37,649 nucleotides of DNA, taken from positions 1 to 37,649 of the forward strand of contig WFNB01000122.1 in assembly GCA_015488755.1 (NCBI GenBank). Direction: 5' to 3'. This document shows positions 1 to 37,649 of the stretch, one piece after another. A program made the translations under genes and the position numbers. Positions within the stretch are counted from its first letter, which is position 1; the number at the start of each line of letters is the position of its first letter. The notes beneath the pieces were generated by a model that made no database searches, was not told where the DNA came from, and saw only the letters and a list, made by a program, of their open reading frames with translations. Source of the DNA: Gammaproteobacteria bacterium (GTDB lineage Bacteria; Pseudomonadota; Gammaproteobacteria; GRL18).

Positions 1-318
1 GATTACAACATTGTTGCTACCGTTTGGTTAATTTAAGTATTATCTTTACTTTCTTCTAGTAGTCTTAACTTACTTAAATGTAATTTACAACCGCAACAGC
101 TTCTATTAATAAACTATTCATAATTAAAATTATATCTGATGTTTATTTCAGCTCGTTGTTGACCTCTTTTTGTAAAATTTAAGTATTTGTGTTCAGGATG
201 ATTTCACTGTTCATCTCAAAGTATTTTTTAATTATATAAAATGGTTTAGAGTCGAATCCGAGCTTTAATTCAATATTCATTATACAGTATATAATTAAAT
301 ACAATACAGAGATGCCGT
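1..318. other. AT-rich non-coding leader region
   Basis: No convincing gene is visible in this stretch on either strand. It is very AT-rich and ends just before the first PilJ-domain gene. AT-rich runs at about 270-305 could hold that gene's promoter, but no clear -35/-10 pair or operator stands out. Confidence 0.5.
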
Positions 319-1104
319 ATGACTTTTACAATAAAGACTTCCTTTCTTTTCTTTTTTCTTAGCATTGTGCTTATTCAGCCACTATTTGCTGCAGCAAAAC
401 CAAGTACAGCTGCGTTAGTTGATATAGCTGGAAAGCAGAGAATGCTTTCACAAAAAATTGCTAAATCTTATTTTTTCTATGGTCAAGGTATCCGTCCTGA
501 AAAAACCAATAAACAAATGTTGGATAGTTTAACCTTGTTTAATAAAAATCATGAGATATTAAAAGCAAATATAAAAAATTCAGATATACATGATATGTTG
601 CTTTATATTGAGCTGAGTAAAGATGAGTTACCTGCAATAATAAAAGCACCTTATAGCAAGAAAAATGGAACTCTGATGCTGGACTATAGTGAAACATTAC
701 TAGAAGCAAGTAATGATATTGTTAAACGTCTTGAAGCAAGCAGTGGTACCAAAAAAGAAAAAATTATTAATCTATCAGGTCGCCAAAGAATGCTTACTCA
801 GCGTATTGCGAAATATTATATTGCTTATCAAGCGGGTTTTAAGGATAAGAACCTTGTTAAGCATTTAAAAGATGCTATGAAAGAGTTTGAAACTGCTCAT
901 AAACTGCTTGGTGAATACAAAAAAAATACACCAGAGATAAATGAAGAGTTGAATAAAGTAGCTCGCTTATGGAATGTGGTTAATAAATTTTTTAGTAAGG
1001 TAGAAAAAGGTGGCCTACCTGTTATTGTACTATCTACTACGGATAAAATGATGGCTTCAATGAACCGTGTGACTGAGATGTATGTTAGTTTGCTTAACAA
1101 GTAA
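319..1104 (+). CDS. secreted PilJ-domain (type IV pili MCP N-terminal-like) protein
   Basis: This 261-residue protein starts with a Sec signal peptide (hydrophobic residues about 8-24, ending in LFAAA). Two copies of the PilJ-type sensory motif follow, GKQRMLSQKIAKSYFFYGQG near residue 38 and GRQRMLTQRIAKYYIAYQAG near residue 154, each in a helical region. This domain is normally the extracytoplasmic sensor of PilJ chemoreceptors and related NarX/NarQ-like proteins. Here there is no transmembrane signalling module, so the protein is probably a free periplasmic helical-bundle protein, perhaps a ligand-binding partner of a sensor encoded elsewhere. A diverged paralogue follows 46 bp downstream. 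The domain call is fairly secure; the function is unknown. Confidence 0.75.
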   Translation: MTFTIKTSFLFFFLSIVLIQPLFAAAKPSTAALVDIAGKQRMLSQKIAKSYFFYGQGIRPEKTNKQMLDSLTLFNKNHEILKANIKNSDIHDMLLYIELSKDELPAIIKAPYSKKNGTLMLDYSETLLEASNDIVKRLEASSGTKKEKIINLSGRQRMLTQRIAKYYIAYQAGFKDKNLVKHLKDAMKEFETAHKLLGEYKKNTPEINEELNKVARLWNVVNKFFSKVEKGGLPVIVLSTTDKMMASMNRVTEMYVSLLNK

Positions 1105-1150
1105 GTAATGATAATTTACATTTATTGTAATTTAATATGGGGTGTTAAAC

Positions 1151-1999
1151 ATGAGATTAATATTAAAACAAGTGAAAAAGATAAATTTAAAACTACCTGT
1201 TTTGAGTACATTGGTACTCTCATTAATGATATCAGTGCCATCAGTGGCAGGTAATTTATCTTTATTAACAACAGCAACATTAAAAGCAGACAAAAATTTA
1301 GTTCCTTCAAGTCTGTCTTCTGAGTTGTCAGCCTCTAATACTTTGGATGCTGCACAACGATTACAAATACTCTCTCAAATTATAGCAAAAGATTATTTTT
1401 TTATTGCTCAGCAACTTAGAGAAGAGCAAGCGAATATTGAAATCGAGCAATCTATTCGGGCAATGAATAAGCAGATTAGCCTTATTCATGCTAAAAATAA
1501 AAATGAAGACATAGCAAATTTATTGACCTATTTGCAGGATGTCGCAATAGATTTTAAACACGTATTAAAACAAAATTACACTAAAAAAAATGGTACCTTA
1601 GTTTTAGATTATAGTGAAACACTGTACGAAGGTGCGCAGTCCATTATTAGCCAACTGGCTTCAAAAAATGAAAAACATAATGATCTGATTGCCCAACAAC
1701 AGTTAATATTACAGCGGATAAGCAAATTTTACATTGCTTATCAGGCAGGCTTTAGTGATAAAACGATGACCCAGCAACTACAAAAATCTGTTGCAGAGTT
1801 TGAAGAAGGGGTTAATAAAATTAGCCATCAACACTATGGTAATGGTTTGGAAAATGAAGTTAACAAACTTAAGAGATATTGGCCAATTGCTAAGAAATTT
1901 TATTTAGGGATGGAAAAGGGAGATTTGACACTGATTGTCTTTATTTCTACTGATCATATAAATTCTTCCTTGAATAAACTGATTATTTCACAGTCATAA
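1151..1999 (+). CDS. secreted PilJ-like protein, diverged paralogue of the upstream gene
   Basis: This 282-residue protein begins with a basic n-region and a hydrophobic segment ending in SVAG, a Sec signal. The start is placed at the ATG at 1151 because a GGGGTG element lies six bases ahead of it; an upstream GTG at 1142 is possible. It keeps the architecture of the preceding protein, including the shared stretch KNGTL-LDYSETL and the AYQAGFSDK ending of the second motif. The hallmark GRQRMLSQ residues have drifted: the first motif reads AAQRLQILSQIIAKDYFF and the second QQQLILQRISKFYIAYQAGF. The pair is therefore a tandem duplication in which the second copy has changed its probable ligand-contacting residues. 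It lies tail to tail with rtcR. Function unknown. Confidence 0.7.
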   Translation: MRLILKQVKKINLKLPVLSTLVLSLMISVPSVAGNLSLLTTATLKADKNLVPSSLSSELSASNTLDAAQRLQILSQIIAKDYFFIAQQLREEQANIEIEQSIRAMNKQISLIHAKNKNEDIANLLTYLQDVAIDFKHVLKQNYTKKNGTLVLDYSETLYEGAQSIISQLASKNEKHNDLIAQQQLILQRISKFYIAYQAGFSDKTMTQQLQKSVAEFEEGVNKISHQHYGNGLENEVNKLKRYWPIAKKFYLGMEKGDLTLIVFISTDHINSSLNKLIISQS

Positions 2000-2091
2000 T
2001 AAATAGTTGTACTAATTTTATTTACAATATATGACTATTTGATAGAACTTAGTTGCCATTTAAACAAAGATGACAGAGATAATATTGGTTG

Positions 2092-3750
2092 TTATTTCTG
2101 TAATTTTTCAAAGCTTAAATTATAGCGCTCTAATATTTGTTTTACTCGATGAGAATCGTTTTGACTTTTCTTTAAAAGGCGGGAATGCTTGAATAGTTTC
2201 CGCCCAGCATCAGCCATAGATGATGCTTCTTGGCATACTTCAATAACACCATTGAGAATGATTTTTTCATACTTATCCAATTGGCTTGTTACTTCTTGTC
2301 CTAATAAGTCATCTAAATTTATATCATGATCAGAGTGTTTTTTTGATGTATTATTATCATACCAATTATGCAACAAGCGTTTTATTTCATCTTCGACAAC
2401 CTCTAAAGATATTCGACCATTATCAGAAAGTGTCCCCATACGAATAATGCTGGCATTTAGATCTCTAAAATTGGCACTCCACAATGCCTCAGCTGATGAG
2501 GCAAATTGTATATACTTTTCCTTTGCTTGTTTGTTAAAACGCAGTAGCGAGCCTGTTTTCTGGCTATAACTTTCTAGCTCAAAGTAGATATTAGGTTCAA
2601 GATCTTCGATACGTTCTTTAAGTGAAGGCAATTGATAGGTCCATAAATTAATACGTGCTAATAAATCTTCTCGAAATAATCCTTGCTTAACTAATTGGTG
2701 AAAATTTTTATTTGTACCGGCAATTAATTGAAAATTGCTAGAGCTTTCTTTGTCTGAGCCAAAGGGAAGAAAAGTTTTTTCTTCAATTGCTCGTAATAGC
2801 ATGGCTTGTTCATCCAGACCTAATTCACCAATTTCATCGAGAAATAATAAACCACCATCGGCACTTTTTAATAAGCCACAGCGATGGCTGGTGGCTCCTG
2901 TATAGGAACCTTTTATATGCCCAAACAAGGCAGACATGGCATTATCTCCTCGTAACGTGGCGCAATTAACCACAATAAAATCACCATAGAATTGCCCTCG
3001 CTGTTTTTTTAACTGATAAATGCGTTTAGCTAATTGGCTTTTTCCTGCACCCGTTGGCCCTGTTAATAAAATAGCTTCTTGTGACCGAATAGAAACTTTT
3101 TCTAATTGCTCAATCATGCTGTTAAATTGTTTGTTTAGTGTCTTAATACCACTTTTTAAATAAGTGGTGCCCTCTGTATGTTCATGATGAAAACGAGAGG
3201 CAATTTGATCATATTTAGATAGATCTAGATCGATAATTTGATAGCTTCCCAAACCATTTTTAGATGAGTCTTTACTGGTTTGTCTCTTACTTTGTGTGTG
3301 TGTGAGAAGAGGAGATGTTTGGATTAATTTCCCGGGTAAATAATGGGTTTCAGTGAGTAAATATAAGCAGATCTGCGCTACATGAGTTCCAGTGGTAATA
3401 TGAATTAAATAATCCTCTTGATCACGTTTAAAGTGATACTGCTGACTAAAATCAAATAGAGCATTATACACATCCTCAAAATCCCACGGATCTTGAAAAT
3501 TCAGATGATGGTGTTGGATCTCTGTTTCAGGTGATATACGGATAATGTCTTCGCTGATTTGATTGGCTAGGGCTTGGAACTCAGGTTGAAATAAAAGCTC
3601 CATGCGATCAATTAGCAAATCATCCTGTTGGCACATTGAAATGGTAGGACGCCATTTAGACCAACGTCTTTCCCCTCGACCACGCTGATCCAATACGGTG
3701 CCTAAAATGCTAAAGGCGACAGTTTTTATTTGTCTATTTTTATTCTTCAT
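2092..3750 (-). CDS. rtcR: RtcR, sigma-54-dependent activator of the RNA-repair operon
   Basis: This 552-residue protein matches E. coli RtcR throughout. The first 185 or so residues form the divergent CARF sensor domain, including RRWSKWRPT (29-37) and HITTGTHVAQIC (117-128). The AAA+ domain has Walker A GPTGAGKS (231-238), Walker B LLFLDE (301-306) and the sigma-54 contact loop, which reads GSYTGA (281-286) instead of the usual GAFTGA. A C-terminal helical DNA-binding region follows. In Salmonella the CARF domain binds 5' tRNA fragments ending in 2',3'-cyclic phosphate and RtcR then oligomerises and activates rtcBA. The gene is divergent from rtcB, and the 207-bp gap holds inverted repeats and a sigma-54 promoter. 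Confidence 0.96.
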   Translation of the reverse strand: MKNKNRQIKTVAFSILGTVLDQRGRGERRWSKWRPTISMCQQDDLLIDRMELLFQPEFQALANQISEDIIRISPETEIQHHHLNFQDPWDFEDVYNALFDFSQQYHFKRDQEDYLIHITTGTHVAQICLYLLTETHYLPGKLIQTSPLLTHTQSKRQTSKDSSKNGLGSYQIIDLDLSKYDQIASRFHHEHTEGTTYLKSGIKTLNKQFNSMIEQLEKVSIRSQEAILLTGPTGAGKSQLAKRIYQLKKQRGQFYGDFIVVNCATLRGDNAMSALFGHIKGSYTGATSHRCGLLKSADGGLLFLDEIGELGLDEQAMLLRAIEEKTFLPFGSDKESSSNFQLIAGTNKNFHQLVKQGLFREDLLARINLWTYQLPSLKERIEDLEPNIYFELESYSQKTGSLLRFNKQAKEKYIQFASSAEALWSANFRDLNASIIRMGTLSDNGRISLEVVEDEIKRLLHNWYDNNTSKKHSDHDINLDDLLGQEVTSQLDKYEKIILNGVIEVCQEASSMADAGRKLFKHSRLLKKSQNDSHRVKQILERYNLSFEKLQK

Positions 3751-3763
3751 GCTATCTAAAATA

Positions 3764-3795
3764 ATATATTTCTATCTTAAAAGATAGAAATATAT
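3764..3795. promoter_or_regulatory. perfect 15-bp inverted repeat, candidate RtcR operator
   Basis: ATATATTTCTATCTT at 3764-3778 and its exact reverse complement at 3781-3795 are separated by AA. The palindrome starts 13 bp upstream of the rtcR start codon and about 100 bp upstream of the rtcB sigma-54 promoter, a usual distance for an enhancer-type activator site. It could serve RtcR binding and autoregulation. It is very AT-rich, so a purely structural role is possible. Confidence 0.45.
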
Positions 3796-3833
3796 TTTTA
3801 TAAGTATTCAGCAGATGATTATAAAAGTAATTA

Positions 3834-3857
3834 GTTTTATATAACTTTTTATAAAAC
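3834..3857. promoter_or_regulatory. second inverted repeat upstream of the rtcB promoter
   Basis: GTTTTATA at 3834-3841 and TATAAAAC at 3850-3857 form perfect 8-bp arms around an 8-bp spacer. With the 3764-3795 palindrome it could make a pair of upstream activator sites for RtcR. Its low complexity makes a chance origin possible. Confidence 0.3.
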
Positions 3858-3894
3858 AATAAGATATAAATGTTTTTTACAAATGCTTATTATT

Positions 3895-3910
3895 TGGCAC
3901 AAGTCTCGCT
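3895..3910 (+). promoter_or_regulatory. sigma-54 promoter of the rtcBA operon
   Basis: TGGCACAAGTCTCGCT fits the -24/-12 pattern TGGCAC-N5-TTGCW with correct spacing between the invariant GG (3896-3897) and GC (3908-3909). Transcription would start near 3921, leaving a leader of about 37 nt before the rtcB ATG. The RtcR gene next to it supports the assignment. Confidence 0.8.
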
Positions 3911-3957
3911 ATATAACAAGGGAGAATAGAAATAAACAGTTTAACTAGGAAATAATT

Positions 3958-5205
3958 ATGAGTGAAAACAGACAACCTATAAATCCTCACTATGAAGTAA
4001 TGGAATCCACTAATGTGCCTATTAAATCATGGACTTGTGGGGTACCGTTTGAAGATCAGGCCAAAGAGCAATTAAAAAATGTTGCTAGTCTGCCTTTTAT
4101 TCATAAATGGGTGGCGGCCATGCCCGATGTACATCTTGGTAAAGGAGCAACTATTGGTAGTGTGGTACCTACTATAGGGGCTGTTATCCCAGCTGCTGTT
4201 GGTGTGGATATTGGCTGTGGCATGATGGCTGTGCGTACTAGCTTAACAGCAAGCCAGTTGCCTGATAATCTTTTAGCTATGCGCTCAGCTATTGAAGTAG
4301 CTGTCCCTCATGGACGCTCTAAACGTTTTCGTAGAGGGACACGAGATAAAGGCTCATGGCAAAATTTACCGGAAGATGTAATGCAAGCATGGCAGAGTAT
4401 TGCTAGTGAGTTTGATGTCTTAAAAGAAAAGCATCGAGTGTTAAAGAACACCAATAATGTGAACCATTTAGGTACTTTAGGGACAGGTAATCACTTTATT
4501 GAGATTTGTTTGGATGAGCAGGATAGTGTGTGGTTTATGCTTCATAGTGGCTCTCGAGGTGTAGGTAATAAAATAGGTACTCATTTTATAGAATTAGCAA
4601 AAAAGGATATGGAACGCTGGATGATTCATTTGCCAGATAAAGATTTGGCTTATCTACCAGAAGGAACGGATCATTTTAATGAGTATGTTGAAGCCGTTGA
4701 ATGGGCACAATCGTTTGCCAGAATTAATCGGGAAGTGATGATGAATCGGGTGATTCAAGCGGTGAAGTCTAGTCTCAAACTTGACTTTTCAACACAGTTA
4801 GAAGCAGTGAATTGTCACCATAATTATATTTCCAGAGAACACCATTATGGCAAGAATGTCATTGTTACTCGAAAGGGGGCTGTACGAGCAAGAGAAGGTG
4901 AAATGGGGATTATACCGGGTAGTATGGGGGCTCGTTCATTTATTGTTCGAGGCTTAGGTAATGCAGAAAGCTTCTGTAGTTGCAGTCATGGAGCAGGACG
5001 GGTGATGTCTCGGACTAAGGCAAAAAAAATAGTTTCTATAGATGAACATTTAAAAGCGACTCAAGGTGTTGAGTGTCGTAGGGATAAAGATGTGTTAGAT
5101 GAGACCCCCGCAGCCTATAAACCAATAGAAAAAGTAATGGCGGCACAGAGTGATTTGGTTGAAATCGTGTATACCTTAAAGCAAGTCGTTTGTGTAAAAG
5201 GATAA
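3958..5205 (+). CDS. rtcB: RtcB, GTP-dependent 3'-phosphate RNA ligase
   Basis: RtcB joins RNA 3'-phosphate or 2',3'-cyclic-phosphate ends to 5'-OH ends, the ends left by most anticodon nucleases. The protein is 415 residues, close to E. coli RtcB. Visible signatures are DVHLGKGATIGSVVP (57-71), the metal-site segment GVDIGCGMMAV (82-92), GTGNHFIEI (175-183), LHSGSRGVGNK (195-205) and the nucleotidylation segment CSCSHGAGRVMSR with catalytic His344. The start ATG is preceded by AGGAAA. It is the first gene after the sigma-54 promoter, with rtcA 42 bp downstream. No archease or PrfH gene is nearby. Confidence 0.97.
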   Translation: MSENRQPINPHYEVMESTNVPIKSWTCGVPFEDQAKEQLKNVASLPFIHKWVAAMPDVHLGKGATIGSVVPTIGAVIPAAVGVDIGCGMMAVRTSLTASQLPDNLLAMRSAIEVAVPHGRSKRFRRGTRDKGSWQNLPEDVMQAWQSIASEFDVLKEKHRVLKNTNNVNHLGTLGTGNHFIEICLDEQDSVWFMLHSGSRGVGNKIGTHFIELAKKDMERWMIHLPDKDLAYLPEGTDHFNEYVEAVEWAQSFARINREVMMNRVIQAVKSSLKLDFSTQLEAVNCHHNYISREHHYGKNVIVTRKGAVRAREGEMGIIPGSMGARSFIVRGLGNAESFCSCSHGAGRVMSRTKAKKIVSIDEHLKATQGVECRRDKDVLDETPAAYKPIEKVMAAQSDLVEIVYTLKQVVCVKG

Positions 5206-5247
5206 TATCAGTATTGAGACAAAGAAGAGTATGTAAAGGAAAGAAAA

Positions 5248-6282
5248 ATGAAAATAATTGATGGTTCACAAGGTGAAGGTGGTGGTCAAATTTTGCGAAC
5301 TGCATTATCTTTGTCGATGTGTTTAAAACAACCCATTAAATTGCATAGCATTCGTGCAGGGCGTAAAAAATCGGGTTTGTTACGCCAGCATTTAACCTGT
5401 GTTCGGGCAGCGAAAGAAGTTTGTCAAGCTAAGGTAATAGGTGATTATCTAGGCTCTGATAGTATTGAATTTTACCCCGGTAATATTCAATCTGGAGACT
5501 ATCATTTTGCCATTGCTACAGCAGGCAGTACAACACTGGTGTTTCAAACTATTTTACCGGCTTTATCTATGGCAGATGATATGTCTAGCGTGGTATTTGA
5601 AGGTGGTACTCATAATAGTCATGCACCGAGTTTTGATTTTATTGATCAAGCCTTTCTACCTATTATTGAATTATTGGGAATTCGAGTGGAAAGAACACTG
5701 ATAAAGTATGGCTTTTATCCTAATGGCGGGGGGCAGTGGCAAGCAAAAATATACCCTATCAATACAAATAAGGGAGAGCAGAAAAGAAAAACCGTTTCTT
5801 TGTCTCAACGTGGTGCCATTTTAGCCAGAAAAGCCCAGGTTATTTCAAGTCAAATTCCTGCGCATATTGGTGTTCGTGAATTAAAGAAAATAAAGAAACA
5901 ATGCCATTGGCAAGAAGATGAATTACAGCATTGTTTTGTTGATTCTTATGGGCCAGGGAATATTGTTTCTTTGCGATTGAAAGCAAAGCATGTTAATGAA
6001 GTGTTTGAAGCTGTAGGTAGTTTAGGTATACCTGCTGAACAGGTTGCAACACAGGCAATTAAAGCAATGAAAGACTATTTGCAAACAGATGTTGTTATAG
6101 GGATACACTTGGCTGATCAGTTACTATTGCCGTTAGTGTTGGCATCTGGAGGTTGTTATACAACCTTAAAACCCAGTTCACACACCGTAACAAACATACA
6201 GATCATTGAGTTGTTTATGAAAAATACAATTGTGATTGAACAACTCAATGAGCGTAATTATAACATTATCGTAGCACCATGA
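5248..6282 (+). CDS. rtcA: RtcA, RNA 3'-terminal phosphate cyclase
   Basis: RtcA converts RNA 3'- or 2'-phosphates to 2',3'-cyclic phosphates through an adenylylated histidine, and in Salmonella it is needed to make the RtcR-activating ligand. The 344-residue protein has the family's opening IDGSQGEGGGQILRTAL (4-20), GTHNSHAPSFDF (120-131), the loop GFYPNGGGQW (155-164) and the C-terminal SSHTVTNIQ with His312 in the position of the catalytic histidine. AAAGGA lies upstream of the ATG. Translation stops at 6282, and nearly 590 bp of structured non-coding DNA follow before the next gene. Confidence 0.97.
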   Translation: MKIIDGSQGEGGGQILRTALSLSMCLKQPIKLHSIRAGRKKSGLLRQHLTCVRAAKEVCQAKVIGDYLGSDSIEFYPGNIQSGDYHFAIATAGSTTLVFQTILPALSMADDMSSVVFEGGTHNSHAPSFDFIDQAFLPIIELLGIRVERTLIKYGFYPNGGGQWQAKIYPINTNKGEQKRKTVSLSQRGAILARKAQVISSQIPAHIGVRELKKIKKQCHWQEDELQHCFVDSYGPGNIVSLRLKAKHVNEVFEAVGSLGIPAEQVATQAIKAMKDYLQTDVVIGIHLADQLLLPLVLASGGCYTTLKPSSHTVTNIQIIELFMKNTIVIEQLNERNYNIIVAP

Positions 6283-6337
6283 ATGGTGTAATACGATAAG
6301 TAAACCTCTTTGAGATGACTGACAATAAAACAATGGC

Positions 6338-6355
6338 TCTGGTTCATAACCCAGA
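6338..6355 (+). other. hairpin resembling the anticodon arm of initiator tRNA
   Basis: TCTGGTTCATAACCCAGA folds as a 5-bp stem (TCTGG with CCAGA) around an 8-base loop containing CAT in the context TTCATAAC. It resembles the initiator tRNA arm GGGCTCATAACCC. No D or T arm is recognisable around it, so it is either an isolated fragment or a chance match. Confidence 0.35.
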
Positions 6356-6455
6356 CCTGTGCACTTAAACTAGGGTGTTTAATGACTTATTTATATAAGC
6401 ATTTCATGTCTATTGTACGGTGTATACAGTTTTATTTATGCAGTATTTCAAAGCC

Positions 6456-6529
6456 TGAAGATAGCTCATCGGGTAGAGCAACTGATATTTAATCAGTGTG
6501 TAGCAGGTTCGAATCCTGCTCTTCAACCA
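6456..6529 (+). ncRNA. tRNA-Lys(UUU)-like RNA with non-canonical features
   Basis: A full cloverleaf can be drawn. The acceptor pairs TGAAGA (6456-6461) with TCTTCA (6520-6525), followed by A and an encoded CCA (6527-6529). U8 and A9 are present. The D arm is GCTC/GAGC, the anticodon arm ACTGA/TCAGT with loop TATTTAA, the variable loop GTGTA, and the T arm GCAGG/CCTGC with loop TTCGAAT. The sequence is most like tRNA-Lys, with UUU at 6488-6490. Three oddities argue against a normal translating tRNA: the 1:72 acceptor pair is missing, position 33 is A instead of the near-universal U, and the usual R15-Y48 Levitt pair is replaced by U15-A48. Its place inside the rtc operon suggests a role in tRNA-damage sensing or repair. 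A decayed tRNA gene is the alternative. Confidence 0.75.
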
Positions 6530-6530
6530 A

Positions 6531-6586
6531 CCTCTTAGTTGGTCTATGGTAAGGCATCAGCCTGTGGTTCGACTCCACATATTAGA
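6531..6586 (+). ncRNA. minimal tRNA-like module with D and T arms but no anticodon arm
   Basis: Two bases after the CCA of the tRNA-Lys-like element there is a D-arm-like hairpin (GTCT 6542-6545, loop ATGGTA, AGGC 6552-6555). Seven bases later comes a perfect T arm (TGTGG 6563-6567, loop TTCGACT, CCACA 6575-6579). The anticodon arm is absent. The flanks TCTTAGT and TATTAGA pair only partly (four of seven), so an acceptor stem is weak and no CCA is encoded. GTAAGGC resembles tRNA-Gln D arms. Such a core resembles the tRNA-like module of bacterial Y RNAs, but decay of a tandem tRNA gene is equally consistent. Confidence 0.5.
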
Positions 6587-6682
6587 ATATTGAAAAATAT
6601 TCATTTGCTTTTGGTTCCTGTGATTATAATTTTTAATCACAACTGCTATTTAGCTTTGAATTAAAACAGCAAAGAAGTAGCA
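6585..6682 (+). other. series of hairpins after the tRNA-like modules
   Basis: Three local stems follow directly. GAATATT/AATATTC closes a GAAA tetraloop (6585-6602). TGTGATTA/TAATCACA has a 7-base loop (6619-6641). TGCTA/TAGCA (6644-6648, 6678-6682) encloses CTTTG/CAAAG (6654-6658, 6670-6674). None is followed by a T run, so they are not ordinary terminators. They may be part of a longer structured RNA. Confidence 0.5.
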
Positions 6683-6868
6683 AAATAACATGTCTGATTA
6701 AGTAGAGCAAGAGATGTCTAACACAAAGGAATGTATTGAGTAGAGCGATATTAAACAGCCAGTTATTTTAACGCGGGTGGCAGTGTCCATAGTGCATTTT
6801 AATCCGTTTAATAGTAGTGGAACCAAAGTATTTAAAGAGATAGATAATCAAACAGTAAGGAGTTTGCC

Positions 6869-8008
6869 ATGTTTGGAATAAGAAGGATTGTTATTGCACA
6901 ACATGAACGTGCAATCGTACTAAAAGATAAGCGTATTAATTCTATTTTAACTCCAGGTGTTTATTGGTTTGTTGATATTTTTAAGCGTCTGAATATTACC
7001 GTTTACAATAGTAATCACTTGGAATTTAACCATGATATGCTGAACAATTTATTAACAGAACAAAGTGAACTATGTGAGCAATATTTTCACATAGTGGAAC
7101 TTTCGGATCATGAAGTTGCTTATATCAGTTTGGATGGTAAGCTCAGCGCTATATTAGCACCTGCAAGCCGACAATTTTATTGGCGGGATGCCCGAAAGTT
7201 TACTGTTGAGATACAAAATATTAAACAAGACTTTGTGATTAATGAAGATAAATTATCACTACTATCCCATGATCGAATATTTCATTTTGGTGTTCAATAT
7301 CAAAAAGCAATCTTATCAGTAGAAGTTGCACAACAAACGATTGCTCTGTTATTTGTTGATGGTAAATTACTTAAAACCTTGGCTGCCGGTGTCTATGCAT
7401 TTTGGCAGTACAATCGTAAACTTAGCATTAAAATGGTTGATTTACGTTTGCAGTCTATGGATATATCGGGGCAGGAAATATTAACTAAAGATAAGGTGAG
7501 CTTACGTATTAATTTGGCAGCTAACTATCAAATTATTGATCCTGTTAAGGCGCATAATGGTGTGGTTAATATTATTGAGTTTATTTATAGAGAGTGCCAA
7601 TTTGCTATTAGGGAAGCCATTGGTACGGAAGTATTAGATGATTTATTGGCGAATAAGGGAGAATTGGACGCCATGATATTTAAGGCTGTGGCTAATACAT
7701 TGATAGACTTTGGTGTAAAAATCTTTAGTGTGGGTGTAAAAGACATTATCTTACCAGGTGATATGAAGGATATTTTAAATCAGGTTGTTGAAGTTGAAAA
7801 AGCGGCACAAGCTAATGTGATTAAACGTCGAGAAGAAACGGCTGCAACTCGTTCACTATTAAATACAGCAAAATTAATGGCACAAAATCCATTACTAATG
7901 CGTTTAAAAGAGCTAGAAACCATGGAAAAAATTACCGAGAAAGTGGATAAATTAACAGTCTTTGGTGGTTTGGATGGTGTCTTAAAAGAAGTTGTTAAAA
8001 TTGCATAA
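6869..8008 (+). CDS. slipin/SPFH (band 7) protein of the RNA-repair operon
   Basis: This 379-residue protein has a C-terminal SPFH/band 7 domain (about 150-320) with typical segments such as VDLRLQSMDISGQEILTKD, VSLRINLAANYQI, REAIGTEVLDDLL and FGVKIFSVGVKDIILP, then a helical tail. The N-terminal part has three related blocks near residues 7-35, 76-106 and 151-180, each ending in a variant of DGKL--IL-PG-Y-FW. There is no signal peptide or clear transmembrane helix. SPFH proteins assemble into membrane-associated scaffolds, and slipins have been reported next to RtcB genes in comparative-genomic surveys. AAGGAG lies upstream of the ATG. Its role in RNA repair is unknown. Confidence 0.85.
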   Translation: MFGIRRIVIAQHERAIVLKDKRINSILTPGVYWFVDIFKRLNITVYNSNHLEFNHDMLNNLLTEQSELCEQYFHIVELSDHEVAYISLDGKLSAILAPASRQFYWRDARKFTVEIQNIKQDFVINEDKLSLLSHDRIFHFGVQYQKAILSVEVAQQTIALLFVDGKLLKTLAAGVYAFWQYNRKLSIKMVDLRLQSMDISGQEILTKDKVSLRINLAANYQIIDPVKAHNGVVNIIEFIYRECQFAIREAIGTEVLDDLLANKGELDAMIFKAVANTLIDFGVKIFSVGVKDIILPGDMKDILNQVVEVEKAAQANVIKRREETAATRSLLNTAKLMAQNPLLMRLKELETMEKITEKVDKLTVFGGLDGVLKEVVKIA

Positions 8009-8130
8009 GATGTTTTGTTGAGATGCTCTGTCAATATTTTTATCTACTGGATATTGGCAGTATTTCAAAAGTCGTTGTAAAATGATCTCAGTATGTATCC
8101 CCACGAGTAAAAGACTAATAGGAAATGACT

Positions 8131-8547
8131 ATGCTGAATCAAGTAATGATCGGTGATGTAATGACTGCATCGCCCTATAGTATTGATATTAAAGATAAAT
8201 TGGTTGCTGCACAGCAACTAATGAGCGATAAGGCTATTCGTCATCTCCCAGTATTAGAAGGTAAAAATGCGGTCAGTGTGTTAACGGATAGAGATATTAA
8301 TTTGGCCTTGGCAGCCAATAAGAATGTACAGGCAGCAGAAGAGCTGATGGTTGAAGATGTGTGTGCTTTAAATCTCTATCAGGTAGACAAGACGGTTAAA
8401 TTATCCGATGTGGTCTCTTATATGGCAGACAAAGCGATTGGTTCAGTCTTGATCACCAATCAAGGAGAACTTGATGGTATTTTTACGGCAACAGATGCCT
8501 GTAAATACTTAGCTATGTGCCTAAATGGTGAGTTTTCTAAAGAATAA
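8131..8547 (+). CDS. twin CBS-domain protein
   Basis: This protein of 138 residues consists almost entirely of two CBS domains, about 5-58 (with VGDVMTASP-like opening IGDVMTASPYS and LPVLEGKNAVSVLTDRDI) and 73-128 (VEDVCALNLYQVDKTVKLSDV, GSVLITNQGELDGIFTATD). CBS pairs usually bind adenine nucleotides and regulate partner proteins. The start is placed at the ATG at 8131 because AGGA lies seven bases ahead of it; the ATG at 8125 is too close to that site. It lies 122 bp after the slipin gene on the same strand and is probably the last gene of the RNA-repair operon, though that is inferred from position only. Confidence 0.85.
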   Translation: MLNQVMIGDVMTASPYSIDIKDKLVAAQQLMSDKAIRHLPVLEGKNAVSVLTDRDINLALAANKNVQAAEELMVEDVCALNLYQVDKTVKLSDVVSYMADKAIGSVLITNQGELDGIFTATDACKYLAMCLNGEFSKE

Positions 8548-8652
8548 GTATTATAAATACAGGGTGTTTTTATTATTTGACATTGCTCTTAACTGTTAAC
8601 TCTGTCTGAATAATAAATGCATCTTTTATATTTACTATAAAGCATTCATAGA

Positions 8653-8792
8653 TAGGTACTTAAGAACTTTTTGGCTAGGATAACTCTGTGTTTACTACGC
8701 AAGACGCCGTAAACCCATCCTTAGAGGCTTTATTACCACATCCATGTGGCAAAAACTTCTTCCGCAAACACAGAGTTATCCTTAAGTACCTA
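8653..8792. repeat. palindromic intergenic element, MITE or REP-like
   Basis: The outer arms are TAGGTACTTAAG (8653-8664) and CTTAAGTACCTA (8781-8792). Inner arms GGATAACTCTGTGTTT (8678-8693) and AAACACAGAGTTATCC (8766-8781) are perfect complements. The left side carries 13 additional bases (8665-8677) between the two blocks. The centre contains the hairpin CCACAT-CC-ATGTGG (8736-8749). The central wording, with GTAAACCCATCC followed by paired 6-mers, resembles dispersed intergenic repeats I recall from gammaproteobacteria. It separates convergent genes and may act as a bidirectional terminator. Confidence 0.7.
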
Positions 8793-8826
8793 CATATGAT
8801 AAAGCATTATTCATTAGCAGGAATGC

Positions 8827-10752
8827 CTAACCCAATTTACCAGGGTAGTCAGCAATACCAGGGTTTTTACTAACACCTAATAATTTTGGATGGTTGATTT
8901 TAGACAGGCGTAAAATATTATCTTTGCTTTTAGCCTGAAGAATATAATCATGTACCACATCCCACATTAGTCGGCCTTCAGGCGTTCGGTTGACTGTAGC
9001 CCAGCCAGCAATCGTATACATTGTCTCGGCTTCAATAATATGACCATTATCAAGACGAGCTTCTGTAATACGCTCATAAATGGGTTTACTCGGGTCAATA
9101 GTATAATCCATGCCACCAACGCGCACCATGTCACCGCCGGATTGTAGATAAGGATCGGGATCAAATAAATTATCCGCAACACCCTCTAAAATTCTGAGTA
9201 AGTCGTGACCAGACATCTCAGCTACATAGGTTTCACCATACGTAATTGCGCATTGGGTCATAACATCTTCCATCGTGATCCAATCGCCTTTTAATGTTGT
9301 GGTTCCCCAACGAACACCAGCGGACATGGCAACATCGGCCTTATATTCATGACGCAAAGCATTACAAAGTACCTGATCCCATGTACCCATAAAATTACCT
9401 CGCCGATACAATAGGCGATCAGCAATGGCCAGTTTTTCGCTGAGAATGGCTTCATAGGTTTTACCCAGTCGGGATTGATTATAGATGTATTTTGGAGAGC
9501 GGCTTTCAATGATCTTTTTAGAGTACTTAGTTTGACGCATTTGCTTAATATAAGCAGCCATTTCCTTATCTTCTGGTAGCCAGTCAGTGATAATAGGGAG
9601 CATTTTATAATGCATAGACTTGAGCTTGCCATTTTGAAAATCAAAGTCCATAACACCAACATACTTACCATTAGAACCTGCATTCGTCACTAAGCAAGTG
9701 CCACCTGAAACATTTTTTACTTCGACAGGCTCAGGCATACCATCATGCGTATGACCACCAAAAACGGCATTGAGTCCAGGGACATTCTTGGCCATCTTAA
9801 TATCAACATCCATACCATTATGAGACAATAAAACAATGGCATCGGGCTTTTCTTCAGCACGGATCTTATTGACCAGCTCAATCATTTCATCTTCACGAAT
9901 ACCAAAGGACCAATCAGGGAAAAATTCTTGAGGATTAGCATTAGCAGTACGAGGAAATGCCTGACCCACAACACAGATGCGGGCACCATTGATTTCTTTG
10001 ATCACATAGGGACGAAAGGCATAACCGGTGTCTTCATCAAATAAACCGCTACCATTAAATTTTTCCACCATGGCAGGGTATTCATCACTCATAATGGCAT
10101 CTTCTTTGACGCGCACGTTTTGACCGATAAAATCACCCTTAAATAAGGCTACATTGGCGAGCACTTCTTCTTCTTTGTAGGTAAACTCCCAGTGACCTAC
10201 CATGACATCAACCCCCATAATATTAGAGGCTTCCACCATATCGACACCACGAGTCCATAAGGCCGTTCCAGTACCTTGCCATAAATCACCGCCGTCTAAG
10301 GTTAGGGTGTTTTCTTTACCACCGGCTTGCTGGCGTAGGCGATTGACTAATGTTTTAATATGAGCAAAACCACCGGTTTTACCATAAATACGAGCGACAT
10401 TTTCAAAATTAAGATAGGTATATGCATAGGCTTCAGGGGAATTAGCTTGCAGGTGCATATAGTTTAATAAATTTTTACCGACTACGTGAGGCGCACGCCC
10501 ATAAGCATCTCCTACACCTAGATTAACATTAGGTTCACGAAAATAAACGGGATTTAATTGCCCATGAACATCGGTAATATGTATGATACGGGCATTGCCC
10601 TTCATGGGTAAATTATAAAAATCTTCGGGCTTAGCTTTTGTGTTTTGCTTAGCTGATTGGCTAGCTGCATTGATAGGAAGTAATACTGGAACACTGCCGG
10701 CAACACCGGCCATGCCCATCATTTTAGTAAAATTACGTCTTGAAACTGTCAT
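8827..10752 (-). CDS. soxB: SoxB, manganese-dependent sulfate thiohydrolase
   Basis: SoxB releases sulfate from the SoxY-bound thiosulfonate intermediate in periplasmic thiosulfate oxidation. The protein shows a twin-arginine signal (SRRNFTKMMG, then a hydrophobic run and PINAAS) and the metallophosphoesterase motifs HITDVHGQLNP, DGGDLWQGTG, GHWEFTY, LLSHNGMDVD and GGHTHDGMPEP. The C-terminal 5'-nucleotidase-like domain carries SGGDMVRVGG. The start is taken as the ATG at 10752, which gives a short n-region before SRR; a TTG at 10779 would add nine residues. It has 641 residues, somewhat longer than typical SoxB. No other sox genes are in the window, so soxB is detached from soxXYZA. It is divergent from the TtrS-like kinase gene. 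Confidence 0.95.
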   Translation of the reverse strand: MTVSRRNFTKMMGMAGVAGSVPVLLPINAASQSAKQNTKAKPEDFYNLPMKGNARIIHITDVHGQLNPVYFREPNVNLGVGDAYGRAPHVVGKNLLNYMHLQANSPEAYAYTYLNFENVARIYGKTGGFAHIKTLVNRLRQQAGGKENTLTLDGGDLWQGTGTALWTRGVDMVEASNIMGVDVMVGHWEFTYKEEEVLANVALFKGDFIGQNVRVKEDAIMSDEYPAMVEKFNGSGLFDEDTGYAFRPYVIKEINGARICVVGQAFPRTANANPQEFFPDWSFGIREDEMIELVNKIRAEEKPDAIVLLSHNGMDVDIKMAKNVPGLNAVFGGHTHDGMPEPVEVKNVSGGTCLVTNAGSNGKYVGVMDFDFQNGKLKSMHYKMLPIITDWLPEDKEMAAYIKQMRQTKYSKKIIESRSPKYIYNQSRLGKTYEAILSEKLAIADRLLYRRGNFMGTWDQVLCNALRHEYKADVAMSAGVRWGTTTLKGDWITMEDVMTQCAITYGETYVAEMSGHDLLRILEGVADNLFDPDPYLQSGGDMVRVGGMDYTIDPSKPIYERITEARLDNGHIIEAETMYTIAGWATVNRTPEGRLMWDVVHDYILQAKSKDNILRLSKINHPKLLGVSKNPGIADYPGKLG

Positions 10753-10904
10753 TAATTTGCTCGCTGGTGGATGATTCAACTGGTTTGTTTAGATTAATAC
10801 TCCATTATAAAAAAAATTGCCTACATTAAAATGGAGAAAAATAAGATAGACTATGGTGGTATTCCACAATAGAAATATTTGTTTAAAGATTTATGGTGGC
10901 TCTT

Positions 10905-10940
10905 TTATTGTTATTGTTATTGTTATTGTTATTGTTATTG
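10905..10940 (+). repeat. six tandem TTATTG hexamers upstream of the sensor-kinase gene
   Basis: Six perfect TTATTG units lie 21 bp upstream of the kinase ATG, where promoter or leader elements are expected. No clear ribosome-binding site is visible between the repeat and the ATG. Copy-number change by slippage would alter spacing by six-base steps. Confidence 0.9.
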
Positions 10941-10961
10941 TTTACTTATAACTGAAATATT

Positions 10962-13172
10962 ATGAAATTAACGATTGTATCTGCTCTGGTGTTGTGTTGT
11001 ACCTTACTCATTATGCCGATAGTATCAGCTAATGAAAAACTTGTCCATATTGGTGTGCTGAATCATCGAGGCTATAATATTACCAAACAAATATGGCAGC
11101 CGACAGCAGATTATCTTAGTGAGACTATCTCGTCTTATCGCTTTGATATTATCCCACTAGACTTTGATGAGATTGATTCGGCTGTTAATAATAGCGATAT
11201 TGATTTCTTACTTGTGAATTCAGGTATTTATGTCAATATGGAAGTACGCTATCGGATCTCACGTATTGTTACGCTTAATAATAAAATTGATGGTATTCCC
11301 CTAAATGTGTTTGGTGGCGTTATTTTTACTCGTAAAAATCGTGATGATATTGATTCAATTGCCAGCATTAAACATAAGCGTTTTATGGCCGTAGATAAAA
11401 CCTCATTAGGTGGTTTCCAAATGGCTTGGCAACTGATGAAAGAGGCAGGGGTTGATCCTTTTAGTGATTTTCTTTCTATGTCTTTTGCAGGCAATCATGA
11501 TGAAGTGGTGATGGCGGTTAAAAATGGTTTGGTTGATGCAGGCACCGTACGTACTGGTATTTTAGAAATTTTAGCTGCCAAGGGTGATATTCGCTTAGAT
11601 GAATTTAAAATTATCTCTCCTATTGATAATGATGGCTTTCCTTATCTTCATAGTACCCCATTATATCCTGAATGGCCCTTTAGCAAATTAAGATATACTT
11701 CTAATGAATTGGCTCAAAAAGTGGCTTTGTCACTGCTAAAAATGAAAAATACCCATGTGATTGATGTGGATCATCACTATGTGGGGTGGACGATTCCTTT
11801 AAGTTACCAACCTGTGCATGACCTATTTAAAGAATTGCATTTAACACCTTATGAAGAATATGGACGTTTTACCTTATTAGATGCCATTAAACGTTATTGG
11901 AAAGGGATTGCCGCGCTACTATTTTTCACACTCATTATGACCTTAATGAGCACTTGGATTGTGCGTTTAAATCGACAGTTAAAAAAATCAAAGAAATCCT
12001 TAGAATATCAGCATGATTTGGTGCTCAACTCAGTCTGTGATGGTATTTATGGGGTTGATGTTCAAGGTAATTGCATCTTTATGAACCGCTCCATGCGAGA
12101 AAATACGGGTTGGGAAATTAAAGATTTTAGAGAAGGCAATCAACATATCTTGTTGCACCACTCTCATGAAGATGGCTCTGTACATAAATTGGAAGAATGC
12201 CCGGTTTATCTGACGTTTATGGACAAACAGCCACGTTATATTGATGATGATGTTTTCTGGAAAAAAGATGGTACCTGTTTCCCTGTGGAGTACAGTAGTA
12301 CGCCAATTATTGACTACAAGGGTGATGCAGTTGGCAGTGTTGTCGTGTATCGAGATATTAGTGATCGTAAGTTAGCTGATGAAGAAAAACGTCGCCATCA
12401 AACAGAAATTGCCCATATGGCACGTCTCAATACCATGGGGGAGATGACCTCAGGCATTGCTCATGAATTAAACCAGCCATTAACTGCCATTGCAACGACT
12501 TCATTTGCTTGCATTCAGATGTTAGAAACCGGTCGTGTCGCAAAAGACAAACTGGTTGATATTTTAGAAACAATTGGTCGACAGGCAGAACACTCAGGAG
12601 AGATCATTAAACAATTGCGCCAGTTTGTACGTAAAGAACAGCCAGAACGTTCGATGACGAATATTAATGATCTGATTAACGAAGTGTTATTATTTGTTAA
12701 ATCAGAGTCCTTAAAATCAAATATTAAAATTATTCGTGAAATGGACAAAAACTTACCTAAAGTGTTGGTACAACCCATACAAATTGAACAAGTCTTGTTA
12801 AACTTATTAAAGAATTCAATAGAGTCGTTACAAACCAGTCAAACGGCTAATAAACACTTAATTATAAAAACAGAGTTGGCTGGGGAAAATGCTTTAGTTG
12901 TCACAGTAGAAGATAATGGTCCCGGTATTAATAAAGCGCTCAAAGAAGATGTGTTTGACCCATTTATTACCAATAAGACTGACGGTTTAGGCTTAGGCTT
13001 GTCGATCAGTCAAGGAATAATCGAAGCGCATCATGGCAAGCTGTATTTGCATACCTCTTATGTCAGTGATATCTATGGTGAAGGACAAACTGTTTTTCGT
13101 TTTACCTTACCTGTTTTAAATGAAATTTCAGTAATAAACAATAATGTCTCGTTAAAAAATTTAGTGAGATAA
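10962..13172 (+). CDS. ttrS: TtrS-like hybrid-sensor histidine kinase with PhnD-type periplasmic domain
   Basis: This 736-residue kinase has a signal segment (1-24), a periplasmic PhnD/phosphonate-binding-like domain (about 28-290, beginning HIGVLNHRGYN), and one transmembrane helix near 312-332. A PAS domain (about 350-470) follows, then HisKA with GIAHELNQP (phospho-acceptor His501) and a HATPase domain with LLNLLKNSIESL, VEDNGPGI and GLGLGLSIS. This is the architecture of TtrS, the tetrathionate sensor, although the ligand here could be another sulfur oxyanion. The response-regulator gene follows after 17 bp. Its position opposite soxB suggests control of sulfur oxidation. The gene symbol is by architecture and context. 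Confidence 0.8.
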   Translation: MKLTIVSALVLCCTLLIMPIVSANEKLVHIGVLNHRGYNITKQIWQPTADYLSETISSYRFDIIPLDFDEIDSAVNNSDIDFLLVNSGIYVNMEVRYRISRIVTLNNKIDGIPLNVFGGVIFTRKNRDDIDSIASIKHKRFMAVDKTSLGGFQMAWQLMKEAGVDPFSDFLSMSFAGNHDEVVMAVKNGLVDAGTVRTGILEILAAKGDIRLDEFKIISPIDNDGFPYLHSTPLYPEWPFSKLRYTSNELAQKVALSLLKMKNTHVIDVDHHYVGWTIPLSYQPVHDLFKELHLTPYEEYGRFTLLDAIKRYWKGIAALLFFTLIMTLMSTWIVRLNRQLKKSKKSLEYQHDLVLNSVCDGIYGVDVQGNCIFMNRSMRENTGWEIKDFREGNQHILLHHSHEDGSVHKLEECPVYLTFMDKQPRYIDDDVFWKKDGTCFPVEYSSTPIIDYKGDAVGSVVVYRDISDRKLADEEKRRHQTEIAHMARLNTMGEMTSGIAHELNQPLTAIATTSFACIQMLETGRVAKDKLVDILETIGRQAEHSGEIIKQLRQFVRKEQPERSMTNINDLINEVLLFVKSESLKSNIKIIREMDKNLPKVLVQPIQIEQVLLNLLKNSIESLQTSQTANKHLIIKTELAGENALVVTVEDNGPGINKALKEDVFDPFITNKTDGLGLGLSISQGIIEAHHGKLYLHTSYVSDIYGEGQTVFRFTLPVLNEISVINNNVSLKNLVR

Positions 13173-13189
13173 ACAAAGAGTAATGAATT

Positions 13190-13804
13190 ATGAATGATAA
13201 CCCCAGTGTTTTTATTGTTGATGATGATGAACAAGTTCGCAGTGCTCTGACCCTGCTTATGGAATCGGTTGGTTTACAAACGCAAAGTTTTTCTTCTGCA
13301 TATGAATATTTAGAACAATTTGATGCATCCAAACCAGGGTGTCTTATTCTTGACGTTCGCATGCCGGGTATTAGTGGTTTGGATTTGCAAGCAAGATTAA
13401 GTGCAGAAAAAATTCATCCACCGATTATTATTATTACGGGTCATGGTGATGTTCCTATGGCAGTCAGAGCAGTGACTGCAGGAGCGGTAGACTTTATAGA
13501 AAAACCTTTTAATAATCAGGCAATGCTGGATAATGTTCATAGAGCCATTGAATTAGATGCTAAACATCGAGGAGAGTCCTCTCGTTTACAAGAAGTAGAA
13601 ACTCGGTATAATGCACTGACCCCAAGAGAAAAAGAAGTATTATTATATGTTATTGCAGGTAAGCGCAATAAAATCATTGCTTCTGATATGAGTATTAGTC
13701 AGTCCACAGTAGAAGCCCATCGTTCTAAAGTGATGGAAAAAATGACCGCAAAATCATTATCCGATCTCATGCGTATGGCACTTTTATTAAAATTAATTTC
13801 ATAA
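13190..13804 (+). CDS. ttrR: FixJ/TtrR-family response regulator
   Basis: The protein has 204 residues. The receiver domain has the acidic cluster IVDDDEQVR (9-17), phospho-acceptor Asp55 in LILDVRMPG, and Lys105 in EKPF. The C-terminal LuxR-type helix-turn-helix (about 138-185) reads LTPREKEVLLYVIAGKRNK and then SQSTVEAHRSKVMEKM. The FixJ-like arrangement matches TtrR, the partner of TtrS. The gene follows the kinase gene directly. Likely targets are the divergent soxB or sulfur genes elsewhere, which is inferred from context. Confidence 0.87.
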   Translation: MNDNPSVFIVDDDEQVRSALTLLMESVGLQTQSFSSAYEYLEQFDASKPGCLILDVRMPGISGLDLQARLSAEKIHPPIIIITGHGDVPMAVRAVTAGAVDFIEKPFNNQAMLDNVHRAIELDAKHRGESSRLQEVETRYNALTPREKEVLLYVIAGKRNKIIASDMSISQSTVEAHRSKVMEKMTAKSLSDLMRMALLLKLIS

Positions 13805-13932
13805 AATCTTTCTGCTATTGGTGGCATGTTATAGTATTTCTTTTACCTTAAATATCAACTCTATTACTGCACCCACAAGCTCTTTAAGGTATAATCCTAA
13901 ATAAATCATAACTTGGACTATACCTGTAAACG

Positions 13933-14667
13933 ATGCCTAATATGAGTAAGCTTGATAATACCTTTGGTCAACAACGTGTTTCTCAGCAACAACGTGAAGC
14001 AAAGATCCGCCGAGTGTTTCAACTGGTTGCTCCTCGATATGATTTAATGAATGATTTTATGAGTTTTGCGACTCATCGGATCTGGAAACGTTTTTTTGTT
14101 AATTATATTAATTTTAGTAGCACGGATGTTATAGTTGATTTGGCCGGTGGTACGGGAGACATTGCCCGTAAATTGCTGCAAAAAGGAGCCAATGTTATTG
14201 TGGTTGACCCCAGTCTTGAGATGATGCAGGCGGGTGTTCAAGCTCATCGCGTGCAAGTCACAAATATTGCCGCAACGGGTGAACAATTGCCTTTTGCTGA
14301 TAATAGTATTGATAAATTAACCATCTCCTTTGGTATCCGTAATATGACCAGTATGGCTGATGCACTTAAAGAAATACATCGAGTGCTTAAACCAGAGGGT
14401 TGCTATTATTGTCTAGAATTTTCTCGTCCTATGATGCCCATTCGCCCTTTTTATAATCTATATAATCAATACATTATTCCTCGCTTGGGCGCACTGGTTG
14501 CAGGACAACCAGAAGCGTATCAATACTTAATTGAGTCCATCCGTCGTTTTCCTGATCAGCAAGAAATGAAAACATTACTTCAAGAAGCGGGTTTTTCTAA
14601 GGTTAGCTATCGTAATTTATTTTTTGGTATTGCCTGTATTCATATTGCCACTAATGACACAGAATAA
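13933..14667 (+). CDS. ubiE: UbiE/MenG, ubiquinone/menaquinone C-methyltransferase
   Basis: This 244-residue SAM-dependent methyltransferase carries the UbiE signatures FQLVAPRYDLMND (29-41), motif I VDLAGGTGDIARK (68-80), SFGIRNMTSM and HRVLKPEGCYYCLEFSRP. It methylates demethylmenaquinol and, in organisms that make it, the ubiquinone precursor. Its 3' end overlaps menE by 14 bp and it faces the other men genes, so a role in menaquinone synthesis is likely. Start at 13933 or nine bases later (second ATG). Confidence 0.92.
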   Translation: MPNMSKLDNTFGQQRVSQQQREAKIRRVFQLVAPRYDLMNDFMSFATHRIWKRFFVNYINFSSTDVIVDLAGGTGDIARKLLQKGANVIVVDPSLEMMQAGVQAHRVQVTNIAATGEQLPFADNSIDKLTISFGIRNMTSMADALKEIHRVLKPEGCYYCLEFSRPMMPIRPFYNLYNQYIIPRLGALVAGQPEAYQYLIESIRRFPDQQEMKTLLQEAGFSKVSYRNLFFGIACIHIATNDTE

Positions 14668-15937
14668 TTCCATTGATACTTTAAGTCCCCAACTGACACT
14701 ATGCTATGAAAATAAATATTATTTATGGCAAGATATTAGTGCTCAAATAATAGCTTATTGTCAGCTAAATAAAGCTCAGTCTAAAGATTCTTTTATTGTA
14801 TATAGTCAGGATGTATTTCTCACGCTTCTGTCGTTACTGGCGGGTTTCACTGCTAAAAAATTAGTATTTCCAACCTGTTCTGATACTTTTTATAATACGA
14901 TAAGCTTTAATCAAGATGAACAACAACTTGCCTTAGCCATAGTTACCAGTGGTACGCAATCAGAGCCAAAGATTACGCTATTGAGTCGTAATAATATCAT
15001 TGCTCATTGCCAATCATTTAATAAAATAATTCCTACTAAGAAAAATTCCATCTGGCTTAATTGTTTGCCATTAAATCACATTGCTGGTGTGATGATTGTG
15101 TACCGTTGTTGGTTTCATCAGGCGACTTTATTACTACATAATGGTTTTAACGCCGATAAGGTATGGCATGACATTCAGTTTTCTTCAGTTTCACATATTT
15201 CTTTAGTACCTAGAATGCTCCATTGCTTATTAGCATCGGCTCATGGAAATAAGCCCCCTGAAAGCCTTCAGTATGTACTTGTAGGAGGGGATAAACTACC
15301 GATTGATCTGCATCAGCGTGCTCTTTCTCTTGGCTGGCCCATTTATATCAGCTATGGTATGACAGAAGCAACATCCAGTATTGCTATTGGCAAAACAACA
15401 GAGTGCTTAAGCCTATTAGAAGGGCTTGGTGTTCAATTAGAGCCGAATCAAGTGCTGAAAATTAAAGGGGATATGATTTTTTCCCATTATTATAAAAAAG
15501 CTAAAAGAGCCGATGGCGATTGGTTTATTACTCAGGACAAGGTACACCTAAAGGGGCAGTGTTTACAAGTAATGGCTCGTAATAGTCATATGATTATTTC
15601 AGGGGGTGAAACTATTGCCCCAGAATTTATTGAATCACTATTTTCTCTTGATAGTTGCTTTGTCAAAGATATTGCGATTGGGCATTATAGTGATCCTGAT
15701 CCTAAAGATAAGCAATATTGGGGCGACACCATTGTTGCTGTTTTTTGTGGAGAGCTTTCTTATTTAGCCTATTGGATCATCAGCAATATTGCTAAGGCTT
15801 ATCGCCCCAGACTCTTATTGTCGGTACAGAATATTCCACGAAATAGTATGGGTAAAGTGGATCGAAGGGCATTGCAAACAATTATAAAGGATGAAATAAA
15901 TCGGGCAGTGCCTCTCGATTCTTTGTCTGCTGATTGA
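14654..15937 (+). CDS. menE: MenE, o-succinylbenzoate-CoA ligase
   Basis: This adenylate-forming enzyme activates o-succinylbenzoate with CoA. AMP-binding landmarks are AIVTSGTQSEPK, LPLNHIAGVMIVYRC, VLVGGDKLP, YGMTEATSS and the C-terminal SGGETIAPEFIE and RNSMGKVDRR. The ATG at 14654 is preferred; a TTG at 14624 would add ten residues and sit deeper inside ubiE. With 427 residues it is slightly short for the family. It overlaps ubiE by 14 bp and runs 56 bp into the end of the convergent thioesterase gene. Confidence 0.9.
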   Translation: MTQNNSIDTLSPQLTLCYENKYYLWQDISAQIIAYCQLNKAQSKDSFIVYSQDVFLTLLSLLAGFTAKKLVFPTCSDTFYNTISFNQDEQQLALAIVTSGTQSEPKITLLSRNNIIAHCQSFNKIIPTKKNSIWLNCLPLNHIAGVMIVYRCWFHQATLLLHNGFNADKVWHDIQFSSVSHISLVPRMLHCLLASAHGNKPPESLQYVLVGGDKLPIDLHQRALSLGWPIYISYGMTEATSSIAIGKTTECLSLLEGLGVQLEPNQVLKIKGDMIFSHYYKKAKRADGDWFITQDKVHLKGQCLQVMARNSHMIISGGETIAPEFIESLFSLDSCFVKDIAIGHYSDPDPKDKQYWGDTIVAVFCGELSYLAYWIISNIAKAYRPRLLLSVQNIPRNSMGKVDRRALQTIIKDEINRAVPLDSLSAD

Positions 15938-16277
15938 TACAAATATGTGTACTGCTTAATATTGCCAGAAGGGTCTTGTCCTGATTAAAAAACTGGTACT
16001 CTAAGATGAATTTTTGGATATTCTTTTGAACTAAAAAAACAGCAATGTCAATGTGCTCATTTAAGTAAATAGGGGCTTTAAATTGTGCCTCACTATGGCA
16101 TATAGGTAAGGCAATATGGGCTGCTAATAATTGTTGAATACTACTATTTTGATGCTGTAAAAAGGTTTCATAAGCATCATGGGCATGATAGAAAAAACGG
16201 CCAAAAAACATCACGCCTGCAGCATCAATATCATGCATACGGCTAGTAAAAGAATGTTTATAAATTAATGATGCCAT
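15882..16277 (-). CDS. menI: hotdog thioesterase, probable DHNA-CoA thioesterase (MenI)
   Basis: This 131-residue single-domain 4HBT-type hotdog protein contains MHDIDAAGVMFFGRFFYHAHDAY, with Asp18 in the catalytic-loop position (written here in two parts: MHDIDAAGV then MFFGRFF). Hydrolysis of 1,4-dihydroxy-2-naphthoyl-CoA is the menaquinone step otherwise unfilled in this cluster, so MenI is the likely role. The ATG at 16277 has GGAG seven bases upstream; a GTG at 16310 is less likely. It overlaps menC by 20 bp on the same strand and menE by 56 bp tail to tail. The exact substrate is inferred from context. Confidence 0.75.
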   Translation of the reverse strand: MASLIYKHSFTSRMHDIDAAGVMFFGRFFYHAHDAYETFLQHQNSSIQQLLAAHIALPICHSEAQFKAPIYLNEHIDIAVFLVQKNIQKFILEYQFFNQDKTLLAILSSTHICINQQTKNREALPDLFHPL

Positions 16278-17328
16278 GATGTATCTCCGGTGGGGTAATA
16301 AGAGGGTCACTTAACCAGTTTGCTGTTGCGAGGCCATGATAATGCTTATTATCAAGTAAAGCACATAATTGTGTTATTGCCCAGAGCCCATGACCGGTTT
16401 CAAAACTACTGGTAATAATTGTTTCTATACCATGTTGTTGGGCTGTTTTTATGTGCGCCAAGCTGGCCAGTAGCCCACCCTGAGCCATTGGTTTGACAAT
16501 AAGACGTTTCACTGGAAAATTAGCAAAGCTCTTTGTGTGATTAAATGACTCGTCTAAGGCCAGTGAAATGGTTGTTTTTTTCTGTAATTGAGAATAGTCA
16601 TGATAACGACAGACAGACAGTGGTTCTTCAATGCTGTCAATATGTGATTCATAATCTTTTAGGGTGGCTAAAAACCATTCACTTTGTTTGATACTCCAAT
16701 GCTTATTGATATCAAAACGCAGCTTGGTTGAAGGTAAAAGTTGCTTAAATAAGGCTTTTATTTGTTGTATTTCTGCTTCAATAGGAGAGACCCCAAGTTT
16801 TATTTTTAAACAACGAAAGCCTCTTAATTCTAGTTCTCTGGCGTGGCTTATACTCTGTTCATCTAATGAGCCCAATAGGGCATTCACCTTAATCTGTGAG
16901 TCATTGTTTTGCGGCCAAAATATCTTTAATAAACCTATGATGCTACTATTTTTTTTCTGAGCCAATAATGATAACAATGCATATTCTAAGGCAAAGTAAC
17001 TAGCAGGGTAGACGTTTGGATTTGGCAGTGTCTGTGCGGATATTTTTTTACCAAGTAGTAGAACTAAATATTGCTCCAAGCATTGTTTTGCTTGGTGTAA
17101 ATTTTCAGTACTTATTTCCTTCATGGGAGCGCACTCCCCTATAGCAGAAAAGCCATGAGAGCAGGTGAGCTTTATTAACAAACCTTTGCGAACTTTTAAG
17201 CAGGATGAAGCCGTATTTAGAGGATTGTTGAGTTCTATTTTATAGGGTATTAGCTGATAATGCTGAATAATGGGACGGTAATGATAATAGCAGAATAAGT
17301 GTTCTAGCATTGTTTGTTGCTTTGTCAT
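16258..17328 (-). CDS. menC: MenC, o-succinylbenzoate synthase
   Basis: MenC, an enolase-superfamily enzyme, dehydrates SHCHC to o-succinylbenzoate. The 356-residue sequence shows the superfamily's acid/base lysine in CLKIKLGVS, the metal ligands in RFDINKHW, SIEEPL and LALDESF, and the second lysine in LIVKPMAQGGL. The start overlaps the menA stop by four bases, implying translational coupling. The sequence is divergent from E. coli MenC, as is common in this family, but its place among men genes leaves little doubt. Confidence 0.88.
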   Translation of the reverse strand: MTKQQTMLEHLFCYYHYRPIIQHYQLIPYKIELNNPLNTASSCLKVRKGLLIKLTCSHGFSAIGECAPMKEISTENLHQAKQCLEQYLVLLLGKKISAQTLPNPNVYPASYFALEYALLSLLAQKKNSSIIGLLKIFWPQNNDSQIKVNALLGSLDEQSISHARELELRGFRCLKIKLGVSPIEAEIQQIKALFKQLLPSTKLRFDINKHWSIKQSEWFLATLKDYESHIDSIEEPLSVCRYHDYSQLQKKTTISLALDESFNHTKSFANFPVKRLIVKPMAQGGLLASLAHIKTAQQHGIETIITSSFETGHGLWAITQLCALLDNKHYHGLATANWLSDPLITPPEIHHGIINL

Positions 17329-18224
17329 AGTGATGTCAATGAGTAACTATTGATAATAATGGCACTAGAGAGTAAGACACTATAAACAAATTGTAATTGT
17401 GCTGTTTTTGCTAATACATGATTTAATTTGGGTGAGATATCTAAGGATAAAAAAAGTTGTATTACTTGGAATGCCATAGGTAAACAAAGCAAGGGTAAGA
17501 GAATAAACCAAGAATAATAGCTAACTAAAGATATGAGGATAATATAAGGGTAAGCAATCATGATGACATAGAGAATACGAGCATTAGGGCGATGAATATA
17601 GTGTACTAAGGTTAATTTAGCTACTTTTTCATCGCCGTCTAAATCACGATAATTATTCACAAGTAAAATGGCTGCGGCAAATACGCCGAGTGTGCTAGCA
17701 ATAATAAGGATCAGACTATGTAGCGTAGCTGTTTGTAAATAATAACTCCCTCCTACAGCAGCAAAACCAAAAAAAATAATAACAAATAACTCTCCCAAAG
17801 GTGAGTAGGCAATTGGTTTGGGACCACCGGTATAGGCATAACCACAGAGGATAGACGTTAGACCTAAAATAATAATACTCAAGCCACCTAAGTATGCGAG
17901 ATAAATACCAAAGAAAAAGGCAACAATAAAGCTGATAAAAGCACCATGCTTAATTTGTTGAGCACTAAGCCAACCTTGCTGAGCTGCCCGCTTAGGGCCA
18001 AGACGTTCATTATTATCAGCACCTTTTTCAAAATCCGCAGCATCATTATAAAGATTGGTGCCAATTTGAATGGCTAGTGCAGCAACAAGGGTACTAATAA
18101 AGGTAAACAATGAAAATACATGCCGGTCATGCCATGCCAAAGCACTGCCCAATAGCACTGGAGTAACAGAAATAGATAAGGTTTTTGGTCGAATGGCCAG
18201 CCACCAGATAGTCAATTGAGTCAC
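17325..18224 (-). CDS. menA: MenA, DHNA polyprenyltransferase
   Basis: This 299-residue UbiA-superfamily membrane protein has about eight or nine hydrophobic helices. It carries the two Asp-rich motifs, NLYNDAADFEKGADN near residue 57 and NNYRDLDGDEKVAKLTL near 188, and the MenA-typical NERLGPKRAAQQGWLS. It attaches the isoprenoid side chain to 1,4-dihydroxy-2-naphthoate, giving demethylmenaquinone. It lies 21 bp downstream of menB and overlaps menC by four bases. Confidence 0.93.
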   Translation of the reverse strand: MTQLTIWWLAIRPKTLSISVTPVLLGSALAWHDRHVFSLFTFISTLVAALAIQIGTNLYNDAADFEKGADNNERLGPKRAAQQGWLSAQQIKHGAFISFIVAFFFGIYLAYLGGLSIIILGLTSILCGYAYTGGPKPIAYSPLGELFVIIFFGFAAVGGSYYLQTATLHSLILIIASTLGVFAAAILLVNNYRDLDGDEKVAKLTLVHYIHRPNARILYVIMIAYPYIILISLVSYYSWFILLPLLCLPMAFQVIQLFLSLDISPKLNHVLAKTAQLQFVYSVLLSSAIIINSYSLTSL

Positions 18225-18245
18225 AGGATTATGTATTATTGTTCG

Positions 18246-19079
18246 TTAAGGTCGGCGTTTATAACGGCTAAAATCAGGGGGACGCTTATTAATAAAGGCA
18301 TTACGTCCTTCCTGTCCTTCTTCAGTCATATAAAATAATGCCGTGGCATTGCCAGCGAGTTCTTGAATACCGGCCAGACCATCGGTATCGGCATTAAACG
18401 CTGATTTTAGTACTCGAAGTGCAGTGGGGGAATGTTGTAACATTTCTTGGCACCAAGATACGGTTTCTGTCTCTAATTGTGCTAAAGGCACAACGGTATT
18501 AATAAGCCCCATATCCAAAGCCTGTTGGGCATCGTATTGACGGCAAAGATACCAAATTTCTTTGGCTTTTTTTATGCCCACTGTGCGGGCAAGAATGCCT
18601 GATCCTAAACCGGCATCAAAACTACCGACCTTGGGGCCGGTTTGTCCAAAACGAGCGTTGTCTGCGGCAATGCTTAGGTCACATAGTAAGTGTAATACAT
18701 GGCCACCACCAATGGCATAGCCTGCGACCATTGCAATAACAGGTTTGGGCAAGGTTCTTATTTGGCGTTGCAATTCTAATACATTGAGGTGATTGGTTCC
18801 TTGGGCATCTTTATAGCCACCGTCTTCACCTCGTACCTTTTGGTCGCCACCAGAGCAAAAAGCCAAATCCCCAGCACCGGTAAAAATAATAACGCCAATA
18901 TGGCTATCATGATGAGCATGGTGAAATGCTTCTATAAGCTCAGATATGGTTTCAGGACGAAATGCATTGCGTACTTCGGGACGATTAATGGTGATTTTAG
19001 CAATACCGGTTTTACTACCAGAACCTTGTTCGTAGAGTATGTCGCTAAAATTATAATGTGCTACCGTGTGCCAAGTCAT
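18246..19079 (-). CDS. menB: MenB, 1,4-dihydroxy-2-naphthoyl-CoA synthase
   Basis: MenB is a crotonase-fold enzyme that closes the second ring from o-succinylbenzoyl-CoA. The 277-residue protein has [15 protein letters not shown], the oxyanion-hole segment [15 protein letters not shown], and [36 protein letters not shown] and the C-terminal [13 protein letters not shown] are both characteristic of MenB. It starts 22 bp after the end of menD on the same strand. Confidence 0.95.
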
Positions 19080-19101
19080 AAAACAGCCTGATTAATGTAA
19101 G

Positions 19102-20900
19102 TTAACTTTGTTGGTGGCATTCTACACTAATTTCTTGATTGACAATAATTTCTATTAATTGAATCTCTGGTGCGTAAAATGCGTTTTGTAATGTTGTATC
19201 CAAGCTATCTAAGTGCTCAATACGGTGATAGGGCAAGCCATAGAGCTTAGCGCTGTGCTGAAAATCAAGATTGATTTGCGTTTTCCAAAGTTTATCAAAC
19301 TCATTGAGTTGTTTTTGTGGCAGATAATTAAAAATACCACCACCATTGTTATTAACAACAATAATACTCGATACCCCTGTTTGGCAAGTTCTCGGCAAAT
19401 AAGCAAGCCATTCATATCATGATAAAAACTTAAGTCACCGAGTAGGGCAACACCATAGCTTTTTTGACTGGCTAATAGACCCAAAAATGACGAGATATTA
19501 CCATCAATACCACTGGTGCCTCGATTGGCAAAAAAATGAAGGCATTTTTGTTCTGCTGATACATGCGTGATAAACGTATCAAAATCCCTTATGGCCATAG
19601 AATTGCCGCTAAATAAAATACTATTATCCGGAATGTATTTGAGCAGGCTATTGATGATCTGTCCTTCAAAAAATGCCTTATTAGGCAATGCGCTTAATGC
19701 CTGTGTTATCTGCTGCTCGGCTCGTTGCTCTTGGTTTTGCCAGAAAGAATGCCATTGCTCAGTGCAAGCTTGTATTGGTTGTGTGATTAATTGCTGACAT
19801 AGCTCATGGGGTAATAGATGAAATTGTTCATTAGCTTTATGGATGGGATCGTGGCTATCACCATAAGAACTAATAAAAATATGATAAGCCTCTAGGTCTT
19901 GCAAATACATGAATAAGGACTTGGAGACGGGAAATTGACCAAAATAAATGAGCCATTTGGGTTGCTCAAGTGCTTGTCTATGAGTCGCAAATGACTTTAA
20001 AAAATGATCATAATTAAAAAGAAAGTGTTCTTTAGGCTGTGTTCCGAAGCGTTGTCTGGATAAGGGGTCGACGAATACGGGGCAATTCAGTTTATCCGCT
20101 AGTAAAGGCAATAATTGCGTAAATTGTTCCTGTTCCTGTGTGTTTAAACGGCCACAAATAATCAAACCATCACCTGAATTAATGATTTTAAGCAAATGTC
20201 TTAACGCTTCGTTGCTAAGAGACTTATTCGTTGTAGAAAAAGTGCCGTGGTGCGTGTTTTTCTGAGCAATTGTTTGCTGAATAACTGTTTGCGTAATTTG
20301 CCAGATAGAATGATTCAGTTGTTCACTATCGCTATTTTGAGGCAATAAGGGTTCTTGAAAAGGGATATTAATATGTACCGGACCCGGTTTTGGGCTTAAG
20401 GATTGATGATATGCCTGTGCTGCGACAAGAGGTAAATAATCACTCTCTAATGAGCTTGAATTAACAGGCTGTAATTCAATAGACTCTCGTACATGGGAAG
20501 AGAAAATGCCGGTCTGATCAATGGTCTGGTTGGCTCCACAATGATGCAATTGAGCCGGTCTGTCTGCGGAGAGTAATATCAAAGGACTATCAGAATAGCT
20601 TGCTTCCACAACCGCAGGTAGCCAGTTGGCTACCGCACTGCCAGAGGTACAAATAAGCACTGTCGGCTGGTGTCTCTCTTGTGCCAATCCTAAAGCAAAA
20701 AAAGCAGCGCTACGCTCATCAATTTGTAGCCAGGTGGTTATTTTGGGATGTTGTTCACAGGCGAGTGCCAGAGGTGTTGAACGAGAACCAGGTGAAATAA
20801 CGGCCTGTGTTATACCATGCAGACTAAAATGATGAATCAGTGTTAAGGCCCATTGATAATTTTGGCTACCTATTGACGGTTTGGCTTGTGTTGGCTTCAT
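19102..20900 (-). pseudogene. menD: MenD (SEPHCHC synthase), interrupted by an apparent -1 frameshift
   Basis: MenD is the thiamine-diphosphate enzyme that adds succinyl-semialdehyde to isochorismate. From 20900 to about 19365 one frame encodes MenD, with SPGSRSTPLA, IDERSAAFFALG, CTSGSAVANW, LSADRPAQL and GDLSFYHDMNG. The continuation VVNNNGGGIFNYLPQ, which completes the thiamine-diphosphate motif, lies in another frame and runs to the stop at 19102. The frames join at about 19358-19368, where GTATTATTGTTG lacks one base; stepping back one base gives the expected VL-IVVNNNGG. Without correction the 563-residue product loses its cofactor motif. The joined gene would encode about 600 residues. 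A sequencing error, a real mutation or frameshifted translation are all possible. Confidence 0.8.
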
Positions 20901-20906
20901 AAATAA

Positions 20907-22418
20907 TTACAGCATATCTAAAATAGTTTGCATTTTTAGTTCTGTTTCCTGCCATTCTGCCTCTGGATCTGATTCGGCCACAAGGCCAGCTCCTGAAAAT
21001 AAATGAATGTGATTATTATCATTGTCATTGTCATTGTCAGTATCAGCATTGTTTTGTTTTGTTTTACTAATGAGTGCACAGCGAAGCATAACAGATAACT
21101 CACCATTTAATTGTGCATCTAAGTAACCAAAAGCACCGGTGTACCAGCCACGATGATAATCTTCATGGTCAATAAGCCACTGTTTTGCTCGTGAGGTAGG
21201 TAGACCTGCTACCGCAGGGGTTGGATGTAATGTGCTAAGGCAATCAAATATATCGTATGAGTCCATTAGTTTGCCGCTGATGGGTGTTTCTAAATGATAG
21301 AGGTTGTGTAATTTCATTAACAATGGACTGATGGGCATTTGTAAGACATGGCAAAGTGGATCCAGTTTCTGATAAATATTTTGTGAAATAAAACGATGTT
21401 CTTTTAATAATTTTTCTCCTTCAGTCACTTCTTTGCTTGACTGTTCACTACTTTGCTTTAGAAAGAAGGGGAGTTCAGATGATTTGTTATTGGCTAATGT
21501 CTTAGAGGCGATTTTTTGACGCAAAATCGTACCACCGATGGCATTGCTTTGAATGTCTGGATGATGTAAAGAAATCAGTCGTTCAGGAGAAGCCGCAATA
21601 ATGGTTGTATCCTCAGTGGTGTAACTAAGCAGTGAACAACAAGGATAATAATAAGTTAATTTTTTTAGCAGTGTCGTGTTTGAGAATGAATTAGGTATGG
21701 GGAATGTTCTTTGACGACTGGTAACGAGTTTGTCAAATTGGCCGGATTGAATGTTGTGTATTGCTTTTTGACTAAGAGATAACCATGCTTTCTTTTGGAT
21801 AGGGCTTGAACTCGTTGGCTGGGTGGATGCTTTGTTATCATGAATAGGTGTTGGTGTTATTTCTAGCTGATTAAAAACTATTTTTAATTGCTGTTCAAGT
21901 TGAGAAACACTGTTTTGATAAGAAAAATCCTCAAGTTTAATATTGATAATGAGTTGTTGGCTTGACTCTTCTTCTTTAAATAAAAACTGGGGTATGGTTA
22001 ATACCGTATTTGCTAGAGAATGCCATTCATTGTTCATTGGGTCATTTTCATCAAAAGCAAAAGCTAAGAATGCTAAAGGGTGCTGTGTGTCTTGTCCATT
22101 GTTGTCTTCTACTCTATTTCGATACCAGAGCTTTACGATTTGGTTAAATTCTTTTTTAATCGTGTGAAAACGACTTTTTCCGGATGCTTTAATTGTGATT
22201 AATGGGTAAAAACCCAATAGTGTGAAGCCAGAATCAGGTTGGGATAAGAAAAAGTGCTCATAATCAGACATAGGAAGCAAGAGGAGTGTTTTATCTATAC
22301 TAATGCTGATACTGGTGTACTGAGGAGCGTTATCCTGTTGTTTTATTTTGTTTTTTAACAGCGCATCTTCTAATTGAGATAATTGCTGTTTAAGAGAAAT
22401 AATAAGGGAATCAATCAT
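20907..22418 (-). CDS. menF: MenF, isochorismate synthase
   Basis: MenF converts chorismate to isochorismate, the first committed menaquinone step. The C-terminal chorismate-binding domain is clear: KLVTSRQRTFPIP, AASPERLISL, AIGGTILRQ, HPTPAVAGLPTSRAKQW, YTGAFGYLD and FSGAGLVAESDPEAEWQETE. An ATG at 22418 gives a 503-residue protein whose start (MIDSLIISLKQQLSQLE) resembles other MenF. An ATG at 22484 and a TTG at 22517 are alternatives, and none has a good ribosome-binding site. A DNDNDN run near the C-terminus comes from a hexamer repeat. It is the first gene of menF-D-B-A-C-I, six bases ahead of menD. Confidence 0.92.
   Translation of the reverse strand: MIDSLIISLKQQLSQLEDALLKNKIKQQDNAPQYTSISISIDKTLLLLPMSDYEHFFLSQPDSGFTLLGFYPLITIKASGKSRFHTIKKEFNQIVKLWYRNRVEDNNGQDTQHPLAFLAFAFDENDPMNNEWHSLANTVLTIPQFLFKEEESSQQLIINIKLEDFSYQNSVSQLEQQLKIVFNQLEITPTPIHDNKASTQPTSSSPIQKKAWLSLSQKAIHNIQSGQFDKLVTSRQRTFPIPNSFSNTTLLKKLTYYYPCCSLLSYTTEDTTIIAASPERLISLHHPDIQSNAIGGTILRQKIASKTLANNKSSELPFFLKQSSEQSSKEVTEGEKLLKEHRFISQNIYQKLDPLCHVLQMPISPLLMKLHNLYHLETPISGKLMDSYDIFDCLSTLHPTPAVAGLPTSRAKQWLIDHEDYHRGWYTGAFGYLDAQLNGELSVMLRCALISKTKQNNADTDNDNDNDNNHIHLFSGAGLVAESDPEAEWQETELKMQTILDML
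21019..21036 (-). repeat. in-frame hexamer repeat inside menF
   Basis: Three perfect TCATTG units (plus strand), flanked by degenerate ones, encode a Asp-Asn run just before the conserved FSGAGLV segment of MenF. Most MenF proteins would not have this loop. Confidence 0.7.
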
Positions 22419-22454
22419 TTTAGATAATGAGGCACCGCTGGCAAATAGCCGTAG

Positions 22455-22460
22455 ATTATA
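22455..22460 (-). promoter_or_regulatory. possible -10 element for menF
   Basis: On the minus strand TATAAT, preceded by GGT, lies 37 bp ahead of the ATG at 22418. No good -35 hexamer is visible, so this is a weak prediction. If used, it favours the 22418 start. Confidence 0.25.
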
Positions 22461-22552
22461 ACCTACTTTCTTTCTAAAAAGCATCGTGTTGCTAAGATTT
22501 AAAACATCAAATGACAAAATAGTTATGAGAAATGGCCAGCAAAATAAGGGGT

Positions 22553-22566
22553 TTGATGTAGATCAA
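22553..22566. promoter_or_regulatory. FNR-type box between menF and nosZ
   Basis: TTGATGTAGATCAA is a perfect match to TTGAT-N4-ATCAA, recognised by FNR, ANR and DNR regulators. Centred at 22559.5, it would stand at about -41.5 for a nosZ transcript starting near 22600, with a TATATT -10 at 22589-22594. In the opposite direction a CATAAC -10-like hexamer at 22523-22528 would give a menF transcript starting near 22518. Anaerobic or NO-linked activation of nosZ is expected; joint control of menF is inference. Confidence 0.8.
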
Positions 22567-22608
22567 GGCTATTAAGCTCTTTTGATTTTATATTTACCCG
22601 AACAAAGT

Positions 22609-22622
22609 TGTGTTATATCACA
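22609..22622. promoter_or_regulatory. palindrome downstream of the FNR box, possible second CRP/FNR-family site
   Basis: TGTGTTATATCACA is a 14-bp near-palindrome with TGTG/CACA half sites and FNR-like length. CACACTTT (22621-22628) and AAAGTGTG (22645-22652) form a further inverted repeat in the nosZ leader. They may be a second regulator site or leader structure. Confidence 0.35.
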
Positions 22623-22780
22623 CACTTTTAGTTTTATATCACGTAAAGTGTGCTAGTATAAACAGAAATCGAGCTTACTGCTTGTCTTTGTTTTTTTAGA
22701 GGTTTAACAGTAAAAATCGGTAAAACTTTAGATAAAACATAGTTTTAATAAGATTTTAGTTTAATAAAAAGGGTGCAAAT

Positions 22781-25093
22781 ATGAAAATAGTCAGCAAGAG
22801 CGTCGTCTCATTGCTAGCTGGTGTCGGCATTGCCATGGGTGCAATGACTACTGCTTCTGCTACATCTTCGTTAGAAGATGTAATGAAAGCCAGAGGACTG
22901 ACTCAAAAAGACCTGCTAGCTGCAGCAAAAACCTATACGCCGACAGGCGGACGTGATGAATACTTGGCATTTAGCTCAGGTGGCCAAAGTGGACAAGTTA
23001 TTGTCTACGGTATTCCGTCCATGCGTATTTTAAAATACATTGCTGTTTTTACACCAGAACCATGGCAGGGCTATGGCTTTGATGATGAATCCAAAAAAGT
23101 ATTAGCAATGGGTCAAATGCACCCTGATGAAATCACTTATGGTGATACTCACCACCCGGCTTTTTCAGAGACAAATGGTGAATATGATGGTCAGTATCTG
23201 TTTATCAATGATAAAGCGAATCCTAGAATTGCAGTGATTGATTTGAAAGATTTTGAAACCAAACAGATTGTCGTTAATCCGGTTTTTAAATCATCCCATG
23301 GTGGTGCTTTTGCCTCTCCTAATACGGATTATGTTATTGAAGCTGCTCAATATCCTGCCCCTTTTGAAAATGGCTATGTTCCTCTGGAGCAATTTAATGA
23401 GAAATACCGTGGTGGTATGACTTATTGGAAATTCAATCGTAAAGAAGGCAAACTTGACCCAAGCAAATCATTTACCGTAATGGCTCCTCCCTATTCTCAG
23501 GATTTATCTGATTTTGGTAAGAAGGCATCTGATGGTTGGTCCTTTACTAACTCTTTCTGTTCTGAGCGTTATGTCGGTGGTATTGAAAAAGGACGTCCTC
23601 CCTATGAGGCGGGGTGTTCTCAAAAAGATACTGACTTTATGCACGTTGTTAACTGGAAGAAAGCCGCTCAACTGGTTAAACAAGGTAAAGCAAAGAAAAT
23701 CAATGGTCATAGCGTCCTGCCTATGGATGTCATGGTTAAAAATAATGCCTTATTCTTAATCCCTGAGCCAAAGAGTCCTCATGGTGTCGATGTCTCTCCA
23801 GACGGTAAATACATCATCGTTTCTGGAAAATTAGATAGCCATGGTTATGTTTACGACTTTGCTAAAATCAAGAAAGCCATTGATTCCAAAAAATATGAAA
23901 GCAAAGACCCTTATGGTATTCCAATTCTTAGTATGAAGGATACTCTACATAAGCAAGTTGAATTAGGTCTTGGACCCTTACATACACAGTATGATTCTAA
24001 GCAATGTATAGTCTATACCTCTTTATATGTTGATTCTATGGTTGGTAAGTGGAACTACTGTACTGGTAAAGTTCTTGATAAAATATCAATTCACTATAAT
24101 ATTGGTCACTTAGTGACTATGGAGGGTGACTCTGTTTCTCCAGATGGTAAATATCTAGTCGCACTGAATAAGCTGGCTATTGACCGTTTCAATCCTGTTG
24201 GTCCTTTGCATCCACAAAACCATCAGTTAATTGATATCACTGGTGATAAAATGGAATTGTTGTACGACATGCCGATACCTATGGGTGAACCACATTATGT
24301 TGTTGCAATTAAGGCAGATAAGCTGAAACCCGCAGTACGCTACAAGTCTGGATGGAACTCGCGTGAAGATAAGCGCTCCAAGTTCAAGACGCGTGCTGGT
24401 CGTGAAAAAACCACTCGTACCTGTGATGCAAAAGGTCAATGTACTGTTGTGGTTAAAGGTACAACCATTCGCTCACACATCACTCCAGAGACTATTGAAG
24501 CAGAAGCAGGCGATATCATTGAACTGCATCTGACCAATCTGGAACGTGCTGAAGATGAAACTCATGGTTTTGCAGTCTTTGCTCACAATGTGAACCTTTC
24601 ACTTGAGCCAGGAAAAACGGTTAGCTCTACCTTCAAGGCAGGTAAAGCGGGTGTTTATCCTTACTATTGTACTGAATTCTGTTCAGCTCTGCATTTAGAG
24701 ATGGAAGGTTACTTATTAGTTAAACCTAAAGGCTATAAAGCAAAAGCAGGTAGTGGTAAGGCTGGTCAATCTTATACTCAAGGCGATTATAAGAAGCAAG
24801 TTAAAACTAATAATGACACTCAGGCAGTCATTAATTCAGTTGTTGCTTATATCACCAGCACGAATTATAAAGATTTCCCATCTGTTGTTGCTCTAGTTGA
24901 AGATGCAACTGACCAACTTGGTTTCGCTGATGAAGCTAAGAAAAAGTCTGAAGCTGCAGCTGCTAAGAAAGATTGGCAGAATGCGACTCTTTGGGCAGGT
25001 CAACATTGGCAGTATCAGGTTAAAGCGGCAGACATCGGTCTGAGAGCTAAGACCTACTTGGAACAACATGGTGCTAAAGTTATTAAAAAGTAA
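22781..25093 (+). CDS. nosZ: NosZ, nitrous-oxide reductase, clade II type
   Basis: NosZ reduces N2O to N2 in the periplasm. The 770-residue precursor has a Sec signal (1-28), not Tat, as in clade II. The beta-propeller has the CuZ histidine segments DTHHPAF (His124, His125), KSSHGGA, HVVNW, SPHGVDVSPDGKY, GLGPLHTQYD and GEPHYVV. The CuA domain has His595 and CTEFCSALHLEM with Cys630, Cys634, His638 and Met641, all in the usual spacing. An extension of about 118 residues follows residue 652; it looks helical, is rich in Ala and Lys, and has no CxxCH, unlike the haem-bearing tail of Wolinella NosZ. An FNR box lies upstream and a strong terminator follows, so nosZ may be transcribed alone. Confidence 0.97.
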   Translation: MKIVSKSVVSLLAGVGIAMGAMTTASATSSLEDVMKARGLTQKDLLAAAKTYTPTGGRDEYLAFSSGGQSGQVIVYGIPSMRILKYIAVFTPEPWQGYGFDDESKKVLAMGQMHPDEITYGDTHHPAFSETNGEYDGQYLFINDKANPRIAVIDLKDFETKQIVVNPVFKSSHGGAFASPNTDYVIEAAQYPAPFENGYVPLEQFNEKYRGGMTYWKFNRKEGKLDPSKSFTVMAPPYSQDLSDFGKKASDGWSFTNSFCSERYVGGIEKGRPPYEAGCSQKDTDFMHVVNWKKAAQLVKQGKAKKINGHSVLPMDVMVKNNALFLIPEPKSPHGVDVSPDGKYIIVSGKLDSHGYVYDFAKIKKAIDSKKYESKDPYGIPILSMKDTLHKQVELGLGPLHTQYDSKQCIVYTSLYVDSMVGKWNYCTGKVLDKISIHYNIGHLVTMEGDSVSPDGKYLVALNKLAIDRFNPVGPLHPQNHQLIDITGDKMELLYDMPIPMGEPHYVVAIKADKLKPAVRYKSGWNSREDKRSKFKTRAGREKTTRTCDAKGQCTVVVKGTTIRSHITPETIEAEAGDIIELHLTNLERAEDETHGFAVFAHNVNLSLEPGKTVSSTFKAGKAGVYPYYCTEFCSALHLEMEGYLLVKPKGYKAKAGSGKAGQSYTQGDYKKQVKTNNDTQAVINSVVAYITSTNYKDFPSVVALVEDATDQLGFADEAKKKSEAAAAKKDWQNATLWAGQHWQYQVKAADIGLRAKTYLEQHGAKVIKK

Positions 25094-25114
25094 CTTCTAA
25101 TTTGTTGAACCAAT

Positions 25115-25156
25115 AAAAGAGGGGGAAGCATTTCTATGCTTCCCCTCTTTTATTTT
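25115..25156 (+). terminator. intrinsic terminator after nosZ
   Basis: AAAAGAGGGGGAAGCA pairs with TGCTTCCCCTCTTTT (one bulged G) around the loop TTTCTA and ends in TTTTATTTT. It is the strongest terminator in the window and separates nosZ from the downstream accessory genes. Confidence 0.92.
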
Positions 25157-25276
25157 GATAAGACAAAACCATGTAATTAATAAGACTAATGTGACTTTAA
25201 TTACAATAATTTATTGATTCAGTATATATTAAGTATTTTTGATATATACTCTTAAACGATAAAAAGCTTGGCAGGC

Positions 25277-25300
25277 ATTATTTTAGATTAGTAAAATAAT
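25277..25300 (+). other. leader hairpin upstream of the small cytochrome c gene
   Basis: ATTATTTTA and TAAAATAAT form a perfect 9-bp AT stem around GATTAG. It lies in the probable 5' leader, upstream of the terminator-like hairpin at 25334-25360. Confidence 0.5.
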
Positions 25301-25333
25301 ATCCGCTCAATTTTTATTGGCTTAATGCTGATT

Positions 25334-25360
25334 AAGAACATTAATCATGTTCTTTTTTTT
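25334..25360 (+). terminator. terminator-like hairpin with T run just before a cytochrome c gene
   Basis: AAGAACAT pairs with ATGTTCTT around TAATC and is followed directly by a run of T. It ends 26 bp ahead of the ATG at 25387, so it may attenuate the cytochrome gene, or be a terminator for transcripts running through from nosZ with a promoter further downstream. Confidence 0.6.
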
Positions 25361-25386
25361 GAATAGACTTAATAATGGAAAAAATA

Positions 25387-25719
25387 ATGAAAAAATTAAC
25401 TCAAATGGTAATGGCTGTTGCTTGTACTGCTGGTATTGGTTTTGCTTCAAATGCAATGGCATTAGATGGTGGAGCATTATATTTAGATGCAACTAAGGGC
25501 GGTTGTTCAGCCTGTCATGGTAAAGATGCTAAAACGCCAGTAATGCCTACTTATCCTAAGCTTGCAGGTCAAAATGCAGATTATGTGTATAATCAAATAA
25601 AAGATATTCAAAGTGGTGCTCGTTCTAATGGTATGACTGCTGCAATGAAGGGAATTACTCATATGACTACAGATGAAGAGAAAAAAGCCATTGCAAAATG
25701 GATTTCTGAGCAGAAATAA
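25387..25719 (+). CDS. small monohaem class I cytochrome c (c553-like)
   Basis: The precursor has 110 residues with a Sec signal ending in SNAMA and a single haem motif CSACH (Cys40, Cys43, His44). The later TAAMKGITHM segment supplies candidate axial Met residues. The ATG at 25387 has GGA at a usable distance; the ATG at 25375 lacks a site. Lying between nosZ and the other nos genes, it is a likely periplasmic electron carrier to the CuA site of NosZ. It has its own leader and is followed by a hairpin, so it may be its own transcript. Confidence 0.9.
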   Translation: MKKLTQMVMAVACTAGIGFASNAMALDGGALYLDATKGGCSACHGKDAKTPVMPTYPKLAGQNADYVYNQIKDIQSGARSNGMTAAMKGITHMTTDEEKKAIAKWISEQK

Positions 25720-25740
25720 TTTTTTTGTTTAGTAAACAAG

Positions 25741-25776
25741 CTGACATAATATCAACTATCTTCTATATTATGTCAG
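25741..25776 (+). terminator. 12-bp hairpin after the small cytochrome c gene
   Basis: CTGACATAATAT and ATATTATGTCAG are perfect complements around a 12-base loop. There is no clean T tract afterwards, only TTATATTTT about ten bases on, so it may be a terminator or a message-stabilising stem. Confidence 0.6.
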
Positions 25777-25804
25777 TATGTTATATTTTGCGCAAAATTT
25801 TTAG

Positions 25805-25818
25805 TTGATATTTGTCAA
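25805..25818. promoter_or_regulatory. possible FNR-type box upstream of the dihaem cytochrome
   Basis: TTGATATTTGTCAA differs from TTGAT-N4-ATCAA at one position. It lies about 93 bp ahead of the ATG at 25912, leaving room for a promoter in between. Confidence 0.5.
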
Positions 25819-25911
25819 GGCAGATAGACCTTTGATATGAAAGAATACTGCCACTTTAAAAATTTAGAAGTTAATTGTTAACTGATAGTCAATCAAGGGA
25901 GTTTTCCAAAC

Positions 25912-26649
25912 ATGAAATTAAAATCAGTGATTAGCGTATTTGCCTTTGTCACTACGTTTGCTGCTAGCACTGTAGCAATGTCCTCACAGTCTGATGAACA
26001 TGCAAAAGCAGCAGGTTGGAATAAGGGTGGTGGTGAGCAAGATGCTGCATTACATTTAAAACCTGATCTTGAAAATGGTTTGGATGTATTTGAAGTGTGT
26101 TCTGCTTGTCACCTTCCAGAAGGTTGGGGTACTGAAGAAGGTACTTTCCCTCAGTTAGCAGGTCAGCATCGTAGAGTGCTTATTAAGCAATTAGCCGATA
26201 TTCGTGCATTAAACCGTGATAATCCAACCATGTATCCATTTGCGCTACCTGAGTCAATTGGTGATTCCCAAGCGATTTCTGATGTGACTGCTTATATTGA
26301 AAAGCTTAAAATGAACCCTGCAGCAGGTAAAGGTCCTGCTTCTGCTGACTTAGTAAAGGGTGAAAAATTATTTAAAGATAATTGTGTTAAATGTCATGGT
26401 GAAACAGCCATGGGAGATGCGCAGAAGTATTATCCAAGGTTGAATGGTCAGCATTACAAGTATATGAAAAGACAATTTACTTGGATCCGTGATGGTAAAC
26501 GCCGTAATGCTAATCCAGATATGGTCGAGCAAATTAAAAACTTCTCTGAAGAAGATGAGGTTAATGTACTGACTTATGTGACTCATATTCCAGTGCCTAA
26601 GGAAGATCTTGCGCCTTCTAAAGATTATCGGAATCCAGATTTTGATTAA
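25912..26649 (+). CDS. dihaem cytochrome c of the nos cluster
   Basis: The protein has 245 residues with a Sec signal (1-22) and two c-type haem motifs, CSACH (Cys63-His67) and CVKCH (Cys158-His162). Each sits in a c4-like half containing QLAGQH or RLNGQHYKYMKRQ. Dihaem or paired cytochromes c (NosC1/NosC2) are regular parts of clade II nos clusters, where they carry electrons from the quinol dehydrogenase to NosZ. Orthology to a particular NosC cannot be settled by eye. Hairpins follow the gene. Confidence 0.88.
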   Translation: MKLKSVISVFAFVTTFAASTVAMSSQSDEHAKAAGWNKGGGEQDAALHLKPDLENGLDVFEVCSACHLPEGWGTEEGTFPQLAGQHRRVLIKQLADIRALNRDNPTMYPFALPESIGDSQAISDVTAYIEKLKMNPAAGKGPASADLVKGEKLFKDNCVKCHGETAMGDAQKYYPRLNGQHYKYMKRQFTWIRDGKRRNANPDMVEQIKNFSEEDEVNVLTYVTHIPVPKEDLAPSKDYRNPDFD

Positions 26650-26655
26650 TCGTAG

Positions 26656-26718
26656 TCTTGCTTAAGCAAGATGATTTTTTGCTAGACATGCTACCCCTTT
26701 AGTTTTTTTAAAGGGGTA
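26656..26718 (+). terminator. two consecutive hairpins after the dihaem cytochrome gene
   Basis: The first is the palindrome TCTTGCTTAAGCAAGA (26656-26671) followed by GATTTTTTG. The second pairs TACCCCTTT (26692-26700) with AAAGGGGTA (26710-26718). Together they probably end the cytochrome transcript. Confidence 0.7.
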
Positions 26719-26774
26719 TTCTTTGATTTGGGAGAACCGTTTTGCTTATTTAAAATATGTAAAACAAAGGTGTT

Positions 26775-26813
26775 TTTATCCAATAATAGTTAATTTAAGT
26801 GTTATTGGATAAA
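26775..26813. promoter_or_regulatory. perfect 12-bp inverted repeat upstream of the NosB-like gene
   Basis: TTTATCCAATAA (26775-26786) and TTATTGGATAAA (26802-26813) are exact complements 15 bp apart, about 100 bp ahead of the start of the nosB-like operon. Operator, riboregulatory stem or chance AT structure are all possible. Confidence 0.4.
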
Positions 26814-26911
26814 CATACTGTCGTTATATGTTACTTGTATTCGATATAAAATAGTTAGCAGGAACTTGGGGAGGTAAATGCTATTATCACACTTTGTAAG
26901 GATCTTTTTTC

Positions 26912-28108
26912 ATGACTAATACCAAACGTTCGCTTATTATCACATCATTATCTGCAGTCTCTATACTGCTGATGATTACAGTCTATTTTGTTCCTATCTG
27001 GTGGGTTGCTTTAACTGCTCCTAACTACCCTGAAGCTGCTTTTCCTGATGGAGTACGAATTAATTTTCATATGAATGGTGTTTTTAATGGGTGCTCGTTA
27101 GTAGTTAAAGATGAGATCATTGAAGAAGAAGCATTAGACTGTGTTCATGAAATGGATACCATTAATCACTATGTGGGTATGTATCCTATTGCAGCAGGTG
27201 GTCCAATTGAACGTGGCTTCTCACCTTTTTTAATTACCTTACTTATTTTGATGGTTGCTGGCTTTGCCATCTCTGATCCTAAAAAACGAAGACTTTTCCT
27301 CGGGGTGACATTTGCTGCTAATGCTGTATGGATGAGTATGACTATTTACACAAGTAATGGTTTAAATTTTCAAAATGAAGGTTATTTGTATGCCTTGATG
27401 AATCAGCTGGATCAAGATGCTAATGATAAAAGCTTGGGCAATGGCACGGTCATAGTCGCTGACTCTCAAAGGGCATTAAAACAACTAAAAGATTCTCTTG
27501 CTGGGCGTGCCGTTGAAGATATGGAGGAAGATTCTGCCGATGTCGTAACAAAAGCTCCACCTAAAAAGGAACTTGCTGAAAAACAACGCTTAATTTCTCA
27601 GCTTAAAGAAACCTACAATAATGATTTAGCCAACCAGCGTGTTACAGAAGAATGGGCTGGTAATGGCTATCAGTTAATGGCTTGGCATTATGGTAAAGTG
27701 TTAGGGCGTTATTTTAATAACCAAGATGAAATTCAGCCAATGGTGAAGACCTTAAGAATGGCGACTCATATTGTTTTTATTGGCCTTATTGGTGCGATGT
27801 TGTTGTTGCTTGTTGTTGGCACAACCAGCCAAAAGAATATTATCTACTGGCTAATGGTTTTAGTTCCTATGGCTCTGCCCATTTTCTTTATTATCGACTA
27901 TGCATCATGGTTGTGGTGGTATGGGCATACTCTTAATGATATGGGAGCTTTTGCGGTTAAGCCCTTTATGCCAACTGTTTTTGGTGAAGGTAAAGTTGCT
28001 CAATTTGCGACCTTTTCATACCCTAGTATCGGTTTTGGTATCATGATGATCAATTCGATTATTTTAGCAACAATTGCTTTAATGCGTCGTAAAGAATCTT
28101 TGCAATAG
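26912..28108 (+). CDS. NosB-like multi-pass membrane protein of the clade II nos cluster
   Basis: This 398-residue protein has six predicted membrane helices (about 8-30, 104-121, 128-146, 284-303, 311-329, 370-391). The segment between helices 1 and 2 holds Cys61 and Cys77 and the motif INHYVGMYPI. The long segment between helices 3 and 4 is charged and probably partly coiled. The stretch NDMGAFAVKPFMP before the last helix looks conserved. Clade II nos clusters such as that of Wolinella encode a membrane protein NosB of unknown function at this place, and this is the best candidate. I base this on position and topology more than on recognised sequence. Confidence 0.65.
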   Translation: MTNTKRSLIITSLSAVSILLMITVYFVPIWWVALTAPNYPEAAFPDGVRINFHMNGVFNGCSLVVKDEIIEEEALDCVHEMDTINHYVGMYPIAAGGPIERGFSPFLITLLILMVAGFAISDPKKRRLFLGVTFAANAVWMSMTIYTSNGLNFQNEGYLYALMNQLDQDANDKSLGNGTVIVADSQRALKQLKDSLAGRAVEDMEEDSADVVTKAPPKKELAEKQRLISQLKETYNNDLANQRVTEEWAGNGYQLMAWHYGKVLGRYFNNQDEIQPMVKTLRMATHIVFIGLIGAMLLLLVVGTTSQKNIIYWLMVLVPMALPIFFIIDYASWLWWYGHTLNDMGAFAVKPFMPTVFGEGKVAQFATFSYPSIGFGIMMINSIILATIALMRRKESLQ

Positions 28109-28117
28109 GCATCGTTG

Positions 28118-28187
28118 TGTACTCATACTCCGTGTGAGTACATCTTTTGAGGAATACGTATAGAGTTTCCAGATTCTGAGACTCTAT
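28118..28187 (+). terminator. two hairpins between the NosB-like gene and nosD
   Basis: TGTACTCA/TGAGTACA (28118-28142) is followed by TCTTTT, and ATAGAGTTTC/GAGACTCTAT (28160-28187, one wobble pair) is followed by TCTTAACTTT. They may reduce read-through from the NosB-like gene into nosD. Confidence 0.6.
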
Positions 28188-28234
28188 TCTTAACTTTATA
28201 CCCCTAAACTGATAGTAGAGATTATTTAATAATA

Positions 28235-29593
28235 ATGATACCTCGGATCGTATTTTTAGTTCTTTTTTTAACCACTTCTTGTGTTCTTATTAGTGGAAAT
28301 TCCCTTGCTAGTCAAACGGTTAAGCAAGCCCATTCTTATCCCCCTTTGCAACCACTCATTGATAAGGTAAAAAAGGGCGAACTATTTATTATTCCTCCTG
28401 GTACTTATTCGGGACCTGTCTTTGTTGAACAAGCCATCACTTTGGATGGACAAGGTAAAGTCACTATTGATGCCGGTGGTCACGGCTCTGTTGTTATTTT
28501 GGATACGGATGGCGCAGTATTAAAAAATCTTCATTTAACCAATTCTGGTGGTCACCATAACGATTTAGATTCAGGCGTTCAAATACGTGGCAACTTTAAT
28601 GTTGTTAAAGATAATATTATTGATAACTGTCTATTTGGTATTGATATGCAACAATCAGAAAATAATATTGTTAAGCGTAATACCATCAGTTCAAAAGATG
28701 AAGAGTTGGGCATGCGTGGTGATGCCATACGTCTGTGGTATAGTTTTAATAATAAAATCACCCATAATACTATTAATAATACTCGTGATATGGTGGTTTG
28801 GTATTCAAAAAATAATACGATCAAATATAATGTTACTCATGGTGGGCGCTATGGATTACACTTTATGTATGCCCAATATAATGATGTGCAATATAATGAA
28901 TACTACAATACTTCGGTAGGTATTTTCCTTATGTATAGTGATAGTGTGGTGATAAAAAATAACATTATTTCTCATGCGACTGGGGCTGCTGGTATTGGTA
29001 TTGGCTTTAAGGAAACCTCTGATGTGGTTGTGGATAATAATCAGATTGTGTTTTCTTCTACAGGTATATCAATTGATGTCTCACCTTATCAACCAGGCAC
29101 TAAAAACCACTTTACGAATAACTTATTGGCTTTTAATAATATCGGTATTCGTTTTTTAGCGGATTGGAAAGATAATATTTTTAAGAACAATCACTTTAAG
29201 GCGAATATTTCTCAAATTATTGTTGCGGGTGGAAAAACAGCTAATCGCAATGAATGGAATGGTAATTATTGGGATGATTATGAAGGCTTTGATCTTGATA
29301 ATAATGGTGTCGGTGATACTCCCCATGAAATTTATGCCTATGCTGATCGTATTTGGCAAGATGTTGCAGGAGCACAATTTTATAAGGGGTCTGCTATGTT
29401 GGAATTGATTGGTTTCCTCGAACGTTTAGCTCCATTTAGTGAGCCTCACTTATTAGTGAGGGATAAAACGCCACTAATGAATGTGAGTTTAAAGCATTCA
29501 GGTGCCCATAATAGTCAATCAGATACTGATGCTGAGCCAGAACCAGAACTTAAAAATGATTTAGATAGCCGATTATTAAGGTATATTCAATGA
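28235..29593 (+). CDS. nosD: NosD, periplasmic copper-site maturation protein
   Basis: NosD works with the NosFY ABC transporter to assemble the CuZ centre of NosZ. The 452-residue protein has a Sec signal ending near SLASQ, then a right-handed parallel beta-helix made of short repeats (for example GNFNVVKDNIIDN, SENNIVKRNTIS, FNNKITHNTINN, SKNNTIKYN). The conserved NosD segment NRNEWNGNYWDDYEGFD, followed by GVGDTPHEIY, is present. The stop overlaps the nosG start by four bases. Confidence 0.95.
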   Translation: MIPRIVFLVLFLTTSCVLISGNSLASQTVKQAHSYPPLQPLIDKVKKGELFIIPPGTYSGPVFVEQAITLDGQGKVTIDAGGHGSVVILDTDGAVLKNLHLTNSGGHHNDLDSGVQIRGNFNVVKDNIIDNCLFGIDMQQSENNIVKRNTISSKDEELGMRGDAIRLWYSFNNKITHNTINNTRDMVVWYSKNNTIKYNVTHGGRYGLHFMYAQYNDVQYNEYYNTSVGIFLMYSDSVVIKNNIISHATGAAGIGIGFKETSDVVVDNNQIVFSSTGISIDVSPYQPGTKNHFTNNLLAFNNIGIRFLADWKDNIFKNNHFKANISQIIVAGGKTANRNEWNGNYWDDYEGFDLDNNGVGDTPHEIYAYADRIWQDVAGAQFYKGSAMLELIGFLERLAPFSEPHLLVRDKTPLMNVSLKHSGAHNSQSDTDAEPEPELKNDLDSRLLRYIQ

Positions 29594-30522
29594 ATAATTC
29601 TATTCCAGAAACACAAAAACAAACGGCTGATAATAAAAAAACTGAAAAAAAACAAGTAGCTAAAAATATTACCCGAGGGCCGGGGCGGCGTGCGCAACAA
29701 GCAAGACGTCAATTTCTGCGATCAGTTGCTTTAGCAACTGGAGTGACCAGTATTTCATTGTTAGGTTTTATACCAATTCCTAGTGATGCAAAACGTCAGA
29801 AGTTGCGCCCACCGGGTGCTTTATTAGAGAATGACTACTTATCTTCTTGCATCAAATGTGGGCAATGTGTGCAAGTGTGTCCTGTTAATGCGGTTAAATT
29901 AAGTGATATAAATTCAGGTTTTGGTTTAGGTACTGCGTATATTGATGCCCGCGAACAAGCCTGTGATTTTTCCTGTGATGGTCTGCAATGTGTGTTAGCT
30001 TGTCCAACAGGTTCACTGACCCATACACTTGATTACACTCATGATACTCGTATGGGCTTTGCTGTTCTGGATAAACCAAAAATTTGTTTGGCTGTTGCTG
30101 GGCAAGGGTTTAAAGGGGTTGCTCGTGGTACAGAGTATAATGGCGTGTTACGTTATGAAGAAATTGACCGTTGGAATCCCATCCCATTAAAAGAACATCC
30201 TTATGATGTGGATATCTGTGATCTATGTGTACAGGCTTGTCCTATTGAGCAACGCTACAATCAATGTCAAGATGGTAAATATCCTTCAGGTGATAAAAAT
30301 CAATGCCCACCACAACGTGCTATTGGGTTAGAACTGATAGAAGAAAAAAATGGTGTACGCCATATGAAACCGGTTATCTATGATGGTTGTGTCGGTTGTG
30401 GTGTCTGTGAAATGATTTGTCCAACAGCAGAGCCGGCAATTATTGTTGATTATAATAAACTCACTAAACGACCATTAAGTGAACAATATTTAATTAAGGC
30501 CAAAAAAGGGGGACACTCATGA
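29590..30522 (+). CDS. nosG: NosG, NapG-type periplasmic ferredoxin of the menaquinol dehydrogenase
   Basis: The protein has 310 residues. A twin-arginine region (ARRQFLRSVALATG, Arg39-Arg40) precedes a hydrophobic run. Four [4Fe-4S]-type clusters are indicated: CIKCGQCVQVCP (87-98), a split motif CDFSCDGLQCVLACP, CDLCVQACP with a distant partner, and CVGCGVCEMICP. Together with NosH it would form a quinol dehydrogenase passing electrons from menaquinol toward cytochromes c. It is typical of clade II nos clusters and overlaps both neighbours by four bases. Confidence 0.93.
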   Translation: MNNSIPETQKQTADNKKTEKKQVAKNITRGPGRRAQQARRQFLRSVALATGVTSISLLGFIPIPSDAKRQKLRPPGALLENDYLSSCIKCGQCVQVCPVNAVKLSDINSGFGLGTAYIDAREQACDFSCDGLQCVLACPTGSLTHTLDYTHDTRMGFAVLDKPKICLAVAGQGFKGVARGTEYNGVLRYEEIDRWNPIPLKEHPYDVDICDLCVQACPIEQRYNQCQDGKYPSGDKNQCPPQRAIGLELIEEKNGVRHMKPVIYDGCVGCGVCEMICPTAEPAIIVDYNKLTKRPLSEQYLIKAKKGGHS

Positions 30523-31568
30523 ATCTATTATTAGAGTCTCTTGTACAACTATTTGGCCGTGCGCCACGTAAGCCACGCAAAGATGAATTATCACCTGCGG
30601 TACAAAAAGTATACTTTCATAAAAAAGGTGAGAAAGTTACTAAGGCTGAATTAATTGCTTTACATGATGAACACCATAAAAATTCTAAAAATAAATGGCG
30701 TAAGCGACGTTGGTTAACATTGATTGCGGTTAACTTATTATTTGTTGTTTCTTACTATTTTGATATTCAGTTGCTTGAAGGAGCTTTAACTGCATCGCGT
30801 TTTGCTGGCTTTCATATGGCTGATCTGAACTCAGCATTACAGGTAATGCTGGCTCATAAAGTGGTACTTATTAATTTACTTATCGGTATTGTCACGGTTT
30901 TTATTTTATGGTTGATCTTAGGCGGACGTACTTTCTGTTCATGGGTTTGTCCCTATCACTTGCTTGCTGAATGGGCAGAGATGTTACACCTTAAGTTATT
31001 TGCGCGAGGCTGGGCAAAAAATTATACCTTTCATCGAGGGGTTAGAGCCGTTTTTTATGTCATTTTTGCTTTACTAGCAATTTTGACAGGCTACACCGTT
31101 TATGAGTTTATCTCTCCTACAGGTATTTTAAGTCGTGCCATTATTTATGGACCAACAATGGCCTTAGTATGGATTGCGGTACTTTTATTGTTTGAAATCT
31201 TTTTATCTCGTCGTGCTTGGTGTCGCTATGTCTGCCCCATTGGTATCACCTATGGAGTGGTGGGTGTCTTATCACCTCTTCGCATTACTTATGATATGAG
31301 TGATTGTAAACATGAAGGTGATTGCCGAGCGGTGTGTTTGGTACCTCATGTATTGGACTTAACAATTAAAAATCGTAGTGTTGATGTCGAAGTTGGTTTG
31401 GGGGCTGATTGTACTCGTTGTGGTTTGTGTGTCGATGCCTGCCCAACCAGCTCTCTTAATTTTGAATTTAAGGGTTTGACACAGAAGAAGAAAAAAGAAG
31501 AACTATCCTTGATGCCACCTTCAGTCACAGAAAAAAATCCTGCTGTAGAAGATAAAATAAATGATTAA
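30519..31568 (+). CDS. nosH: NosH, NapH-type membrane quinol dehydrogenase subunit
   Basis: The protein has 349 residues with about four or five membrane helices and the NapH-family motifs CSWVCPYHLLAEW and CRYVCPIGITYG. Two C-terminal cluster motifs follow, the first irregular (CKHEGDCRAVCLVP) and the second CTRCGLCVDACPT. It is the expected membrane partner of NosG and site of menaquinol oxidation. The menaquinone genes upstream in the window fit this role. It overlaps nosF by eight bases. Confidence 0.93.
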   Translation: MNLLLESLVQLFGRAPRKPRKDELSPAVQKVYFHKKGEKVTKAELIALHDEHHKNSKNKWRKRRWLTLIAVNLLFVVSYYFDIQLLEGALTASRFAGFHMADLNSALQVMLAHKVVLINLLIGIVTVFILWLILGGRTFCSWVCPYHLLAEWAEMLHLKLFARGWAKNYTFHRGVRAVFYVIFALLAILTGYTVYEFISPTGILSRAIIYGPTMALVWIAVLLLFEIFLSRRAWCRYVCPIGITYGVVGVLSPLRITYDMSDCKHEGDCRAVCLVPHVLDLTIKNRSVDVEVGLGADCTRCGLCVDACPTSSLNFEFKGLTQKKKKEELSLMPPSVTEKNPAVEDKIND

Positions 31569-32418
31569 ATTTAATAATATAAAAAAGACATTTCGCAAAA
31601 CAGAAGTTCTTAAAGGGCTTAACTTAGAAATTAAAAAGGGTGATCGTATTGCTCTTGTTGGTTCTAATGGTGCAGGAAAAACAACTATGATCCGCTGTCT
31701 TTTAGGTGAATATACCTGCGAGGGAGAGATTTTGGTTAATGGTCGTTCACCGAGAAAAGAGCGTGAATTAGTTCTTAAAGATATTGGTTTTGTACCCCAA
31801 TTACCACCACCACTTAAAATGCCAGTGGGACAATTAATTGAGTTTTCAGCCAGTTTATGTGATGCCGATCCTAAAGAAATGATCCGTGTCTCTGAGCGTT
31901 TAGGTTTAAATTTTAATGAACTAAAGTCTCGTCCCTTTGTTAAGTTATCTGGTGGTCAAAAGCAAAAATTATTAATCAGTATTGCCTTAGGTCGAGAAGC
32001 CAAAATTCTTATTCTGGATGAACCTGCGGCCAATCTTGACCCAGATGCAAGACATATTTTCTTTCAATTATTAGCAGAGAAAAAAGATAAGGCAGCCATG
32101 CTCATTTCTAGTCATCGCTTAGATGAGGTAGCCGCATTAGTTAATCGTGTGATTGAAATGGATCAGGGTATTGTGATCCTTGATGATTGTGTTGAAGATT
32201 CCGTAGAATTAGACAGTGTTCTTAAGAGTGAGATACGAATTAAGCGTGAAGATGAAGCCTTTGCTAAAGCGATTAAAGCATGGCGTTTTAGTTCTGATAA
32301 CGGAACCTTTTGGCGTGGTCAAATTGCAGGCCCTGATCGCTTGCGATTTCTTGGTGTACTATCTCGTTATGCAGCAATTTTACAAGACATACATATGGAA
32401 GAACAAAAAAATGACTAG
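31561..32418 (+). CDS. nosF: NosF, ABC transporter ATPase for CuZ assembly
   Basis: This 285-residue ABC ATPase has Walker A GSNGAGKT (34-41), signature KLSGGQKQK (128-136), Walker B ILILDEPAANLDP and the switch His in SSHRLDE. It powers the NosDFY system needed for CuZ maturation. It overlaps nosH upstream and nosL downstream by eight bases each, indicating tight translational coupling. Confidence 0.95.
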   Translation: MIKFNNIKKTFRKTEVLKGLNLEIKKGDRIALVGSNGAGKTTMIRCLLGEYTCEGEILVNGRSPRKERELVLKDIGFVPQLPPPLKMPVGQLIEFSASLCDADPKEMIRVSERLGLNFNELKSRPFVKLSGGQKQKLLISIALGREAKILILDEPAANLDPDARHIFFQLLAEKKDKAAMLISSHRLDEVAALVNRVIEMDQGIVILDDCVEDSVELDSVLKSEIRIKREDEAFAKAIKAWRFSSDNGTFWRGQIAGPDRLRFLGVLSRYAAILQDIHMEEQKND

Positions 32419-32872
32419 ATTATTTTTTATTTTTTGGTTTACTTTATTGTTGTCTGCTTGTGGGGATGATCAAACAGGCACTGTAGATGTTAAGTGGGAT
32501 CGAGATGTTTGTCATCGATGTCAAATGATGCTCAGTGATCGCGACTTTTCTGCTCAAGTACGTACATTTCCAAAGAATAAACGTTCCAAAGTCTATAAAT
32601 TTGATGATATAGGCTGTGCTGTTTTGTGGTTGTCGACTACTGAATTTAAAGATGATCCAAAAACACAGATTTGGGTTAATGACTATAAAACAAAAAAATG
32701 GATTAATGCCAAAACAGCTTGGTATAGCAAGGGCTTAAATACACCAATGAATTACGGTTTGGGTGCTCAGGCAACTAAAGTTAAAGGGGCCTTAGACTTT
32801 CAGCAAGCAGTAAAGCATATTGGCGAAGTAGAAGCGAAATTAAATATTCATGGTGGCAATTTAGCCCACTAA
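32411..32872 (+). CDS. nosL: NosL, copper-chaperone lipoprotein
   Basis: This 153-residue lipoprotein has a signal ending in the lipobox LSAC (Cys17). The NosL copper-binding signature CHRCQMMLSD (Cys34, Cys37, Met39, Met40) is present, followed by YKFDDIGCAVLWL and an alanine-rich C-terminal segment with GLGAQATK. NosL delivers Cu(I) to apo-NosZ or NosD. The true start is the ATG at 32411, since a reading frame extending further upstream runs inside nosF and lacks a signal. Confidence 0.94.
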   Translation: MTRLFFIFWFTLLLSACGDDQTGTVDVKWDRDVCHRCQMMLSDRDFSAQVRTFPKNKRSKVYKFDDIGCAVLWLSTTEFKDDPKTQIWVNDYKTKKWINAKTAWYSKGLNTPMNYGLGAQATKVKGALDFQQAVKHIGEVEAKLNIHGGNLAH

Positions 32873-32904
32873 CATTAAGATACAAAATAATAAAGTGAAA
32901 TAAA

Positions 32905-33732
32905 ATGAGACATTTATGGTTAACAGCTTGGGCTGATATTATTGAGTCACTTCGAGCAAAATGGTTTATTGTTTATAGCAGTGTGTTTGGTGGTATTGTC
33001 GTTCTGTTATTTGTGTTTGGTATTACCGAAAGTCGAATTATGGGTTTTACGGGGTTAACACGCTTGTTGATCACCTATATACAGCTCACCATCGCTATCT
33101 TACCGGTATTTATTCTGATTACTACGGTTCGTTCTGTTGCCGGAGATCGAGAAGCCGGAGTATTTGAATATCTACTATCGTTACCTATTTCTTTAGCTGC
33201 TTGGTTCTGGGGGCGTTTTTTAGGGCGTTTTGCGGTGGTCTTTCTCCCCGTCTTTTTAGCGATGATTGGCGCTGTAATTTGGACAGCTATTAAGGGGGGT
33301 GACATTCCATGGGTATTATTTATCAGCTATACCGGCTTATTATTAGCAGTTGCTTGGTGTTTTTTAGGTATTGGTATGCTCATTTCAAGTCTAGCGCGCA
33401 GTGCCGATATTGCTCAAGGACTGGCCTTTATGGTTTGGCTCACCCTATTACTTTTTTTAGATTTAATATTATTAGGTATTATGATCAGAGAAGGTCTTCC
33501 TTCTGAAACCGCCGTAGCAATTTCCCTTATTAATCCTTTACAAGTATTTAGAACAGCAGCAATGGTACTATTTGATCCTCAATTGGTTATTCTAGGGCCT
33601 TCTGCCTATGTTATTTTAGATCGTTTTAGTGAGACCGGTTATATCATTTGGGCGATTGTTTATCCTGTATCATTAGGAACACTATGTGCCTATTTGGGAT
33701 ATTATTTATTCAAAAAAGGTGATTTGCCATAA
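32905..33732 (+). CDS. nosY: NosY, ABC-2 type permease for CuZ assembly
   Basis: The protein has 275 residues with six predicted membrane helices. It shows the ABC-2/NosY features RSVAGDREAGVFEYLLSLPIS, WFWGRFLGRF and LINPLQVFRTAAMVLFDP. It is the membrane half of the NosDFY transporter. It follows nosL by 32 bp. The protein ends shortly before a poly-T tandem repeat. Confidence 0.94.
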   Translation: MRHLWLTAWADIIESLRAKWFIVYSSVFGGIVVLLFVFGITESRIMGFTGLTRLLITYIQLTIAILPVFILITTVRSVAGDREAGVFEYLLSLPISLAAWFWGRFLGRFAVVFLPVFLAMIGAVIWTAIKGGDIPWVLFISYTGLLLAVAWCFLGIGMLISSLARSADIAQGLAFMVWLTLLLFLDLILLGIMIREGLPSETAVAISLINPLQVFRTAAMVLFDPQLVILGPSAYVILDRFSETGYIIWAIVYPVSLGTLCAYLGYYLFKKGDLP

Positions 33733-33733
33733 T

Positions 33734-33757
33734 ATTTTTTTATTTTTTTATTTTTTT
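33734..33757 (+). repeat. three tandem ATTTTTTT units between nosY and a cytochrome gene
   Basis: Three exact 8-base units start one base after the nosY stop codon. The cytochrome ATG at 33793 has no visible ribosome-binding site. Homopolymer runs like these change length easily and are also prone to sequencing error. Confidence 0.85.
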
Positions 33758-33792
33758 ATTCATGATTTTGTGTTTTTGAGTGAATTGTATTT

Positions 33793-34449
33793 ATGTTTAG
33801 GTTTAGGTTGTTCAGTTTTCTTTTTATTTGTTGTTATTTTTCTTATTCTTATGCTACTGAAATCGATCTGGAGCTGGGGGAAGAAATTAACGAAGTCTGT
33901 GCTGGCTGTCATGGTGAATTTGGTCAGGGCGGGAAACATGGTGAATACCCACGTTTAGCTGGTTTATCAGTTGCCTATATTTCTGAGCAGCTTAAATTAT
34001 TCAAAGAGGAAAAACGTAAGAATATGCCTATGCGCCCTTATGCGAATGAGCGCGAATTGCCTGATGAAGATATTCCTTCAATTGCTGTATTTTTGTCACA
34101 GATTAAACTTACCAGTCAAATGCCAGTCTTTGATAAAAACACTTCGGCTTATGATAAATTATTAATTGCCAAAAAAGTATTTAATATCCCTAAACAAGAA
34201 GGTGATATTGCTCTAGGTAAGAAGATTTATAAAAAAGAATGTAAATCCTGTCATGGTCGCAATGGCAAAGGTAAAAAGAACTCTGATATCCCCCCATTAG
34301 CAGGTCAATATACACAATATATGCGTAGACAAATGGATCACTTTGCCAAGGGTAAACGTGAACATGATGATGATGCCGATTTTTTTGCTGAAATGAAAGC
34401 AGATGAAATTCAAGCAATTATGGCTTACTTATCCATTATGGATGACTAA
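33793..34449 (+). CDS. second dihaem cytochrome c of the nos cluster
   Basis: The precursor has 218 residues with a short aromatic-rich Sec signal (1-21) and two haem motifs, CAGCH (Cys36-His40) and CKSCH (Cys150-His154), each in a c4-like half (PRLAGLSVAYISEQL and PPLAGQYTQYMRRQM). It resembles dihaem c4-type carriers and probably acts in electron transfer to NosZ. It shares the RLxGQxxxYMxRQ pattern with the cytochrome at 25912, suggesting related origin. It closes the nos cluster; rmuC begins ten bases later. Confidence 0.88.
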   Translation: MFRFRLFSFLFICCYFSYSYATEIDLELGEEINEVCAGCHGEFGQGGKHGEYPRLAGLSVAYISEQLKLFKEEKRKNMPMRPYANERELPDEDIPSIAVFLSQIKLTSQMPVFDKNTSAYDKLLIAKKVFNIPKQEGDIALGKKIYKKECKSCHGRNGKGKKNSDIPPLAGQYTQYMRRQMDHFAKGKREHDDDADFFAEMKADEIQAIMAYLSIMDD

Positions 34450-34458
34450 ATAATATAA

Positions 34459-35910
34459 ATGCAATTAGAACCACACGTAATTAATCTTATTTTGTCTTTG
34501 CTGTCTGGTTTTTTTCTTGGTGTGGTTATCTGCTGGTTTTTTTTACGAATAAGATATGCTCAATTAATAAAATACAAGCTCACTAATCTGAATATTCAAC
34601 ATGATGCAGAACAAAAAATTACGGATGTAGAATTAGAAAATTTAGAAAATGAGTTAGACTTACTGCGCCAACAACTAGCCGATAAAGAACAAATAGTCTT
34701 AAATAAGATGGCTGAGCTGTCTAAAATGAATGAGCTTAGAGCCATTTATGCGACTCGTGCAGCACAGAATAACGACTATAAAGAAGCCTTGCAAAAAACG
34801 ACAGATGAAGTACAACAATTGCGTGATGAGGCGTATGGCTATCAAAAAAAATTATCAGAAGTGCAGATAAAAGCAGATGAAAAATTAAAAGCAGCGCAGT
34901 TAATCATTGATAATTTAGAACACTCAAAGCAGCAACTTGTTGAGCAGTTTGAGCTATTAGCCAATAAGATATTTACTCACAATAGTAGTGAGTTAAAGCA
35001 GTCCAACCAACATGAAATTAGCCAATTATTAACCCCTTTCAAAGATCATTTTACTGATTTTAAACGTAAGATTGAAGAACTTCATGAACTGGATTCTCGT
35101 GATAGAATTTCACTTCAAGCTCAGGTCAAACAATTATCCTCTCTCAATAGACAGATCAGTGAAGATACGATTAATTTAACCCGTGCGCTTAAAGGCGATG
35201 TAAAATTTCAGGGTAATTGGGGCGAAATGGTCTTGGAAAATTTACTGGAACATAGTGGTCTGCGTAAGGATATTGAATACAAGTTACAGCCTTCGTTTCG
35301 AGGACAAGATCATCATTTATTGCGTCCAGATGCACTGATCAGTCTGCCTGACAATAAAACGATTATAATTGATTCTAAAGTGTCTTTAAAAGCATATACT
35401 TGCTATGTGAGCGCTATTGATGATAAACAACAAAAAGAAGCACTTAAGGATCATGTGCAATCATTGAAAAACCATATTAAGGTATTATCCAGTAAAGATT
35501 ATTCAGCGATTGATGAACTGCAATGCCTAGATTTTGTGTTATTGTTTGTACCGATAGAACAGGCACTTATGTTGGTCATTAATGAAGAGCCAGAGATGGT
35601 GTTTAATGCTTTTGAGAAAAAAATAATTATTGTCAGCACCACAACCTTATTGGCAACAGTACGTACTATTGAGAGTTTTTGGCGTTATGACCGACAACAA
35701 TCAAATGCCGAAGAAATTGCTAAACGAGCAGGGGATATGCTGGATAAGTTTTCTCTATTTGTAGCAGAATTAGAAAATATTGGTCGTCAGCTGGATCGAG
35801 CCAAAGAAAGTTATAATACTGCTCATAATCGCTTAGCAAGTGGCAATGGTAATTTAATGAGTAGAGCGAAAATAATTCAAGAATTAGGAATTAAACCTAA
35901 AAAAATATGA
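34459..35910 (+). CDS. rmuC: RmuC family DNA recombination/limiting protein
   Basis: This 483-residue protein has an N-terminal membrane anchor (about 9-29), a long coiled coil (about 40-170) and the RmuC domain (about 190-470). Family landmarks are KGDVKFQGNWGEMVLENLLEHSGL, written here as GNWGEMVLENLLEHSGL, then RPDALISLPDNKTIIIDSKV and the IIIVSTTTLLATVRTI segment. RmuC limits recombination-mediated inversion of short inverted repeats in E. coli and has a predicted nuclease fold. It is probably unrelated to the nos genes. Confidence 0.93.
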   Translation: MQLEPHVINLILSLLSGFFLGVVICWFFLRIRYAQLIKYKLTNLNIQHDAEQKITDVELENLENELDLLRQQLADKEQIVLNKMAELSKMNELRAIYATRAAQNNDYKEALQKTTDEVQQLRDEAYGYQKKLSEVQIKADEKLKAAQLIIDNLEHSKQQLVEQFELLANKIFTHNSSELKQSNQHEISQLLTPFKDHFTDFKRKIEELHELDSRDRISLQAQVKQLSSLNRQISEDTINLTRALKGDVKFQGNWGEMVLENLLEHSGLRKDIEYKLQPSFRGQDHHLLRPDALISLPDNKTIIIDSKVSLKAYTCYVSAIDDKQQKEALKDHVQSLKNHIKVLSSKDYSAIDELQCLDFVLLFVPIEQALMLVINEEPEMVFNAFEKKIIIVSTTTLLATVRTIESFWRYDRQQSNAEEIAKRAGDMLDKFSLFVAELENIGRQLDRAKESYNTAHNRLASGNGNLMSRAKIIQELGIKPKKI

Positions 35911-35918
35911 GAGAATAA

Positions 35919-37136
35919 GTGACTAAAACAAGTAATAATAAGGTTGCTCTATGCCAGAGTGCATTTGGTGATTTTCAACTTAAGCGTATTCCTGAAGATA
36001 AAAACTTATATGCTTGGAATTCTGCTGATCTTTATTTATTACAGCATTTATTTGAATTAACTCAATTGCAAAAAATTGATTTATGTAAAGCAAGAATTCT
36101 TATTCTTAATGATTCTTTTGGTGCCTTAAGTGTTGCCTTGGCAAGATTTTCTTGTGATTCCTATAATGATTCGTTTCTTGCTCATCATGCTTTGCTAAAA
36201 AATTTGGAACATTGCTCTCTAAAATATAAAGATAAAGTAAAATTGTTAAAAAGCACTGACACTCTAGAAGGTGAATATGATCTGGTTTTATTCAAAGAAG
36301 TGAAAAATCAGGCTTTTTTAAACGATCAGATGTCTAAACTTTCTACACATATTCATAGAGATACGATTATTATTGGCTCAATTATGGCCAAAAATTTGCA
36401 AAGAAATACCGTAGAATTACTCAATAAAACTATTGGTGAAACAAAAGTATCATTAACGTGGAAAAAAGCCCGACTTTTAATCATTACACCTGATACCTCT
36501 TTATTAGAGAAAGTGAAGAATCATCAGCCTAAGGATACACATCAGCTAAACCAGAGCAATGATTACCAATCTGAAATCAGCTACTATGAATTAGAAAATA
36601 GTAAAGAGAAAATTTATAATTATGCTAATGTTTTTTCAAGAAATAAGCTGGACATTGGTACACGATTTTTTTTGCAGCATTTACCGGTAGAAAAAACCTA
36701 TAAAAGCATTATTGACCTCGGTTGTGGTAACGGTGTGTTATCCTTAAAAATCGCTCAATATCACCCAGAAGCAACAATTTGTTGTATTGATGAATCTTAT
36801 ATGGCAATTGCTTCTGCTAGCATGACGCTGCAACAGAACCTACCAGAAAAGCAAGCTATTCACTATCATGCTGCTAATGCTTTAGATGGGATATCTCCTG
36901 AAAGTGCGGATCTCATTTTATGTAATCCACCTTTCCATCAGCAATATATTGTGGGCGATGCTATTGCATGGCAAATGTTCAAACAGTCAAAAGCAACCCT
37001 GATAAAGGGTGGGGAATTGTGGGTTGTTGGTAATCGGCATCTTGCCTATCACTTGAAATTGAAAAAAATATTTGCTAATTGCACGCTGATTGCGAGCAAT
37101 AAAAAATTTGTTATCTTAAAAGCAGTAAAAACCTAA
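35919..37136 (+). CDS. rlmG: RlmG, 23S rRNA m2G1835 methyltransferase
   Basis: The protein has 405 residues. The duplicated methyltransferase architecture matches RlmG rather than RsmC: an N-terminal non-catalytic half with YAWNSADLYLLQHL, ILNDSFGALSVALA and WKKARLLI, then a catalytic half with ANVFSRNKLDIGTRFFLQHL, motif I IIDLGCGNGV, and NPPFHQQ for the exocyclic amine. The end NKKFVILKAVK also matches. The start is a GTG at 35919, eight bases after the rmuC stop, preceded by GAGAA. Spacing suggests cotranscription with rmuC. Confidence 0.92.
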   Translation: MTKTSNNKVALCQSAFGDFQLKRIPEDKNLYAWNSADLYLLQHLFELTQLQKIDLCKARILILNDSFGALSVALARFSCDSYNDSFLAHHALLKNLEHCSLKYKDKVKLLKSTDTLEGEYDLVLFKEVKNQAFLNDQMSKLSTHIHRDTIIIGSIMAKNLQRNTVELLNKTIGETKVSLTWKKARLLIITPDTSLLEKVKNHQPKDTHQLNQSNDYQSEISYYELENSKEKIYNYANVFSRNKLDIGTRFFLQHLPVEKTYKSIIDLGCGNGVLSLKIAQYHPEATICCIDESYMAIASASMTLQQNLPEKQAIHYHAANALDGISPESADLILCNPPFHQQYIVGDAIAWQMFKQSKATLIKGGELWVVGNRHLAYHLKLKKIFANCTLIASNKKFVILKAVKT

Positions 37137-37156
37137 TAGTACAAGGTAAAAACGGC

Positions 37157-37366
37157 TTAAACATCATCATAGATATTAAAGGTATCAATGTGATGATCCT
37201 GAGAATTTAATATTTTAATACGCTCATCGGTTACCACTCTTTTGGCTGTGCTAAAAAATTCTGAACTTTCAGCGACATCGGTAAAAAATTTCTTTTTTGC
37301 CTCGATAATGTCATTTGCTTCAATTTCATGATCAATAAAAGCAGTGTGTCTGAAAATATATTTCAT
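37157..37366 (-). CDS. small protein of unknown function
   Basis: The gene encodes 69 residues starting MKYIFRHTAFIDHEIEAND. The start at 37366 has AAGGA eight bases upstream; an ATG at 37387 would place that site inside the gene. The protein is mixed alpha/beta with no Cys pair, signal or membrane segment, and its opening (beta strand, then helix EANDIIEAKKKFF) resembles small single-domain conserved proteins. I do not recognise the family. It lies tail to tail with rlmG, 20 bp apart. Confidence 0.6.
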   Translation of the reverse strand: MKYIFRHTAFIDHEIEANDIIEAKKKFFTDVAESSEFFSTAKRVVTDERIKILNSQDHHIDTFNIYDDV

Positions 37367-37465
37367 AATGATTTTCCTTTGCGCCATTGGCTTTAGGCAC
37401 TCTCTTAAGTGATAACACTCATTATGCCATTCTTTTTATCTATAATCTCTATTGAATCATAAATT

Positions 37466-37649
37466 TTAACCTAAATAAATCAGTTGAATCGTAGCGAGAA
37501 TGATCAGAGTGCTGGAAATACAAGGCTTTGCAGGTTATTTTGACTTTATTCGTAGTCATCTACGGGTGAAGTCAAAATGTTCTGCAAAGCCTTGTAGATT
37601 CAGTGCTATGGACATTCGCAGTAGGTTCAACTGATTTATTTAGGTTTAA
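37466..37649. repeat. 184-bp imperfect palindromic element at the window end
   Basis: The whole element can fold back on itself. Arms at 37468-37488 and 37626-37646 match over 21 bp. Inner arms ACAAGGCTTTGCAG and CTGCAAAGCCTTGT, followed by ATTTTGACTT on one side and its complement on the other, also match. The apex is CGTAG-TCAT-CTACG (37551-37564). Scattered mismatches show it is not a recent inversion artefact. It looks like a non-autonomous palindromic element. No protein gene is inside it. Confidence 0.8.

What the first reader, a model, noticed from the sequence alone, without database searches (positions are those of the whole stretch)
6869..8547. Slipin with three N-terminal repeats plus CBS protein in the RNA-repair operon
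The slipin carries three blocks resembling ---AxxxxDGKLxxILxPGxYxFW ahead of the SPFH domain, and is followed by a stand-alone CBS pair. Together with tRNA-like RNAs this suggests a scaffolded, perhaps adenine-nucleotide-controlled, repair assembly. Slipins near RtcB have been noted in surveys; the CBS partner and the RNA array make this variant worth attention.
Basis: partly seen in the sequence, partly recalled or inferred. Interest (0 to 1): 0.58.

Follow-up and report, generated by a model that had tools for sequence, protein, structure and literature searches.

The report
Slipin and tRNA-like RNA repair module
Next to the genes that mend broken tRNA, this bacterium carries a probably ring-forming protein built from repeated units together with its own tRNA-like RNA; similar pairs occur in many bacteria including about 30% of complete E. 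coli genomes, often beside a bank of spare tRNA genes, whereas the CBS protein noticed here is only a local neighbour.

Summary
The slipin (6869-8008) has three related ~48-residue units: two extra ones, then the SPFH domain's own first subdomain. Three occur in 55 of 55 relatives of that length, five in three longer ones, none or one in 25 ordinary SPFH proteins; no membrane helix is predicted. The link to rtc genes is real: all 15 slipin genomes among 274 of the class have RtcB (9 within 1.7 kb), and 6 of 8 RtcR genomes have the slipin. The CBS gene occurs in none of 62 slipin loci. The conserved partner is an RNA between rtcA and slipin (6329-6590): a two-hairpin motif with compensatory changes, a tRNA cloverleaf and a lone T-arm; the motif is found in 57 of 62 loci and is not in Rfam. 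In 20 of 50 loci five or more tRNA genes lie upstream. E. coli (1617 of 5426 genomes) has an RNA-slipin-RlaP operon behind a sigma54-like site. Best reading: a soluble slipin-RNA scaffold of tRNA repair, perhaps vault-like. SPFH proteins with a tRNA-like RNA in repair operons were announced in 2016 (recalled, paper not held), so this is a new variant of a known kind.

The parts
2092..3750 (-). rtcR, sigma54 activator with N-terminal RtcR (CARF-type) domain
   Evidence: Pfam RtcR 5.1e-80; NCBIfam NF038308 747.5 bits, cut-off 650
3895..3909 (+). candidate sigma54 promoter TGGCAC-N5-TCGC before rtcB
   Evidence: 1 mismatch to TGGCACNNNNNTTGC; 0 of 300 shuffles of the intergenic stretch as good
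3958..5205 (+). rtcB, RNA ligase
   Evidence: Pfam RtcB 3.4e-133
5248..6282 (+). rtcA, RNA 3'-terminal phosphate cyclase
   Evidence: Pfam RTC 1e-71; NCBIfam NF003246 385 bits, over cut-off
6329..6435 (+). RNA motif A: two hairpins
   Evidence: covarying structure on A5, 95.7% of cells paired; model R1 hit 49.9 bits (a training row); R1 hits in 11 of 274 genomes, 10 upstream of this slipin
6455..6528 (+). RNA module B: tRNA-like cloverleaf, anticodon TTT, first acceptor pair C.A
   Evidence: ARAGORN, Rfam 53.6 bits, pairing table, fold with 6-pair acceptor
6541..6590 (+). RNA module C: AGGC hairpin plus lone T-arm, no D-arm
   Evidence: in betaproteobacteria the module has a covarying acceptor stem
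6869..8008 (+). slipin: three SPFH1-type units, SPFH2, long helix, no membrane helix
6875..7018 (+). unit 1 (residues 3-50)
   Evidence: five strands in the model; unit HMM 5.8e-22
7082..7231 (+). unit 2 (residues 72-121)
   Evidence: five strands in the model; unit HMM 1.6e-21
7307..7450 (+). unit 3 (residues 147-194), the domain's own SPFH1 part
   Evidence: five strands in the model; unit HMM 3.7e-23; Band_7 match starts at 152
8125..8547 (+). stand-alone CBS pair; local neighbour, not part of the conserved unit
   Evidence: Pfam CBS 2.3e-15, two stretches; found in 0 of 62 slipin loci

Best explanation
A damage-induced tRNA-repair operon in which the slipin and the RNA just before it form a soluble ribonucleoprotein scaffold. 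Cleaved tRNA ending in 2',3'-cyclic phosphate activates RtcR (published for Salmonella), which fires the sigma54 promoter at 3895; the transcript gives RtcB, RtcA, the A-B-C RNA and the slipin. The slipin, lacking a membrane anchor, would oligomerise through its SPFH2 domain and long helix, with its SPFH1 units stacked as extra wall layers. The RNA would bind this assembly, perhaps through motif A, and show tRNA-like surfaces (cloverleaf B, T-arm module C) that dock tRNA-repair enzymes or broken tRNA halves. In lineages with arrays the same locus also supplies replacement tRNAs. The CBS protein is a passenger of this lineage. Shown: gene order, co-occurrence, covarying RNA, repeat anatomy, lack of a hydrophobic segment, promoter-like site. 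Inferred: co-transcription, RNA binding, ring or cage, docking.
For: RNA and slipin travel together: motif A found by R1 or R2 in 57 of 62 loci plus the window, always upstream on the slipin's strand; of 11 R1 hits in 274 genomes, 10 lie 0.4-1.5 kb upstream of the slipin and the eleventh sits beside rtcB at a contig end. RNA structure: 95.7% of cells paired, 10 of 17 pairs with changes on both sides, slid controls 23-45%; beta version 95.3%, 6 of 17; module C acceptor in betaproteobacteria 5.74 of 6 pairs on average, 0 of 5000 permutations as good. Repair context: RtcB and RtcR co-occurrence; RlaP (RNA repair nucleotidyltransferase, 1.4e-96) beside the slipin in E. coli; slipin divergent from rtcR in Citrobacter; promoter-like sites. 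Protein: no 19-residue window at or above 1.6 in 55 of 55. Published co-regulation in Anabaena of rtcB, a slipin, an HNH gene and a 26-tRNA array by TrcR (PMC10272220, passages read).
Against: No binding, oligomer or expression data. The model has pTM 0.58 and was predicted as a monomer. E. coli and Citrobacter RNAs lack cloverleaf B and are not matched convincingly by R1 (E 0.48 and 1.2, at places inside the slipin gene) or R2 (no hit). Of 60 loci with 300 or more bases upstream, 3 lack a motif A hit (L056, L081, L091). Five of 15 slipin genomes in the class survey had no R1 hit. Six of 15 slipins are on another contig than any rtcB. The window's A region alone folds no better than shuffles (z -0.21), so its structure rests on comparison.
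Confidence: 0.5

Rival explanations
1. The RNA is a cis-acting leader: it controls translation or processing of the slipin mRNA, and the slipin does not bind it in trans.
For: Always upstream of and on the strand of the slipin; in E. coli it lies between a sigma54-like site and the slipin start.
Against: Motif A can be about 1.5 kb away (G116); the order of modules B and C is swapped between gamma- and betaproteobacteria and B is missing in E. coli, which a leader switch would hardly tolerate. Terminators and start-codon pairing were not looked for systematically.
Confidence: 0.22
2. Anti-nuclease bait and tRNA bank: cloverleaf B and the arrays provide decoy and replacement tRNAs when anticodon nucleases strike; the slipin only organises or protects them.
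For: Arrays of up to 23 tRNA genes; 299 same-strand tRNA genes upstream, none on the other strand, 15 downstream in about equal length; 229 of 249 with CCA; all 20 amino acids; the anticodon of B changes among close relatives.
Against: The window and the four other loci with rtcR nearby have at most one tRNA call; B has a mismatched or short acceptor in many loci.
Confidence: 0.2
3. An ordinary slipin that forms membrane microdomains or modulates a protease, placed in the repair regulon for reasons unrelated to RNA.
For: The best structural matches are stomatins; a ClpP-like SDH-type protease gene is near the slipin in 5 loci (one member checked).
Against: No hydrophobic segment in 55 of 55; extra units; the RNA link.
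Confidence: 0.15
4. One reading: the CBS protein is an adenine-nucleotide sensor subunit of the slipin-RtcB assembly.
For: Adjacent, same strand, 117-base gap.
Against: No CBS protein in 62 of 62 other slipin loci.
Confidence: 0.04

Closest known systems
SPFH/Band-7 scaffold with a tRNA-like RNA in RtcB repair systems (Burroughs and Aravind 2016, NAR gkw722; abstract recalled, the paper is not held)
   Same: SPFH protein, tRNA-like RNA, RNA ligase, nucleotidyltransferase (RlaP beside the slipin in E. coli)
   Different: The tandem SPFH1 units, five-unit forms, the A motif, swapped or missing cloverleaf, tRNA arrays and the lack of a CBS link were worked out here; whether that paper saw any of them could not be checked
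rsr-yrlBA-rtcBA operon of Salmonella (PMC7790460, abstract start and passages read)
   Same: RtcR-controlled rtcBA with an operon-encoded RNA that has a tRNA-like domain
   Different: Rsr and YrlA there; here a slipin and an RNA with motif A, cloverleaf and T-arm module
P. aeruginosa PaFlo8 (PA14_60630), an SPFH gene embedded in the rtc locus (PMC13086221, passages read)
   Same: SPFH gene with rtcA, rtcB, rtcR
   Different: No RNA or repeat is mentioned for it in the passages seen; its sequence was not compared here
Anabaena TrcR regulon (PMC10272220, passages read)
   Same: rtcB, a slipin, an HNH gene and a 26-tRNA array switched together
   Different: Genes unlinked and under an RHH repressor; slipin subfamily not checked
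Mycobacterial tRNA array units (PMC5966550, passages read)
   Different: RtcB and slipin occur 0 times in its text
Major vault protein
   Same: Repeated beta units, SPFH-like shoulder, long helix, and RNA in the particle (the last recalled); full-length alignment Z 12.0, 227 residues, model 4-339
   Different: No vault family among the Pfam hits; units taken alone match SPFH1 of erlin, prohibitin and HflK better

Membership tests
RtcR-RtcBA RNA repair operon | rtcR divergent from rtcB and rtcA | tested here: met
RtcR-RtcBA RNA repair operon | sigma54 promoter before the first gene | tested here: met
   one-mismatch site at 3895, 0 of 300 shuffles as good; activity not shown
Slipin / SPFH proteins | SPFH (Band_7) domain | tested here: met
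   Pfam 3.9e-25; archaeal stomatin 3bk6 5.6e-29 by family profile
Slipin / SPFH proteins | N-terminal hydrophobic membrane segment (recalled) | tested here: not met
   Kyte-Doolittle 19-residue maximum 1.41 in the window protein, under 1.6 in 55 of 55
Major vault protein | vault repeat and shoulder families by sequence | tested here: inconclusive
   no vault family among Pfam hits up to E 0.1
Major vault protein | fold of repeats plus shoulder plus helix | tested here: inconclusive
   Foldseek E 1.7e-11 with 9r86, Z 12.0 with 9bw5 over model 4-339, but units alone only Z 4.4 or less
Major vault protein | closed many-copy cage (recalled) | not testable with these tools
   no multimer prediction available
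Known RNA families, including Y RNA | match to a curated RNA model beyond tRNA | tested here: not met
   only tRNA in the slipin-upstream stretches of the window and 17 loci; none over the E. coli, Citrobacter and Burkholderia stretches
Decoding tRNA (module B) | seven-pair acceptor followed by a discriminator base and CCA | tested here: not met
   window B: pair 1 is C.A, six pairs remain; relatives vary, L061 and L075 pair fully

The most novel reading that the evidence does not exclude
A bacterial vault-like particle for tRNA repair: a soluble slipin whose wall is lengthened by whole SPFH1 units (three, or five in Thiomargarita and Parabeggiatoa relatives) houses its own tRNA-like RNA and the tRNA ligase machinery, with a tRNA bank in the same locus. 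It would join vaults and stomatin cages as one RNA-bearing family.
Probability: 0.25. Interest if true: 0.87.

Novelty: new variant of a known kind. Interest (0 to 1): 0.6.

Why it matters
What SPFH proteins do in RNA repair operons, and what the tRNA-like RNA beside them is for, are open questions. The survey gives a dedicated RNA with a testable structure, shows that unit number varies, and puts a form of the pair in about 30% of complete E. coli genomes behind a likely RtcR promoter, so knock-out, pull-down and cryo-EM are feasible in a laboratory species. If the cage reading is right it links vaults, stomatin cages and tRNA repair. It also ties proteobacterial tRNA arrays to RtcB, which offers a testable role for such arrays.

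Tried and rejected
CBS partner: rejected as a conserved part. Window A region by single-sequence folding: z -0.21, uninformative; the 540-base stretch as a whole z -2.26. R1 and R2 on the E. coli and Citrobacter loci: no convincing match, so these RNAs are called relatives by position, T-arm and promoter only. Foldseek with the three units alone: the top E-values are long, low-TM matches to a kinase (TM 0.13-0.17) and were discarded as chance; the tight matches are SPFH1 subdomains. Module C acceptor in the gammaproteobacterial loci and the window: only short or unclear acceptors, so no claim. L069 has rtcR beside the slipin but no good sigma54 site there (3 mismatches, 259 of 300 shuffles as good). 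Alignment A7 mixed two registers and was not used for counts. Alignment A1 was a mistake and is not used. Phage records: no match at 1e-10; four relatives in IMG/VR contigs, not followed.

Known biases. The 62 loci were found with peptide patterns that lie in units 1 and 3, which favours proteins that have both; the class survey used a profile. 49 of the 55 three-unit proteins trained the unit models; the three five-unit proteins did not. The bracket structures for A5 and A6 were drawn by eye from those alignments, so their counts lean towards them; 22 of the 34 R1 hits and 10 of the 25 R2 hits are training rows. Rows left out of the 55: L050, L059, L060, L073, L093, L094, L095, L096 (cut off, frame-broken or longer). 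A3 used 49 of the 55 and A4 41. Neighbour clusters were made from all ORFs of 80 or more residues; only one or two members of each named cluster were checked by Pfam.

Literature: ten searches used. RtcB with slipin returned the Anabaena TrcR paper and one CAST paper that was not read; RtcB with tRNA array, and any two of RlaP, slipin, RtcR, YcgL nucleotidyltransferase, returned the Anabaena paper alone. This speaks for the held library only. The 2016 survey is recalled, not read.

Full report
What is there. Around the finding the window reads rtcR (2092-3750, minus), then on the plus strand rtcB (3958-5205), rtcA (5248-6282), 587 bases with RNA features, the slipin (6869-8008) and a CBS-pair protein (8125-8547); soxB follows on the minus strand. 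A sigma54-type site with one mismatch lies at 3895-3909, and none of 300 shuffles of that intergenic stretch did as well. Exact sites stand before rtcB of an E. coli strain and of L091 and before rtcA of L092, and a one-mismatch site before rtcB of L075; L069 has none. So the operon is a normal RtcR unit with extra members.

The repeats. Family sub-alignments of the three blocks match each other with E 6.9e-11, 1.3e-11 and 8.6e-9. A predicted model (49 sequences, mean pLDDT 78.8, pTM 0.58) gives each block the same five strands, at 4-47, 73-117 and 148-191, before the rest of the SPFH domain (195-294) and a long helix (297-360). Unit models find exactly three in 55 of 55 slipins, and five in L059, L060 and L073, which were not in the training set; the unit order differs (1-2-1-2-3 in L059, 1-2-3-2-3 in L060), so the lengthening took place more than once or in more than one register. 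Of 25 control SPFH proteins from related genomes 9 have one unit and 16 none by the same test. The first 200 residues predicted alone (pLDDT 83.7) match the SPFH1 subdomain of Erlin2, prohibitin, HflK, QmcA, flotillin and stomatin, Z 5.1-6.4 over 42-48 residues at 1.5-2.4 A; Z of this size is low in absolute terms, but it covers the whole small unit. I read the repeats as duplicated SPFH1 subdomains. Membrane SPFH proteins align only to about residues 121-379 of the full model, whereas vault protein aligns from residue 4-7 to 337-339 in four entries (9bw5 Z 12.0, rmsd 5.5, 227 residues; Foldseek 9r86 E 1.7e-11). This makes the layout vault-like, but the units taken alone match vault repeats weakly (Z 4.4 or less) and no vault family was hit by sequence. 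No 19-residue window reaches 1.6 on the hydropathy scale in 55 of 55.

Linkage. From five slipins a scan of one genome per species gave 62 loci, mostly gamma- and betaproteobacteria by their titles. rtcB lies on 35 of 62, rtcR on 4 and rtcA on 4; many stretches are cut by contig ends. In 274 genomes of the window's class the slipin occurs in 15, RtcB in 91 and RtcR over its cut-off in 8. All 15 slipin genomes have RtcB, 9 of them within 1.7 kb; 6 of the 8 RtcR genomes have the slipin, 4 of them within 3.2 kb of rtcR (places; Fisher 2.9e-8 and 2.4e-7). Other recurrent neighbours are an HNH protein (27 of 62 loci), a cluster with a PcfJ-like member (9), an unnamed 320-residue protein (6) and a cluster with a ClpP-like protease (5).

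The RNA. Between the preceding gene and the slipin the loci share motif A, a cloverleaf B and a T-arm without D-arm, C. For motif A, 22 sequences give 95.7% standard pairs, 10 of 17 pairs with changes on both sides and 59 such cells; no shuffle of 500 reaches any measure and slid versions pair 23-45%. A betaproteobacterial form has the same plan (95.3%, 6 of 17). Models R1 and R2 hit 33 and 24 different loci of the 62; R1 also hits the window; every hit lies upstream on the slipin's strand. Of the five misses two (L058, L060) have under 300 bases upstream. In 274 genomes R1 hits 11; ten lie upstream of the slipin, one (G056) lies beside rtcB at a contig end where the slipin would be expected. 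In betaproteobacteria module C has an acceptor stem directly on the T-stem: 17 of 23 pair perfectly over six positions with 12 different 3' strands, and none of 5000 permutations does as well. C comes after B in gamma- and before B in betaproteobacteria. B keeps a normal anticodon loop in most gamma loci but its anticodon changes between near relatives (GTT or GAT in Thiodiazotropha, TTT in the window), and its acceptor is often short. The window's B has no close copy in its genome (best other match 78% over 58 bases). Rfam knows none of this beyond 'tRNA'.

tRNA arrays. Over 63 loci ARAGORN tRNA genes upstream on the slipin's strand, none upstream on the other strand, and 15 on both strands downstream in about the same number of bases; 20 of the 50 loci with 2.5 kb upstream have five or more, 11 have ten or more; of 249 tRNA genes further than 620 bases upstream 229 encode CCA, and all 20 amino acids occur. 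The five loci with rtcR on the stretch (window, L069, L075, L091, L092) have at most one call, so RtcR control and arrays look like alternatives; 29 of the other 45 loci with 2.5 kb upstream have three or more. In nine loci a protein with a sub-threshold HTH_3 match is encoded on the other strand upstream. Arrays with XRE and HNH genes are known from mycobacteria (PMC5966550); a silent array switched on with rtcB, a slipin and an HNH gene is known from Anabaena (PMC10272220). I found no paper in the held library that joins arrays to slipin-RtcB loci.

E. coli. A slipin of this family followed by a nucleotidyltransferase sits between yjbD and lysC; the partner is RlaP at 1.4e-96. At least 80% of the 2461-base stretch is present in 1617 of 5426 complete genomes. 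Before it lie a one-mismatch sigma54 site (5 of 300 shuffles as good) and an RNA with a hairpin and a T-arm but no cloverleaf; Citrobacter freundii has rtcR itself divergent from the slipin. One carrier strain also has the usual rtcR-rtcBA locus elsewhere. This suggests a second RtcR target operon in E. coli, which has not been tested.

Mechanism. RtcR of Salmonella binds tRNA 5' fragments with cyclic phosphate ends (PMC7790460, passages). I infer that the same signal here raises RtcB, RtcA, the RNA and the slipin together; that the slipin forms a soluble ring or cage; and that the RNA sits on it and offers tRNA-like docking surfaces. The RNA-slipin pairing is the strongest new evidence and the docking step the weakest. 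The CBS protein may be co-transcribed but is not part of the conserved system.

Known or new. SPFH proteins with a tRNA-like RNA in repair systems, and a novel nucleotidyltransferase that goes with ligases, were announced in Burroughs and Aravind 2016 as I recall its abstract; the paper is not held. So the kind is known. New here, as far as could be checked, are the SPFH1 duplications and five-unit forms, the covarying RNA motif and its module shuffling, the tie to tRNA arrays, the E. coli prevalence and promoter, and the rejection of the CBS link.

Noticed in passing
   Followed up: partly
L059, L060, L073: 520-524-residue slipins with five SPFH1-type units in Parabeggiatoa and Thiomargarita relatives.
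   Followed up: partly
L061, L044, L046, L095 (upstream of the slipin): Arrays of 20-23 tRNA genes covering most amino acids; L047 and L055 have further tRNA genes downstream of rtcB.
   Followed up: partly
L108 5479-6405: A zeta toxin family gene lies next to the slipin-RlaP operon in an E. coli chromosome; the yjbD-lysC gap looks like a variable site.
   Followed up: no
L054 9156-10205, L044 9210-10172: A ~320-residue protein near slipin and rtcB in six loci has no Pfam hit.
   Followed up: no
319-1999: Two adjacent PilJ-type sensor-domain proteins beyond rtcR, the second a weak match.
   Followed up: no
L110, L111: Slipin relatives in IMG/VR contigs of 94 and 44 kb; not checked whether they are truly viral.
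   Followed up: no
PMC7652931 (paper): In Acinetobacter baumannii rtcB and the hypothetical gene just downstream (AB57_3343) were both raised 252-fold by tigecycline (passage read); the identity of that gene was not checked.
   Followed up: no
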